Source: Gimesia benthica (GTDB lineage: Bacteria > Planctomycetota > Planctomycetia > Planctomycetales > Planctomycetaceae). Taken from it: a stretch of 64,000 nucleotides of DNA. Location: NCBI RefSeq assembly GCF_009720525.1, contig NZ_CP043930.1:7576001-7640000 (forward strand), read 5' to 3'. The notes under the pieces are model-generated. The model saw only the letters and a program-made list of their open reading frames with translations. It was not told the origin of the DNA and did not search any database. This document shows positions 1-64,000 of this stretch, one piece after another (position 1 is the stretch's first letter; each line of letters begins with the position of its first letter). Position numbers and translations under genes: made by a program.

Positions 1-203
1 TTCTTCTCAACCCCTGCATAAACTTCACGCGCCTCTGCGTACCGCCCATGCTGCAGGTGCTCGTATGCTGTTTGTAACTGTTCGTCGACCGCAGATGGTT
101 TCTCTGTTTCCGCAGCACGCACAAGGCTGACAGGCAGGGAAGCAGGGAGCAGCAGCCCTGTGATCAGGTAAATCAGGGCAAAGTAGATGACATATTTCCG
201 CAT
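1..203 (-). CDS. Exported TPR-like protein, N-terminal part (runs off window)
   Basis: Only the first 67 codons are in the window; the gene continues past the left edge. The ATG at 203 opens a classic signal peptide: MRKY, then a hydrophobic stretch of about 20 residues, then an Ala-rich cleavage region near residues 28-31. The mature part (about residues 40-67) reads as one helix-turn-helix TPR motif, with AYEHLQHGRYAEAREVY as the recognisable core. It starts 39 bases downstream of the lhr stop on the same strand, so it is probably co-transcribed with it. The role is unknown beyond a periplasmic repeat scaffold. A longer ORF in another frame covers the same DNA but has no signal peptide or domain logic. 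Confidence 0.7.
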   Translation of the reverse strand, partial: MRKYVIYFALIYLITGLLLPASLPVSLVRAAETEKPSAVDEQLQTAYEHLQHGRYAEAREVYAGVEK

Positions 204-242
204 GCGCTCTTCCGTATTTAAATCCCCGGGACATTCCTGCGT

Positions 243-3200
243 TTAGAGAAATGAGGGGCGAGGTGATTTTCGTGGCATCGACTCTTCAACCGGGCTCTCG
301 GTTTCTGTTGCTTCGACTGTCTGCAACTCGTCTGAGGAGTCCGTTTCGTCTTCGACCGTGTTCTGTTCCGGACTGGATCCTGCGGGCAGGGGGAGCCCGA
401 AGCCGAGCACGAGTTCCCGTTTAATTTTGTCGTTGACTTTGGTTACCAGGAACAGTTCTTCGCTCTTCGAGTAGGCGATCAGGTTTCCGTTCCAGTAAGC
501 AAGGCGATTGTGAGCCGTGCTGGGAACGCGTGCGTCTTTGGTCAGAATGCCCACCAGGTTCAGCGGGTCGGCTGCGGACAGGATCGTGAGTTCGTCGCTG
601 CCCGAATCGTCCCGTAACTTTCTCAGTTCCTGAATCGTACCCGACATGGCAAACTGCTCGCCGGCAACGCCCGTCACAAAGCGACCCCCGCGGATTTCAC
701 CGCGGGCTTCCAGCCGACGAAAGATCTGCAGCAGTTCAAACCACCGCGGCGCACCGGGCTCCCTAATCAGCAGGTCGCGGAATACCACGCCCCACCGCCT
801 GAGCAGCTGCCACGCCCACTGTTCGACATTTTCGTAATGCTTAAGTCCCCGTTCTTCAATTGGTTCCTCGGGCTCGCGTCGCCAACTGGACCAGCGTCCG
901 GTGTTGTTGGGAGTCGAACGTTTGCGGACCAGACCGATCCGCGATTTCCGTGAGGAACGCCGCTTCTGTGTAGAGCGGTCCTGTGTAAACTGTCGCATAC
1001 CGGAAAAACTGTCTGAAGTGACCAGTCCGCGGGCAATCAGTTCGCCTAATGAATCAGCAATCTGCGAGGGGAGTGACTCGGTCGCTGTCATCAGATCGGT
1101 GGCAAACAGGGCGCCCCGCTGAGTCAACAGTTCCTGTACTTCCTGTGCCGGGCTGCTCAGGCAGGATTCTTCTGATTCGCTCTCTGACTGCACCGGGTTG
1201 AAACAGGTTAGCCAGGGAATATCCTCGCGGAGAAAGAACGACACCGGCGCATTGCGGGTGATGCCGGTCATCGGTTTCCCCTGATCCGGGTTGCGCTTGG
1301 GAGGATAGAGTCGCCCCCAGCCAATCTCACCGGTGAAACAGAGTTCGTCCAACTGACTGCTCTGATAATTCGAAAGACGTGCCGGCAGGATATCCCGTTC
1401 CCAGCAGATCGCCGGGATGTCGATCCCCTGCAGCATCGAGAGTACTTCGAACAGACCATTCGTGCCGGTCCGTTTCTCGCCGCCAGCCAGTCCATGATGA
1501 TGCGTGAGATAACGAATAAACACACTGGGATCAACAGGCTGTACCTGGGCCCTTAGTCCCTGCAGCGTCAGACGATGAATGCGGGACAGCAGCCGGCGAT
1601 GACACCATTCTTTGGGCGGGACGACGTTGTCTGACTCTTTAACTTCCGCTTGCTCCTGACCCTCATCTACACTCTGATCCCAGTTTGGATCTTTCACGCG
1701 AAAGTAACCCTGCATGGCAGAGCCTTCGCCTTCGAGTGCATACAGGGCCGCTTCGGTTTGCGATTCGGTCATGCCAGCCAGGTCCGCAAGCTCCGCCACC
1801 GACAGGGGACCGCAGGTATCCAGCAGTCCTCGAATGATGGCCGTGCGGGCCTCGGTCGACTCCCATTCCTGCTGCACGCCTGCAGGAACTTCGACTGCCG
1901 GTGCATGTGTGGAATCGGGGAAAGCAGCCAGGGCCGCGGGCAGTCGTTCGGTCGCTACCCAACTTGGAATTGTATCGTCAGTCGCACGTGTGAGAGTCGT
2001 CGCGCGTCCTGTGGCTTCGAGTTCCCGATACCAGTCGGCCCAGTCGGGACACTGGTGGATGGGGAGATGAATCCGCCCCAGCAGGACATCGTGGAATTCG
2101 TCTGCATTGCGAACCAGGGGCTGCGCTTCCTGGCAGACCTGCGCGATTGCCTCGGGCGACAATCTTCCCAGGTCTTCCACACTTTCCACAGACAGTGTGT
2201 GCCGCGTTGCCACGGCTCGGGCGCGTCGTTCCTGGGCTTCGCCCCCGTCCAGGAAGGTGTACGGGCTGGAATCCAATAGCTCATAACAAAAGGGGGACGG
2301 CTCCCGGGTATCCCGGGGGATCAGCTTGATCTGGTCCTGCTCAATTTCCAGTAAGACCTGTTTGAGTCCGTCGATATCGAGTTGTTCGTTAAGGCAGTCG
2401 TAGAGTGTCTGGTCGACGAGAATATGATCAGGGCGGACAATCTCGCCGATCTCGTTTTCCGGACAGCCGGTCAGTCGGGGGAAGACGGCGGTCAGCAGGT
2501 CTTCGGCGCGAAACCGTTGCAGCGGAGGCGGAACTTTTTTTCCGTTCTGCATGCGGGAGACGAGCAGGGAGCGCGTCACATTCCACCGCCAGCGGACATG
2601 GAACATGGGATGATCCAGAATCGCCTGTTCGGACAGCTGTTGCACGTTGCTGGTATTGAGCATCGAAAACAGACTTTCCAGCGGAAAGCTATGCTGCGGC
2701 CCGAGCGAGAGAATGATGCCGTTATCGTCGGCGGTCGCCTGCAGCTCAAAGTTGTAGGAGCGGCAGAACCGCTTGCGCATCGTATAACCCCAGGCCCGGT
2801 TGATGTCGCCACCAAAAGGGGCGTGAATCACCAGCTGCATACCCCCGGATTCATCAAAGAACCGCTCGAAGACAATTCGTTTCTGCGTGGGCACCATTCC
2901 CAGGGCCGCTTTCTGAGCCTGAATGTATTCCACCGTCTGCTTGGCCGCCCATTCATCAACATTGCATTCGGTCGTCAGCCATAAAATCGCCTGTTCGGGA
3001 TCTTCAATCCGCTGCGAAAGTTCTTCCCGCAGATGCGAGATCTCGGTCGATAGCTCCAGCGAACGTCCCGGTGCTTCACCAAACCAGAAGGGAATTGACG
3101 GCGGCGCACCGTGGGCATCCACCACAGTCACATCGCCGCCACGTACATAGCGGATCTGCCAGGACGTGTTGCCCAGCAGGAAGACGTCCCCGGCCATGCT

Positions 3201-4814
3201 TTCCACGGCGAATTCTTCGTCCACCGATCCGACCACCGTCTGATCGTCTTCGGTGACGACACGGTACGAGGCAATTTCCGGAATCGCACCGCCGTTCATG
3301 GTGGAGACGAGCCGCGCATTCTTACGACTGCGGACCCGCTTCTGTACCTGATCGTGGTGCAAGTAGACGCGACTGCGGCCGGCTGTGCTGCTGATGCCTT
3401 CACTCAGAAACTGAATCGTGCTGTCGAAGTCGTTCCGCTTCAGATTGCGATAGGAATACGAACGTGTAACTGCCGCAAACAGCTCCTCGATGTTCCATTC
3501 CTGGCTGGAGACTTCCGCCACGATCTGCTGGGCCAGAATATCGATCGGGGCTTCCGGCATACGGACCGTATCCAGGATTCCCTGCTTGATCGACCGAACC
3601 AGGGCCATGCTTTCCATTAATTCATCGCGGGAGAGCGCGAAGATCCGTCCTTTGGGCACCAGTCCCAGCGAGTGCCCCGAGCGACCGATCCGCTGCAGGA
3701 AGGTCGCGATGCCCCGTGGCGAACCAATCTGTACCACCAGGTCGATGTAGCCGACGTCGATCCCCAGCTCCAGTGAAGCGGTGGCGATGACCGCCTTCAG
3801 TTCCCCCGTTTTCAGCTTCTGTTCGGTACGATGCCGGATTTTGGCGGACAACGAGCCGTGATGGCTGCCGACGACTTCTTCTCCCAGTCGCTCGGTCAGC
3901 TGATGGGTAATCCGTTCGGCCAGACGCCGTGTGTTGACAAAGATCAGCGTGCTGTGATGAGATTCAATCAACGCGACGATCTGGTCCAGCACTTCCGCCC
4001 ATTGTTCGTGAGTGCAGATCGCACTCAGTTCCGAAGGGGGGACCTGGATCGCCACATCCAGTGTGCGGGAGTGGCCGATATTCACAATCCGGCAGGTCTG
4101 CTCGGGGTGAGCACTCTCCTGTGCCGGGGGAGCAGAACTCGTGATCTCAATCTCGGGACGGTTTCCTACCAGATATTGCGCCACCCGTTCCAGTGGCTTC
4201 TGCGTCGCTGACAGCCCAATCCGCTGCAACGGATGCTCGACCAGTGTTTCGAGTCGTTCGAGGGTCAACGACCAGTGCGATCCCCGCTTGTCGCGGAGCA
4301 GGGCATGGATTTCGTCGACGATTACAGTTTCGACGGTTTTCAAAGTCTCCCGGCTTTTAGTGCCGGTCAGCATCAGGTACAGCGATTCAGGAGTCGTCAC
4401 CAGAATATGGGGCGGACGCCGGACTAGCGCAGACCGCTGTGAGGAAGGGGTGTCGCCGGTGCGCAGTCCGATGCGAATCGGCGTGAACAGGTAGCCTTCT
4501 TCTTCGAGCAGTGCGGAAATTTCTTCCAGCGGCTCGGTCAGGTTGCGATGCATGTCATTGGAGAGCGCCCGTAACGGGGAGACGTAAACGACCACGGTCT
4601 CATCATCCAGGTCGCCTTCCAGTGAGCGTTTCACGATGCGATCGATCACTGAAAGAAACGCCGTCAATGTCTTGCCACTCCCGGTGGGGGCGGAAATCAG
4701 TGTGTGCTCACCCCGGTTGATGCAGGGCCAGCCCTGCTGCTGCGGTTCGGTAGGGCCCGCAAAGCGTTTGCGAAACCACTTTTCGATGATGGGGTGATAG
4801 CCGTAGAATGACAT
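243..4814 (-). CDS. lhr: Lhr-type large ATP-dependent helicase
   Basis: A 1523-residue superfamily 2 helicase, close to the length of long Lhr proteins (about 1500). Visible motifs in order are a Q-like PTEPQQQGWP near residue 22, Walker A APTGSGKT at 42-49, VSPLRALSND (Ia), TTPESLYLML (Ib), the VDEIH Walker B box, GLSATQ (III), LIFVNTRR (IV), ATASLELGIDVG (V) and QRIGRSGH (VI). The Lhr core and a long C-terminal extension of the Lhr type follow. Lhr proteins are 3'-to-5' DNA or RNA-DNA translocases linked to repair; the cellular role is inferred from the family. The ATG at 4814 has an AAAGGG ribosome site six bases upstream. The C-terminal 50 residues are rich in acidic residues and Ser/Thr and are probably disordered. 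Confidence 0.93.
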   Translation of the reverse strand: MSFYGYHPIIEKWFRKRFAGPTEPQQQGWPCINRGEHTLISAPTGSGKTLTAFLSVIDRIVKRSLEGDLDDETVVVYVSPLRALSNDMHRNLTEPLEEISALLEEEGYLFTPIRIGLRTGDTPSSQRSALVRRPPHILVTTPESLYLMLTGTKSRETLKTVETVIVDEIHALLRDKRGSHWSLTLERLETLVEHPLQRIGLSATQKPLERVAQYLVGNRPEIEITSSAPPAQESAHPEQTCRIVNIGHSRTLDVAIQVPPSELSAICTHEQWAEVLDQIVALIESHHSTLIFVNTRRLAERITHQLTERLGEEVVGSHHGSLSAKIRHRTEQKLKTGELKAVIATASLELGIDVGYIDLVVQIGSPRGIATFLQRIGRSGHSLGLVPKGRIFALSRDELMESMALVRSIKQGILDTVRMPEAPIDILAQQIVAEVSSQEWNIEELFAAVTRSYSYRNLKRNDFDSTIQFLSEGISSTAGRSRVYLHHDQVQKRVRSRKNARLVSTMNGGAIPEIASYRVVTEDDQTVVGSVDEEFAVESMAGDVFLLGNTSWQIRYVRGGDVTVVDAHGAPPSIPFWFGEAPGRSLELSTEISHLREELSQRIEDPEQAILWLTTECNVDEWAAKQTVEYIQAQKAALGMVPTQKRIVFERFFDESGGMQLVIHAPFGGDINRAWGYTMRKRFCRSYNFELQATADDNGIILSLGPQHSFPLESLFSMLNTSNVQQLSEQAILDHPMFHVRWRWNVTRSLLVSRMQNGKKVPPPLQRFRAEDLLTAVFPRLTGCPENEIGEIVRPDHILVDQTLYDCLNEQLDIDGLKQVLLEIEQDQIKLIPRDTREPSPFCYELLDSSPYTFLDGGEAQERRARAVATRHTLSVESVEDLGRLSPEAIAQVCQEAQPLVRNADEFHDVLLGRIHLPIHQCPDWADWYRELEATGRATTLTRATDDTIPSWVATERLPAALAAFPDSTHAPAVEVPAGVQQEWESTEARTAIIRGLLDTCGPLSVAELADLAGMTESQTEAALYALEGEGSAMQGYFRVKDPNWDQSVDEGQEQAEVKESDNVVPPKEWCHRRLLSRIHRLTLQGLRAQVQPVDPSVFIRYLTHHHGLAGGEKRTGTNGLFEVLSMLQGIDIPAICWERDILPARLSNYQSSQLDELCFTGEIGWGRLYPPKRNPDQGKPMTGITRNAPVSFFLREDIPWLTCFNPVQSESESEESCLSSPAQEVQELLTQRGALFATDLMTATESLPSQIADSLGELIARGLVTSDSFSGMRQFTQDRSTQKRRSSRKSRIGLVRKRSTPNNTGRWSSWRREPEEPIEERGLKHYENVEQWAWQLLRRWGVVFRDLLIREPGAPRWFELLQIFRRLEARGEIRGGRFVTGVAGEQFAMSGTIQELRKLRDDSGSDELTILSAADPLNLVGILTKDARVPSTAHNRLAYWNGNLIAYSKSEELFLVTKVNDKIKRELVLGFGLPLPAGSSPEQNTVEDETDSSDELQTVEATETESPVEESMPRKSPRPSFL

Positions 4815-5263
4815 GGTTGCCCTTTAGGGTGCTGATACGATTCGTCCCTGTATTGTAAGGAGTGGCCGCTGAAAATTTAACCTGTTTTCTCCGAAATTCT
4901 TACGGTTTCACAGGTCAGGATTGTTGAGACACGCGCGTCTCTCAACAGTGAACGTAATCGAGGCTTTTACGATGAACATGAAGTGTCTCCCATCTGTCTA
5001 TAGAGAAACGCCACGATTTGTGAAGATTCATTCTGTTCGGGCTGGAATGAAAAGCAGGGCCTTATTTCGAATGTGAAAATCATCTATAATTTTTGTGCAG
5101 GAAATGATCCCTGTGGGATAAAATACCGTTAAATGAGTACACCCCCTCTTCCGAAACTCATTATAGTAGTAGAGCCGGGGCGCTGTCCCATCTTGAGGCC
5201 GACAACTGAGAACGCGATTTTGTTTTCAGCCTTTGCAGTTCAGACCTGATTGAAAGTCACATC
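4815..5263. other. Intergenic region between divergent lhr and nfeD-like genes
   Basis: About 450 bases with no plausible gene on either strand. The region must hold promoters for both divergent genes. A TATAAT hexamer lies at 5085-5090, facing the nfeD-like gene. The hexamer 17 bases upstream of it (TTATTT, 5062-5067) is a poor -35 match, so it is only a weak promoter candidate. Nothing else stands out. Confidence 0.4.
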
Positions 5264-7585
5264 ATGAAACACGTCAACCAGATGTTCCTGGCCTTGATTC
5301 TGGGACTTTTAGTGCTTAACGGAAATTCTGCGCTCCAGGCTGATCCTGCCAAACAGGCTCCCAAATCCGATAAACCAGCGGATCCACCTGCGAAGAAAGC
5401 AGAGCCCGACGGGCCTCCATCGATACCCGCGCAGTTCATGTCAATCGAAAGTCCCGTGGGTGAGGTCACCTACGGACGCGTGACCAATGCCGCCCTGGCA
5501 CTGCAGAACGAAGCTGCTCAAGCCGGAGAGACCGGCTATCTGGTGCTTAAAATCACACCCGGTTCGAGCCCCTTTCACCAGGTGCAGGGACTGGCGAAAT
5601 TTCTGGCCTCGTCTAAATTATCCAGCTTGAAAACAATTGCCTGGATCCCGGAGACGGTCATAGGTAATAACGTGGTTCTGGCACTTGCCTGTGATGAAAT
5701 CGTGATGCACCCCGATGCAGAACTGGGCGACATCGGATACGGTAAAGCACTGGATCGGGACGAACAGCAGTTTGTGCTCTCGATCGTGGAAAAACGTCAC
5801 AATCCCAAGCTGAGCCGGGCACTGGCTCTGGGCATGATGGATCCGCAGCAGGCCGTCCTGAAAGTGAAAATCCAGCAGGGCGAAGGTAAGAATAAGCAGG
5901 TCGAATCGCGGGTGGTCACTCCCGAGGAACTGAAGCGATTGCGGGACAATCAGGCCGTGATCACCGATGTGGAAACCATCAAAGAAGTCGGTTCGCTGGG
6001 CGTTTTTTCGGGCAGCAAAGCCCGGGCCGTCGATGTGCTGGTCCAGCAACTGGCCCATTCCCGGGGAGATCTTTCCGAATTCTACGGCATTCCGCGGGAA
6101 AAGCTGCGCGACGATCCGACGGTGGGAGAAGCGCCAAAAGTAATGTTGATCAAGGTCGACGGGATGATTTCACCTATTCTGGAAACGTTCATCGAACGGC
6201 AGATCAATCGGGCTGTCAACTCCGGGGCCAATATGCTGGTGTTTGAAATCGATTCTGGCGGTGGATACCTGCTTTCCGGGATGAATCTGGCAAACCGCAT
6301 TGCCGATCTCGAATCCAGTAAGGTTCGTACTGTCGCCTATATCCCCGATCGTGCCATGAGCAGTGCCGCGATTATTGCCCTGGGCTGTGATGAGATTTTT
6401 CTCAAACCCAACGGGCAGATTGGCGATGCGGGGGTCATGCATGAGAATAAAAATGGGCAGTTCGAATTCGTACCGGAAAAAATTCTGAGCCCGATTCGAG
6501 TGACGATTCGGGATCTCGCAGAAAAGAAAGGCCGGCCGCCGGCGGTTTGTGAAGCGATGATGGATAAAGACCTGGAAGTCTTTGAAGTCACCAACAGCAA
6601 AACCGGTCAGCTCTGGTTCATGTCCGATACCGAAATTCATGAATCGAACGGGGAATGGATCAAAGGCCCGATGATTCCCGAGTCGAAAAAGGGCAACCTG
6701 TTGACCGTCAACGGCGTTCGGGCTCACGAACTCAAACTCGCAGAGCCTCCCGTACGTGAAATGGATGAACTCAAGCAGCGCCTGGGAATCGCCGCTGGTG
6801 TCAACTTGAAAGCGGTCGGGCGCACCTGGGTCGACACCCTCGTTTTTTACCTTAACACGGGAGCGGTGACCTTTCTGCTATTCTTTATGGGAGCCCTGTT
6901 CATCTACCTCGAACTCTACACGCTGACTGGGATGTTCGGAATTATGTCAGCCGTCTGTTTCGGCTTGTTTTTCTGGAGCAAATTCCTGGGAGGGACTGCT
7001 GGATACCTCGAGATCGTCCTGTTCGTGATCGGCATGATCTGCATTCTGATGGAGATCTTCGTCATTCCCGGTTTCGGGATCTTCGGCGTTTCCGGAGGGT
7101 TGCTGATCGTCTCTTCGATCATTTTAGCCAGCCAGACCTTCGGGGATTTCAATACACTGCGTCCCGGTTCTGATTTCACCAACATGACCAACACCGTCGG
7201 CACCATGAGTGCCTCCCTGGTGACGGTTATTGTGCTGGCGTTGATTCTGAATCGGTTTCTGCCCGAGTCACGGCTGATGAGTTCGATTATTCTCGCACCG
7301 CCGGGCGACAATCAGCGTCCAGGCGGTCACGAGATCCGCCTGGACCCCGAACTGCTCGGCAACTTTGACAGTGTCCAGCGCCACGGACTGGAGTTAAAAG
7401 TGGGCATGCAGGGGGTGACCACATCCGTTTTACGACCCGCAGGACGGGTCGAAATTGATGGAGTCTGGATCGATGTGATCAGCGAAGGCCCCTATATCCA
7501 GGTCGGGATACCGGTCGAAATTGCCCAGATTCAAGGGAATGAAATTGTGGTGCGTGAAGTAAGTTCCGATGAGGAAACCGCTTAG
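5264..7585 (+). CDS. NfeD-like membrane serine protease with tandem ClpP-type domains
   Basis: A 773-residue exported membrane protein. It has a signal peptide (residues 1-26), a Pro/Lys-rich linker, a first ClpP/SPP-like domain (about 65-165), a second one (about 290-410), four to five membrane segments (about 525-640) and a C-terminal NfeD OB-fold (about 690-770) with the G-x-x-G...LRPAGRVEI pattern. In the second domain, MSSAA around Ser366 aligns with the catalytic Ser of NfeD/STOPP proteases. In the first domain the equivalent position is Gly (VIGNNVV), so that copy is probably inactive. Family members cleave stomatin-like or membrane proteins; no stomatin gene is adjacent. It reads toward rpsO, from which it is separated by hairpins. 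Confidence 0.85.
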   Translation: MKHVNQMFLALILGLLVLNGNSALQADPAKQAPKSDKPADPPAKKAEPDGPPSIPAQFMSIESPVGEVTYGRVTNAALALQNEAAQAGETGYLVLKITPGSSPFHQVQGLAKFLASSKLSSLKTIAWIPETVIGNNVVLALACDEIVMHPDAELGDIGYGKALDRDEQQFVLSIVEKRHNPKLSRALALGMMDPQQAVLKVKIQQGEGKNKQVESRVVTPEELKRLRDNQAVITDVETIKEVGSLGVFSGSKARAVDVLVQQLAHSRGDLSEFYGIPREKLRDDPTVGEAPKVMLIKVDGMISPILETFIERQINRAVNSGANMLVFEIDSGGGYLLSGMNLANRIADLESSKVRTVAYIPDRAMSSAAIIALGCDEIFLKPNGQIGDAGVMHENKNGQFEFVPEKILSPIRVTIRDLAEKKGRPPAVCEAMMDKDLEVFEVTNSKTGQLWFMSDTEIHESNGEWIKGPMIPESKKGNLLTVNGVRAHELKLAEPPVREMDELKQRLGIAAGVNLKAVGRTWVDTLVFYLNTGAVTFLLFFMGALFIYLELYTLTGMFGIMSAVCFGLFFWSKFLGGTAGYLEIVLFVIGMICILMEIFVIPGFGIFGVSGGLLIVSSIILASQTFGDFNTLRPGSDFTNMTNTVGTMSASLVTVIVLALILNRFLPESRLMSSIILAPPGDNQRPGGHEIRLDPELLGNFDSVQRHGLELKVGMQGVTTSVLRPAGRVEIDGVWIDVISEGPYIQVGIPVEIAQIQGNEIVVREVSSDEETA

Positions 7586-7652
7586 GGTGATGCGGACTCT
7601 TGTGTGGGGCAGTGGGCTTATGTGTATGCTTTTCCGGTTGTCAGGGTATGCT

Positions 7653-7692
7653 GACGGTTTAAATTGATTCAGAAACGTTTTTATAAACCGTC
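7653..7692 (+). terminator. 9-bp stem-loop downstream of nfeD-like gene
   Basis: GACGGTTTA (7653-7661) pairs perfectly with TAAACCGTC (7684-7692) across a 22-base AT-rich loop. There is no clean U-tract after it, so it could be a weak terminator or an mRNA 3'-end stabiliser rather than a strong intrinsic terminator. Confidence 0.35.
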
Positions 7693-7703
7693 TAGCGTAT
7701 CCA

Positions 7704-7731
7704 TTGAATAATCTATTCAAATTGCTACATT
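7704..7731 (+). promoter_or_regulatory. Candidate rpsO promoter overlapping a 7-bp palindrome
   Basis: TTGAATA-ATC-TATTCAA (7704-7720) is a perfect inverted repeat. Its first half also supplies a -35-like TTGAAT, and a -10-like TACATT follows at 7726-7731 after 16 bases; both match the consensus at four of six positions. The site lies about 165 bases before the rpsO start. An operator overlapping the promoter is possible but unproven. Confidence 0.35.
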
Positions 7732-7750
7732 AAGTACCTTAAATACCCTG

Positions 7751-7770
7751 AAAGCTAGCGTAATAGCTTT
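7751..7770 (+). terminator. Compact hairpin with U-rich trailer in rpsO leader
   Basis: AAAGCTA (7751-7757) pairs with TAGCTTT (7764-7770) over a six-base loop and is followed by GTTTTCTC. It is either a terminator for the upstream gene or part of the rpsO leader. S15 leaders are often structured for autoregulation in other bacteria, but this hairpin does not resemble a known S15 site well enough to name one. Confidence 0.35.
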
Positions 7771-7895
7771 GTTTTCTCTCGCCATTACCCGTCTCAGAAA
7801 GTCCAGACAAGGATCGTAGTGGCTGTCTTTGCATGGGGAAGTCCCCGATCTTCTCTGTTTGTCAAGTTGTTAGTTGTAAAGGTTTAAGTGAAAGA

Positions 7896-8165
7896 ATGTC
7901 AGTCACTCAGGAACGAAGAGCAGAATTGATTCAAGAGTATCAGTCGAAACAAGGGGATACCGGATCTGCTGAAGTGCAGATTGCTGTGCTTACCGAACGG
8001 ATTGTAAATTTAACCGAGCACCTCCGGTCCAACGTGAAAGATCACGCGAGTCGTCGTGGCCTGCTGCAGATGGTCAGCCGCCGCCGTGGTCTGCTGGATT
8101 ATTTGCACAAAAAGAATGCAGAAAGCTATAGGGAAATTCTCGATCGGCTGAATATCCGAAAGTAA
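7896..8165 (+). CDS. rpsO: 30S ribosomal protein S15
   Basis: An 89-residue protein of exactly the normal S15 length. It has the family signature around residues 25-70: [14 protein letters not shown], then NLTEHL, then [24 protein letters not shown]15 binds 16S rRNA early in 30S assembly. An in-frame ATG lies 63 bases upstream (7833), but the extra 21 residues do not belong to the family, so the ATG at 7896 was chosen. pnp follows after 55 bases, the classical rpsO-pnp arrangement, and co-transcription is likely. Confidence 0.96.
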
Positions 8166-8220
8166 TTTCGGTTGTTCGCTGATCTTTGTCGGTTTGTCGG
8201 AAAAGAATTAGGAAATTATT

Positions 8221-10356
<2,136 letters not shown>

Positions 10357-10488
10357 GGGCCATCGATCACCTGAATTGACCGGGGTTCAAAGCAAACTCA
10401 CACCAGCGAGTGTTGAACTGCTGAAAACCCCGTCATTCCAGGTCTGACAGACAATGGCTCAGTCACTCTTTTGATCTGAGATAAATAT

Positions 10489-10536
10489 AAAACGATGAAG
10501 GAGCTCGATTTGAGATGACTTCATCGTTTTATTTTT
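10489..10536 (+). terminator. Intrinsic terminator after pnp
   Basis: AAAACGATGAAG (10489-10500) and CTTCATCGTTTT (10519-10530) form a perfect 12-bp stem with an 18-base loop, followed by ATTTTT. It lies 130 bases after the pnp stop and before the kinase gene, and would end the rpsO-pnp transcript. Confidence 0.75.
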
Positions 10537-10616
10537 GAAACAGCAGTTTCTGATACAAGAGTGGAACAGCAGACCATCGTGCTCCACTATTTTGTCCGTC
10601 CGGTTGGGAAGTAACC

Positions 10617-11351
10617 ATGCAGAGACCATCCGCAGTCAACGAGAGTCCGCTGAGTGTTGCAGAACGGGAAAAGCTGGAAGCCCAGTATTCCGAAATCGCA
10701 ACGCTGGCCGGCGGCCTGGCGCATGAAATCAAAAACCCGCTCTCCACGATGAGCATGAACCTTGAACTGCTCACTGAAGATCTGGAGACTCTGGATGTTC
10801 CCTCCCGTCATCGCATGCTGAAAAAAGTCGAAAGCGTGCAGCGGGAATGTAAACACCTGCAGGAGATCCTGGATGCCTTCCTGCAGTTCGCCCGGGTAGG
10901 CAAGCTGGCACTGACTACCGCCAACCTGAATTCCCTGGTAAGCGACTTCATCGACTTCTTCCGCCCTCAGGCCAATGAAGCCGGCATCGAAATCAGCCCG
11001 CACTTCGACGCGGACCTGCCTGCGGTCCAGATTGATCCCGCTTTGTTTCGGCAGGTGTTGATGAACCTGGCGCTGAACGTGGTTCAGGCAATGCCCGATG
11101 GCGGTCTGATCGAATTACAGACTTCGCATCGGGATGGCACCGTCTACCTCGATATCATCGATAACGGTAAAGGCATCGATGAAAAGGTTAAGTCGCGGAT
11201 GTTCGACGCCTTCTTTTCCACGAAAGCGGGAGGCAGTGGCCTGGGACTGCCCACGGTCAAAAAGATCGTCGATGCCCATCACGGCACGATTGAATGTGAC
11301 AGTGAACCCGGTCGCGGGACGCGGTTTACCATTTCCTTCCCCGTTTGCTGA
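10617..11351 (+). CDS. Soluble sensor histidine kinase (NtrB/AtoS type)
   Basis: A 244-residue cytosolic kinase with no membrane segment and no PAS domain. The H-box GLAHEIKNPLSTM places the phosphorylated His at residue 36. A HisKA helix pair follows to about residue 100. The HATPase domain (about 130-244) shows the N-box NLALNVVQAM, G1 DNGKGID and G2 GGSGLGL. It probably autophosphorylates and passes phosphate to the sigma-54 activator encoded 161 bases downstream. The minimal N-terminus (about 25 residues) means the signal is unclear; it may sense through a partner protein. The ATG at 10617 is preceded by GGGAAG. Confidence 0.9.
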   Translation: MQRPSAVNESPLSVAEREKLEAQYSEIATLAGGLAHEIKNPLSTMSMNLELLTEDLETLDVPSRHRMLKKVESVQRECKHLQEILDAFLQFARVGKLALTTANLNSLVSDFIDFFRPQANEAGIEISPHFDADLPAVQIDPALFRQVLMNLALNVVQAMPDGGLIELQTSHRDGTVYLDIIDNGKGIDEKVKSRMFDAFFSTKAGGSGLGLPTVKKIVDAHHGTIECDSEPGRGTRFTISFPVC

Positions 11352-11512
11352 AGAATGATTCCCTGCACAATTTCATTACATTTTCGACTTGAATAAGATG
11401 TGTTCTGTCCGTCCGGCTGTGCTCTTTCCTGCAGGAAAACATGGCTACGGCGGTCAGACCCTGATAACAATATTATACGTTCGTAACTGATAGAAGGCAG
11501 AAAGTCTGCTCG

Positions 11513-12949
11513 ATGAGCGCGAAAGACGCCCCGGAAACTGATCTTGAATCAATCGTGATTCGTGTCCTGATCATTGATGACGATGAAGCACATGCCCAGG
11601 CGGTGGCAGAAAGCCTGGAGCGGGTTGGCTGTGAGTGTAAAATCGCCACCTCAGGGGAGCAGGGCGCCAAGCTGATTGAACGCGAAACGGCAGACATCGT
11701 GATCACCGATCTGCGCATGGATGGCGTCGATGGTCTCTCAATCCTCCGCACTGCCAAGGAAGAACTTCCCGACGCCGAAGTCATCGTGTTGACCGGGCAC
11801 GGTTCGATCAACTCTGCTGTGACTGCGATGCAGCTCGGGGCCTACACCTATCTCACCAAGCCGCTGGACATCAGCGAACTCCGCAACGCGGTCGAAAAGG
11901 CGTCCACACGCGTCCGTCTCATGCGACGCAATGCAGAACTGCATCGCCGACTGGACGAAAAATTCGGCTTCGAAGGCGTGATCGGCAACACGCCCCAGAT
12001 GCATAAGATTGTCGAAAAGCTGAAGAATGTCGCTTCCACGAACAGCACCGTGCTGATTGAAGGCGAGAGCGGAACCGGGAAAGAACTCGTTGCCCGGGCC
12101 ATTCATCAGAACAGCGAGCGTAAGAGCAAGCCTTTCGTTCCCCTCAACATCTCGGCATTGCCGGACAGTATTCTGGAGAGTGAACTCTTCGGGCACGAAC
12201 AGGGGGCCTTTACCGGTGCCGTCGGTAAGCGGATTGGAAAGTTCGAGCATGCCAACGGGGGAACCCTCTTTCTGGATGAAGTCGGCGAAATGCCGATGCA
12301 GACCCAGATCAAACTGCTGCGTGTTCTCGAAGACCGTAAGATCGCCCGCCTGGGAACCAATGAAGAGATCAGTCTCAACGTTCGTCTGGTGGCTGCAACG
12401 AATGCGGATCTGCTCGAAATGGTGAAGAAGGGAACCTTCCGACAGGATCTGTACTATCGGCTGTCAGTGGTAAAAATCGAACTGCCCCCACTGCGGGAGC
12501 GGCGGGGGGACATACCGCTGCTGACCGATCATTTCCTGAAAGAGCTTTCCGCCCAGTACGACAAGCCTTACGAGGGTGTTTCGCGGGCCGCCCGTCGCGC
12601 GCTGATGTCATACGACTGGCCTGGCAATATCCGTCAATTGCGCAATGCCGCCGAGCGAATGCTGGTGCTGGACACCGATGGCATTTTGGATCTGGACGAC
12701 CTGCCTGAAGAGATCGTACCTGTCGCGGGACCGGATGGAGACAGCAGCTATACCTCGGATCGTTCCGGTGCCGATTTTCTCATTGGCCGTCCTTTCTCTG
12801 AGGTAGAACGCTACTACATTGAGCGGGCCCTCGATCTGGCGGATGGCAAGCGGGAAGAAGCAGCCAAGATGCTGGGCATCGGTGAGCGGACCCTCTACCG
12901 GAAGCTCAAAGAGTACCAAAAGCAGAAAGAGGAGCAGGGGGGCGTCTGA
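11513..12949 (+). CDS. NtrC-family sigma-54-dependent response regulator
   Basis: A 478-residue three-domain activator. The receiver domain (residues 16-130) has the acidic pocket DDDE, phosphoacceptor Asp66 in ITDLRMDG and Lys116. The AAA+ domain (about 155-390) has Walker A GESGTGKE at 184-191, the sigma-54 contact loop GAFTGA at 231-236 and Walker [11 protein letters not shown] Fis-type HTH sits at about 430-470 ([18 protein letters not shown]). With an intact GAFTGA loop it should remodel sigma-54 RNA polymerase at distant promoters once phosphorylated, probably by the kinase just upstream. The targets are not visible here; no clear sigma-54 -24/-12 element was found nearby. The ATG has an AGAAGG motif upstream. 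Confidence 0.93.
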
Positions 12950-13212
12950 CCCTCGCTGCCAGCCTCTCCAACAGCTCCATTTCGCTCTCGATTTGACGCA
13001 GTGAACAGAGCTTGTTGCTGTCTTCTCATTCTAAAGTCCCTCAATTCTTCTCCATCTGTCTTTCGAGTGCCTTCTTGGGGTCTTGTTCTGTAAGTCCTTA
13101 ATTAGTAATGGTATCGGTGTGATAGATGTTCGCGTGAACTGCAGCAGGTAAACCTTTTTCTGCCCAGGTACGCCGGGAAAATGAATAATTTCCTGCGACA
13201 TCTTGACAAATA

Positions 13213-13227
13213 TTGACGATCCGTCAA
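13213..13227. promoter_or_regulatory. TetR-family operator, copy 1 (autoregulation site)
   Basis: TTGACG-ATC-CGTCAA is a perfect 6+6 inverted repeat with a three-base spacer, ending 12 bases before the tetR start. A TTGACA hexamer at 13203-13208 lies just before it, so a bound repressor would cover the promoter region. The same half-sites recur at 13991-14005. Confidence 0.75.
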
Positions 13228-13239
13228 AATAAGGACGCT

Positions 13240-13968
13240 ATGAGTACACGAGAACGCAAACAACGTGAAATTCAGGAACGCGAGGCCAAAATCCTCGAAT
13301 GCGCCCGTCCCATGTTCATTGAGGGGGGCTATAACGGTCTGAATATGGACCGCCTGACCAGCATGCTCGAGTACTCCAAGGGGACGATCTACAATCACTT
13401 CTCCTGCAAAGAAGAGATCATTATCACCCTCGCGATCCAGACGCTGGAAAAGCGACTGGCGATGTTTGAAAAGGCGTCCCTCTTCCAGGGGACCTCGCGC
13501 GAGCGTATTGCCGCCATCGGAACCGCTGCTGAACTGTTTGTGAAACTCTACCCCGATCACTTTCGAGTCGAACAGACGATTCGGCTTGATTCCATCTGGG
13601 AAAAGACCTCAGAGGAACGGCGGAAGATTATGGCCAATTGTGAACATCGCTGCATGGGGGTTGTGGGAGGCATCGTTCGTGATGCCATCGCCCGGGACGA
13701 TCTTGTTTTGGATAACCACGCAACACCCGAAGAAATCGTCTTCGGTCTCTGGTCGCTCTCTTTCGGGGGCTACTCGATCATCGCCACCAGTAATTCGCTG
13801 GATGAAATCGGAATTTCTGCACCCTTCGAAATGCTGCGTCGTAATTTCAATCGTTTTCTGGATGGAATTGATTGGCAGCCGCTCAGTTCTACCGTCGACT
13901 ACGATGCGGTCTTTGATCGTGTCAGCGAGGAGGTGTTTGGAAATGAACTCCAGCAGATCTCTGTCTGA
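13240..13968 (+). CDS. TetR-family repressor of the RND efflux operon
   Basis: A 242-residue regulator. The N-terminal HTH (about residues 15-60) has the TetR pattern ARPMFIEGGYNGLNMDRL followed by YSKGTIYNHFSCKEE. The C-terminal ligand-binding half (65-242) is helical and divergent, as usual. The ATG at 13240 was chosen because AAGGA lies just upstream and no family homology is lost. A TTG start at 13213 would add nine residues and put the operator inside the gene. The operator repeats before this gene and at the head of the next gene argue for repression of itself and of the MFP/RND genes, released by an unknown ligand. It overlaps the next gene by 26 bases. Confidence 0.9.
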   Translation: MSTRERKQREIQEREAKILECARPMFIEGGYNGLNMDRLTSMLEYSKGTIYNHFSCKEEIIITLAIQTLEKRLAMFEKASLFQGTSRERIAAIGTAAELFVKLYPDHFRVEQTIRLDSIWEKTSEERRKIMANCEHRCMGVVGGIVRDAIARDDLVLDNHATPEEIVFGLWSLSFGGYSIIATSNSLDEIGISAPFEMLRRNFNRFLDGIDWQPLSSTVDYDAVFDRVSEEVFGNELQQISV

Positions 13969-15301
13969 AACGCTTTTTTTTCTCCCAAAGTTGACGAATC
14001 GTCAATTCGCCTCATACCTGTTCAGGCGACTGAGGCTTCCTTTGATGCTCGCGCTGATGGTCTGTCTGACCGGCGGTTACTGGTTGTTTCATAAGCAGGC
14101 CTTCTCCACAGAAGTCACCGCGAAACAGCAGTCTCAGGAGCAGGGGGTTCCCGTTGAAGTCGTAGAGCTGAAGCCCGTCGATTCATTTGCGCGGAAACGT
14201 ACCTATACCGGTAAAGTTGAAGCTGCACGCACCAGCGAACTCTCACTGGAACGTAGTGGCAAGTTGATTGAGATCAATGTGGACGAGGGAGATCCGGTCA
14301 AAGCCGACATGATCCTGGCCCGTCTTGATACCCGTCACCTGAAGATTGTCCGCCAGAAGCTCCAGGCAGAGCGGGATGCGGCTCAGGCCAAGCTGGATGA
14401 ACTCCTCGCCGGTCCCCGTCCCCAGACCATTGCCGCCGCGGAGGCCACCGTCAGACAGCTGATAGCCAAGCTGAAAAATCTGCAGTCGGATCATGCACGC
14501 AATGAACAACTGCTGGAACGCAACGCGATCTCCAAGGCTGTGTATGAAGCTTCGCAGTATGATGTCCAGCAGCAGCAGGCACAGCTCGATGCGGCGCAGA
14601 GCCAGCTCTCGGAATTGAAGGAAGGGACACGCAAGGAGCAGCTGGCTGCTCAGAAAGCGGTCGTCGCTAACCTGGATGCTCAACTGGCAGATAACCAGAT
14701 CGATCTGGAAGACACGGTACTCAAAGCACCATTCTCAGGACGCATCTCGAAACGTTATGCGGATGAAGGGACCGTGATCTCCCCCGAGACGCCGCTGCTG
14801 CGACTGGTAGAAGATCAACAGCTTGAAGCCCACATCGGGGTGCCGGTCGAAATGACACCCGGGCTGAAGCGTGGTGCCCGTCAGCAGGTACAACTCAATG
14901 GCAAAACATACCAGTCAACTCTGAAAGCGGTCCTGCCCGAACTCGATCCGGTGACGCGGACTCGTGAAGTCGTGCTGGCACTCGATAAACAGGCAGCCGA
15001 GCAGTTGATTCCCGGGCAGGTGATTCGTCTTGCGATGGAAGAGCCTGTGGAAATGCGGGGCTTCTGGCTGCCACTCAGTGCCCTGGCACGGGGAGAACGC
15101 GGCCTCTGGTCGGCGTATGCTGTCGTACCGGGGAAAGTGGAAGGGGAATTGATTCTGGAGAAACGGCAGATCGAAGTTCTGCACACGGAAGGCGACCGGG
15201 TCCTCGTCCGGGGGACATTGAAATCAGGAGACCGGATGGTCGTAGATGGAATTCATAAACTGGCGAATAACCAACGGGTGGTGATCAAGTCCGATTCCTG
15301 A
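13943..15301 (+). CDS. RND efflux periplasmic adaptor (HlyD/AcrA family)
   Basis: A 452-residue membrane fusion protein. The ATG at 13943 has a strong GAGGAGGT site nine bases upstream and overlaps the tetR end. A second in-frame ATG at 14045 is an alternative that would put the second operator just upstream of the gene instead of inside codons 17-21. A hydrophobic anchor (about 32-50) is followed by the lipoyl half-motif (SGKLIEINVDEGDPV), a coiled-coil hairpin (about 130-245, rich in Q, A, L and E), the second lipoyl half (LKAPFSGRISKRYADEG) and beta-barrel domains. It bridges the inner-membrane pump to an outer-membrane channel. No TolC-like gene is adjacent, so an outer-membrane partner must be encoded elsewhere. 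Confidence 0.9.
   Translation: MNSSRSLSETLFFLPKLTNRQFASYLFRRLRLPLMLALMVCLTGGYWLFHKQAFSTEVTAKQQSQEQGVPVEVVELKPVDSFARKRTYTGKVEAARTSELSLERSGKLIEINVDEGDPVKADMILARLDTRHLKIVRQKLQAERDAAQAKLDELLAGPRPQTIAAAEATVRQLIAKLKNLQSDHARNEQLLERNAISKAVYEASQYDVQQQQAQLDAAQSQLSELKEGTRKEQLAAQKAVVANLDAQLADNQIDLEDTVLKAPFSGRISKRYADEGTVISPETPLLRLVEDQQLEAHIGVPVEMTPGLKRGARQQVQLNGKTYQSTLKAVLPELDPVTRTREVVLALDKQAAEQLIPGQVIRLAMEEPVEMRGFWLPLSALARGERGLWSAYAVVPGKVEGELILEKRQIEVLHTEGDRVLVRGTLKSGDRMVVDGIHKLANNQRVVIKSDS
13991..14005. promoter_or_regulatory. TetR-family operator, copy 2 (within MFP start region)
   Basis: TTGACG-AAT-CGTCAA has half-sites identical to the copy at 13213-13227 and a different three-base spacer. It lies 23 bases after the tetR stop, inside the first codons of the adaptor gene if that gene starts at 13943, or just upstream if it starts at 14045. 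Confidence 0.7.
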
Positions 15302-15368
15302 TTTACGGAATCACTGATCCAGTTCCATAGCGCACGTTGAGCCGTAGCCTGCAACCTTTCAGGACAGA

Positions 15369-18300
15369 ATGGGAAAATCAGAAATGCTGGAAGGCTTATT
15401 CTATCGTAACCGCCGCTTACTGATTCTGTTGATGGCCCTGATTGCCGTCGCCGGACTGTCGAGCTTCTATATCCTGCCCCGTATGGAAGATCCTGTGCTC
15501 ACCAAACGCTCGGCTCTGGTGCAGACCCGCTTCCCCGGTGCCGATGCCACGCGCGTCGAATCGCTGGTCTCTGAAAGAATCGAAGAAGAACTCCGTGAGA
15601 TTGACGAAATCAAAGAACTGCGGTCCATCTCCCGCTCGGGAATGTCCACGATTACCATCGAACTCCGCGACGATGTCTACGAGGTAGACGAAGTCTGGTC
15701 GCGGATTCGCGATAAAATCGATGATGCCCGCGTCGAGTTCCCCTCGGGAGCGAAAGAACCCGACTTCGAAGAGATGGACGTCAAAGCTTATGCCCTGATC
15801 GTAGCGCTGGTCTGGGATAATCCAAATCCGGTTAACTACGCCGTACTCCGTCGATCGGCGAAACAGCTGGAAGACCGACTGCGGGCCGTTTCCGGCACCG
15901 AAGATATCGACACCTTTGGCGACCCCGACGAAGAAATTCTGGTCGAGATTCAACCCGACCGGGTGGCGACGCTTGGATTGAGTGTTGAGCAAATCGCCCG
16001 GCAGGTGGAAGCCTCCGACGCTAAGCTCACAGCAGGCTTGCTACGGGGACAGAAAAGCGATCTGCTGATCGACGTCGATTCGGAACTCGATTCCCTGGCG
16101 CGAATCGCCCGGACTCCGGTGCAGTTCGGCTCGGAAGGACATTCGGTTCAGCTGGGAGATATCGCCACGATCCACAAAGGGGTAGCACAGCCCTTGAGCA
16201 GCCTGGTGGTCGCTGATGGGAAACCCGCGGTGACCCTGGGGATGTTCGTTCGGGACAGCATGCGCATCGATCACTGGAGCCAGGAGGCGAAAAACGTCAT
16301 TCGCGAGTTTGAACAGTCTCTTGCCGATGATGTGCAGGTGCAGATGCTGTTCGACCAGAACCGCTACGTTGAGGCCCGTTTGAGCGGTCTGATCTGGAAC
16401 CTGCTGTTTGGCGGACTGGCTGTAATTGTGGTGATCGTCTTCATGATGGGCTGGCGGAATGCCCTGGTGATTGGAACCGCATTGCCCCTGTCAGCCTTCA
16501 TGGTTCTCGCAGGGCTGCGGATGCTTGATATTCCCATTCATCAGATGTCGGTAACCGGGCTGATTATCGCACTGGGGCTATTGATCGACAACGCGATTGT
16601 GGTGGTCGATGAAGTCCGTTCCAAGCTACATGCCCGCATGGCTCCCGAGGATGCTGTGATTTCGACGGTCCGGCATCTGGCGGTTCCCCTGCTGGGATCT
16701 ACCCTGACCACCGCTCTGGCTTTTGCGCCAATCGCACTCATGCCCGGACCGGCGGGGGAATTTGTGGGTTCGATTGCGATCAGCGTGATTCTGGCGATCT
16801 GCAGTTCGTTCTTCCTTGCGATGACGGTCATCCCCGCGATTGCAGCCCTGTTTGCTGATCCTGAAGAAGATCCGGAGACCGGTCACTGGTGGCAGGTGGG
16901 CTTCAGTCATGCGGGATTGCGGAACGCGTATTCGAAATCACTCGATTTTCTGTTTTCCAAACCGATACTCGGCGTGGGGCTGGGGTGTATCCTGCCGGTG
17001 AGTGGCTTCATTGTGGCTGGTTCTTTGCCCGAACAGTTCTTTCCCCCCGCTGACAGAGATCAGATCAACATTGAACTGGAACTCAGCGCCCATGCTTCTC
17101 TTGCAGAGACGCGGGAGACCATCGCGGCCATCCGTGAGGTCGTGCTCGAACATCCCCAGGTCAGAGGGATCGAATGGTTTCTGGGTGAGAGTGCCCCTCA
17201 GTTCTATTACAACATCATCGCCAAGCGGGAGAACAGTTCCAATTTCGCCCAGGCACTGGTGCAGCTCAACTCAGCGCATGGCGGACGACAGCTGATTCAC
17301 GAACTGCAGCAGGAACTGGATCGAAAAGTACCGCATTCGCGGGTTCTCGTTCGCCAACTCGAGCAGGGGCCCCCTTTGATGCGCCGATTGAAGTCCGGCT
17401 GTTCGGCCCCGACCTGCATCAACTCAGCCAGAGTGGCGATGAACTTCGCACCATACTCAGTCAGACACCTGATGTCCTGCATCACAAAGCGGAGTTGGCC
17501 GACCCGCTTCCCAAACTCACACTCAAGATTGATGAAGAACAGGCACGGCTCGCGGGCCTGGACCATGCTGAGATTTCCCGGCAGCTCAATGCGGCCCTCG
17601 AAGGGACTTTGGGGGGCAGCATCCTGGAAGAGACCGAAGAGCTGCCTGTGCGAATTCGCGTGCCCCACGACCGCCGGGGTTCGCTTGAGAATATCGCATC
17701 ACTGCAGCTGATCTCCAGTAAGAAAACCCCTGACGGCCAGGCACAGTATGTTCCCCTGACTGCAATTGCCGATGTCAGAATGTCGTCAGAGATCGCAGCG
17801 ATTTCCCATTTCAACGGCGAACGCATGAACGAAGTGCAGGCTTATATCAAAGCCGGTGTGCTACCCGCAAAAGTGCTGGCTGATTTTCAGGAACGACTGC
17901 AGCAGGCCGGCTATGAGCTCCCGCCAGGCTATCGCCTGGAATGGGGCGGAGAAGCTTCCAAGCGAGATGACGCTGTCGGCAATCTGATGGCCAACGTCGG
18001 CGTGCTGATGGTGTTGATGGTTGCCACACTGGTGCTCTCGTTTTCCTCGTTTCGGGTCGCAGGACTGGTGGGGGCCGTGGGGATCCTTTCGATCGGTCTG
18101 GGACTGGGTATGCTCTGGTTGTTCGGCTTCCCCTTCGGTTTTATGGCGATCGTCGGCTCGATGGGCCTGGCAGGGGTTGCGATTAACGATGCCATCGTGG
18201 TGCTCGCGGAACTCCGGGCGAATCCACAGGCCAGAAAAGGGGATCGGGTTGTCGTCCGCGATGTCGTTCTACGTTCAACACGGCACGTCGTCGCGACCTC

Positions 18301-18550
18301 ACTGACAACGGTCGCCGGATTCATTCCGCTGGTGCTGGCGGGAGGCGGCTTCTGGCCTCCTCTGGCGATTACGATCGCGGGGGGCGTCGGCGGAGCGACC
18401 TTACTGGCACTCTATTTCATCCCCTCGGCTTATATTCTGGTGATGTGTCGCAACTGTCCCTTACGGGCAGGCGCAGAGGATCCGGTTCCCGAAGGAGAGG
18501 GATCGACACTCCTCTCGAAGCTCAAAGATCGATTACCCGCTTTACGATAA
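15369..18550 (+). pseudogene. RND efflux permease (HAE family), broken by a single-base frameshift
   Basis: Two overlapping frames together encode one RND pump of about 1060 residues, the normal length. The first frame runs from ATG 15369 (AGGA upstream) to a stop at 17711. True homology leaves that frame near 17367-17380 and continues in the -1 frame to 18550. Repairing one missing base in GGGGCCCCCTTTG restores GPPFDAPIEVRLFGPDL, which matches the conserved RND porter-domain pattern. Visible parts are TM1, porter domains, TM2-6 (about 335-500, with GLIIALGLLIDNAIVVVDE), the second porter half, and TM8-12 with AGVAINDAIVVLAEL. If the break is real, the pump is truncated after about 670 true residues. 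A ribosomal slip at C-CCT-TTG or an assembly indel would each leave it functional. Confidence 0.85.
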
Positions 18551-18644
18551 TTCGTTCAGAGTTTTCGTGCATCCCGGTGTGTGATTGATTACGATCGAGG
18601 CTGGTAAAGCCTTTCTTCAATCAACTGAAATCCCGGGAGAGATG

Positions 18645-19754
18645 ATGCGTCACCGCCTGCTATTTACTCTGATCGTTCTGACATTCTGGTTCAGTACCAA
18701 CATTTCTAAATCAGCAGAACCGGCAGCAGAACCGGAAATCGTCAAACAGGTCGTCGCCGTCAAGAACGTTTGCGCCTGGCCCAATCTGACGTTGCTCCCC
18801 GATGGAACGATCATTGTGATTTTCCATAATCAACCCAGTCACGGACAGCAGGAAGGGGACATTGACTGCTGGGCCAGTCCCGATGGCATCTCATGGGAGA
18901 AGCGTAGTACCATTACCCGGCACGAACCGGGGACGGTGCGGATGAATCACGCAGCGGGAGTCGCCCACAACGGCGATCTGGTTGTGCTCTGTTCCGGCTG
19001 GACCAATCACAAACAACCCGAACGACCCAAGCAGGCCCCGTTTCGCGATGACATTATGCTTAACTGGGTATTGCGTTCCCAGGATGGGGGACGTACCTGG
19101 GAGCAGCGGGATGCCTTTCCAGCTGCCGAGCCCGGCTGGTCGGAATATATTCCCTTTGGTGATATCTGGGCGGGCAGTGATGGTGCCTTACACGTCTCCT
19201 GCTATCAGGGAAAATTCAAGGATCCCACCCAGTCCACGCGTACCAGTGGCTGGCGTTCATGGCATTTTCGCAGTGAAGACGACGGCTGGACCTGGCAGCC
19301 GGTTTCCATCATCGGAGATCGACATAATGAGACCGACCTGTTTCGATTGGGAGATAACAAATGGCTGGCCGCAGCCCGTGTGGACAAGATGGAGTTGATT
19401 CGCAGCGACGATAATGGAACGACATGGCAGAAACCGCTGCCGGTGACCGAACGCAACGAAATCAACGGGCACCTGCTGCGGCTGAAGGACGGGCGATTAT
19501 TGCTCAGTTACGGTGTCCGGGTAAACGGCAAGCGTGGTGTCTGTGCCAAACTCAGCAGCGATGAGGGTCAGACCTGGAGCAGTCCCCTGCGCCTGGCCCA
19601 CACTGCCGATGGTGGGGACTGTGGCTATCCCTCCAGCGTTCAGAAAGAGAACGGCGACATTGTGACCGCCTGGTATTCGAATAATTCGCCCCTGCATCAA
19701 GGTTATCACCTGGGAGTGACGGTCTGGAAGGTACCAGCGGGACAGGTGAAGTAA
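18645..19754 (+). CDS. Secreted BNR-repeat sialidase-like protein
   Basis: A 369-residue exported beta-propeller. The signal peptide is residues 1-25 (MRHRLLFTLIVLTFW, then Ser/Ala). At least five Asp-box repeats can be seen: SPDGISW, SQDGGRTW, SEDDGWTW, SDDNGTTW and SSDEGQTW. Proteins of this shape are exo-sialidases or related glycan-active enzymes, but the Arg triad of true sialidases cannot be placed with certainty, so the substrate is open. The ATG at 18645 was chosen because GGGAGA sits four bases upstream and the signal peptide begins there; an ATG three bases earlier is equivalent. It follows the RND gene after 94 bases but is probably a separate unit. Confidence 0.8.
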   Translation: MRHRLLFTLIVLTFWFSTNISKSAEPAAEPEIVKQVVAVKNVCAWPNLTLLPDGTIIVIFHNQPSHGQQEGDIDCWASPDGISWEKRSTITRHEPGTVRMNHAAGVAHNGDLVVLCSGWTNHKQPERPKQAPFRDDIMLNWVLRSQDGGRTWEQRDAFPAAEPGWSEYIPFGDIWAGSDGALHVSCYQGKFKDPTQSTRTSGWRSWHFRSEDDGWTWQPVSIIGDRHNETDLFRLGDNKWLAAARVDKMELIRSDDNGTTWQKPLPVTERNEINGHLLRLKDGRLLLSYGVRVNGKRGVCAKLSSDEGQTWSSPLRLAHTADGGDCGYPSSVQKENGDIVTAWYSNNSPLHQGYHLGVTVWKVPAGQVK

Positions 19755-19806
19755 TCAGGTTTATGGACAGTGAATGTAACCAGTTTCACTATAAGCCAAT
19801 AAAAAA

Positions 19807-19845
19807 GCCGCCTGCTGAATTCCGTTCGAGGAAACAGCAGACGGC
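19807..19845 (-). terminator. Terminator for the minus-strand PQQ-propeller gene
   Basis: GCCGCCTGCTG (19807-19817) pairs with CAGCAGACGGC (19835-19845) with one mismatch. A run of six A precedes it on the plus strand, which becomes the U-tract for the minus-strand gene ending at 19878. It sits between two convergent genes. Confidence 0.65.
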
Positions 19846-19877
19846 GAATACGTCTAAACAAAATAGTTCGGAGAGGG

Positions 19878-21191
19878 TTACTTCTTCAGACTCACGCGAA
19901 CCAGTTCCTTATCATTGCGGGCGAACAGCGACTGATTTGCAAACGCAGGATGGCTCCAGACGACGGGACGCCCGAAGGCTTCATTTGTTGGCTCCAGAAC
20001 GTGGAAGCGGCTGATTTCCTTGTATCCGCTGGGCGACAGGTCAGCGAGCACCAGGTCTCCCTTCTCGGTAAACAGAAAGAAATGATCGTCGTGTTTGACG
20101 ATAAAGGCGGTCGCGTGACGATCCCGACGACCAGCCTGAGTCACTTCCTTAGAGGCCCACAGGCGTTTGCCATCTTTAAGGCTGACTGCGACAAAGTCGC
20201 CCGACTGAATGTCACTGCCGTAAATTGTGTCTCCCACAATGAACGGTGTGCTGTTGCAGCAGAACAGTGCTTCGCGGGTCTTACCCTTCCAGGCAATTTT
20301 AGGCTTGGCTTTTCCCTTCAGTTCGATCCATGCCGCTTCGTCGCCAATTCCGGAGACATACAGAAAATCTTCCTGTTTTCGGGGAACCGTCACCGACATG
20401 TTGTACTGCGGTTTAAGAGGAAGTGACCAGAAGACCTGACCCGTTTCAGGATTCAGTGAATTCAGAGACTTCGGATGCCAGATCAACAGTTGTTTGACAC
20501 CTTCATGAGTGATCATGGTCGGCGGACAGTAACCGATGTCGTCGTTGTCCAGGGCACGCCAGAGTTCTTTGCCGGTGTTTTTATCAAATGCTACAGCGAC
20601 CGAACCCGGACCACCAACCAGGCAGTAAACCACATCACCATCGACAAGCGGGCTGGCAGCGTGTCCCCAGAACGGTGTTTTGGACTGGTATTCCTTTTTG
20701 AAATCTTTGCTCCAGACTACTTTACCGGTGGCGGCGTCCAGGCAGGTGAAATTCCCTTCTGCTCCGAGAGCATAGACTTTGCCGTCCGCTACTGTGGGAG
20801 TACAACGGGGGCCAGCTGCATAGGAAATATCGTAGGGGCAACTGTAGTCATATTCCCAGATCGTTTTGCCATTCTCAGCAGAAACGCAAAGTACGCGTTC
20901 CTTACCTTCAATCTTGGAAGTCCCCCCGGGGTTGTTGACCACCTCGCCTGAATCTTTGACATAGTCCAGCACAAAGACTTTGTCGTCGACGACAGCTGGG
21001 CCACTATAGCCCAGGCCGACAGGCACACGCCATTCGACTTTCAGACCTGATTGCGGAAACGAGTCAACGATATCCTCAGCTTCCCAGATACTGGAGCGGT
21101 CCGATCCCAGCCATTGAGACCAGTCTTCCGCGGAAGCGAGCGCGGTGCTGAATAGGACGATGGCGGCACAGGAGAAAAATCGCAAAAGCAT
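19878..21191 (-). CDS. Secreted PQQ-like (pyrrolo-quinoline quinone) beta-propeller protein
   Basis: A 437-residue exported propeller. The ATG at 21191 opens a clear signal peptide (MLLRFFSCAAIVLFSTALASA) and has AAGGAA upstream; a longer ORF reaches 21320 but its extra residues are not conserved-looking. Repeated blades carry the tryptophan-type pattern DAATGKVVW, NTGKELW, PETGQVFW and LKDGKRLW. The opening WSQWLGSDRSSIW is typical of the outer-membrane or periplasmic PQQ-like proteins common in planctomycetes. These usually lack PQQ and act as scaffolds or in polysaccharide use; the role here is not known. It converges on the BNR gene at 18645-19754. Confidence 0.82.
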   Translation of the reverse strand: MLLRFFSCAAIVLFSTALASAEDWSQWLGSDRSSIWEAEDIVDSFPQSGLKVEWRVPVGLGYSGPAVVDDKVFVLDYVKDSGEVVNNPGGTSKIEGKERVLCVSAENGKTIWEYDYSCPYDISYAAGPRCTPTVADGKVYALGAEGNFTCLDAATGKVVWSKDFKKEYQSKTPFWGHAASPLVDGDVVYCLVGGPGSVAVAFDKNTGKELWRALDNDDIGYCPPTMITHEGVKQLLIWHPKSLNSLNPETGQVFWSLPLKPQYNMSVTVPRKQEDFLYVSGIGDEAAWIELKGKAKPKIAWKGKTREALFCCNSTPFIVGDTIYGSDIQSGDFVAVSLKDGKRLWASKEVTQAGRRDRHATAFIVKHDDHFFLFTEKGDLVLADLSPSGYKEISRFHVLEPTNEAFGRPVVWSHPAFANQSLFARNDKELVRVSLKK

Positions 21192-21877
21192 GTGTGAGTA
21201 TTCCTTATTGCTGGCGGCAGCTGTTGAGAGACTTTTGTGAAGACACAAAAGTCCCACCGTGTTGAATTTCCATGTCCTGATTATACCCGTCTGCGCGTTG
21301 CAGATCATCCTGGTAGGCATTTCAGTCTGAATTCCAGCAGACTCGGGTGAAATGGACAGTTTAGAAATCAGAGACCTCAGTTTCTGATCGAGACTTTGAA
21401 TCTGTGGAATTCAGCAGAGAGATGCAAGTATAAGGCGAGATATTCCAGCGGGTTATGCAGTGTAAGAATCTGTTTGATGGCCGGGATTTTCTATCGCAGA
21501 CTCCTCTATTAAAAATTATGGATAGTGAACAATATCTGCGGCCTAAGTAGTTGGTAAGCGTGACCTTAACTAAATCTTAAGAAACCATTAATAAACAACG
21601 CTGTGGCGAAGGGTAGGTAAGTCATTGTAGATTAATGTTTTACGGAGAATTTCGTGTAAATATTTTGATTGTTCGAAATTATTTGTTTAAATAAAAACAC
21701 TACTGTTCAACTAATAGTGTTCTATTAGAAGTAGTGTACTTGGTCGGTAAAGGATTGCCTGATGTTAGACCCTTTCAGCTTTCATTTCTTAATTCAAAAA
21801 TCCAACTGCTTTTCTTAACTCACCAGATGTGGTGTGGTTCTATTTTCCTTTTTCTATTCCTTGGTGCGGGAGGCGTT
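21192..21877. other. Long AT-rich intergenic region upstream of DUF1559 gene
   Basis: Nearly 690 bases without a plausible gene. The right half is AT-rich. TTGATT (21665-21670) and TAAATA (21688-21693), 17 bases apart, form a weak promoter candidate toward the DUF1559 gene. The hairpin at 21697-21737 lies just downstream of it. Confidence 0.4.
21697..21737 (+). promoter_or_regulatory. Two-tier stem-loop in the DUF1559 leader
   Basis: The outer arms ACACTACT (21697-21704) and AGTAGTGT (21730-21737) pair perfectly. The inner arms CTAATAG (21711-21717) and CTATTAG (21722-21728) close a TGTT loop, leaving a six-base internal bulge on one side. It sits about 140 bases before the DUF1559 start and could be a leader RNA structure or an operator. 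Confidence 0.4.
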
Positions 21878-22879
21878 ATGTTGATGACAAACAAGCGGAA
21901 ATTCCAAAAGGGCTTTACTCTGATTGAACTACTGGTTGTGATCGCGATTATTGCAATCCTGATTGCCCTGTTACTGCCGGCGGTGCAGCCAGCGCGGGAA
22001 GCGGCCCGCCGCAGTACCTGTAAAAACAATATGAAGCAGCTGGCGCTCGCGCTGCACAATTATCACGAAACGCATGGTCTGTTTCCGCCGGGAGCAATCG
22101 CCACAACGACGACCTCCAGTGCTTACAATGTCTGGGGGGATGCTGGAAAAACTCCCGGCACGGGTTTACACGGGACAAGCTGGATGGTCCAGATTCTCCC
22201 GTATGTCGATCAGGCAGCGCTCTACAATAAATGGAACTTCAACACCAACGTAATGGGGAATCGCAGTCTGGCAGAGAACGACATTCCTTTGTTCTATTGC
22301 CCAACACGCCGCAGTAAGGTTCGCAAGGTAGACGACAGAATCATGCTCGGAGAAAATCCGGTAGCGGGTTCGACACTACCCTCCAACCGGTTTGTCAAAG
22401 GAGGCTCCGATTACGGAACCTGCATCGGCGGTGGAAATGGCTGGGCCGATGGTGATTACTTTCACCTGACGCACCGCACCGATTCACTGATCGGCACGTT
22501 CGGGGGAGGCAGCGGTGCCTTTCTGGGTATGTTCTCCGTGAATAGTGATACCGCGATTCGCGATGTCGACGATGGCACTTCTAATACCATCATGGCCGGA
22601 GAGTTGCAGAAGCTGCACAGTTCCAGTGCTCCCAAATCGAGCCAGGACTGTTGGGCGGCAGGTGGAGTGGCCACCATGTTTGATACCGGAATTTCCGGGG
22701 GCACTGCGGGGGGCTTTAACAATAATTTCTACCAGTCAGCCGGTTCCGACCATGAAGGAGGCGCTCATTTCGGTTTCGCGGATGGCTCCGTTCATTTTCT
22801 CAGCGAAAACATGAGCTCCCGCGTCTACCTGGAACTCGGAACCGCGGACGGTCAGGAATCGACGAACTTTAGTCCTTGA
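21878..22879 (+). CDS. DUF1559 pseudopilin-like exported protein
   Basis: About 333 residues. The N-terminus has a type IV pilin-like prepilin motif, KGFTLIELLVVIAIIAIL, immediately followed by the planctomycete pattern LLLPAVQPAREAARR. The body is the DUF1559 domain. The C-terminus carries the H-x-DG signature HFGFADGSVHFLSEN. These proteins are expected to be processed by prepilin peptidase and to sit at the cytoplasmic membrane; they are hugely multiplied in planctomycetes and their function is unsettled. GGGAGG upstream supports ATG 21878 or 21884. The usual Q of AVQQAREAARR is P here. The lipoprotein gene that normally follows is missing (see 22900). Confidence 0.88.
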   Translation: MLMTNKRKFQKGFTLIELLVVIAIIAILIALLLPAVQPAREAARRSTCKNNMKQLALALHNYHETHGLFPPGAIATTTTSSAYNVWGDAGKTPGTGLHGTSWMVQILPYVDQAALYNKWNFNTNVMGNRSLAENDIPLFYCPTRRSKVRKVDDRIMLGENPVAGSTLPSNRFVKGGSDYGTCIGGGNGWADGDYFHLTHRTDSLIGTFGGGSGAFLGMFSVNSDTAIRDVDDGTSNTIMAGELQKLHSSSAPKSSQDCWAAGGVATMFDTGISGGTAGGFNNNFYQSAGSDHEGGAHFGFADGSVHFLSENMSSRVYLELGTADGQESTNFSP

Positions 22880-22899
22880 GTTGACGGAGGATTATACCA

Positions 22900-22977
22900 A
22901 TGCTTAACAATCAGAAATGCAGTGTCATTCGGAACGACTCAATGTGTCACACGAGTTCCCGGATCGGAGTCTGCTGA
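22900..22977 (+). pseudogene. Orphan ribosome site and 25-codon ORF after DUF1559 gene
   Basis: GGAGG (22886-22890) and an ATG nine bases later look like a translation start, but the frame ends after 25 codons and runs into the 3' end of the opposite-strand DUF1501 gene. The product has no signal peptide. At 38403-39924 a DUF1559 gene is followed by a small carboxypeptidase-regulatory lipoprotein. This may be the remaining start of such a partner after rearrangement, or a chance ORF. Confidence 0.25.
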
Positions 22978-24293
22978 TCGATCAGGTACTGAGGACGTCC
23001 GTTGTTGTCTTCGATTGTCGTGGACGCGACATCGATTCCCAGATTGTGATACAGCGTCGCGAAGACTTCCTGCATATGCACGGGGCGATCAACGGCTTCT
23101 TCACCCAGTCGGTTTGTTGAACCGATTACCTGGCCGGTCTGCATGCCTCCACCGGCCATCAGGGCGGCGTGCACGCGGGGCCAGTGATCACGGCCGGCGT
23201 TTTTATTGATCTTGGGCGTGCGACCAAATTCGCCCCAGACTAATACGGTTACATCTTTATCCATGCCGCGATCATGCAGATCCTGAACCAGGGCTGCGAC
23301 TCCCTGGTCGAGCAGGGGAACGACCTTGCGGGCATGACCAAAGTTATTACCGTGCCAGTCGAAGTGAGCGAAGCTGCAGGTGACGCAGCGTGCGCCTGCT
23401 TCCACTGCCCGGCGCGCCAGTAGAAAGCGGGACATGATCGCCTGGTATCCCATGTCCAGTTTGTAGCTGAGAACCTTGGGATCATCTTTACCATAGCGGG
23501 CGCGGACTTTGGGATCTTCGCGTTCCAGATCCAGTGCCTCAACCAGACGCGAGGAAGAGAGGACATCCAGTGCCTGCTGCGTATAGCCATCGTAGGTGCC
23601 GTCGGTCAGACCGGTTTCGGAGGTCCTGCGAAAACGGTCCAGGTCTTCCAGCAGTCGCGTTCGTTCGGACAGCCGTCCCTTATTGATTGAATTCAACGTC
23701 ATGTTCTCCATCACGCGTCCATCGGGACGGAATGGAGCGTGCGTCAGTCCCAGATAGCCGGGACCTTTGATGTTCCAGGGATCGTGGGCCATCGTATGTG
23801 ACAAATCAATGTAGGGAGGGACCGTTGGGTGTACGGGGCCTGCCACACGGGAGAGAGCCGATCCTAGAGAGGGCCAGCCTCCCTGAGGTTGAGAGCTACG
23901 GAAGTGATGACCGGTGCAGCACTCAAACGAATCGTGGCGACCTTCTGCGCCAACCAGTGAGCGGATGATCGAAAACTTATCCATCATACCGGCGACGCGG
24001 GGCATCAGTTCGCTGATCTGTATCCCGGGGACGTTGGTGTCGATCGGTTTGAATTCTCCGCGGACTTCATCCGGTGCGTCTGGCTTCAGGTCGAACATAT
24101 CCTGATGTGGTGGACCACCGGCGAGGAAGATCATGATGACGGCTTTGTGTGAAGAACGCTTCCCCGACTGTTCCTGTGCTTTCAGAATCTGGGGCAGTGA
24201 GAGCCCCCCCATTGCCAGGCCACCAATCTGCATGAAAGAGCGGCGGGGCATACGGTCACATAAACGAATTGACTGATCTTCTAGCCTGAGCAT
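22947..24293 (-). CDS. Tat-exported DUF1501 protein
   Basis: A 448-residue DUF1501 protein (alkaline phosphatase/sulfatase-like fold, function not established). The twin-arginine motif MPRRSFMQIGG lies at about residues 15-25, followed by GGLSLPQIL. Family landmarks are FLAGGPPHQDMFDLKPDAP, VPGIQISELMPR, the VWGEFGRTPKIN box and GRDHWPRVHAALMAGGG, ending in YHNLGID...GRPQYLID. The ATG at 24293 has GGGAG upstream. DUF1501 genes usually follow a cytochrome-type DUF1549/DUF1553 gene; none is present beside this one. Its 3' end overlaps the small orphan ORF on the other strand. Confidence 0.92.
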   Translation of the reverse strand: MLRLEDQSIRLCDRMPRRSFMQIGGLAMGGLSLPQILKAQEQSGKRSSHKAVIMIFLAGGPPHQDMFDLKPDAPDEVRGEFKPIDTNVPGIQISELMPRVAGMMDKFSIIRSLVGAEGRHDSFECCTGHHFRSSQPQGGWPSLGSALSRVAGPVHPTVPPYIDLSHTMAHDPWNIKGPGYLGLTHAPFRPDGRVMENMTLNSINKGRLSERTRLLEDLDRFRRTSETGLTDGTYDGYTQQALDVLSSSRLVEALDLEREDPKVRARYGKDDPKVLSYKLDMGYQAIMSRFLLARRAVEAGARCVTCSFAHFDWHGNNFGHARKVVPLLDQGVAALVQDLHDRGMDKDVTVLVWGEFGRTPKINKNAGRDHWPRVHAALMAGGGMQTGQVIGSTNRLGEEAVDRPVHMQEVFATLYHNLGIDVASTTIEDNNGRPQYLIDQQTPIRELV

Positions 24294-24523
24294 CAATGCT
24301 CCCTTTCAGTGAATCCAAACCATCTACTAACTAACGCTTGCACCTGTAACAGGTTACCTCACATATAAGCGTAAACCAATACAAGACGTTTGAATAGAAG
24401 AATCGGCTGAAAACAAAAGAAAATTAAGAAATTCGCTGGTTCGTACCCGTATTCTAATGGAGAAACGGGAAGAGCCCCTAAAGATGCCCGTTTGTGACAG
24501 CAATACCTGCGTGCTGAGCGGCT

Positions 24524-24811
24524 TTAAAAGCGTTTTTTAAAGTCGATCCGGCCTTCTTCTACATCGCCACAGAGGGAGAGGCGGTAGTTCCGATCATTCT
24601 CGATCAACGAGATTCCGCCGTCGATATTGCCATGACTGCTGATCCAGCCTTTTCCTTCCAGCGCATTCAGATAACGGGTTACCCGGTTGGGAGAGGGAAT
24701 GGCGAATTCAGAAGCGATTTGCTGGACCGAGGGAGAGATTCCGGTCCGGTCAATTTCACGAGTTATATAGTCCAGAATATTCTGTTCACGATCGGTGAGA
24801 TACTGGTTCAT
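24524..24811 (-). CDS. Small LexA-like winged-helix DNA-binding protein
   Basis: A 95-residue protein whose first 65 residues match the LexA N-terminal winged helix: LTDREQNILDYI, then GISPSVQQIASEF, then RVTRYLNALEGKGWI. There is no peptidase domain, Ala-Gly cleavage site or Ser/Lys dyad, so it cannot self-cleave like LexA. It probably acts as a small transcriptional regulator. The ATG at 24811 has AAGGAGA five bases upstream; a longer frame to 24865 is not supported. It is divergent from the DUF1501 gene at 25279 across 467 bases, where any operator would lie. The C-terminal 30 residues (ENDRNYRLSLCGDVEE) have no known match. Confidence 0.75.
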   Translation of the reverse strand: MNQYLTDREQNILDYITREIDRTGISPSVQQIASEFAIPSPNRVTRYLNALEGKGWISSHGNIDGGISLIENDRNYRLSLCGDVEEGRIDFKKRF

Positions 24812-25278
24812 TGATTTCTCCTTGCGCATCACATGCGCAGCTGAGGGCGCAGAAAGAGCCCACAATCATCCTTGAGAATCAGACCCGGATTCCTATACAG
24901 GTCTTGAAGAAGAAAAACGCAATGATTCTTAAAAGTGACTTCCTTCAGCGAGTCACACGCGGCCACCACCAGGTGAATGGGGAGGGAATCAACACGGGCA
25001 AAGCATATAAGGCTTATCGTCGATCGTCAATCAAAATTTGAGGCAAGTTCGGTTTATTCATCGTCGATCAGCCGAATCTGCTGGTATTCAGGGTCGAAAA
25101 ATTTTTGACCTCAGAGACGGTGCTCCAGGATACGAAAACATAAATATAAACGTTGATGATTTTGTTGCAATTGGACTTTAACTGCCTGTCACATTGAATT
25201 ATATTGATGTGATATAAGGTACACCGGAATATCAGCTTGCGCTTGTCGAGTCAATCTCTTGGATTCAGGAGAGTTACC
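24812..25278. other. Divergent intergenic region between LexA-like and DUF1501 genes
   Basis: About 470 AT-rich bases without a convincing gene. TTATAT (25199-25204) and ATATAA (25212-25217) form a short inverted repeat, TTATAT-N7-ATATAA, about 60 bases before the DUF1501 start. It could be an operator or part of a promoter. No canonical LexA box was found. Confidence 0.4.
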
Positions 25279-26724
25279 ATGCCTGCCCACAGTCCCACCC
25301 GCCATCCTCTGATCTCTCGTCGGACCGCACTCGAAGTCGGTTCGGTGAGTCTGCTGGGGATGGGAATCAATCACCTGGATGCACTCCGGGCACAAGCAGC
25401 CGGCGGAACGAAACACCGTACTGCAAAGTCCTGTATCTTCATCTTCCTCTCCGGCGGTCTCTCACAGCACGAGAGTTTTGATATGAAGCCGAATGCGAGC
25501 GCGGAGATCCGCGGTGAGTTCGATCCAATCGCCACCCGCACTCCGGGCGTGCAGATTTCAGAACATCTGCCGATGCTCGCCCAACGCAGTCACCTCTGGT
25601 CCGTCTGTCGTACGTTGTCGCATGGGACGAACGAACATTCGATGGGGCACCATATCATGCTCACCGGTCGATCGGATATCCCCACTGGATTCAATCCCGG
25701 GCGTCCCATGACTACCGATCATCCTTCGATTGCCGCCATCGCTGGCGATGTACTCCGTTCGCGAACCAATCTGCCCCCCGCCATCGTATTGCCGGATAAA
25801 ATCGTTCATCGCAGCGGTCGCGTCATTCCCGGACAGTTCGCTGGACGCATGGGTTCCAATCGTGATCCCTGGATCATAGAAGCTTCTCCGTTCCACGCGC
25901 AGTCCTACGGTGCTTTTCCGGATTACGCATTCGACCATCAGCAGCGAGGCGGAACAGACAAGCGGGTCTTCAAAACTCCGCACCTCAAACTCTCGCAGGG
26001 GATGACGCACAGCCGGATGAGTAATCGCATTCAACTGCTGAAGGAACTCGGCGCACAGCGTCAGATGCTGGACAATGCAGGGCAGGTTGAAAGTTTCGAC
26101 CGCTACCGCACCGCAGCGATCTCTCTGCTGAACGACGACAAAGTACATTATGCGATGGATGTCACCAGTGCAGACGATAAGATTCAGGAACGCTACGGCA
26201 AAAACTCGTTTGGCTGGTCTCTGCTCATGGCGCGACGCCTGGTTGAGACGGGCGTGAATCTGGTGCAGGTCAATCTGGGCAATAACGAATCCTGGGATAC
26301 GCACGGAAATATCTTCCCGCATCTCAAGGATAAACTTCTGCCTCCCACCGACCGTGCCGTTTCCGCACTCCTGGATGATCTGCACGAAAGTGGACAGCTT
26401 AAAGACACCCTGGTTGTCATGTGCAGTGAATTTGGACGTACCCCTAAGATTTCTCAGTTGGCCAAAGTTTATGCCAATCCGGGCCGGGATCACTGGGGGG
26501 CGACCCAGTCCATCCTCCTTGCGGGAGGCGGAGTCAAAGGGGGCCGCGTTGTTGGGAAGACCGACAAGATCGGTGGCTTCCCCATCGATCAGCCGCAGAA
26601 ACCGGAAAACTTCGCAGCGACCATCTACAAGGCACTGGGGCTGCCCCAGACCGCTTTCTGGCAGGACGATGTCGACCGTCCGCACTATATCTACGAAGGC
26701 GAACCCATTCCGGGACTTACCTGA
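25279..26724 (+). CDS. Tat-exported DUF1501 protein
   Basis: A 481-residue DUF1501 protein. The ATG at 25279 has AGGAGAG upstream and starts MPAHSPTRHPL, followed by the twin-arginine SRRTALEVG. The sequence then shows FLSGGLSQHESFDMKPNAS, TPGVQISEHLPMLA, CSEFGRTPKISQLAK and GRDHWGATQSILLAGGG, ending DDVDRPHYIYEGEPI. It belongs to a subgroup distinct from the other two here: it has a longer middle and the GHHIMLTGRSD box. As with the 22947 gene, no DUF1549/DUF1553 partner sits beside it. Its stop is only 21 bases from the stop of the converging ABC permease. Confidence 0.92.
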   Translation: MPAHSPTRHPLISRRTALEVGSVSLLGMGINHLDALRAQAAGGTKHRTAKSCIFIFLSGGLSQHESFDMKPNASAEIRGEFDPIATRTPGVQISEHLPMLAQRSHLWSVCRTLSHGTNEHSMGHHIMLTGRSDIPTGFNPGRPMTTDHPSIAAIAGDVLRSRTNLPPAIVLPDKIVHRSGRVIPGQFAGRMGSNRDPWIIEASPFHAQSYGAFPDYAFDHQQRGGTDKRVFKTPHLKLSQGMTHSRMSNRIQLLKELGAQRQMLDNAGQVESFDRYRTAAISLLNDDKVHYAMDVTSADDKIQERYGKNSFGWSLLMARRLVETGVNLVQVNLGNNESWDTHGNIFPHLKDKLLPPTDRAVSALLDDLHESGQLKDTLVVMCSEFGRTPKISQLAKVYANPGRDHWGATQSILLAGGGVKGGRVVGKTDKIGGFPIDQPQKPENFAATIYKALGLPQTAFWQDDVDRPHYIYEGEPIPGLT

Positions 26725-26745
26725 TACGTTCAGAGAACAGGCAGG

Positions 26746-27885
26746 TTAAACGCTTCGCAGGGCCGGAACAATCTCGGTTCGTGAGGCATACCAGGCAGGG
26801 ACAACCCCCGCGCCCATTCCCGTGACCAGTGCGAGCAGCAGGCCGATGCCCGCCAGCCGAAATGAGGGGATGAACGCGACGGTCACTGCCTCCGCGCCCA
26901 CCGAAAGGCTGCTGAGTTTGAGAGTGATCAAAGCGATCCCGACTCCCAGAATCCCGCCTGCCAAACTCAAAAGTGTACTTTCCGCCAGCACCACGCCGAA
27001 GACCTTACTGCCCGAAAAACCGAGTGTCCGCAGGACCGCATGTTCCTGAATTCGATCTTCGACCGACATCAGCGTTGTCGTCGCCACAAGTGCCAGTACC
27101 AGTCCCACACAAGCCAGACCCAGGTAGTGCGCCATTTCAATTAACTGCGACAGATCCCCCAAGCTCTTCGCCTGGAACACCCCTTTGGAGCGGGTATTGG
27201 TTTCCACGGGCCCGGCCCGGTAGAGGTCATCAATCCGTGTACTGACCGCTTCCAGATCCGCATCCGGTTGCAGGAGGACTTCCAGTTGTGTCACGGTCCC
27301 CACCAGGTACGCCCCCTGTCGCCGCTGCAGGAATTCCAGGTGACTGTAGATGTAATTCTCTTCAGCTGGGTTGTTAGAGCGATAGATGCCCGCCACATTA
27401 ACGGAGAGATCGCCGATAGAAAATTTATCTCCGACTTCAATTCCCCGTCGCGCCGCGACCGCCTGACCCACAACGGCGGCATCCTGATGTGTCTCAAATT
27501 CGTTCCAGTCTCCCTGGATGAATTCAAAGTCCCGTGCGGTCCGCAGTTTGTGCGGAGGGACGCCGTAAAATACAACCACGTCCAGACTGGCCCGACAGTT
27601 GTTGGTAAAGACCTGAATCGGAATGACGTCTTTGACTCCGTTAAATTTACGAATCTGCTGATCGTAATCCTGTGGCAGGTGACTCGTGGCAGGGCAGAAT
27701 TTATTGGCCTGGAATACGATCAATGAGCCATTTGCTTCCTGCCGTGATCTGAGATCGCGCATGCCTTCCTGGATGGACTGAATGAAGCAGAACACGAACA
27801 GTGCCACCGCGGAGCCAGCCACCGTCAGCATGGTCCGGGAACGATGCCCCCACAATGATTTCACGATATAGCCCAATAGTTTCAT
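26746..27885 (-). CDS. FtsX/MacB-type ABC transporter permease
   Basis: A 379-residue permease. It has one N-terminal membrane segment (about 18-38), an extracytoplasmic MacB-like domain (about 45-250) and three C-terminal segments (about 260-375), with the FtsX hallmark [24 protein letters not shown] before the last pair. It is the last gene of the minus-strand run, and its start overlaps the ATPase gene by four bases (ATGA). With the second FtsX-type permease at 30778, one ATPase and an HlyD adaptor, it resembles a LolCDE/MacAB hybrid that moves substrates across or out of the inner membrane. Such systems usually export lipoproteins, peptides or metabolites rather than import. Confidence 0.88.
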
Positions 27886-28613
27886 GGGGTCTCCTCAATA
27901 CTCACGCCTGATCCGGCCAGCGCCGTCTCTGGCTCGTTGTTTCGCTGTACCAGTTTGCCGTGATCCAGATAGAACTGTCGGTCTGCGATGGTCGCTGCTT
28001 CCGCATCGTGAGTGACCATCAGCATGGTGATATCCAGTTCCCGGTTCAGACGTTTGAGCAGATTCAGAATCTGTTCTGAGGACTCGGGATCCAGGTCCCC
28101 CGTTGGTTCGTCAGCCACGACAATCAGGGGATGCTTGACGATCGCCCGGGCAATCCCGACCCGCTGTTCCTGTCCGCCTGACATCTGTCGCTGATAATGA
28201 TCGGCCCGGTCCAGCAGGTCGACGGCTTCCAGTGCGACTTCCACACGTTTGCGTCGCTCGTTCCGCGAGAGCGGAAGCAGCAGCAGCGGGAGTTCGACAT
28301 TTTCGTAAGCGGTCAAAACGGGAACCAGATTATGCGTCTGGAAAATGTAACCCAGGTGGGCGGCTCTCCAGTGAGCCAGGCGGCTCCGCGATAATGATGT
28401 AATCTCAACACCATCCACGATGATCGTACCCGAGTCGGGGCGGTCGATGCTGGCGATCAGATTTAGCAGTGTCGATTTTCCGGTACCACTCGATCCCATC
28501 AGCGAAAGAAATTCGCCCTGTTCAATGTTGAGAGAGACCTGGTCCAGCGGGGTGATGGTCTCGCCCCCCTTGTGATATTGTTTGGTCAGATTGTGAATTT
28601 CAACCAGTGGCAT
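27882..28613 (-). CDS. ABC transporter ATPase (LolD/MacB family)
   Basis: A 243-residue nucleotide-binding subunit. Walker [10 protein letters not shown] is at 40-48, a Q-loop is in IFQTHNLVP, the signature is MSGGQEQR (a conservative change from LSGGQ), Walker B is [11 protein letters not shown] and the H-loop His is in VTHD. The sequence is typical of the LolD/MacB/FtsE group that drives mechanotransmission rather than classical transport. It starts two bases after the adaptor stop and overlaps the following permease start by four bases, so translation is likely coupled. It presumably powers the two FtsX-type permeases of this operon. Confidence 0.93.
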
Positions 28614-28615
28614 TT

Positions 28616-30169
28616 TCAGTTTCCTTCATGATTGGTTTCGCCGGTGATGCTAATCCGCTCGTCTGGCTGCAAATCGGATGTCGGGGAGGCAATCAGTCGA
28701 CTCGATACATTCAGCCCCTGAGTGACCTCCAGTAGCGGGCCATTTGCATGCGGGCTGGTTTCAATGACCTGCTGGCGGGCAATCTGGCGACTTTGATCTG
28801 CAACCCAGACATAGGACTGACCGGCGGCGTTCTGTTGTACCATCTTTCTGGGGACATAAATTCGGGATTCCCGGTCCTGATCTTTCTCTGTCTGCTCATG
28901 TTTCGGAGCGAGAAAGGTCACATCCACCAGCATTTCCGGCTTCAGCAGCGGCGTCGGTTCATCAATTTTGACTTTGACCTGCAGCGTATTTTTCTGAATA
29001 TCCGCTTCCGAACTGATAAACAGGACGCTACCACTCACTGGTTCGCTGAGTGCTGGATTGTCGATCTGAACCGGTTGATTCAACGAAACCTTGGGAATGT
29101 CTTCAAAACGCACATCGACACGAATCTGCAGCCATTCCGGACGATACATGGTGACGACCGTACTGCCATCGAATTTAGTCATCTGAGTCAGCATGTTTCC
29201 GACACTGGATCCGGGATGTGCTACAAGCTGATACACGCGTCCCGCGACAGGGGCGCGGATCGTCATCCGCTCCAAAGCAAGTCGCGCCTGGTCGACGGCG
29301 ACCTGGGACTGTTCCAGACGCGCGGCTGCTGCAGCCACCTGCGCCTGGGCTTCATCCCGGGCTTTCTGTTCCGCTGTGAGCAGTTTCAACTCCGTCTGCA
29401 GTGCCTGGCACCGCGCCTGCAGCGCCTTCTGTTCCGCGATCAGGGATTCCTTACGGCCCATCAACTCTTCATACGCCGCAGTCGTCGATTCAACCTCGGT
29501 CTTCGATTCGTCAATACTTCGCTGTGTGACTGCGCCGCGGGCTGATTTCTTGCGCTCAAAATCCAGCCGCGCGAATTCCAGATCTGCTTTGGCTCTACGG
29601 GTCATGAAAGGCAGATTCTTTAACTGAGTCTGGATCTTAGCCAGTTCTGCCTGCGCCGAACTGAGTACCGCTTCCAGATGCACGGGCTGTGACAGGCGGA
29701 CTTCAGCAGCTTTCAACGTGGCGCGGGCCTGCTGCAGTTCAGCTTCCCGCAGCTTCTCCGTGGCAATGGTGTTCTTCAATACCAGCTCGGCGTCCACTCT
29801 TACCAGCCGCGCGATCGGTTCCCCCTGTTTGACTTTCTGATCTTCGACAACCAGTAACTCTTCCACCACACCGGGAGCCAGTGCAGCGACCCGAATAGGG
29901 GTCGGCCGCGGTTCCACCCAGCCAGCTGCCTGGAACAGAGGCGTGCCGGCGCTGCGGACCTGGGCCTGCGAGACGATCACCGGCATCACCGTGACCGGTT
30001 GGGGAGGAAAGATCAAATCACGGGAGGCGTAGGCGATCAGCGCAGCAAATCCGATCAGCAGGGTGCCGGGCAGCAGATAGCGCGTGAGTAACCGGAATCG
30101 CGTGTGCCCCCGCAATTGAGGGGGGGCACTGCGATCCAGGGCCAGTTGGGATAAATCAACCTGAGACAT
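28616..30169 (-). CDS. HlyD-family periplasmic adaptor
   Basis: A 517-residue membrane fusion protein. It has a cytosolic N-terminus, one membrane segment (about 30-50), a lipoyl half-motif ([19 protein letters not shown]), a long coiled coil (about 130-305, rich in A, E, Q and K), the second half-motif ([19 protein letters not shown]), then beta-barrel and membrane-proximal domains. It should link the ABC permeases to the outer membrane. The start is three bases after the lipoprotein stop and the stop is two bases before the ATPase start, which strongly supports an operon. The coiled coil is long enough to span much of the periplasm. Confidence 0.88.
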
Positions 30170-30172
30170 GAT

Positions 30173-30730
30173 TTACTTCCGTACAAAAACCTGGTTAGCG
30201 AAGACGGTCAGATTACCGGAGTCGTCACGTTTGGCTTTCCCTTTGACGACAACCGTCTGCAGTTCTTTCAGATTCAACAGCTTGCGGGCATCTTCCTTGA
30301 TCAGCGTGCCGTCTGCATCGACGACTTTGACCAGGGCGGTTGCACCGGGCAGCTTGTCGGTTTCACAACAGTAGTCCCAGGGTTTCTCACAACCATCGCC
30401 GGGAATATCACTGCAGGCTTTCAGTGAATTATCCACGATGGAAAATGCGGCCCGGCCGTCAATCCAGGGATTTTCACTTCCGCCAATCCGTCCCACCACG
30501 ATAACCTCTTCTTCATCCTTAGATGACTCGCGGGCCGCAATTACTTCTTTCGCGCCCGCCGGTTCACTGGTCAGAATGATTTCCGAGGCAGCGGCCGTCG
30601 GTTCTGTAGCAGACTCGGCTGCAGAGTTCGCATCAGAAGATGCAGTTGGTTCGGTGGAAGACTGGCCACAGCCCACTGCAGTAAGACAGACAGCGGAGAG
30701 GAACAGGCTGGAAAACATCAAACGTTTCAT
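30173..30730 (-). CDS. Lipoprotein with Cys cluster and OB-like C-terminus
   Basis: A 185-residue lipoprotein. The lipobox AVGC follows a hydrophobic signal, then comes a Ser/Thr/Ala/Glu-rich low-complexity linker (about 22-75). The folded part (about 75-185) contains VVGRIGG, a Cys-rich loop CSDIPGDGCEKPWDYCCE and a C-terminal VVVKGKAKRDDSGNLTV strand pattern that resembles a small OB-fold. No family is recognised with confidence. The four clustered Cys could bind a metal or form disulfides. The ATG at 30730 has AAAGGA nine bases upstream; a TTG three codons earlier is less likely. It sits between the permease at 30778 and the adaptor, so it is probably an accessory of the exporter. Confidence 0.75.
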   Translation of the reverse strand: MKRLMFSSLFLSAVCLTAVGCGQSSTEPTASSDANSAAESATEPTAAASEIILTSEPAGAKEVIAARESSKDEEEVIVVGRIGGSENPWIDGRAAFSIVDNSLKACSDIPGDGCEKPWDYCCETDKLPGATALVKVVDADGTLIKEDARKLLNLKELQTVVVKGKAKRDDSGNLTVFANQVFVRK

Positions 30731-30777
30731 TGAATTCAATCCTTTAAAAATGAGTATTCAACAGGTTAAAAGCATTA

Positions 30778-31947
30778 CTAAACAGATTTGAGACCATCGA
30801 CGATCGGCAGTCGCAGTGCCCGCAGGGCCGGTGGGATTGCTCCCAGGAGACCCAGCAGAATTCCGACTCCCGAACCGATCAGCAGTGAGACCGTATCGAT
30901 CTGCAGCGAGAACGCGCCCATTGTAAAACGGACGGCAACCCCGTTGATCAGCAATACCGCGATCAATGCTGCGATCAGACTGGCAGCCGTCGAGAGCAGG
31001 ATGCCCTCCTGGATCAGGCTGATCACAATCGCCCGGCGGACAAAGCCGAGTGTCTGCAACATCGATAATTCACTGGTGCGGCCGACGACCGCACCGTACA
31101 ACGTATTTAAGCCGGCAAAGACTCCGGCGCCGGAGACCAGAAACACAATCAGCCAGGCCAGCATCCGAATCGGACCATAATCTTTTTTCAGACCCTGATA
31201 GTAGGAGACTTCGCGAACTGACTGTAATTCGAGGTCAAGGCGTTCTTTGCAGAACAGATCCAGATCAGGGTAAACATCGGGTGAGTCCAGGGTGACCGCA
31301 ACCAGACTCAGGTCCTGGCGTTTCATTGCCTGCTGCAGCTCATCGAGACGACACCAGATCTCTGATTCAAATGCAGACCCACCTGCGGAGAAGGTACCGC
31401 TGATTTTCCAGCTGCGCCCCTCCAGTTCGATTGCCTGGCCGGTCCTCAGCTGTTCGGGGGAGAGTCCCAGCTTGGTAGCGACCAGCTGGCCAATCAGGAC
31501 TTCTCCCGGTTCGGGCCAGCGACCCGATTCCAGTTCGACTTTACGACGGACCAGGAGTATCGCCGGTGTTACACCGCGCACCAGCCCCATCGCAGTTCGC
31601 TCCTGTTCGGGCAGGGTGATCTGTGTTCCCAGGTACAATTCGGGAGACGCGTATTTCCGGCCGTGAAATTCTTTAATGCCACCCACACTGGCGGAAACGA
31701 GTTCACTCGTCCGCATTGGAATGGATGAGTATTCCAGATTCTCCCCCATGCCCAGCGAAAACAGAATAGCTACATCCGGATCACCGCTGGCGGACAGGCT
31801 GTGTTCCAGCCCCCGGATGAAACCGACTACGATAAACACCAGTACGATCACGGTCGTCAGACCGGTCAGCGTGAGCAGGGTACGCAGGGGGCGACGGAAC
31901 AGATTCCGTACGCCGTATTCCCAGGGGATTAATGAGAATCGGATCAT
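30778..31947 (-). CDS. Second FtsX/MacB-type ABC permease
   Basis: A 389-residue permease of the same architecture as the one at 26746. An N-terminal segment (about 20-45, RRPLRTLLTLTGLTTVIVL) is followed by a large extracytoplasmic domain (about 48-265) and three C-terminal segments with GRTSELSMLQTLGFVRRA, the FtsX signature. The ATG at 31947 begins MIRFSLIPWEYGVRNLFRR, typical of the family; 21 upstream in-frame residues are not. Two different permeases with one ATPase suggest a heterodimer, as in LolCE. The extracytoplasmic half differs strongly from the other permease, so the two are old paralogues rather than a recent duplication. Confidence 0.87.
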   Translation of the reverse strand: MIRFSLIPWEYGVRNLFRRPLRTLLTLTGLTTVIVLVFIVVGFIRGLEHSLSASGDPDVAILFSLGMGENLEYSSIPMRTSELVSASVGGIKEFHGRKYASPELYLGTQITLPEQERTAMGLVRGVTPAILLVRRKVELESGRWPEPGEVLIGQLVATKLGLSPEQLRTGQAIELEGRSWKISGTFSAGGSAFESEIWCRLDELQQAMKRQDLSLVAVTLDSPDVYPDLDLFCKERLDLELQSVREVSYYQGLKKDYGPIRMLAWLIVFLVSGAGVFAGLNTLYGAVVGRTSELSMLQTLGFVRRAIVISLIQEGILLSTAASLIAALIAVLLINGVAVRFTMGAFSLQIDTVSLLIGSGVGILLGLLGAIPPALRALRLPIVDGLKSV

Positions 31948-32059
31948 GAAAGATGCTTTTGAAGTATCTGCAGCGCAATACACGAATCGAGTCAGCGCGC
32001 AGCGGGACATACGTGAATGAAAGTGGAATTAACGCAGGCGGTGCTGATTCAGGAGCAGA

Positions 32060-32440
32060 TCAGCAGAGAAACGACATCTGCGCACAGCGCAGCGCACGAC
32101 CGGCAGGTGGGGGCGGCGCGGAAGAAACCGGTTGGGGAACCGAGTGAATGTCGGAGACAAGCGATTCTGTCTCTGAGAGAACAGGCATGGCCCAGACGGA
32201 AGTCAGCAACGTCAGGTCCAGTTGATCGGCTTTATCATGGATCGCTCCGAAACAGAAGCACTGACAACATTCATCAGAGGCACTCTCTGGTGAGAGTGGC
32301 GTTTCAGACGTCGGCGGCTGACAGTGACTGCAGCAGCCAGTGCTGACGGCGTCTGTAGATTCTGCGCCGGCTGGCATGCAGTTTAACGGGCAGACCAGAA
32401 TCATCAGGGAGCACAGAAATGAAAACAGCTTCTCAGTCAC
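32060..32440 (-). CDS. Small Cys-rich exported protein
   Basis: A 126-residue protein that starts with GTG at 32440, with AAAGG six bases upstream. A signal peptide covers about residues 1-27. The mature part has two Cys clusters, CCSHC near residue 36 and CCQCFCF near residue 58, then a hydrophobic stretch and a Pro-rich tail ending in Cys. No named family is recognised. The clusters suggest metal binding or redox activity outside the cytoplasm. It lies 63 bases after the multiheme cytochrome and 112 bases before the permease, all on the same strand, so it is likely part of the operon. A chance ORF is less likely given the signal peptide and spacing. Confidence 0.6.
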   Translation of the reverse strand: MTEKLFSFLCSLMILVCPLNCMPAGAESTDAVSTGCCSHCQPPTSETPLSPESASDECCQCFCFGAIHDKADQLDLTLLTSVWAMPVLSETESLVSDIHSVPQPVSSAPPPPAGRALRCAQMSFLC

Positions 32441-32503
32441 AAATAACCTTTTTTTAGTACTAGTTCCTTCTCATCGTAGTCGTTCGCAAGTCTCAAGACA
32501 ACA

Positions 32504-33679
32504 TCATTTTGGCTGCTGCAGCTGAAATTCGGGGAAGCGTTCTTTGTCGCGCTCGCGGACTCGTATCCAGTGGTCAGTGAAGGAGAGGTTGTCGTGGACT
32601 TCCACTGCCGGCATATGACATTGCAGACACTGGCTTTGCATCGACTCTTTAGAACACACCGGTGCATGATCCTTGAGATCGCTGTGACAGTTCAGGCAGA
32701 TCTGGCGGTAATATTCCGGATCGCGGCTGGCCTGCTGATGCGGATTGTGACAGGTAGTGCAGTCAAAACGGGCCGATTTGCCGTCCGCCAGTTTGACGTC
32801 AGTCTGTTTCAGGAAACAGGGGCTCTGGGACATCCCCACTGGAGCAAAACGGTAGAGCAGATCATTCGCAGGATGGATTTCATCCGCCTCCAGTTGATCG
32901 AAGCGACGATGGCACTCTCCACAACGATTGATCGACTCCAGAGGTGTCAGTGAACTCCATTGAGTCAACTTGAGATCTTTATCCCCACGTTCGACGGCTT
33001 TAATGTGTTCTTCGCCATTCAAGTGGCAGCGGACACATGAGACCCCGGGAATGATCGCATCCGAATTGATTTCACCTGGCGAATCCCCCAGCCAGGCCGC
33101 GTGACAGCCAAAGCAGTTTTGAGTTTTAGCATGATCGCTGACTTCTCCCAGCGCGTTGATGCCGGTCTGCTCATGGGCCAGTTCCTGCAGGCCGAGTGTG
33201 ATTCCCAGTTTGCCGGAAGGATACCAGGAGACGATGTGCTGCAGCAGTTCTGACTCTCCCTGTGCATTCGGAAACAGCGAAACCGGTGTCATCGCATGCA
33301 TGCCGGAACCGAAGACCCAGTCGATCCGGACTGGTGACGGATAACTATCGCAGTCGACCCACAGCGCATCATCTTCTTTGAAAAACCGGTAGGTATGCCC
33401 GTTCTCTTTGAGGGTGACTTCCCGGTCGACAAAATTTTCGAGTACGCCTGGATCCGTAGCTTTGCGGAGAGTCCGCAGATGAGGAGCCCCTTCGAACTGC
33501 TGACAGAATTTGTCGTGACACTCACAGCAGGAACGCGATGGGACCGGCTGATGCACCGAACGGACATGCGGAACGAACTCCGTTTTCTGCTGTGATCCGT
33601 AAAGAAACAGGCCGGCACCTGACAGGCAGGCCAGTAACAGGATCGACAGGGGGATGAGAAACGGGTACTTCTGGATCAT
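32504..33679 (-). CDS. Seven-heme c-type cytochrome, membrane-anchored
   Basis: A 391-residue protein with an uncleaved-looking N-terminal membrane segment (about 7-28) and seven CxxCH heme sites at about residues 51, 189, 215, 253, 307, 328 and 351. The gap between sites 1 and 2 holds a separate domain (about 60-185) with no heme. The layout resembles multiheme cytochromes of the cytochrome c554/NrfB/doubled-CXXCH kind, with a site of HNPHQ type after heme 5. It should pass electrons in the periplasm. Its start overlaps the stop of the membrane-TPR gene by four bases (ATGA), showing translational coupling. Pairing with an ABC exporter run is unusual; its redox partner is unknown. Confidence 0.88.
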   Translation of the reverse strand: MIQKYPFLIPLSILLLACLSGAGLFLYGSQQKTEFVPHVRSVHQPVPSRSCCECHDKFCQQFEGAPHLRTLRKATDPGVLENFVDREVTLKENGHTYRFFKEDDALWVDCDSYPSPVRIDWVFGSGMHAMTPVSLFPNAQGESELLQHIVSWYPSGKLGITLGLQELAHEQTGINALGEVSDHAKTQNCFGCHAAWLGDSPGEINSDAIIPGVSCVRCHLNGEEHIKAVERGDKDLKLTQWSSLTPLESINRCGECHRRFDQLEADEIHPANDLLYRFAPVGMSQSPCFLKQTDVKLADGKSARFDCTTCHNPHQQASRDPEYYRQICLNCHSDLKDHAPVCSKESMQSQCLQCHMPAVEVHDNLSFTDHWIRVRERDKERFPEFQLQQPK

Positions 33680-35819
33680 TGCAGGGCATCTAACATGTTC
33701 TGACTGGGGACGACCAGTCGGTCCTGGGGATGCTGTTCAATTAACTGACGAAAGGTCGACGCGGCATTCGCGGGATCGCCGGCTTCCAACTGAATCTGGG
33801 CTTTTGCATACAGACTCTCGCTGTCATCGGCAGTCAAAGCGGCGATGGCTTCGGAACAGTCGCCGTGAATGTATTCGTTAATCGCCCGCGCGAGCGTTTC
33901 TGAAACTTTTTCGGGCGGACTGTGGTCACCTTTGATTCCCGGACCTGCCTGGGCGAGAGGAAATTCTTCTGTCGGGCTGGTCTGCTGATAGGCTTGCAGG
34001 CGTAACTGGCTGGGAGCACCCGTGTCGAGCTGTTCCTGATAAGCCAGTTCTTTCTGACAGAGTTCGAATTCCTGTTTGACTTCAGGAGAGTCGTAATGTT
34101 GCAGTAGTGGATGCAGCACACGCAATGCGGCTGTATAGAGCTGCATCGCACGAAACGTTCGCGCCTGCAGCAGTGCCGGTTTCAGATTGGGAGAGCCGGT
34201 CAGCATACCCCACCAGTCAGCACAGTCCGGTGTGCCACTCGGATCGGGCGGGGAATAGGTCCACTGCTGGCGATTCAGAAACTCTTTGACGGGGAGCAGC
34301 TTGATGATCTGCGGCGTGCTGAGTAATTCACCCGACCAGCCAAAGGGAATGACTGCCGCGTCAACCGACATTGGCTGCCAGCGACTGTCGAACAAGGCAC
34401 GAATTGTCCGCGTCTGACCATTGGGAACCAGCAGCAGCTGACAGTTCCGATCTTTGAGGCGGACCCACCAGCCCCCCAGCCGCCATTCATGCGTGGCTTC
34501 TGTAACATCCAGCCGTCAGACAGTTCCGCGTTCAGGGAAAGTTCCTCGAATAAGCGTCCCTGTTTCAGCGCCTGTCGGTGAGTGAGGTAGGGGCGAACTT
34601 TGTGATCCGCCTTGATCCAGCACAACATGCCTGCAGAAGTGATATCCATGCAGTGGGCCGTTCCCTCATATTCGAGTGGTCCGATCGCCTGGTTTAACAG
34701 CGTGATATCCAGCTCGGGAGCGAGGCCCCAGCCCAGTCGCTGTGACTGACCGGGCAGCGTTCCGGCTGCCGCTTTCCCGCTGAGCAGAAGCAGGCCCAGT
34801 CCCAGTAGCAGGCGACCCAGAGCGGGTGAGAGCAGATCTTTGGTTTTGAGCAGCTGGATTGGATAGGGATGTGCCACCAGGCTGCGTCCCAGCAGCAGAG
34901 TGATACCTATTGCACAGGGGGGAACCGCATCGGCATTCAGCCAGGCCGGAACCGCGAACATCAGGAATGCAAAACTCTCCAGCCAGCCGGTGGAGTAAAA
35001 AATGAGATAACTCACGGTGACCAGAGTGAGAATGCCCAGCCCGGCTGTTTCGACTGTCAGTCCCTGTGCGAAGGTCGGCTGCCAGACCGTTGTAGCCAGC
35101 AGGTCTCGGGCGTAGAACAGACCGGGGAGGAGCTGAGTCAGTGAATCGGAGAGCGTAAACCAGCCACGTGGGGTGAGCATCAGCGCAAAAGCGGATGCGG
35201 CAACGAGCAGACCAGCCTGCTTGCGGGTGACTGTGGGCTCGGTCTTCATGCCGGTCAACCAGGGGACGATCGCGACCACAGCAATTCCCAACAGGCAGAG
35301 TGGCGCGAGATTGGCCCACACCACCAGTGAGATGAGCACGAGGACCGCATTCTGTTTCGTCGGGGACTGGCTCCAGCGGACTGTAGCAATCCAGGTCAGA
35401 AAGAGAAACCAGCAGTCCCAGAGGCGGGGCGTCGGTTGCCAGGCAGCATTCGCGGCCAGCAGCGTGACCAGCGCCAATGCAAACGCGGCCCACTGCAGTT
35501 GAAGCTCAAACCGTCGCATGAGGAGATAGAGTAATAGAAAGGTGCCGCAGAACTTGAGCAGCATCAGTCCCGAAAAGCCGGCGATCATCCAGCTCATAAA
35601 GAAGGGGAACCCGCCCAGCCAGTCTGCTTCCGCTGTCGGATTGCCTGCCGCCAGGATTGGCCCCGGAACTGCCAGCTCGGCCAACACTGTCTGCCCCCGG
35701 CTCAACTGCCACCAGACATCCGGCGCAGCAATAGGCGTCAGTACGAAACTGGCGGTGACGATCAGCAGAAACAGGCGGCGCAGTCTCCGATCTGTTGTCG
35801 ACAGGTCAGGTTCAGTCAT
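33676..35819 (-). pseudogene. Polytopic membrane protein with C-terminal TPR region, frame-broken
   Basis: Two frames together make one protein of about 714 residues. The upstream frame (from ATG 35819) encodes around ten hydrophobic segments with WLGGFPFFMSWMIAG near residue 70. The downstream frame encodes a soluble region with TPR-like helices (about 480-714, with YAKAQIQLEAGDPANAASTFRQL). The downstream frame is closed by a TGA at 34516-34518, so the break lies between about 34515 and 34470. Adding one base there joins the frames smoothly into WRLGGWWVRLKDRN. The combined length minus one base is a multiple of three. The 3' end overlaps the cytochrome gene start by four bases. Function is unknown. 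The break may be an assembly indel or a real mutation. Confidence 0.7.
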
Positions 35820-36026
35820 GGGTTGAGCCACTGGAACGGAAATGTGATAAAGTCAATTACATCAGACGATTAGGACATGAACTCCCTTTAATTATATAGT
35901 CCCGCGCGGGCTGTGAATATGCAGGAACCCCCCATCGGGCAGAGATTCCGTAATTCGAGCGCTCGGTCTCTTCTCATACGCGTCAGATCGTCGATTCGCG
36001 ATAAAAAACGGATCATTCCCAATAGA

Positions 36027-36056
36027 AAAGCCCGATCGCAGGTACGACCGGGCTTT
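36027..36056 (-). terminator. Terminator of the ceramidase-like gene
   Basis: AAAGCCCG (36027-36034) pairs with CGGGCTTT (36049-36056) across 14 bases. On the minus strand it is followed by TCTATT. It lies about 30 bases after the stop of the gene ending at 36089. The rest of the gap up to 35819 shows nothing else clear. Confidence 0.55.
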
Positions 36057-36088
36057 CGAAGATGATAGATAGTGCGTTTCAGACAGGT

Positions 36089-38212
36089 TTATTTTGCCAG
36101 CTGACTGACTTCACCTGCATTGAGGGCCCGATCGAAGACCGCGATTTCATCCAGACGGCCTTCCCAGTTCGAGTCATTATCCGTCCGTCCGCCGAAGAAC
36201 AGCTGTTCCAGCAGCACGCCGGATGCCCCCGGTTTCGATTCGAGTTCGATTTCCGGTTTGCCATTCAGGTAGACGGTCAACTTGTCACCATCGCGAACGA
36301 GAGCCACATGATTCCACGTCCAGCGTTCAACGGCAGTTTTGCCAGCGTGCAGCTTACGGTCCGTACCGTTCATGTAGACCAGCTTGCCGGGATGCTGTTT
36401 GCCTCCCAGGCCGAGGTGATCACCGTAAGCGGCCAGACCGTGGTTCGGTCCCTGTGAGAACATCCAGCCGCTGATGTCGCGGGCGTCGAGAGGAATTCCG
36501 TTCCAGATCCAGAGCGAGACGGTAAACTGATCGCCCAGGTCATTCACACGAGTCTGCAGACGATTGCCGGCGAAGTGAACGGCCCGGTTGGTTTCGGTTC
36601 CCGTGCAGAACGATTTCGAACGGGCTCCTTCGAGGAAGTAAGCGATGGCCGGTTCGTAAATGCCGTCCCGCTGATTGCCAGAGAGATCGCGGGCCCGGGG
36701 ACCATTGAACTCGTCCAGTCGCCAGTAAGCAGACGGCTTGAAGCCCAGGATCGTTTCCACGGCAGGACCACGGCTCTGTTCATAGAAGCGGCGGGGCTGA
36801 TTGGAAACTTTCTCGAGCAGTTCAATATCCGATTCCACGATACGAGGTTCGGCCAGGACTTCGAGGCCTGCGGAACGCGCGGCCCAGGTATTGTATCCGC
36901 CGAGCAGATGCTGTTCGGGAGGCGGAATGTAACCGTCGCCCCCGTTAGCCAGTTCAATGACCATGGTCTGTGGCAGCGGACTTTGTGCTTTGACTTTCAG
37001 CCCGGAAAGGGCATAGGTTTCATTGGGAGTGGTCGCGATTGCGATGTCGCCGATGCGGAGTGCCTGTGTGACGACCTCGGTTGACTGTCGTTCGTGCAAC
37101 ATGATCTGTTCGCGAGCGTAAATCTCTTCCTGTGTTTCGGGCAGCTTATCGCCCATTTTTTCGACAATCCGTTGAGACCATTCGAGCAGCTGTTTATCGG
37201 GAACCCGGTAGTTCAACTGCATCCGGTTCTCGGCCATTTCAACGTCGGCGTCTTTGCGATACGTAATGTTTTTATAGATGCCCATGGTCAGTTTGACGAG
37301 CTCGCTGGAGTATTCATTGATGTCATCGGTGAATGACCACTGATCCTGCGGCTTGGTATAGTCGCGGCGATAAATGTCACCACTACAGCCGTGTGACATG
37401 ATCGCTACGAACTCGGGAGCATCCTTGGGCAGTTTCTTACCGATTTCTTCCTGCAGGCCGTTACAGTAGAGACCAAAGTAGTCGGCGCTCAGTGAAGGGG
37501 CACCAAAGTAGTGCATGGAAAAGTTGGCCAGTAAAGCGATCGGACGCCCGTCTTTCGACTGGAACGAGATCAGGGACAGATCAGGATCTTCGGGACCGGA
37601 TTCGCCGATGACATCATCCCAGTTCCGACCAGCATGCATGGTGGCCCGTACGGTCGGGTTGCCGAACGGGTCGTTGCTGATGCGATCGGGACGTTTGATC
37701 CAGCGTCGCAGGGCGGTGAACTTGGCAGCGTTCCCAACCCCCCAGCCAATCTGAGCCGGTTCCAGTTTTGCTTCGGCTGCAACGATGGCATCGACCAGCT
37801 TACCGCGGAGGAAAGGCGTGTATTCCGGATCGGCACTGGTTCCCAGACAGCCCATGCTGGAAGGCACCGAATGTGCGTGGGTGGCGGAGATCAACATATG
37901 GTCGGCCGGGATCTTTGTTTTCTGTGCGGCCAGTTTTTTGACTTCATCCAGAAACGGACGCGTCATCATGCAACTGTCAACGACGACGATTGCCAGGCGG
38001 TCTTCGCCATCGGCGACGACGATCGCCCGGGCATTGACTTTGGTATAAACCTTATCGACGCTGCGGCTCTTCATGCTGCCATTAACGAGGACGGGGAGTT
38101 TCACAGGGGTAACATCCATGATGGTGGCGCCGACCTGCAGTTCCGCATAGGAACGTTCCGGGATCAGCAAAGCAAGGCAGGCGAGCAGGAGGGGGGCGAG
38201 AGTCGGTTTCAT
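36089..38212 (-). CDS. Neutral ceramidase-like enzyme with C-terminal LamG domain
   Basis: A 707-residue exported protein. The signal peptide is MKPTLAPLLLACLALLIPERSYA, with AAAGGA upstream of the ATG at 38212. Residues about 25-440 resemble the neutral/alkaline non-lysosomal ceramidase family: VGATIMDVTP at the mature start, then LISATHAHSVPSS in the place of the family His-rich metal loop, then IMSHGCSGDIYRRDY. A concanavalin-like LamG domain (about 500-705) follows, starting AYWRLDEFNG and ending DEIAVFDRALNAGEV. In planctomycetes such proteins are common and their true substrate is unknown; amide or ester hydrolysis on lipids or glycans is inferred from the family only. Confidence 0.82.
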   Translation of the reverse strand: MKPTLAPLLLACLALLIPERSYAELQVGATIMDVTPVKLPVLVNGSMKSRSVDKVYTKVNARAIVVADGEDRLAIVVVDSCMMTRPFLDEVKKLAAQKTKIPADHMLISATHAHSVPSSMGCLGTSADPEYTPFLRGKLVDAIVAAEAKLEPAQIGWGVGNAAKFTALRRWIKRPDRISNDPFGNPTVRATMHAGRNWDDVIGESGPEDPDLSLISFQSKDGRPIALLANFSMHYFGAPSLSADYFGLYCNGLQEEIGKKLPKDAPEFVAIMSHGCSGDIYRRDYTKPQDQWSFTDDINEYSSELVKLTMGIYKNITYRKDADVEMAENRMQLNYRVPDKQLLEWSQRIVEKMGDKLPETQEEIYAREQIMLHERQSTEVVTQALRIGDIAIATTPNETYALSGLKVKAQSPLPQTMVIELANGGDGYIPPPEQHLLGGYNTWAARSAGLEVLAEPRIVESDIELLEKVSNQPRRFYEQSRGPAVETILGFKPSAYWRLDEFNGPRARDLSGNQRDGIYEPAIAYFLEGARSKSFCTGTETNRAVHFAGNRLQTRVNDLGDQFTVSLWIWNGIPLDARDISGWMFSQGPNHGLAAYGDHLGLGGKQHPGKLVYMNGTDRKLHAGKTAVERWTWNHVALVRDGDKLTVYLNGKPEIELESKPGASGVLLEQLFFGGRTDNDSNWEGRLDEIAVFDRALNAGEVSQLAK

Positions 38213-38347
38213 GTGAGGATCCTTTGTAATGACAGCCAACTGCGGGTTTGAAGTTTCATCACCGTAGACTTCGAGTATATCCGCTGGATTTACAGAACGA
38301 AATGGAGATACTTAGAGTTCTTAATTAAAATGGCAGGTTAAAAAAAA

Positions 38348-38384
38348 CAGCCTGCAACAGTGCATTAATGGCTGTTGCAGGCTG
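38348..38384 (-). terminator. Strong intrinsic terminator of the DUF1559-lipoprotein operon
   Basis: CAGCCTGCAACAG (38348-38360) and CTGTTGCAGGCTG (38372-38384) form a perfect 13-bp stem with an 11-base loop. The run of A just before it on the plus strand becomes a U-tract on the minus strand. It lies 19 bases after the lipoprotein stop. Confidence 0.88.
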
Positions 38385-38402
38385 GTGTTGGTCTGAAGCT
38401 GC

Positions 38403-38831
38403 TTACTTACTCTTCAACTCAAAGTTGGCTTTGTTCTCACCCGGTTCATTGACCTGGGCGATCAGACCACTGGTGGTGCGTTTGGTGTATTTCGCGGGAA
38501 TCTTTACGGTCGATTTTTCCTGCGGCTTTTCTGCGAGGGCCATCGCGTTTTCTTCTTCGACGATAGGCGGACTGATGGTGACTTCGTATGCAGAGCCGAC
38601 ATCTGCCTGTGGAAAAGAGACCGTATAATTTCCGTTCTCATCCAGATTAGCGTACGCACTTTCGCCGGATTTGGACGAAGTGAACTGGATGCTGGCCTGC
38701 TGCAACGGCGCTCCATCGAGGGTCACGGATCCTGAGATCTCCACTGCGGGACGGACATTCGGATCTCCCGAACAACCCTGAGCCAGCAGCACAGAGACCA
38801 GCAGGTAACTGAAAAGTGATAGACGATACAT
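38403..38831 (-). CDS. Carboxypeptidase-regulatory-like lipoprotein
   Basis: A 142-residue lipoprotein with lipobox LAQGC at about residue 20. The mature part has an Ig-like beta-sandwich pattern: ISGSVTLDGAPLQQASIQF, ANLDENGNYTVSFPQADVGSAYEVTISP and IPAKYTKRTTSGL. The last element matches the common tail of planctomycete transthyretin-like proteins encoded right after DUF1559 genes. It is 95 bases downstream of such a gene and followed by a strong terminator, so the two form an operon. The partner roles are not known; a surface or envelope complex with the pseudopilin-like protein is an inference. Confidence 0.85.
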   Translation of the reverse strand: MYRLSLFSYLLVSVLLAQGCSGDPNVRPAVEISGSVTLDGAPLQQASIQFTSSKSGESAYANLDENGNYTVSFPQADVGSAYEVTISPPIVEEENAMALAEKPQEKSTVKIPAKYTKRTTSGLIAQVNEPGENKANFELKSK

Positions 38832-38925
38832 TGTGAGAATCCTGAATTAAATGTGACGCAGTTGATACGCATCACGTACGTCGTTCAAATCTATGGGATA
38901 GAGAAATAGAACCAGAGGTCGTGGC

Positions 38926-39924
38926 TTACCACTCGCCGATGGTCTGGCCGTCATCGCGGACACAGAGTTTCTGGATCAGTAACAGGTCTGCGTTGTCGCT
39001 CAGGAACCGGGTTGCTCCGTCGCAGAGCAGCACATGCACGCCGCCGGTGTGGTAGGAAGTTAAGGGGGTGTTCCAGTCCCATTGGGCATTGGCTTCCGCA
39101 CCCGTCGATTTCGGATTGGGACTGTGGAAGACCGACGTCACTCCGGTACCGAAACGGTGCTGTCCGGCTCCGCTGGCAATCCACTGAGTGACGGTACCGG
39201 CATAACTGGTGCCCGCCCAGCCTGAAGTGTAATCGGAACGCTTCAAAACCGGGTTACTGGCTGAGATCCGCGACTGTTCGGCAATGATGATTGTGTTCGA
39301 CGAACCATCGGTCACGTCCCGCATGCCTTTGCACTCGTTGATCAGCAGACAGCCTGTGTTAGTGGCAAAGCTGTTATACTGAGTTTCGTAAGAGACATTC
39401 GTGCGCGCTGCGGGGTCAGGGTAAGCACCCATGATGCCGACATACTGATGCGACTGGGAACCCTGCTGTGGTTCGCCATTGGCATAGCTGATGGCCGGGT
39501 CTGAACTGGAAGGGCACATGTAAATGGAAGTGATGACTTTGTCTTTGAAGAGCAGGGTGTCGCCGTTGTATGCGCCCCCTCCGCCTTCCCAGAAATCGAC
39601 GTCGCTGGTGGGGCTGTTCTTGGCGAGTTCGTAAATATTTGCCTGGTCCATGTAAGGCAGCAGAGCGAAACGCCAGTTGTGGGGGCCATCATTGGGGGCA
39701 CGGGACCCGATGGGGAACTTGAGATAGACGTCGTGATAATTGTGGAGCGCCAGACCCATTTGTTTCAGGTTGTTTTTGCACTGACTGCGGCGGGCAGCTT
39801 CGCGGGCCTGTTGCACGGCGGGCAGGAGCAGGGCGATCAGAATCGCGATAATCGCAATCACAACCAGCAGCTCGATGAGCGTAAAACCAGATTTGCGCGT
39901 GACACGCGGCGGGTAATTCAACAT
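38926..39924 (-). CDS. DUF1559 pseudopilin-like exported protein
   Basis: A 332-residue DUF1559 protein. The prepilin-type N-terminus KSGFTLIELLVVIAIIAIL begins near residue 12 and continues into LLLPAVQQAREAARR, the canonical form. The C-terminal H-x-DG-like motif is HTGGVHVLLCDGATRFLSDN. The ATG at 39924 was chosen for its AAAAGG site and position before the prepilin motif; a longer frame to 39981 adds unrelated residues. It is expected to be cut by a prepilin peptidase and anchored in the inner membrane. It forms a complete two-gene unit with the lipoprotein at 38403, unlike the DUF1559 gene at 21878. Confidence 0.9.
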   Translation of the reverse strand: MLNYPPRVTRKSGFTLIELLVVIAIIAILIALLLPAVQQAREAARRSQCKNNLKQMGLALHNYHDVYLKFPIGSRAPNDGPHNWRFALLPYMDQANIYELAKNSPTSDVDFWEGGGGAYNGDTLLFKDKVITSIYMCPSSSDPAISYANGEPQQGSQSHQYVGIMGAYPDPAARTNVSYETQYNSFATNTGCLLINECKGMRDVTDGSSNTIIIAEQSRISASNPVLKRSDYTSGWAGTSYAGTVTQWIASGAGQHRFGTGVTSVFHSPNPKSTGAEANAQWDWNTPLTSYHTGGVHVLLCDGATRFLSDNADLLLIQKLCVRDDGQTIGEW

Positions 39925-40113
39925 TGGTAACCTTTTGGAAATATAACTGGGAAGGAATAAAAGGTGGGACAGCAGAGGCATGCTCCGAGGAATTGCATTT
40001 TAAATCGCAAGGGGGAGACTGCACAAGTAAATTATGTTAAGAAAATGCAATCTGCGTACATCTTACCTTGATGTAAGGACTTGCAGAGGAACTCCTTACG
40101 CAATATGAGGATT

Positions 40114-40497
40114 TTATGACCCCGAAGTGCGGAGATCTTCTGAGTCTGTGTAGCAGGAGCGGAGAAAATGCGGATTACAGACGACGAGAAATACCAGATC
40201 GTCTTCACCAATGTTGGTGATTCTCTGATCAGTGTCAGGCGGGATCCGCACGACATCGCCAGGATACACTTCCGTGGGTTCGTAGTCGCCCACTTCGACC
40301 AGTCCTGTTCCCGAGAGCATGATGTAGCGCTCGAAGGTCCCCTTGAGGCGATGGAACCGGGTTCGCTTGCCAGGCTCGACGCGGGCACGGGCGAGGGAGA
40401 CTTCAGGATCCACATCCGGGCTAGACATCTCCAGGATATAGCACCCTTCCTCAAAGTAGTATTCGTCTTGTTCCTGGGGGCGGGTGATGTGGTCCAT
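40114..40497 (-). CDS. Cupin-domain protein
   Basis: A 127-residue single-domain cupin. Motif 1 is visible as VEPGKRTRFHRLKGTFERYIML and motif 2 as YPGDVVRIPPDTDQRITN. The usual His-His-Glu metal ligands of motif 1 are only partly kept (a single His then a Glu), and the motif 2 His is replaced by Gln, so metal binding is uncertain. It is cytosolic, with no signal peptide. The ATG at 40497 has AAAGGAT upstream. It stands alone between the DUF1559 operon and the DUF1552 gene. Cupins of this size often bind small sugars or act as isomerases or sensors; no specific reaction can be assigned. Confidence 0.8.
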   Translation of the reverse strand: MDHITRPQEQDEYYFEEGCYILEMSSPDVDPEVSLARARVEPGKRTRFHRLKGTFERYIMLSGTGLVEVGDYEPTEVYPGDVVRIPPDTDQRITNIGEDDLVFLVVCNPHFLRSCYTDSEDLRTSGS

Positions 40498-40627
40498 GCG
40501 CGTATCCTTTCATGTGCATTGATTGTCGTCAGGGTATTGCCTGAACCCGAATCATAAAGACCAATCACGTTGAATGAAAGTACCGGGGCCGATTTCCAAC
40601 AGGTTGTACCAGGACTGAGTAAAAAAA

Positions 40628-40659
40628 GTGAGCACCAGCCTGCGGAGACTGGTGCTCAC
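40628..40659 (-). terminator. Intrinsic terminator after the DUF1552 gene
   Basis: GTGAGCACCAG (40628-40638) pairs perfectly with CTGGTGCTCAC (40649-40659) over a 10-base loop. Seven A precede it on the plus strand and form the U-tract for the minus-strand DUF1592-DUF1552 operon. Confidence 0.87.
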
Positions 40660-40692
40660 TCGAGTTCGTTGATTATCTCTCTGCGGACGCGA

Positions 40693-42012
40693 TCAGGTCA
40701 GTTCAGAAATGATGCCGTCACCGCAGAAGTCGGGTTTACCGAAGGTCTCGATGTGATGACCCATGCCGTGGGCCAGCGACATCAGCAGACGGTTATGGGG
40801 AATGTTCTTGAACTGTAATGAACGTCCCATTTTGAAATCAAGTCCCTTACCGACGAGTACCAGCGGCACATCGTTCAGCGTGTGGGAGTTCCCTTTACCC
40901 AGTTCGTTGGTCCAGACGACCGTGGTGTTATCGAGCAGGGTTCCCTCGCCGTTAGGTTCGGGAGTCGAGTCGAGTTTCTCAACCAGGTAAGCGAGCTGCT
41001 CGCAGAACCATTTGTTGATCTTGGTCAGCTTTTCCTGCGAATCTTCGTCGCTGTCCGGTTTATGGGACAGTGAGTGGTGACCATCGTCGATCCCCAGCCA
41101 CTTCATCCGTGCCTGACCGACCGAATTCGTATACTGCAGCGTTGCGACGCGTGCCATATCGTTAGCCAGACTGTTGACCATCAGGTCGATCTGCATTTTA
41201 CTGGTGACCGGCATGTGGTCGTTATCGTTCTTGATACCCACTTCCTGAACCGGAACTTTGACGGCCAGTTTCTGTTCTGCGCTGGCTTTGAGTTCCTGTT
41301 CCATCTGGCGGACGTAGCTTTCGTGCTCTTCGAGCAACTGCTTGTCGGAACTGCTCAACTGAGAACGAACCTTTTTCAGGTCTTCGCGGACGTCGTCCAG
41401 AATGCTGGCCAGGCTCTTACGATCTTTCATCTGACCGTAGATCTTTTCAAACATCAGGTAGGGATCGTCAATCGGCGCGACCGGTTTGTTGGGACCTGCA
41501 TAAACCATACGGGTCCAGGGGTCGGCACGATGTGGAACGTTCACACCAAATTCCAGCGAACCGAAACGGGTGCGGGTCTCTTTATTGCTTTGCAGGAATC
41601 GTTTGAGTTCCTGGTCGATGGACAGTCCGCTGGCCCAGCCGGCCGGAGTGTGCGATCCCCCCTGGATGTTACCGGGGAGCAATTCGATTCCGGTTAACAG
41701 ACAGCTCATGCCACGCATGTGGCTGTCGCCGTCTCCCCGGACGCGGTCTGCGACCCCTTTAATCACCAGCATCTGGTCCTGGTATTTCTTCAGGGGCTGC
41801 ATGATTTCCTTGAGCTCGAACTTATCGCCGGTCTCATCGGGCCAGTAAGTTTTGGGAACGATACCGTTGGGGCTGAACATCACGATCATACGCTTTTTGC
41901 GAATGCCGGCATCGGCGGCAAAACCAAGGCTGGGCAGATGCGAAACCAGCGGCAGGACTGCAGAAGAGAGTCCGAGTTTTTTGAGGAACTGGCGGCGGGA
42001 TTGATATTTCAT
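40693..42012 (-). CDS. Tat-exported DUF1552 protein
   Basis: A 439-residue DUF1552 protein. The twin-arginine motif [14 protein letters not shown] is at residues 5-18, and the signal ends near residue 33. Family landmarks include [52 protein letters not shown] and [22 protein letters not shown]1552 has an alkaline phosphatase-like fold related to DUF1501. The gene nearly always follows a DUF1592/DUF1588-type cytochrome-like gene, as it does here 14 bases upstream. The pair is thought to act on the cell surface, possibly in polysaccharide or redox metabolism, but no activity is proven. A strong terminator follows. Confidence 0.93.
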
Positions 42013-42026
42013 TGGTAGGCTCTTTC

Positions 42027-44320
42027 TCAGGATTGAGGCTGGTGCAGGGCAGCAACCTTCATGATTTCTACGAGCAGTTGTTGAATATTATATCCGGATT
42101 TTTCGAATCGGGTGGTCAAATCGTCACGGATTTTTTCGCCATAGGCATTAATTGGCTGTTTGACAGCCTGATGGAACAGCTGGTCTACAAAGGCGGCATG
42201 GGCGTTCTGATCCTGCGAGATATACTCTGCCAGATCGCGGGCACCATTAAACTTGACGGTATCACCGGTGAGTGAAACCAGCTCTGCAGAGGCGTTAATG
42301 TCTTTTTTGACTTCCTGTTTTCTGTATCGACCAATGGCGTCAAAGTGCTCCAGACTGAATCCGAGCGGGTTAATGATGCTATGGCACGACATACAGGCGG
42401 ACGGTTTCGTGATCTGGGCGACCTTTTCGCGGGTCGTCATTCCCGCATGAAAATCGCCGTCTTTGAATTCTGTGGCCTGTGGTGGCGGCTTCAGGGAACG
42501 CCCCAGCAGACGTCGCGTGACGAACACGCCACGGTGAATCGGTGAACTCAGGTTGTGGTAGGCGAAGTTGGCCATCAGGTACGGGTGCGTCAGCACGCCG
42601 GCCCGTTTGTCTTTATCGAGAGATACCTTCTGGAATGATTCTCCTTCCGGCATCTCAACCTGGTATACTTTGGCCAGTCGCGAATTCATGTAAACGTAAT
42701 CGGCCAGCAGCAACTGACGATAATCGGACGATCCGTTCCAGACGACGTCGTCGATGAACATATCCAGCGAAGTCCGCAGATCGGCGACCACGTGATCGTC
42801 GAATTCCGGGAACAGGGCTTTATCTTTCGCCAGCTCTTCTTTTTCATCCAGCTGTAACCAGTGGTGGAAAAAGTAGCGCAGCTTGGCCTGGGCCCGTGGA
42901 TCATTCAGCATGCGCTCGGCCTGCTGGGCGATCTGTTCCGGCTTGTTGAGGCGTCCCGCTTTGGCGGCATCATACAGTTGGCGATCCGGCATGGAATCCC
43001 ACAACCCGTAAGAGAGACGGGATGCGATTGTGAAATCGTCCGGCTGTGCGAATTCGCGGTCGGTATACAGGAAGCGGGGTGATTTCAGAATCAGCAGGAC
43101 GGATCGCTTGGCAGCCAGCTCTGTTTTCAGCTCAGGCTGAAAGTGCTGATCTACGAAAAACGTTCTCTGTTCTGTTGTCAAAGGTCGGCGAAACGCCAGT
43201 TCGGCAAAGCGATGACAGAACTTCTGGACTTTATCCCGGCGGTCTTTGGCCTCGGGTTTGGTTCCGGCCAGACGATCCAGGTGCTTGATCACTCCCGTCA
43301 TGATTTCGAGGGCCGCAGACGTCGTTGCGTCATCCCAGGACTTGGAGACCGCTACCCCGCGTTCATACCCGGAGACACTGTCATCCGGCGGGAACTCGGT
43401 CGAAACAATAAAGGTTCCCGGCACCTGTTGCGGAACGAGGTGCCGTTGCGGAATCACTTCCTGGGCCTTATGCGGCGGTTTCCACTCCAGGCTGATGGAG
43501 GAAGACTTATCTTTATATTTGAAAACATGCAGACGGAGCGTGTAAGGGCGACCTCCCAGCAGGCGGATCGTCGCTTTATGTTCCTTGGCCCGTCCCTGAG
43601 AGCTGACCCATTCATCAATGATCGGTTCCTGCTCATTGACCCAGAGCCGTGCCCCATTCTCGGTTTTGATGATGAATTCATAGTCGCCGGTCTCTTCCAC
43701 GTAGACCGAACCCTCCCATTTCATGGAGAACTCTTCGGCGTTCTTGATTTTCTCGTGGGGGCTTTGTCTCCAAACTGGAAACTGACAACGGGGTCGATTC
43801 GTTTTTCAACCCGTTTGTCCCCTTTGAAATTCCGAGTAGAGAAATACTCAGCCCGCAGACCGTTCTCTTTATTCGTGACACGCGCATTTCCGAGGAAATG
43901 AGACATCAGGTCGGCGGTGGTATAGAAGTACTGGCGGACCGTCATGTGCGAGAGCTGAATCCGGGAGGCCTGGCTCTGGTCCTGCTCATCCGGGGAAAAG
44001 AAGCGGTCAAACACATACTGAGCGACCTGCTTCGCATCCTCACCCTCACAGAGCTCCGGATCTTCTTCCGGCATCGTCTCTTCAATAAGCATGGTCAGTT
44101 CAGCCAGGCTCTTTTGCCCCTGAAATGGATTGGCTTTTTCCGTGACACCTTGGCCATTCTTTGCATGGCATTCGATGCACAACTTTTGATAAATCTGTGC
44201 GCCGGTCCCCGTTTTCTTGTCGGAGGCATCAGCAGAACTCAAGAGCATACCACAGATCAACATCGTGATTGCGGATACGGAAAAGCGTCGGTATTGAGGG
44301 ATGGTCATCATACCAGGCAT
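42027..44320 (-). pseudogene. DUF1592/DUF1588/DUF1585 cytochrome-like protein, frame-broken
   Basis: Two frames make one protein of about 764 residues. The first (from ATG 44320) has a signal peptide, a heme site CIECH near residue 45 and the DUF1587-like region, then ends at 43721. The second encodes a PA14-like domain (GSVYVEETGDYEFIIKTENG), DUF1592, DUF1588 (HRGVFVTRRLLGR), a second heme-type site CMSCH and DUF1585. Restoring one G to the run of five at 43757-43761 (C on the coding strand) joins them as KAPHEKIKNAEEF with no loss. The family is normally a single polypeptide next to DUF1552, as here, so the break is either an assembly homopolymer error or a fresh mutation. Confidence 0.85.
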
Positions 44321-44527
44321 CACATATTAAGGCAGGAAAAGCAGGAGGGAGTTCGCATTTTTAAAGGTCGCAAAAACACGTACCGGTAAGCTACATCATC
44401 GGTTAGTGGATTACCTTACCCTTATTATATTCGCTCCCCAGGCATTCGTCAAGGATTGGGAATTGCTCCAAACCGTTTGAATTACTGAGGTTAGTTAAGG
44501 AAGAGGGCTGTTTTGCCGCTGAAATCG

Positions 44528-44558
44528 CCACGAGAGACGCTCTGGCAGTCTCTCGTGG
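44528..44558. terminator. Hairpin between DUF1592 promoter region and DUF1080 gene
   Basis: CCACGAGAGAC (44528-44538) and GTCTCTCGTGG (44548-44558) form a perfect 11-bp stem with a nine-base loop. There is no clear U-tract on either strand. It lies 44 bases after the DUF1080 stop and may serve as its terminator. Confidence 0.6.
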
Positions 44559-44601
44559 TCAGTCTGATATTTTCCGATAGAAACTCATGCGAAGCAGATG
44601 T

Positions 44602-45330
44602 TCATTTCAGGATCGGGGCCGTCTGTTCTTTGGTAGTGACTCCGGGCGGAAGTTCCATGATCTGAATGTTGCGGAACTGGATTTCGGCTCCCTCGGATTC
44701 CAGGCAGAGGTAGCCTTTTTTGATCGACGCGTTGCGCACGCCGTTCACGAATTTGCCGTTTACAGACAGCTTGACGGTTCCGTCCACACAGACCACGTCG
44801 TACACGTTCCATTGCCCTTTGCCTTTGCAGCGGTTTTCTATCGACTTGCTGCGGGTCCCTCGGGGATTGTCGGGAGTGGTGATCAGGCCATTGGCCCCGA
44901 ACAGTTCGCCGTGTACGTAAGCGATGGGGGGCAGGGTGCCGTCTTTCATTTTGTGTTGATTGACCCAGTCGAGTTCGAGCATCTGGATTTCCATCCCTTT
45001 GGGCAGGCGTCGACCTTCGGGAACAGTCCCTTCACTCCAGGCGAAGACCCCCGAATTACCGCCGGCTTCCATGTGCCGCCATTCGATATGCAGGAGAAAA
45101 TTTTCGTACTGTTTATCGGTCCGCATCACGCCAATCGGATGTCCCGTGCAGACGAGCATGCCATCTTTGACATACCAGGTATCTTTGTCAGTATTCACAT
45201 TCACCCAGCCGGTCAGATCTTTTCCGTTGAAGAGCGGCTTATATTGAGGCAGGTCTGCTGCCTGAATCGCGTTGGTCAGAAAGCACAAAGCCAGGAAAGA
45301 TCCAAAGAGGGTAGCACGTTGTTTCTGCAT
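44602..45330 (-). CDS. Secreted DUF1080 (3-keto-disaccharide hydrolase-like) protein
   Basis: A 242-residue exported protein with a signal peptide (1-24) and one DUF1080 domain. Landmarks are [13 protein letters not shown] near residue 30, [33 protein letters not shown] and [10 protein letters not shown], ending with [20 protein letters not shown]. The fold is a concanavalin-like beta-sandwich, and some members hydrolyse 3-keto-glycosides. The GGAG nine bases upstream supports the ATG at 45330. It lies 143 bases downstream of the third DUF1501 gene on the same strand and may share its transcript. The substrate is not evident from the sequence. Confidence 0.9.
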
Positions 45331-45473
45331 GATGAGGTCTCCTGTGGGGAACCGCTGATTTCAGGTAGGCGTATGTGAGTCGAGGGCACATTTCTGATTT
45401 GATCATACCGGTCGCCGAATCGCGATACAAGCAGATTGCGTCGGTGACAGCTGTCTGAGTCGTCTTAGGAACC

Positions 45474-46886
45474 TCACGCCAGTTCGGAAAGACGCTCTCC
45501 CTCGTCGAGCAGATATTGAGGGCGCCCATGCGGATCGTTAATCGTGATGGCATGAGGATCGATGCCCAGGTTGTGATACAGCGTGGTGAAGATGTCCTTA
45601 TATGACACTGGACGATCTGTGACAGCGCTGGCAGTGCGATCGGTTGCGCCGATAACCTGACCAGTACGCATGCCACCCCCGGCGAGAATTGCGGGGCCGA
45701 CGCGCGGCCAGTGATCGCGGCCACCGTTTTTGGAGTTGATCCGCGGCGTTCGACCAAACTCACCCCAGGCGATAATCGTGACATCGTCTAGCATGCCTCT
45801 TTCTTTCAGGTCTGATACCAGGGTGGCGAGCCCATGGTCGACAATCGGAAGCAGCTGCCGCATGCGGGAGAAATTACTGGAATGTGTGTCGAAATCACTG
45901 ATCGAGATGCTCACGCATCGTACGCCGGCTTCAATCATCCGCCGGGCGAGTAGAAATTTTCGTGTCGCACCCGGACCCTCACTGGTATAAAACTTTTGAT
46001 TCCTGGCTGACGCACCCAGACTATACTTTTCCATAATGGCCGGGTCTTCCTGTTCCAGGTCCAGTGCATCCGCCAGTCGTCCTGAAGTCAGAATGCTGAC
46101 TGCCTGTTGTGAAAAACGATCCATGGCGTCCATCATTCCACTCGCATCCACTTTGCGGCGGATGGTGTCCAGTTCGGAGAGCAACGTTGTCCGGTTTTCC
46201 AGACGTTCCAGCGAGAGACTGGGATTAAGTTTGAGACTGACCTGATGCTCTTCACCCAGGCGTTTGAGCTCGTTCTGCATCCCTTTTTCCAGCTGTCGTT
46301 CGAACAGGTCTGAGATATCAGGACGAAACGGCTGATACGAGGGGCCCAGGAATCCGGGGCGTGCGCTGTTCCTTACCTGTCCGCGTCCCTGCATGAGATC
46401 GACAAACAGTGGTGCACGGTCGCGGGGGGAACCTTTGAGGTTTGAGACGACCGATCCCAGCGCGGGACGTCCGCCGACTGACTGCATGTCTTTTTTGCGG
46501 AATCCGGACTGGCATTGGAAGGCATCATGTGCCCCGGCTGAACCGATCAGAGAACGCACGAACGCAAACTGATCCGCCTGAGCTGCCATCCGGGGTAGCA
46601 GTTCACAGAGCTGAATCCCGGGCACGCTGGTAGAGATCGGCTGAAATTCGCCTCGGATCTCAACGGGGGCTTCGGGTTTCAGGTCGATGGTATCCATGTG
46701 CGGAGGACCTCCGTCCAGATGCACATTGATGATCGCTTTGCGAGAGTGCTGAATCCCCGCCTGTGCTTCCAGTCGCAGTAAGTCTGAGAGTGTCAGTCCT
46801 GCCAGACCGAGTGTGCCGAGTTTCAGAAAATCGCGGCGTGTAGCTCGTGAATATTGTTGACTCTGTGCGCTCAGAAATCTCAGCAT
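45474..46886 (-). CDS. Tat-exported DUF1501 protein
   Basis: A 470-residue DUF1501 protein, closely related in layout to the one at 22947. The twin-arginine motif TRRDFLKLGTLGLAG lies at about residues 16-31. Landmarks are VHLDGGPPHMDTIDLKPEAP, VPGIQLCELLPRMA, SGRLADALDLEQEDP, AWGEFGRTPRIN, GRDHWPRVGPAILAGGG and YHNLGIDPHAITI, ending GRPQYLLDEGERL. AGGGA lies six bases before the ATG at 46886. The gene precedes the DUF1080 gene; no DUF1549/DUF1553 gene accompanies it. Its sequence order suggests that it and the 22947 gene are paralogues. Confidence 0.93.
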   Translation of the reverse strand: MLRFLSAQSQQYSRATRRDFLKLGTLGLAGLTLSDLLRLEAQAGIQHSRKAIINVHLDGGPPHMDTIDLKPEAPVEIRGEFQPISTSVPGIQLCELLPRMAAQADQFAFVRSLIGSAGAHDAFQCQSGFRKKDMQSVGGRPALGSVVSNLKGSPRDRAPLFVDLMQGRGQVRNSARPGFLGPSYQPFRPDISDLFERQLEKGMQNELKRLGEEHQVSLKLNPSLSLERLENRTTLLSELDTIRRKVDASGMMDAMDRFSQQAVSILTSGRLADALDLEQEDPAIMEKYSLGASARNQKFYTSEGPGATRKFLLARRMIEAGVRCVSISISDFDTHSSNFSRMRQLLPIVDHGLATLVSDLKERGMLDDVTIIAWGEFGRTPRINSKNGGRDHWPRVGPAILAGGGMRTGQVIGATDRTASAVTDRPVSYKDIFTTLYHNLGIDPHAITINDPHGRPQYLLDEGERLSELA

Positions 46887-47504
46887 GAATATCCCTTTTC
46901 CCTCGAGAGGTCATTCATCGACGCGAAATCGCTTCCCTGTGGTTCATGACGCGCCTGGTACAAATCAAAGTATGTTTATACCAGATTGGGTGAGAAGGAC
47001 TCAAGCAGGATTCTCGAACGGGAGAACATTCCAACGATCAGAGAAGGATGGAGAAATCTCGGAATGTGAGATCTGGCGAGCTGTAATTCGCTTGAACGAA
47101 ATCAGGCGGCGCTTGATACGCATCAAAACAGGCTTCGCTCTGCGTCAAACCACGTGTCTAATCAGCCCAGCAATAACTAACCGTCACTGAATGTCCCATG
47201 AAATGTGGTTTTAAAAACTGAAGGGAACCTGCCCTTTATTGTATATCGCAGAAAGGGGCAAAACGTTAACAACGAATTTCAAAAATAATCAAATTCGTTA
47301 GAAACAAAACTTTTTATATTAATGAACCAAACTTGTTTCTGATCTTCATCCATTCTTAATAGATTTCTCTACAATATAAAATATTGCCGTTGATGAATTA
47401 CTCGATAACATTTCCAGCAAGAAGATCTTACAGTTTTCCATGATGGGATTCTGAATTCTTAAGATAAGAAAACTTACTGCAGAAAGAAAAGACGCACTTG
47501 CAAG
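46887..47504. other. Long AT-rich intergenic region upstream of ECF sigma gene
   Basis: About 620 bases between divergent genes; no convincing ORF. The right half (47270-47500) is very AT-rich and should hold the sigma-factor promoter. AGAAACAA (47300-47307) and TTGTTTCT (47333-47340) form a perfect eight-base inverted repeat with a 25-base loop. No ribosome site precedes the sigma gene. Confidence 0.4.
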
Positions 47505-48068
47505 ATGGATGCGACACATACGACCTCACTCCAAACTGAAACTGCGCGAAGCCGTGCTGAGCTGGCTCGAAACTGGGTTAAAGTTCAACCCTCTTTGATG
47601 GCTTTCGTTGTAGCTTCGACTCCCCAGTTTAGTGATGCAGAAGATCTGCTGCAGGAAGTCGCAGCAGAAATAGCGATTCGTTACGACGAGTATGATAACA
47701 CGCGGCCCTTTCTTCCCTGGGCCTTGTGGATTGCCAAAATAAAAATTGCCGACTTCTATCGCGGCAAGCGTAAAGACCGGGTGCTGTTCATGGGGGAAGC
47801 AATGGACGCACTGGCAGACGCCTGTTCCCGGGTACAACAGCTGATGACCGAAGAACGGGATCTGCTCGAGTACTGCCTGGATCAGCTGACAGAACGTTCG
47901 CGGCGACTGCTGGGCCTGCGGTATGCCGAAGATTTAAAACCGAAACAGATTGCCGGAGAACTGGGCACCTCAACCGGTTCCGTGCGTGTGACTCTTTCCC
48001 GCATTCGTACGACGTTAATGGAATGTGTTCAAAAGCGGGCGGCCGGTGAAGCGAATGTCGGATCTTAG
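47505..48068 (+). CDS. ECF-family RNA polymerase sigma factor
   Basis: A 187-residue ECF sigma factor with region 2 at about 28-95 (SDAEDLLQEVAAEIAIRYDEY, then RPFLPWALWIAKIKIADFYR) and region 4 at about 125-180 (LTERSRRLLGLRYAEDLKPKQIAGELGTS, then VRVTLSRIRTTL). There is no extra C-terminal domain. It directs RNA polymerase to a small regulon after release from its anti-sigma factor, which is almost certainly the next gene because the two overlap by 14 bases. It belongs to the planctomycete-type ECF groups paired with FecR-like or membrane regulators rather than zinc anti-sigma domains. The target promoters are unknown; ECF genes commonly regulate themselves. Confidence 0.92.
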   Translation: MDATHTTSLQTETARSRAELARNWVKVQPSLMAFVVASTPQFSDAEDLLQEVAAEIAIRYDEYDNTRPFLPWALWIAKIKIADFYRGKRKDRVLFMGEAMDALADACSRVQQLMTEERDLLEYCLDQLTERSRRLLGLRYAEDLKPKQIAGELGTSTGSVRVTLSRIRTTLMECVQKRAAGEANVGS

Positions 48069-49359
48069 CGAATACAAACAGAGTACGGCGCTCGAAAATA
48101 TCGACGCCTATCTGGATGGAGAAGAGCTTTCTGAAGAAGAAGCTCACAAGCTCGAGCAGTGGATCAAGACCGACAGTGAAAATGCTGATCAGGCCTTCCG
48201 CCGCGTGTTTCTGCACTCCTATCTGCGTCAGCGATTTCAGACACGGGCCATCGGTGAACGACAGGCAAGGGAACTGGAATCTCGTAAGCAGGAACCGCTG
48301 ATCCTGCCATCTGAGTCGGAAATTGAAATCAAACCCGAACCTCAGCCGCAGACGAAGCCCACCCCCGCGAAACGTCGTCGGCATCCGCTGCTGACCTGGC
48401 GCTGGTTTCTGCTGATTGGGATTGGACTCGTGTCGACGTTCAATCTGGCTGTCCTGTTCATCAAGGACTTCCAGATCCCTTACGACGAAGAGAAAGCCTT
48501 CGAGCAGCCCATCAATTTCGATTCCGATTACATGAAGAAAACCTTCCTCATGGCACGGGTGGCGGCACAGCCCTTCCTCTACGAAGGCTTCGATTATTCG
48601 AAAAAAGAACTGTTGGACAAAGAGGCCGAAGGCGTTAATGGGCTCAATGGTGGTGTCGGCTGGGCAGGGCCCTGGATCGATGAAGGCCCCGTCTATGCTT
48701 CGATCGTACACGATACAAAAAAGAAAAACCTGGGCAAGAACGACATGCGACTGTTCGGCACGCTCGGTTTTTCTGACCAGTACGGGAATATGCTGCTCAC
48801 CAAAGGGGGGCAGTATCGGACCGGCCAGGTTTCGCAGTCCGTCTCGGTGCGTCACATCGATCTGCAGCAGGTGCCGCATGCACTCTCTGATGACAAAGGC
48901 TTTGGCGCAGATGGTGAAATCCTCTGGTTCAGCTTCATGGCCCAGTCTTACGATAATGAAGGCGACGGACGTTATGCCTACATCGATCTGGGTAACGAAG
49001 AGTCGAGCCTGCGGATCGGAAAGCTGTCCTCTGCCATTCGTGGTAACTGGGCTGCCGCCGGACAGGTCAATGGCACAGAAATCAATACTGCTTCCAGTGA
49101 AGTACTTTCGGGGCAGGCCGTTCTGATTGTTGGTCGAATTCTGTTTCGTCCCGGAGCGGAAGAGGTTGACCTGTGGTTGAACCCCGTGCTGAATAAGATT
49201 CCTGAACTGGACGAGGTCGATCTACGACTGATGGCCCCCGATCTCCGTATCGAACGGGTCAAGATCGTCAGTCGCTATTCGACGGACTTCGATGAGATCC
49301 GCGTCGGCGTCTCTTTTGTCGATGTGATTCCCGCCAGTGAACATGACGACAACGAATAA
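48055..49359 (+). CDS. Probable membrane anti-sigma factor with exported beta-sandwich domain
   Basis: A 434-residue single-pass protein. The cytosolic head (about 1-60) reads like a FecR/anti-sigma N-terminus: IDAYLDGEELSEEEAHKLEQWI, then a helix with LHSYLRQRF. There is no zinc motif. A Pro/Lys/Glu linker, one membrane segment (about 125-145) and a large extracytoplasmic region follow. The latter opens FLYEGFDYSKKELL, then GLNGGVGWAGPWID, a pattern of LamG-like or autotransporter-adhesin sandwich domains in planctomycetes. The ATG at 48055 overlaps the sigma gene, so translation is coupled. The exported domain may sense a surface ligand and release the sigma factor through proteolysis. Confidence 0.75.
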   Translation: MSDLSEYKQSTALENIDAYLDGEELSEEEAHKLEQWIKTDSENADQAFRRVFLHSYLRQRFQTRAIGERQARELESRKQEPLILPSESEIEIKPEPQPQTKPTPAKRRRHPLLTWRWFLLIGIGLVSTFNLAVLFIKDFQIPYDEEKAFEQPINFDSDYMKKTFLMARVAAQPFLYEGFDYSKKELLDKEAEGVNGLNGGVGWAGPWIDEGPVYASIVHDTKKKNLGKNDMRLFGTLGFSDQYGNMLLTKGGQYRTGQVSQSVSVRHIDLQQVPHALSDDKGFGADGEILWFSFMAQSYDNEGDGRYAYIDLGNEESSLRIGKLSSAIRGNWAAAGQVNGTEINTASSEVLSGQAVLIVGRILFRPGAEEVDLWLNPVLNKIPELDEVDLRLMAPDLRIERVKIVSRYSTDFDEIRVGVSFVDVIPASEHDDNE

Positions 49360-49472
49360 GTCCTGTCGTGTTTCGGATCAGAGTTGTGGCTGCCTGCAGG
49401 GAACCGTAGAATAAATCTGTAATCATTCAGATTAACTGCGCAACTTAGTCCTCATGCCACGGGTGTCCATCG

Positions 49473-50933
49473 ATGAAATTCCCCCGCACGTTACAACTGC
49501 TCTGTCTTTTATTTCTGCTGGCACACAGTTCTCCAGCTTCTGCAGCCGAGCAGAAGATGAATGTGCTGTTTATTATTTCCGACGACCTGACTGCGACGGC
49601 ACTCTCCTGTTACGGGAATCAGGTCTGCCAGACACCGAATATCGACCGCATCGCGGCTAAGGGAACACGCTTCACCCACGCGTACTGTCAGGCAACCTAC
49701 TGCGGCCCCTCGCGGGCGTCTTTCATGTCCGGTTATTATCCCCATGCGACCAAAGCATTCGGGTATGTCAGTCCTCGGTCCTACATTGGCGAGAAACCGA
49801 CCTGGGCACAGCTCTTCAAGAACAACGGCTATTACTCCGCGCGTGTCAGCAAGATTTACCACATGGGAGTCCCCGGAGACATTGAAAAGGGGAACGACGG
49901 CACCGACGATCCGGCTTCCTGGACCGAACGTTTTAACAGCCAGGGGCCCGAATGGGCCGCTCCAGGAGAGGGAGAGACACTTGAGAATAACCCAGACGGC
50001 AAAAAGCCGGCCGTGGGCGGTAATACTTTCGTGGTTGTGGAAGCGGACGGGGATGACCTCGTGCATTCCGACGGAAAAACTGCCCGCAAGGCTGTCGAAC
50101 TGATCCAGCAGCACAAAGACGAACCGTTTTTCCTTGGTATCGGCTTTGTGCGTCCGCACGTACCCTTTGTCGCGCCCCGGACTTACTTTCCGCCGTATAA
50201 GCCTTACAGCAAACATGTTCTGCCGGAAAAAGTACCCGGTGACTGGGATGATATTCCCAAGCTGGGGATCAATTATAAAACCAGCAAAGGCATGCAGATG
50301 GATATCCGGCGACAGAAGAAGGCGGTCGGTGGGTACCTCGCCTCAGTTGCCTACATGGATCGTCAGGTCGGGAAAGTCCTCGATGCCCTGGAGCAGGCAG
50401 GGATAGCTGACCGGACCATTGTGATCTTCACCAGCGATCACGGTTACCATCTGGGAGAACACGATTTTTGGGCGAAGGTCAGCCTGCATGAGGAGTCGGC
50501 TGCCGTACCATTGATTATCAGCGTCCCCGGTAAATCACCCGCCGTCTGTAATTCACTCGCCGAACTGCTCGACCTTTATCCAACGATCAGCAGCTTATGT
50601 GGTCTGCAGGTACCTGCAGGCATTCAGGGCAAAAATCTGGCTCCGCTTCTGGATGACCCCACACTGAGTGTCCGCGAAGCTGCCTTCAGTGTTGATCCAC
50701 GCAATAAAGGCAATCGCGGCTTTCTGCTACGCGATGAGCGCTGGGCTTATATCCAATACCGGGAAGACGCTTCGGGGGGCATCGAACTGTTCGATATGGA
50801 ACAAGATCCCAAACAGTACACGAACCTGGCCGAAAAACCGGGCTATGAAAAGGTGGTGGCCCAGTTCAAGCAGCGGATGGCTGAGAAGCTCAAGACGGTT
50901 CGCTCGAATGATCTGGGGCACAGCTACGACTGA
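49473..50933 (+). CDS. Secreted sulfatase, iduronate-2-sulfatase-like
   Basis: A 486-residue exported sulfatase. The signal peptide is residues 1-25. The metal-binding DD (ISDDLTATA) is at 37-38. The formylglycine motif CGPSR is at 77-81 in the canonical C-x-P-S-R form, so the Cys can be matured by a formylglycine-generating enzyme. FTSDHGYHLGEHDFWAK supplies the distal metal Asp-His pair of iduronate-2-sulfatase-like enzymes. It should hydrolyse sulfate esters on a glycan outside the cytoplasm. It converges on the oxidoreductase gene, 19 bases away. Planctomycetes use many such sulfatases on marine sulfated polysaccharides; the exact sugar cannot be read from the sequence. Confidence 0.92.
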   Translation: MKFPRTLQLLCLLFLLAHSSPASAAEQKMNVLFIISDDLTATALSCYGNQVCQTPNIDRIAAKGTRFTHAYCQATYCGPSRASFMSGYYPHATKAFGYVSPRSYIGEKPTWAQLFKNNGYYSARVSKIYHMGVPGDIEKGNDGTDDPASWTERFNSQGPEWAAPGEGETLENNPDGKKPAVGGNTFVVVEADGDDLVHSDGKTARKAVELIQQHKDEPFFLGIGFVRPHVPFVAPRTYFPPYKPYSKHVLPEKVPGDWDDIPKLGINYKTSKGMQMDIRRQKKAVGGYLASVAYMDRQVGKVLDALEQAGIADRTIVIFTSDHGYHLGEHDFWAKVSLHEESAAVPLIISVPGKSPAVCNSLAELLDLYPTISSLCGLQVPAGIQGKNLAPLLDDPTLSVREAAFSVDPRNKGNRGFLLRDERWAYIQYREDASGGIELFDMEQDPKQYTNLAEKPGYEKVVAQFKQRMAEKLKTVRSNDLGHSYD

Positions 50934-50952
50934 ACCGGCTGGACAGCGTCAC

Positions 50953-51993
50953 TCACTCGATGGGGATCTGTTGCGTCTCTCCTGTAGCAGAGGCCTGATA
51001 GGCTGCGTATATCGTTCTCAGAACCTGCAAGCTGTCGTGGCTGTCGAGTGGCGGCGGTTCCTTGTCGAGCACAGAGCGGATCGCCGAATGCACGAAAGGC
51101 GTGTAACCGCGTGGTTGCACCGATTCCTCAAATTTATGAATCGTTCCCGGCTTGTCCGAGTTGAGATGCCACTGCAGGTAACGGCCCGTAGAATAATCCA
51201 TTTCCAGCCAGCCCTTGGAACCCCAGATCTTGATCAGCGACTGTTTCCCACGGTTGGTGTAATAGCCTGACGACAACGTGCCCAGAAAGCCTTTATGGAA
51301 CTTCAGGCTTAATGCCACAGAGTCTTCCACGTCGATCGGCTGACCGCCGATGTTGGTGACAAACCCGTTCACGGCACTGATTCTGGTGTCGGTCAGGTAC
51401 ATCCCCAGATCAAGCCAGTGAATTCCCAGCCAGATCAGATGCCCTCCGCCAGCCCGGTCTTTCTGGGCGAACCAGCCTTGATGATAGCTTTTGCTCGTGA
51501 GCCGCGTCTGGTCGGCAATGTAGTTGAGTTCAATCGCATAGATCTTGCCGAACACTCCTTTGCGAATCATGCGGCGGGCCGCTTTGACTTCCGGATTACT
51601 TCGATTGGCGAGCGCGAGCATCAGGTTGAGATGCTTGCTGTCCGCTTTCTGAACCAGGGCTTCGAACTGATCGATACTCGTGCAGGCCGGCTTTTCTGCG
51701 AACACGTGGCAACCATGTTCCAGCGCCATGTCAATCGCTGCTGGAGCCTTGATGGCTTCCAGCGTGACCAGCGCCATGTCCGGTTTCTCTTTCTCAAACA
51801 GCTGGCTGGGGTTGTCATACACGCGCGTCAGTTTGTCCCCCAGCTTCTCTTTCGCCAGAGCCGTGTGTTTGTGGCCTTCGTCGGAGAGGACGATTTCCTT
51901 GATGTCTTCTGAGGAAGCCAGCGCCGGAAAATAAGCGCCCAGGTGAGGCGACGTCTCACTGATGATGAGCGCGACTGTTGCTTTATCTGCCAT
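50953..51993 (-). CDS. Gfo/Idh/MocA-family oxidoreductase (atypical)
   Basis: A 346-residue cytosolic protein of the Gfo/Idh/MocA fold: an N-terminal Rossmann-like domain (1-120) and a C-terminal alpha/beta domain (125-340). The EKP motif, AEKPACTS, is present near residue 100. The usual GxGxxG nucleotide loop is replaced by LIISETSPHLGAYF, so NAD(P) binding by the normal loop is doubtful. The C-terminal half has GGGHLIWLGIHWLDLG, a family His-containing helix. It lies 44 bases downstream of a second, Tat-exported family member and may be co-transcribed with it. A role in sugar oxidation is inferred from the family and neighbours; the enzyme may be divergent or non-catalytic. Confidence 0.82.
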   Translation of the reverse strand: MADKATVALIISETSPHLGAYFPALASSEDIKEIVLSDEGHKHTALAKEKLGDKLTRVYDNPSQLFEKEKPDMALVTLEAIKAPAAIDMALEHGCHVFAEKPACTSIDQFEALVQKADSKHLNLMLALANRSNPEVKAARRMIRKGVFGKIYAIELNYIADQTRLTSKSYHQGWFAQKDRAGGGHLIWLGIHWLDLGMYLTDTRISAVNGFVTNIGGQPIDVEDSVALSLKFHKGFLGTLSSGYYTNRGKQSLIKIWGSKGWLEMDYSTGRYLQWHLNSDKPGTIHKFEESVQPRGYTPFVHSAIRSVLDKEPPPLDSHDSLQVLRTIYAAYQASATGETQQIPIE

Positions 51994-52037
51994 GTGTCTG
52001 CTTTCTACTGATGTGCGTTGCTGTAATCTCTAATGCA

Positions 52038-53324
52038 TCATACCTGCGGCAGTTCATAGCCGTCACGATAAGTTCTCGTCAAATACTGATTGGCGTCTTT
52101 ATCTTCCGGGAAGGTTTCCGTTTTTGGGTCAAAGACCAGCCGGCGTCCGGTGCGGTACGCGATATTCCCCAGGTGGCTGAGCATCGCTGAATAGTGGCCT
52201 TCCTCAATCTCCGCCAGCAGTTCCTGCGATTTGCGGCTTTTGACACAGTCGAGGAAGTTCTGGTAATGAGCTCCCGTGTCCTGCCATTTCTGTTCGAATG
52301 CCGGGCCGCGTTCATGCTTGTAGAAAATCCGATACCCGGAACGGTCAACCATCATGAACCCTTTGTCACCGTAGATAATGTTGTCGTTGTCATGGCGATG
52401 GGCCTGCATCCGGTAGGGGGTGAAGTCGCGCTGCTCGTAGACGTAGAGCAGATCGTCATACTCCCAGGTGACCACCATTGTGTCGGGAGTTTCCTGGGCA
52501 TCTCCTTTGGAACCCAGCTTCGCACCACTGCAGGAAACCGCATTCGGTGCCTTAAGATTCAACGCCCAGCGACCGATGTCGATCTGATGCACTCCGTCAT
52601 TACCGATATCCCCGGTGCCGAAATCCCAGTTCCAGTGCCACGAGGTGTGAAAACAGTTGCGATTGAAGGGCCGCTTCTGGGCCGGCCCCAGCCACAAATC
52701 ATAATTGACACCTTCAGGAACCGCTTCATCAGGACGTGGCGGATACAGGGCCCGACGTTGATTGTTAATCGCCTTGACCATCATGACCTTCCCGATGGCA
52801 CCGTCCTGGATCTGCTTCCACGCTTTCTGATAGACGGGAGTCGCCCGTAGATTCGTTCCGTGCTGCACCACACGCTTGTATTTCCGGGCAGCATTGACCA
52901 GTTGGCGACCCTCGTGAATGTTGTGCGAACAGGGTTTTTCGACATACACGTCTTTGCCGGCCTGGCAGGCCATGATCGCCGCAGGAGTGTGCCAGTGGTC
53001 GGGAGTCGCAATCACGATGGCATCGATCTCGTCTCCCTCAAGCAGGCTGCGGAAGTCTTCCACCTGGCGCGGTCGCTTTGTGCCGGCTTTTTCAGCCTGC
53101 TCTGCCATCTGACCACTTCGACTCTGATCGGGATCACAGACCGCGACCAGATTGCTCTCGGGGAGTTTCGCAAACCAGTTCCCCAACCCACGTCCGCGAC
53201 CGCCACATCCTACCAGGGCGACATTCACCTTTTCATTCGCGGAGACCGCAGCCTGACTCAGAGAGGCCAGGCTCATTGAAGCCAGGGAAGCACCTATGAA
53301 TGTGCGACGATTGACGTGAGTCAT
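52038..53324 (-). CDS. Tat-exported Gfo/Idh/MocA-family oxidoreductase
   Basis: A 428-residue protein. The ATG at 53324 has GGAGA upstream and gives MTHVNRRTFIGASLASMSL, a twin-arginine signal; a longer frame to 53405 is rejected. The mature part has the dinucleotide loop ALVGCGGRGRG, VAVCDPD, the catalytic-type VEKPCSHN, then a C-terminal domain with HTSWHWNWDFGTGDIGNDGVHQIDIGRW. This is the secreted planctomycete branch related to glucose-fructose oxidoreductase, which carries a tightly bound cofactor through the Tat pathway. It likely oxidises a sugar in the periplasm. The next gene downstream (50953) is a cytosolic relative. Confidence 0.92.
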   Translation of the reverse strand: MTHVNRRTFIGASLASMSLASLSQAAVSANEKVNVALVGCGGRGRGLGNWFAKLPESNLVAVCDPDQSRSGQMAEQAEKAGTKRPRQVEDFRSLLEGDEIDAIVIATPDHWHTPAAIMACQAGKDVYVEKPCSHNIHEGRQLVNAARKYKRVVQHGTNLRATPVYQKAWKQIQDGAIGKVMMVKAINNQRRALYPPRPDEAVPEGVNYDLWLGPAQKRPFNRNCFHTSWHWNWDFGTGDIGNDGVHQIDIGRWALNLKAPNAVSCSGAKLGSKGDAQETPDTMVVTWEYDDLLYVYEQRDFTPYRMQAHRHDNDNIIYGDKGFMMVDRSGYRIFYKHERGPAFEQKWQDTGAHYQNFLDCVKSRKSQELLAEIEEGHYSAMLSHLGNIAYRTGRRLVFDPKTETFPEDKDANQYLTRTYRDGYELPQV

Positions 53325-53443
53325 AACGAATCTCCTCAGACGGGGTTTTGATTTCGAGTACGGACGCAAATCGCAGGTCTTCATCCTACCACGCAGGAGA
53401 ACCATGTATCAAGCGGGGTTGATGTAAAAGGGGCTGTCTGGTG

Positions 53444-54568
53444 TTAATACTCATCGTAGTATTTTGGGGAGAGATAAATCTCGCTTTTCCAGGGAGACTC
53501 GGTTGTTGTCTGCAGTGTGTATTTTCGATCGGGGGGTAACAAATCCAGGGCCCGGTGGAAGGCATTCATCACGCATACTTCAGACCGAAAGATTTGATTC
53601 AATTCCTGTTCCGCTTTGAGGTACGGGTCCTCTTCATCGTCGTCATCTTCATCATCGAGATCACTTTCATAGCAGATGGTGTCTGTGAGTGTATCGATCA
53701 GGTGAGACGCTTCTGAATATTCATGGACAATCACCAGTCGATCAAGAGTCTCTTCCCACTCCTTGCCCGACATGTTCGTGTTGTTGAGATAGTCTTTCCG
53801 GATCTGGTCGGTAATGAAATTGTCAATCTGCTGCTTCCAGGGGCGTTTGGCCAGTTCAATCTCTTCTTCACTCGGTTCAGGCTCACCGTTCCTGGCAGAG
53901 ATGCGAATGACTTCCTCAGTGGTCACGCCCCCCCGTTCCATCCGCCAGTCCATTTCCCTGGCCCAGAAGGATTCAAAATTGTCTTCGAATTTCTGGCCTG
54001 TGAGATCGACAGTCGTCTCTCCCTGCAACTCTTCTAAGAGACGCGCATGCATCTCTCGGACCTGCTCTGGTTCTGAGAGGTCCAGATGATCTAATCGAAT
54101 CAGCTTTGAAAACTGGGGGTGATCCAGACCTTTATCTTCAGCATTCGAGACCGTGATGTGAGTGCCGTCGGATAAATCGGCAACCAGGTCCAGACAAAGC
54201 CGATCCATCTGTTTGATTTCATATAATGCCGCAAATGAAGAAGACTGACTGTTTCTGAAGCCCTGGATCTCAATCTGCAAGGGGGCATACGCTTCAAACA
54301 GCCCATCCGGTTCATAGCCCAGCTCTATCAGCGTCTCGGTAATCGAATCTGCCTTGTCGCCGTCAGACCAGTCAGCCTCCTGCATCGGTTCCAGATCGAT
54401 CCGTAACGGCGGTGCCATGCCGCCCATTTGAGCCATCGCACTCGCGAATTCTTCCGCAAATCGGGCAGCGAAATTGCGAAATTTCCATTTCAGCCAGAAC
54501 CAGACCAGCAGGATCAGTAGCACAAACCCTAACACAACCCCCAACGCCACATACACGATCATCATCAT
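53444..54568 (-). CDS. Single-pass membrane protein of unknown function, acidic
   Basis: A 374-residue protein with one N-terminal membrane helix (about 3-27, VYVALGVVLGFVLLILLVWFW) followed by a basic WLKWKFRNF patch, so the rest is probably cytosolic. The soluble part is acidic and mostly helical, with a run of Asp/Glu near residue 315 (DLDDEDDDDEEDP). No domain is recognised. Two features stand out: repeated Trp-containing helices (SFWAREMDWRMERGG) and a C-terminal Tyr-rich end (YLSPKYYDEY). Three ATG codons in a row make the exact start uncertain; the first, with GGAAA upstream, is given. It lies 119 bases upstream of the Tat oxidoreductase on the same strand. A scaffold or regulator is a guess only. 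Confidence 0.75.
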   Translation of the reverse strand: MMMIVYVALGVVLGFVLLILLVWFWLKWKFRNFAARFAEEFASAMAQMGGMAPPLRIDLEPMQEADWSDGDKADSITETLIELGYEPDGLFEAYAPLQIEIQGFRNSQSSSFAALYEIKQMDRLCLDLVADLSDGTHITVSNAEDKGLDHPQFSKLIRLDHLDLSEPEQVREMHARLLEELQGETTVDLTGQKFEDNFESFWAREMDWRMERGGVTTEEVIRISARNGEPEPSEEEIELAKRPWKQQIDNFITDQIRKDYLNNTNMSGKEWEETLDRLVIVHEYSEASHLIDTLTDTICYESDLDDEDDDDEEDPYLKAEQELNQIFRSEVCVMNAFHRALDLLPPDRKYTLQTTTESPWKSEIYLSPKYYDEY

Positions 54569-54736
54569 GGGATTTCCGATCTGCCGGGGAGCACTGTGAG
54601 CAGTTTCCCTACCGGCTGCGAATAATGAACTATATCAGCTGTGCCTGTCGAATACGGATCTGTTCACCAAGTTAGCAAACCGGAATTCGGGTGCAAGTAA
54701 ATTTCGATTTCCGTCTCTCGTTTTCCTTGAGTTAAA

Positions 54737-56005
54737 TCATTTCTTCATCAACCGGTTCGGCTTCTTCCACAGAATCTTGGAAACGTAAACGCTGTTATCA
54801 GCGCCGTACTTGTTGTCGACGGGCATGACATAGTCGGGGCCGAAGCGCTGCATCCATTCGGTGACAATCACCCAGGTTTCATTTTCATTCACATCGACTA
54901 CGCCGAAATTACCCAGGCGGGCGCCCCGCTCGGGAACCAGAATGCACTCTGAGTCACGAATCACGGCCATCTTCTCCGGATTGACACGTCCAATGAACAA
55001 TGGAGCCCGATGTCGTATCACATGTTCGTTGTTCGCGCCGCGTCGCGTATAAACCAGGTACAGACCACTAGAGTGCGTCACCCAGTGCGCTTGCGTGTTA
55101 TAACTGCCCAGGTCAGTACCATTTTCAAACGTCCATTTTCGCGGCGGCTCGAAATGCAGTCCATCCTTGCTGCGGGTGACATAAGCGGCGTCATCATTGC
55201 GGAGCGTCAGGTAAAACCAGTCTCCAAATTTCGTGATCGAAGGTTCTGCATAGCCCCGTTTGACATCAATCGAGAGCTCATTTCCATGTGCAATGTATTT
55301 CAGTGTCTTGCCATCAAAGCGACAGCGGAGGACCATCACGTCCGAACGCTTCTTCTCAGGTCGTTTATAATAGACCGGCAGCAGGATATCCCCATTGGGA
55401 AGATCATATCGCTGAACCGAACCGGCACCGCTGCTGGCAAACTCAGGGCCCTCCGGAAGTTTGAGGGACTGCCAGTCCGACCAGACATTTTTGACAGGAT
55501 CATAGGTCGCATACGAAGACACGCGGATATTTTTCTTGTGATCAATGCGGTTGTTGTAATAACGGACTGTATGACCGATGCCCAGCAGCGTCTTTGATTT
55601 GGCATGCCACTGTGGCCAGAAGTCGGAGACGACGACCTCGCCTCCATCGGGCAGATCGTGTCGCCCGAGGTTCTTCTGTTCGAACGGCCCCTGCCAGGTT
55701 TGACCTAGATTATCGGTTCGCATGGAATTCAACGCGTAGAAGACATCGCTTCCGGTCAGCAGCAGCTTCTGCATCGTCATCACAACGATCGGAAGTTTAT
55801 GCGGGTTCCCCGGTGCGTCAACGGGAATCGCACCGGCTCGCGCATGCACCCAGCAGGTCTTCCCATCATACCCTTTGGTGGCTCTGCTCAGTTGAATCTG
55901 AAAGTCCGGCGAATCCTGCTCGGGAAGTTTCGGATCACCGGCTTGAATCGTTGAGACAACGCAGCAGAGCATCAGCAGCCAGAGAGCAGGGGAGAAGATT
56001 CGCAT
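54737..56005 (-). CDS. Secreted BNR-repeat-like protein
   Basis: A 422-residue exported protein with signal peptide MRIFSPALWLLMLCCVVSTIQA; the ATG at 56005 has AGGA eight bases upstream, and the longer frame to 56092 is unlikely. The mature part looks like a five- to six-bladed propeller of the BNR/sialidase-like superfamily. It has Asp-box-type DNLGQTWQGPF and the conserved SSYATYDPVKNVW and YVTRSKDGLHFEP strands. It may be a glycoside hydrolase or glycan-binding protein. It is divergent from the PQQ-type propeller gene at 56223, with a 217-base shared promoter region. No catalytic residues can be named. Confidence 0.78.
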   Translation of the reverse strand: MRIFSPALWLLMLCCVVSTIQAGDPKLPEQDSPDFQIQLSRATKGYDGKTCWVHARAGAIPVDAPGNPHKLPIVVMTMQKLLLTGSDVFYALNSMRTDNLGQTWQGPFEQKNLGRHDLPDGGEVVVSDFWPQWHAKSKTLLGIGHTVRYYNNRIDHKKNIRVSSYATYDPVKNVWSDWQSLKLPEGPEFASSGAGSVQRYDLPNGDILLPVYYKRPEKKRSDVMVLRCRFDGKTLKYIAHGNELSIDVKRGYAEPSITKFGDWFYLTLRNDDAAYVTRSKDGLHFEPPRKWTFENGTDLGSYNTQAHWVTHSSGLYLVYTRRGANNEHVIRHRAPLFIGRVNPEKMAVIRDSECILVPERGARLGNFGVVDVNENETWVIVTEWMQRFGPDYVMPVDNKYGADNSVYVSKILWKKPNRLMKK

Positions 56006-56222
56006 GGTGTTATCCTGGTTTGAAAGAGTGTGGCAGAACCTGATCATCAGTGATGGTCGTTTCATGATAACCGGCGGGGTGTCAGACAGCAAACTTCAGA
56101 TTCTGCAGACTTTACTTGCGGTCTGCCTCAGACGGTTTACAATGAATGACTGATTTCTTGCCCGTCGATTCAGCTGAATCAATTCCGTCTCTCCGACATT
56201 CATACCCGAAGAAAGCATCCTG

Positions 56223-57482
56223 ATGTCTCGAACTCTGCTGGTCTGTCTGACGCTGTTGTTATGTCCGTCTGCGATTCTCTCCGCCGCTGATCTGCCCCAG
56301 TTCCAGGCCAGCGACTGGCCCTGGTGGCGTGGTCTGCACCGGAATGGCGTCGCCAGCGCCAGCCAGAATCCACCGGTGAAATGGAGCGCCACGGAAAACG
56401 TAATCTGGAAATCAGCCGTCCCCGGCAGAGGCTATGGTTCACCTACCGTCTATAACAATCAGGTTTTCCTCGCCTCGGCTGATACCGAACAGGAAACACA
56501 GTTCGTCCTCTGCTACGATCGCCAGACAGGCAAACAACTCTGGAAGACGGACGTCTTCAAAGGGGGCCTCAGTACCAAGGGCAATAAGAAATCAACGCAC
56601 GCCTCCTCGACCATCGCCTGTGACGGCGAGCGGGTCTTCATTAACTTCATCAACAACGGCGCCGCTTACACCACGGCGCTCTCACTCGACGGCAAACAGC
56701 TCTGGCAGACGAAGATTACCGATTACATCATTCACCAGGGCTACGGTTCCTCTCCTGCGATTTACGGACCGCTGGTAATCGTCTCCGCCGACAACAAAGG
56801 CGGCGGTGCGATCGCCGGCCTGAACCGCATCGATGGTAAAGTCGTCTGGAAAAATGAACGCCCCAAAACGCCGAACTACCCGTCGCCGATCATCCTGAAC
56901 GTCGCCGGTAAAGAGCAATTGTTGATGACCGGCTGCAACCTGGTCACCGGCATGAATCCACTGACCGGGAAGATCCTCTGGGAAATCGACGGGGCGACCA
57001 CCGAATGTGTCACCTCAACCGTTTCCAACGGCGAACTCATTCTCACCAGCGGCGGTTACCCCAAAAATCACATGTCCGCCGTCAAAGCCGATGGCTCCGG
57101 CGAAGTCGTCTGGGAGAACAGCACTCGTGTCTACGTTCCCTCCATGCTTGTGAAAGACGATTATATCTATTCCGTGACCGACAACGGCGTCGCCATCTGC
57201 TGGGATATCAAAACCGGCAAAGAACGCTGGAAAGGCCGTCTGGGCGGAACATTCAGTTCCTCACCCGTCATGGTTGGCACGCGAATCTATGTCACCAATG
57301 AAGCCGGCGAGACCTACATCTTCCGGGCCAACCCCGATAAGTTCGTCATGATCTCCGAAAATAAACTCGGCACCGAAGTCTTCGCGACCCCCACCATCGT
57401 CGACAGTCGCATCTTCATGCGGGTGACTGAAGAAGTTGACGGCAAACGACAGGAAATGCTCTACTGCCTTGGCAGTAAGTAA
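56223..57482 (+). CDS. Secreted PQQ-like beta-propeller protein
   Basis: A 419-residue exported propeller with a signal peptide at residues 1-21. It opens DWPWWRGLHRNGVAS, the standard start of planctomycete PQQ-like proteins. Blades repeat the pattern DRQTGKQLWKT, SLDGKQLWQT, RIDGKVVWKN, PLTGKILWEI and IKTGKERWKG. The protein is complete. It lacks the residues that would prove PQQ binding, so a dehydrogenase role is not supported. It converges on the HEAT-sialidase gene with a hairpin between the two stops. It differs strongly from the other PQQ-like protein at 19878. Confidence 0.85.
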   Translation: MSRTLLVCLTLLLCPSAILSAADLPQFQASDWPWWRGLHRNGVASASQNPPVKWSATENVIWKSAVPGRGYGSPTVYNNQVFLASADTEQETQFVLCYDRQTGKQLWKTDVFKGGLSTKGNKKSTHASSTIACDGERVFINFINNGAAYTTALSLDGKQLWQTKITDYIIHQGYGSSPAIYGPLVIVSADNKGGGAIAGLNRIDGKVVWKNERPKTPNYPSPIILNVAGKEQLLMTGCNLVTGMNPLTGKILWEIDGATTECVTSTVSNGELILTSGGYPKNHMSAVKADGSGEVVWENSTRVYVPSMLVKDDYIYSVTDNGVAICWDIKTGKERWKGRLGGTFSSSPVMVGTRIYVTNEAGETYIFRANPDKFVMISENKLGTEVFATPTIVDSRIFMRVTEEVDGKRQEMLYCLGSK

Positions 57483-57494
57483 GCAACTCACGCT

Positions 57495-57521
57495 CCCCGT
57501 CACTGGTGCTGAGTGACGGGG
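57495..57521. terminator. Shared hairpin between convergent propeller and HEAT-sialidase genes
   Basis: CCCCGTCACT (57495-57504) pairs perfectly with AGTGACGGGG (57512-57521) across a seven-base loop. It sits in the 52-base gap between two converging stops. There is no U-tract, so it may act as a bidirectional transcript end. Confidence 0.6.
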
Positions 57522-57534
57522 AAGCCGTGGTACG

Positions 57535-59457
57535 TTAGTCAGCTGTCTCCTCGTAAAACCAGGCCAGTGGAATCGAACGGAAGCGGGACGAAATCTTACG
57601 CTCGGGATCGCTGACGTAATAGCTCATAATCGCCCGTCCCTGGTAAAAGATCAGGCTGATGTACGAATAACCGTGGTCGGTTTCTGTCTCCAGATTCCGT
57701 TTGATTTTCCAGGAATGCCCCTCATTATCGCTGATGGCAACAGTCAGCGGCGATCGTGTTCCTCCGTGGCTCTTCGCCTTTGGATCGTAGTTGTCGTTCC
57801 AGATCAGCATTAAATCACCTGTGGAAGGCACCCGTCGCAGGGTCGCCGGTGCTTCGGGAGCACGAACGCCCCAGGAAGCAGGTGTGCTCCACGTGTTACC
57901 ACCGTCACCAGACACACTCGAACCAATATGCCCGAACTGCGTGCGGAAGATCATCAGCACTCTGCCGTCCTTCAGCTCAAACACTTCCGGCTCCATCGCT
58001 CCGCGTCGGGCGTAATCAACTTTCCCCTTCGACTGTCGCCAGTTCTTCCCCTGATCATCTGAAATGAAACAGGTACAGACGAAATGATTCTCTTTATGTA
58101 CGTCGGCTGTCGAAGCCACGGGGGCCAGCCAGCGTCCAGTGGAGAGAATCGTAATCCGGTCATTGTTCATCACGTGATATCCGGGCGGAGTCGTAATCTC
58201 GGTCGGCGGGCCAAACGTCTTCCCGTTGTCATTGGAAATCTTAAGGTACGCTTTCAGATCCGACAGCGTATTCTTTTTCAGGTAGAATAGACCAATCGGT
58301 CGCTGTTCATGCTCGGGTCCCGCCAGGTAACGCAGCGTGGCCGACATGACATTCTTCTTCCCCGTATTTTCCTGCAGGACGCGTGGCTTACTCCAGGTGC
58401 GTCCCCCGTCAGTCGACTTTTTCGCAATGATCCGGGCCGTCGCGAAATCGGAACCGCTGCCGATAAACTGTGTCGTCGCGAAGAGCAGCGAACCATCGTT
58501 TAAAGGCAGGATCGATCCTTCACTGTAACGAGGATACTCTTTCGAGGCTTCATACACGTCGGTGACGATAATCTCGTCCTTCGGTGGCTCAGCTTTTGCC
58601 AACACGATCAGTGCCTGGGCCGCCCTGACGCGTGCATCCAGAGTCTCGTCATCCAGCTGTTTAATCAACTTGTCTTTGAGGTTACTGGCACCCGCTTCGC
58701 CCGCGAAGATGGCCGAGTACGTCTTCACCGCGGCATCCTCACTGGAGAGGTTCCGCTTGACCGCTGCCAGCCCTTCGGCATCACCCAGCATCGCCAGGGC
58801 GCATTCAAAATAGCAGCGGGTAAACGTATCGTCGGTCCGCTTCAGATTGGCTTTCAGAGCCGGGATATCCTGCTTGTCTCCCACCCGGGCAATGATCCAG
58901 GCAGCGATACTTGCCAGTTTGACATCGGGATCTTCCAGATATTTGCGAACGACCTGGTAACCCTCAGGATTCCCCCAGCGACAGAGCAGGGCTGCGGCCA
59001 TCATCGCTTTCTTCGGATCCTCGGATTTCATGGCCTCCCGAATCAGCGTCCCGTCACCCAGTTCGTTGACTTTGTAAAGCGACTCGCAGGCATGCACGTG
59101 TCCGTAAGGATTCTTACCTGTCAGGATCTGAAACATGATGGCCGCTTTTGAACGGTCTCCCGCCCGCACCAGTTCCCGGGCCAGACCGCAGCGATGCTGG
59201 TCGTCTTTGTCGGTCTTCAGCTTCGGCTCCACAATCTTGCGGACTTCAGCGCCCTTTCCGGCGAGCGTCAGCGCCTCGGCTGCGTGCATCGAAGGCCAGA
59301 ACTCATCGCTCTGAATCGCTTCACGCAGTACGGCCAGACATTTCTTTTCCGTTTCCGGACTGAGCTTGATTTTCGGTTGCGGAGAACCGGCATCCGCCAG
59401 CGCGAGGGAACTGAGAGTGAAAACAAGCGTCAACAGCAGGAGGGTACGTTTTATCAT
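57535..59457 (-). CDS. Secreted HEAT-repeat and BNR/sialidase-like fusion protein
   Basis: A 640-residue exported protein with a signal peptide (1-22). Residues about 30-290 form HEAT-like helical repeats, with pairs such as RCGLARELVRAGDRSKAAIMF and KLASIAAWIIARVGDKQDIPALK. Residues about 295-640 form a sialidase-like propeller with Asp boxes STDGGRTWSKP, SNDNGKTFGPP, SDDQGKNWRQS, SGDGGNTWSTP and SDNEGHSWKIK, plus the FRIP-like region YPRYSEGSILPLNDG. Five Asp boxes are a good sign of a true sialidase or sialidase-like glycoside hydrolase. The helical domain may bind the substrate or a partner. It precedes an NHL-propeller gene on the same strand. Confidence 0.85.
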   Translation of the reverse strand: MIKRTLLLLTLVFTLSSLALADAGSPQPKIKLSPETEKKCLAVLREAIQSDEFWPSMHAAEALTLAGKGAEVRKIVEPKLKTDKDDQHRCGLARELVRAGDRSKAAIMFQILTGKNPYGHVHACESLYKVNELGDGTLIREAMKSEDPKKAMMAAALLCRWGNPEGYQVVRKYLEDPDVKLASIAAWIIARVGDKQDIPALKANLKRTDDTFTRCYFECALAMLGDAEGLAAVKRNLSSEDAAVKTYSAIFAGEAGASNLKDKLIKQLDDETLDARVRAAQALIVLAKAEPPKDEIIVTDVYEASKEYPRYSEGSILPLNDGSLLFATTQFIGSGSDFATARIIAKKSTDGGRTWSKPRVLQENTGKKNVMSATLRYLAGPEHEQRPIGLFYLKKNTLSDLKAYLKISNDNGKTFGPPTEITTPPGYHVMNNDRITILSTGRWLAPVASTADVHKENHFVCTCFISDDQGKNWRQSKGKVDYARRGAMEPEVFELKDGRVLMIFRTQFGHIGSSVSGDGGNTWSTPASWGVRAPEAPATLRRVPSTGDLMLIWNDNYDPKAKSHGGTRSPLTVAISDNEGHSWKIKRNLETETDHGYSYISLIFYQGRAIMSYYVSDPERKISSRFRSIPLAWFYEETAD

Positions 59458-59525
59458 GGTGTGATTTCTAATTCGAGGAGAGAGTTAACGTGCGCTTACT
59501 GTAAGTAGAGTCTCTGATTAACAGA

Positions 59526-60623
59526 CTATCCAAGGTGTTTAAGTTTACTGATCCGGCCCGTGGCCACCCATTCTGCAACAAAGATGTTGCCATCCTGATC
59601 AAAGCAGGCATCATGCGGATGGACGAAGCGACCCGTCTGCCATTTTTCGGGAGTCTCCCGCATCCGTGGCTTGGCACTCTTCATCGCTTTGGCCCAGTCC
59701 GGATCCTGTCCCAGGTGTGCGATCACCTTGTTCTTGCCATCCAGCAGTGTAATGCGCGACGCCAGGTCGGGTACCAGCAACAGATCTTTATAGGTATCGA
59801 GATTCGCAGGCAGAATAAAGCCAGTCATCGTTTCCAGGTGTTTGCCATCCAGCGTGAACCATTGCAGACGTGCGTTCGCCCGATCCGCGACGACCACGGA
59901 AGCCTCGCGCCCCGGCCGATCGTCGATCCACAGGCCATGGGGCAGATTGAACTTACCGTCTTCTTTTCCCTGTCCCCCAAATGCGGACAGCCATTTATCG
60001 TCTTTACTGAAGCGATGAATCTGGTACGCCCCGTAACCGTCGGCCAGGAAGAAACCCCCGTCCGGATGGAACGCAAAATTCGTCGGCAGAAATCGGTCCC
60101 GGCCCCAGACCTTCTCGGGACGCGTCGCTTCCCCGGAAGCATAAAACCCCGACACCATCGGTGCGTATTTCTGCCAGACCGTTTCCCCTTTGAGATCGAG
60201 CTTGGCAAAGGTTTTCAGATGTTGATACCCGGTCACGTACAGAAACTGTTCATTCCCTTCCTGGCGGACTTCCAGTCCATGCCCGCCCCCCTGGAACTGG
60301 TTACCGAAGGCACGTACGAATTTCCCTTTGGGGTCAAATACGAAGATGGAAGGATGATCTTTCTGGTCCGCCCGTCCTTCATGGATCACGTAGACGAAGC
60401 CATCCCTGTCGATGGCCACGTTATGTGTGGTCTGCCAGGTGAATTTCGAAGGGAGCCTGGCCCAGTCGTGGGTCACCTCGTATTGATAATCGCCCGTACC
60501 AAGCACGATTCGCGAATCCGTTTTGGAATCGGCGTGAATCGCAGGGGCTCCGAACAAAGCAGCGGTTGTACCGGCTGCGGTGGTTTTAAGAAAGTCACGA
60601 CGTGTCTGATTTGAAGCTGGCAT
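59526..60623 (-). CDS. Tat-exported NHL-repeat beta-propeller protein
   Basis: A 365-residue protein with twin-arginine signal TRRDFLKTTAAG (about 7-18). The mature part is a six-bladed propeller with NHL-type repeats: NVAIDRDGFVYVIHEG, SIFVFDPKGKFVRAFG, NFAFHPDGGFFLADGYG and DACFDQDGNIFVAEWVATG. Relatives include peptidylamidoglycolate lyases and other secreted lyases of planctomycetes, but the zinc and calcium ligands cannot be assigned with confidence. It lies 68 bases upstream of the HEAT-sialidase gene on the same strand, so the two probably share a transcript. The divergent sulfatase gene starts 222 bases away. Confidence 0.88.
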   Translation of the reverse strand: MPASNQTRRDFLKTTAAGTTAALFGAPAIHADSKTDSRIVLGTGDYQYEVTHDWARLPSKFTWQTTHNVAIDRDGFVYVIHEGRADQKDHPSIFVFDPKGKFVRAFGNQFQGGGHGLEVRQEGNEQFLYVTGYQHLKTFAKLDLKGETVWQKYAPMVSGFYASGEATRPEKVWGRDRFLPTNFAFHPDGGFFLADGYGAYQIHRFSKDDKWLSAFGGQGKEDGKFNLPHGLWIDDRPGREASVVVADRANARLQWFTLDGKHLETMTGFILPANLDTYKDLLLVPDLASRITLLDGKNKVIAHLGQDPDWAKAMKSAKPRMRETPEKWQTGRFVHPHDACFDQDGNIFVAEWVATGRISKLKHLG

Positions 60624-60845
60624 TTACAGGTTCCCGTGCTGCGCTGGAAAGAAAGGAATTCGGCAATGGGGTTTATTAAATGTACCCGGTGGTAGAACCC
60701 AGATCAATTCGGAACCCGTCGGTTCCCGCATTTCTTGTGAAGGCTTTCCGGCACGCTGAATCTCTGGTTGAGTCTGCTTCCGTCGATCCTTACAATAAAT
60801 CCTGAATCTGATCGATTTATCTCCTTTAACAGAAGACTTGCCTCC

Positions 60846-62435
60846 ATGGTCCATCCGCGCTCCCTTCGTTATCTCACCGTCTGTCTGTCGCTGCTGGCAC
60901 TCTTGTTTTCTGCCGGCGCAGTCGAGGCCGCCAAACGACCAAATATCATTCTGATCATGTGCGACGACATGGGCTTTTCGGATATCGGTTGTTACGGAGG
61001 CGAAGTCGATACGCCTCATCTGAACCAGCTCGCCCGGGAAGGCATGCGGTTCACCCAGTTCTACAACAACGCCAAATGCACGACGACCCGCGCCTCGATT
61101 CTGACCGGCCTGTATCCTCGCTTCGGTAAAGGGGGACACCTCAGGCAGAACATGGTCACGTTGGGCGAAGCGATGAAAGTCGCCGGCTACCAGACCGGCC
61201 TGAGCGGCAAATGGCATCTGATGAAGACCAAAGGTTACGCCAAGAGCAAAGTCCCGGGAGGCTGGCTCGACCGCTACGACAAAACGACGCACCCCTATTT
61301 CCGTGGCTTCGACTCGTATTACGGCGTGCTTGATGGCTGTTGTAACTTTTTCGACCCGACCATCTCCGATCCCCCGTATAAACGAGCAGGGATTCGCAGT
61401 TTCGGCCACGACGACAAAGCCGTCACCGAGTTCAAAGACGGCTATTACACCACCGATGCCTTCACCGACCATACCCTGGGGATGATCCGCAGCTACAGTC
61501 AGAATGAGCAACCGTTCTTTATTCACCTCTGTTACACCGCGCCCCACTATCCGCTGCACGCTAAGCCGGAGGATATCCGGAAGTACGTTGGAAAATTCAA
61601 AATGGGCTGGAACCAGCTGCGTAAGAATCGTTGGGAACGTCTGCAGGAACTCGGTATTGCCGGCGAGAATTGGTCGCTCTCCGAAGGTGACAGCCGCAGC
61701 TATGACTGGGAGACCGCGAACAAGGATTTCGAAGATCTGCGTATGGCCGTCTATGCCGCGATGATCGACTGCATGGATCAGAACATCGGCCGCATCAAAG
61801 AGACACTGAAAGAAACCGGACAACTCGACAATACACTGATCGTGTTCCTTTCCGATAACGGCGGCTGCAGTGAAGAACCGGGCGGACGCGATCCCAACGT
61901 CCGCCAGCCCGGCCCGAAAGACGATTACGTTGCCGTCGGTCCCGCCTGGGGCTGGGCTCAGAATTCTCCCTTCCGCAGATACAAGTCCTGGGTTCACGAA
62001 GGGGGCATCTCCACTCCCTGTATCGCCTGGTGGCCCGGCAAGGTCCCCGCGAACAGCATCAATCGCAGCCCCGCGCACATCATCGATCTTCTGCCCACCT
62101 TTCTGGAAATCGCTCAGACCGAGTACCCCGAGTCTTACCAGGGACACGAACTGCTCCCCCTGGAAGGCACCAGCATGCTCAGCCTGCTCGCAGGGGAGCA
62201 TAAAACACTGCACGATTCGCTGGCCTGGTACTGGTCCGGCAACCGCGCACTCAGACAGGGGCCCTGGAAGCTGGTCTGGGACAAAGGCGTCAAGCAATGG
62301 GAGCTCTACGACATCAGTTCCGACCGCTGCGAAACCAACAACCTCGCGGATCAGCACCCCGAACGCGTCCAGCAGATGGCGCAAGACTGGTTCACCTGGG
62401 CCAACAAAGTGGAGTTGAACACCAAGGCGAAATAG
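60846..62435 (+). CDS. Secreted arylsulfatase-like protein with CTTTR active-site motif
   Basis: A 529-residue exported sulfatase of the arylsulfatase A type. The signal peptide is residues 1-29; the ATG at 60846 was chosen over an upstream start because it begins the signal. The metal-binding MCDDMGFSDIGCYGG is at about 38-52. The formylglycine motif is CTTTR at residues 78-82, with Thr in place of the usual Pro or Ala at the third position. Other landmarks are GLSGKWHLMK and LSDNGGCSEEPGG, the distal metal site. The protein is full-length and otherwise looks active. A long ORF on the opposite strand is an antisense artefact. It is next to the propeller genes, fitting sulfated-glycan breakdown. 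Confidence 0.9.
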   Translation: MVHPRSLRYLTVCLSLLALLFSAGAVEAAKRPNIILIMCDDMGFSDIGCYGGEVDTPHLNQLAREGMRFTQFYNNAKCTTTRASILTGLYPRFGKGGHLRQNMVTLGEAMKVAGYQTGLSGKWHLMKTKGYAKSKVPGGWLDRYDKTTHPYFRGFDSYYGVLDGCCNFFDPTISDPPYKRAGIRSFGHDDKAVTEFKDGYYTTDAFTDHTLGMIRSYSQNEQPFFIHLCYTAPHYPLHAKPEDIRKYVGKFKMGWNQLRKNRWERLQELGIAGENWSLSEGDSRSYDWETANKDFEDLRMAVYAAMIDCMDQNIGRIKETLKETGQLDNTLIVFLSDNGGCSEEPGGRDPNVRQPGPKDDYVAVGPAWGWAQNSPFRRYKSWVHEGGISTPCIAWWPGKVPANSINRSPAHIIDLLPTFLEIAQTEYPESYQGHELLPLEGTSMLSLLAGEHKTLHDSLAWYWSGNRALRQGPWKLVWDKGVKQWELYDISSDRCETNNLADQHPERVQQMAQDWFTWANKVELNTKAK

Positions 62436-62566
62436 CTGAGCTGGCAATCCGGAATGATGGGCGATCATCTTGCACTCCTTCTCCTGAGCGGAATGGCGCT
62501 AGCCACCGGTAATTGAGCAAGACTTCGCTGTTGCGAACAGGAACAGCACCCATTCCACGCCCCACC

Positions 62567-62620
62567 GGGTGTTCCCGGATAAAATCCGGGATTGCCGCAG
62601 GCAACAGGAGGTCTCAGTGC
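62567..62620. repeat. Structured repeat, copy 1 (two hairpins)
   Basis: GGGTG is followed by hairpin 1 (TCCCGGAT-AAA-ATCCGGGA), hairpin 2 (TTGCC-GCA-GGCAA) and the tail CAGGAGGTCTCAG. It is almost identical to copy 2 through both hairpins. The third-hairpin arm found in copies 2 and 3 is not kept here. Confidence 0.85.
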
Positions 62621-63040
62621 AAACAGACAATCCACATTCAACTCTCCCATCCCTTCCATCAAACACCACCTCACGAATCCTGTTAGACCCACATATTGTT
62701 TAAAAAAATTAGCCGCAGGGCATTAGCCCCGGTTGAAACGACTTTGGTCTATGCCCTTCGAATTAAGCAACGCTACTTGGCACCTTGCCGCTCAACCAAC
62801 TGAACTTCCCTCACCCACAACTGAATAAACTCACCTTGATCGGCTCCTGCTTCCCCGTATCCTGTTCCCAATCTGGCTCGCGCGCGAGACGGGAAAGAGA
62901 CACCAGGCAGCAAAACGCACCAGTGCCCCACATCCACCTGAAAAACCATCGATTTTCACTTCCTGTTCACGGAAACATCCCGCAGCTGTTACCTGAATCC
63001 ACTTTTGACTCAGGGCACAGCAGGACAGAAACAAGCCAGA

Positions 63041-63106
63041 CCAGGACAAATTCCCGGACACTCCAGGACAAAATCCGGTCACATTGGGACAAAATTCTGT
63101 CTTGAC
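63041..63106. repeat. Imperfect 22-bp tandem repeat, three units
   Basis: Three 22-base units start at 63041, 63063 and 63085. Each carries GGACAAA or GGGACAAAA, followed by a short C/T-rich part. The third unit contains GACAAAATTCTGTC, whose ends GACA and TGTC are inverted. The units are diverged, so this is an old array or a set of binding sites. Confidence 0.7.
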
Positions 63107-63396
63107 TCCCCGACGCCGTTTCGCAAAATTAAAACCATCAATCATGATCGCAGGTACGATATCCATCACGAACTCCTCGAATGTCTGGAGATAAAAAGAG
63201 TTGTAGGGGAGGACCCATGTGTCCTCCCGCCAGTTCAAACGCCAGCCGCGAAAACAGCCAGTGGCCTGGTTCAATTACGGAGCTGACTACAACATCGATC
63301 AGCGACCGTCCCAAATCCAGAAAATCATACCGATCGGCGCACCCAGAGCCAGAGCAAGAATAACCAGCGCATATCCACCACCAGTAAAAGAAAAAA

Positions 63397-63472
63397 GGGT
63401 GGTCCCGGATAAAATCCGGGATTGCCGCAGGCAACAGGAAATCTCAGAGCAAGCACACTAAGTAAGAGAGAT
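63397..63472. repeat. Structured repeat, copy 2 (three hairpins)
   Basis: GGGTG, hairpin 1 (TCCCGGAT-AAA-ATCCGGGA, 63403-63421), hairpin 2 (TTGCC-GCA-GGCAA, 63422-63434) and hairpin 3 (ATCTC at 63441-63445 with GAGAT at 63468-63472). The 22-base gap in hairpin 3 equals that of copy 3. Confidence 0.85.
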
Positions 63473-63533
63473 AATCCTCACCCTCTAATCGAGCAATTCA
63501 GTGTCATACCAAAGAATCAAAACAACGATCACC

Positions 63534-63609
63534 GGGTGGCCTCGAATGAAATTCGAGGTTGTCAAAGACAACAAGAGGTCTCAGAGTAAGCGTACGCTGG
63601 ACGAGAGAC
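63534..63609. repeat. Structured repeat, copy 3 (three hairpins, covarying)
   Basis: GGGTG, hairpin 1 (CCTCGAAT-GAA-ATTCGAGG, 63540-63558), hairpin 2 (TTGTC-AAA-GACAA, 63559-63571) and hairpin 3 (GTCTC at 63578-63582 with GAGAC at 63605-63609). Compared with copies 1 and 2, three pairs in hairpin 1 and one in hairpin 2 change on both sides so that pairing is kept. Hairpin 3 has one more such pair relative to copy 2. Confidence 0.88.
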
Positions 63610-63655
63610 AAACCTCACCTGCTGAGCTCAAATCCATTCAACTACGTTCACAACC

Positions 63656-64000
63656 TCAAGGCAGATCATCATACGTCAGCGTAGCCAACCCGATCTGCTG
63701 CGCATGTGCCAGAATCGCCTCCAACACCCGCGGCTGTAGATGATGTCCCGGCCCCTTGTCACTGATGTTGTGCGCATAAAAGATCACAATCTCACCCCGC
63801 TGCTGCGCATGATCCAGGGCATCTTTGATCTCCACCAGGTAATCGGGCCGCTTCTCCGTCCCCGCGTAATCGATGCCCGTGCCGATCAGACAACCGCGGT
63901 CGGCTATCTGGTCAACCGGCACATAAATCGATTTCAGATCCCGCATCCGCTGACCCGCAGTTAAACCGGTCCCACCCCGCAGATGTCGGAACGTTTTCAG
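63656..64000 (-). CDS. Polysaccharide deacetylase-like protein, C-terminal part (runs off window)
   Basis: The last 114 codons of a gene that enters from the right edge. The frame is open to the edge: the codons before the in-frame ATG at 63946 read LKTFRHLRGGTGLTAGQRM, so that ATG is internal. The segment EIVIFYAHNISDKGPGHHLQP contains the late His of NodB-type polysaccharide deacetylases, followed by a helix and a final strand, IGLATLTYDDLP, which is the usual end of that fold. The early catalytic motifs (TFDDG and HxxxH) lie outside the window, so activity cannot be judged. The structured repeat copy 3 lies just beyond its 3' end. Confidence 0.75.
   Translation of the reverse strand: MKTFRHLRGGTGLTAGQRMRDLKSIYVPVDQIADRGCLIGTGIDYAGTEKRPDYLVEIKDALDHAQQRGEIVIFYAHNISDKGPGHHLQPRVLEAILAHAQQIGLATLTYDDLP

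Follow-up and report, generated by a model that had tools for sequence, protein, structure and literature searches.

What is the element that occurs three times downstream of a sulfatase gene in Gimesia benthica, and how has it come to be repeated? The window (the whole stretch of DNA analysed, 64,000 nucleotides) contains a 62-nt block at 62567, 63397 and 63534, each time on the plus strand and with 90% and 71% identity of the other two copies to the first, between the sulfatase gene (60768-62435, plus strand) and a minus-strand open frame ending at 63656. An initial annotation had proposed either a mobile, REP-like element for which a Y1 transposase is responsible or a structured small RNA, and had expected a mobile element to show many dispersed copies, further covariation and perhaps a transposase gene. 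The evidence presented below supports the former: the window copies are, very probably, half units from a family of REPs (repetitive extragenic palindromes) belonging to a RAYT (REP-associated tyrosine transposase), a HuH/Y1 protein encoded elsewhere in the same genome, with a doublet of half units as the presumed mobile form and a proposed mechanism acting on single-stranded DNA.

Layout, copy number and covariation

Each window copy comprises GGGTG, one further base, hairpin 1 (8 bp with a 3-base loop), hairpin 2 (5 bp with a 3-base loop) and then CARGA...TCTCAG, and the positions, stems and common GGGTG/two-hairpin/TCTCAG layout are as originally described. Copy 1 (62567..62650, plus strand) has hairpin 1 at 62573-62591, hairpin 2 at 62592-62604, CA at 62605-62606 and a mutated foot, GTGT. 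Copy 2 (63397..63484, plus strand) has the foot GTGG at 63399-63402, hairpin 1 at 63403-63421, hairpin 2 at 63422-63434 and CA at 63435-63436, while copy 3 (63534..63622, plus strand) has hairpin 1 at 63540-63558 and hairpin 2 at 63559-63571; the 3′ ends of all three are approximate. Between copies 2 and 3, five base pairs were correctly reported to change on both sides, three in hairpin 1, one in hairpin 2 and one in a local stem 3. To treat these changes as direct evidence of selection on the fold was strong wording for three paralogues, and it is the wider family that bears the claim out, since its stems are wholly different in sequence across genera yet still pair.

Using copy 2 as a DNA query, 32 places were found in the 8.03-Mb G. 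benthica genome. A covariance model built from an alignment of 30 of the genome’s copies matched at least 117 (E 0.01), a lower bound for which 150 of 5244 first-look candidates were scored, and the many dispersed copies expected of a mobile element are therefore present. Both hairpins covary over the 30 aligned copies. Specifically, 98.5% of paired cells are consistent with pairing (reached by 0 of 500 shuffles); two-sided changes, counts of which are inflated by kinship among the copies, occupy 23 cells versus 4.2 in shuffles (again 0 of 500) and touch 5 of the 13 base pairs (5 of 500 shuffles reach 5). When the partner column was slid by 1-3 columns, at most 2 two-sided cells were left, and the number of further pair types (7, versus 7.6 in shuffles) was not above chance. 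We argue, from the slid controls and the other genera described below, that the covariation signal is likely to be real despite the relatedness of the copies.

The alignment also reveals the GT[AG]G at the hairpin foot by which REPs are recognized: GTGG is present in 26 of 30 rows, the exceptions being window copy 1 (GTGT) and the copies at L013, L026 and L029, and CA lies directly 3′ of hairpin 2 in all 30. As in other REP families, the many copies (at least 117) lie mostly between genes. The element’s midpoint falls within an open reading frame of at least 150 aa in 7 of 30 cases, versus 64% coverage of those loci by such frames, and within one of 100 aa in 15 of 30, versus 79% coverage, both comparisons being with open frames rather than annotated genes.

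The third stem, which had been described with an identical 22-base gap in two copies, is indeed present in copy 2 (63441-63445 / 63468-63472, plus strand) and copy 3 (63578-63582 / 63605-63609, plus strand), and is part of the DNA minimum-energy fold of the former and absent from that of the latter. It is not family-wide. Among 98 of the 117 matches, a local stem of 6 bp, a length that leaves the 5-bp stems seen in copies 2 and 3 themselves uncounted, occurred in 3 of 24 solo A copies (shuffled mean 1.5), 3 of 20 paired A copies (0.8), 0 of 32 solo B copies (1.5) and 3 of 22 paired B copies (1.5), A and B being the two types of half unit defined in the next section. Paired A copies modestly exceed the chance expectation, with 7 of 200 shuffles attaining their count, and the other three groups do not; the third stem was rejected as a family feature.

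Half units, doublets and a polymorphic insertion

A half unit consists of GGGTGG, hairpin 1, hairpin 2 and CARGA. Scores from the covariance model divide the copies into 46 of type A (>60 bits) and 71 weaker ones assigned to type B, the boundary at 60 bits being our own choice and at least one of the 71 (2649564) resembling a damaged A. Type A has a Watson-Crick hairpin 2 (TTGCC-GCA-GGCAA), in place of which type B has CGAGC-NNN-GCGAG, a sequence that pairs only with two stacked G-A mismatches. Sheared tandem G-A pairs are stable in DNA. The plain B form (C-G, G-A, A-G, G-C, C-G) occurs in 43 of the 54 B copies examined, and four more have T-A as the outermost pair with the G-A pairs retained (one of these with T-G innermost); in the remaining seven variants, a pair is broken or weakened. 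All three window copies are A halves, and no B partner was found for them by the covariance model.

Elsewhere in the genome, 21 convergent pairs have starts 119-143 nt apart, and 20 of these join an A to a B. The resulting doublets of 172-195 nt carry GGGTGG outward at both ends and resemble REPINs and BIMEs, in that the 21 pairs are made up of two inverted REPs at a fixed spacing. The four bases that follow RGA (tail bases 4-7) are complementary at 77.5% of positions within 20 units versus 46.5% between units (0 of 5000 permutations), a difference that could also reflect shared descent of whole units; the first three tail bases are near-invariant and uninformative.

The region of the window copies was aligned in three related genomes, G004, G008 and G012. 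An insert of 134 nt containing copy 2 (63395..63528, plus strand) is present in G. benthica only and is absent from all three relatives, with both flanks retained and no target-site duplication beyond 1 ambiguous base; the empty-site junction is identical in G004 and G008, and a few bases differ in G012. Insertion in G. benthica would be the simplest reading of this difference. The orthologue of copy 3 is present in all three relatives and that of copy 1 in G008 and G012, with G004 being without most of hairpin 1; downstream of copy 1, the relatives have a B copy and G. benthica has other sequence. Five G. benthica regions in all were compared with these relatives. One copy shared by G. benthica and G012 is missing in G008, but its flanks are altered, as they are for the other copy differences, and copy 2 is thus the only clean case. 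A clean empty site of a complete doublet was not found at L064, L068, L152 or L153 in the same three relatives, some of these loci being otherwise rearranged. Repeats have turned over at the site near 862935 (contig position; about 9436 of L153): G. benthica has a solo B there, G004 has an A/B doublet, and in G008 and G012 a GTAG-type repeat accompanies an A and a B.

The insert is a half unit with a tail of about 45 nt, not a doublet, and this is what might be seen if the family were old and no longer moving and copy 2 had arrived by segmental exchange with another repeat cluster, a reading that is compatible with the family assignment and that the messy rearrangement of repeat clusters, as near 862935, also favors. 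We nevertheless regard it as unlikely, although not negligibly so: such an exchange accords poorly with the retained flanks and lack of duplication at copy 2, the frame of the RAYT gene is still open, and three units that neighbor the gene are 88-91% identical to the unit beside it.

The RAYT gene and its association with the element

Three Y1_Tnp genes are present in the G. benthica genome. One of these, at locus L032 (2163524-2164042, minus strand; frame 1381-1899 of the locus), matches Pfam Y1_Tnp and NCBIfam REP_Tyr_transpos and is flanked by the element, which provides the transposase gene that had been anticipated for a mobile family. Complete A/B units lie on both sides of the gene, two further units lie within 2.5 kb, and the gene’s last codons overlap the adjoining A half; the similarity of the three neighboring units to the gene-side unit (88-91%) has been noted above. 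Against REP_Tyr_transpos, the 172-aa protein scores 112.7 bits (cut-off 80), and against transpos_IS200 it scores 30.1 bits, below the cut-off of 55. Across 16 aligned relatives, there is no variation at the HuH histidines, W111 or Y132, and the protein has the HuH motif, the single catalytic tyrosine and the REP_Tyr_transpos match of a RAYT. The best solved relative of the family profile is TnpArep 4er8 (E 1.1e-9); for the single protein, no solved relative was found by phmmer at E 0.001.

At the other two Y1 genes, L031 and L033, the element was not found within 1.5 kb on each side by either a motif scan or the covariance model, and these genes were rejected as movers because other repeats lie beside them and the element is absent. 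By eye, the L031 gene (6217721-6218059) has GGGGTCAGGACTC before it and the inverted form after it, and the L033 gene is flanked by GAGCGG...CCGGT doublets; the three Y1 genes of this one genome thus have three different flanking repeats.

Several other repeats were observed in the window itself. A copy of the GAGCGG...GGCGCTAGCC...CCGGT family, the REP-like family that flanks the L033 gene as inverted doublets, lies at 62486-62512, and members of this family adjoin several copies of the element studied here. A GTAG-footed, REP-like palindrome, GTAGGGG...CCCATGTGTCC...CCCGCC, lies at 63203-63231, and its relatives are found directly 3′ of several solo copies of the element. Finally, 62797-63140 is a dispersed repeat of about 300 nt, present in at least 10 places in the G. 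benthica genome (the window included) that are 68-73% like the window copy, with more copies in G004, G008, G009 and G012. It contains a CTGGCTCGCGCGCGAG block and four GGACA-type units of 21-22 nt at 63011-63095, and ends in TGTCTTGAC, which is the same in four aligned copies; no Rfam match to it was found at E up to 1 in a search of 62430-63660.

The element and RAYT also occur together in other genera. Matches to the covariance model were found in 32 of 119 genomes, including 16 of the 17 of the genus (G. benthica among them). Outside the genus, 26 of 102 genomes contain RAYT relatives at E <1e-39, 16 contain matches to the model and 12 contain both, versus about 4 expected (Fisher p 7e-6, with the E cut chosen after the list had been viewed and the genome lists taken by eye). 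At 25 loci (L113-L137) encoding RAYTs of other genera, 46-54% identical to that of G. benthica, matches to the model (E up to 0.1; weakest best match E 0.018) lie beside the gene in 18, and an independent scan for GGRTRG...CARGA with two hairpins likewise succeeds in 18. One or other of the scans detects the element at 21 of the 25, and a family-specific RAYT flanked by its repeat is therefore found both in G. benthica (L032) and in other genera. Both scans miss four loci; inspection by eye reveals variants at L124, L127 and L128 but none at L114. Neither scan detects the element at any of 10 other Y1 loci (2 from G. benthica and 8 distant RAYT loci), and the motif scan finds it at 0 of the 25 loci in each of 20 shuffles. 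The motif scan is strict, missing one of five loci in the genus (L112) where the model does detect copies. Among 58 matches found by motif only, some of them overlapping, 44 form both hairpins, versus 0.9 expected from shuffled interiors. Stem sequences differ completely from one genus to another, and the foot, mostly GTGG or GTAG, and CARGA are largely retained. Searched against named genomes, the RAYT protein returned only eight relatives, all of them distant; half have Acidobacteria or Acidobacteriales in their titles, and the element is present at 0 of the 8.

Within the genus, a close RAYT (E <1e-60) is present in 5 of 17 genomes: G. benthica, G004, G007, G009 (in two frames) and G013. 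One close copy is present per genome in G. benthica, G004, G007 and G013, and the locus is the same in G. benthica, G004 and G009; with one copy per genome and a shared locus, the RAYT behaves as a fixed gene rather than as a moving insertion sequence. At the same locus, an A/B unit is found in G012 and a partly deleted one in G008, and another open frame (207 aa of other sequence, as read in G012) replaces the RAYT. A close RAYT at this threshold is absent from G005 (only 76% complete), G008, G011, G012 and G014, and more distant Y1 relatives exist in G008, G011 and G014. These five genomes hold 37-49 copies each, with up to 49 scored per genome, and it appears that copies either outlive their RAYT or are moved by another one.

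The Pfam Y1_Tnp assignment, together with inverted copies of the element lying nearby on either side of the gene (for example, at L117 and L126), might suggest non-autonomous relatives of IS200/IS605, in which the element would be the end of an insertion sequence and gene and ends would move as one transposon. This is highly improbable, as the protein falls below the IS200 cut-off and exceeds that for REP_Tyr_transpos, and the single close gene copy per genome, at one locus in G. benthica, G004 and G009, argues against gene and ends moving together. Highly improbable, too, is the idea of an RNA family (a structured small RNA or a cis-regulatory one), multi-copy by chance and with its fold selected for RNA function, which gained no support: covarying stems would look alike in RNA and the copies lie between convergent genes, where read-through transcription is possible, but the A/B doublets, transposase flanking across genera and polymorphic insertion are not expected of it, and no Rfam match was found in the window at the gathering score, nor in 62430-63660 with E allowed up to 1, a search that covers described families. 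Taken as a whole, the copies, their covariation, the A/B doublets, the linkage to RAYT genes across genera and the insertion of copy 2 argue for a REP family with its RAYT rather than an RNA gene.

A proposed mechanism and comparison with known systems

We infer that this RAYT moves the copies, that the doublet is the moving unit and that the steps involve single-stranded DNA with cleavage at CA. The hairpins would form on single-stranded DNA, such as the lagging-strand template, and the RAYT would bind hairpin 1 via its GTGG foot, cut at a guide-chosen dinucleotide, join the ends and insert the copy elsewhere without target duplication, the convergent A/B doublet (172-195 nt) being the presumed mobile unit. 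In the Marinomonas REPtron Mb, a GTAG foot is reported to lead to cleavage at CT and CA, and a GTGG foot to cleavage at CA (less efficiently) and CC (PMC8266576). Given these data, the GTGG foot in 26 of 30 copies and the CA in 30 of 30, cleavage at CA or CC would be predicted here, and the conserved CA just 3′ of hairpin 2 is the candidate site. It is tempting, if decidedly tentative, to suggest that the planctomycete RAYT branch reads a two-part signal, with the GTGG-footed hairpin 1 complemented by a hairpin 2 that fixes the position of CA cleavage, and that the asymmetric doublet, its B end marked by tandem sheared G-A pairs, allows left and right ends to be distinguished as in IS200/IS605. 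If this were true, such a doublet would be intermediate between REPINs and true insertion sequences.

The features by which REP families with a RAYT are defined, in the parts of the two accounts consulted (PMC6006769, PMC3733652), are present here insofar as they were tested, and a foot that is mostly GTGG is within the known GT[AG]G rule. Like the REPs and REPtrons of RAYTs (TnpAREP) in E. coli MG1655 and Stenotrophomonas, as described in excerpts of PMC8266576 and PMC6006769, the family has a hairpin with GT[AG]G at its base, is scattered between genes in many copies, forms inverted doublets from two subtypes (those of E. coli being y and z) and flanks a RAYT gene whose HuH-Tyr protein is related to 4er8. 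Unlike those systems as excerpted, it has two adjacent hairpins per half with a conserved CARGA after the second, tandem G-A mismatches in the hairpin 2 of one subtype (B), and doublets of about 185 nt. In the REPINs of Pseudomonas fluorescens SBW25, the convergent REP doublet, which is more conserved there than singlets are, is likewise the presumed replicative unit and singlets are its remnants, but the halves here are unlike in sequence (A versus B) and have two hairpins each, a difference drawn from part of that paper (PMC3116915). TIRtrons, with their double palindromic terminal repeats, are similar in combining Y1 genes with inverted, possibly doubly palindromic repeats that also occur elsewhere in the genome, and differ, in the passages concerned, by the GT[AG]G foot that is present here; the same passages mention a plethora of tyrosine transposase genes with flanking repeats in R. 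baltica (PMC3733652).

A search of one literature collection found no paper combining Gimesia with repetitive extragenic palindromes. The combination of two adjacent hairpins, A/B asymmetry and G-A mismatches looks new, being absent from the REP descriptions compared, although a planctomycete relative may exist among those listed in the fuller sources (PMC3733652, PMC6006769). RAYT recognition and cut-site choice have been studied experimentally in a few proteobacterial systems (PMC8266576). The planctomycete family offers a natural experiment beside these, in which the foot and CARGA are retained, both stems turn over between genera and a single genome has two end types, and continued movement of the copies could be tested by comparing close relatives that have the RAYT with those that lack it.
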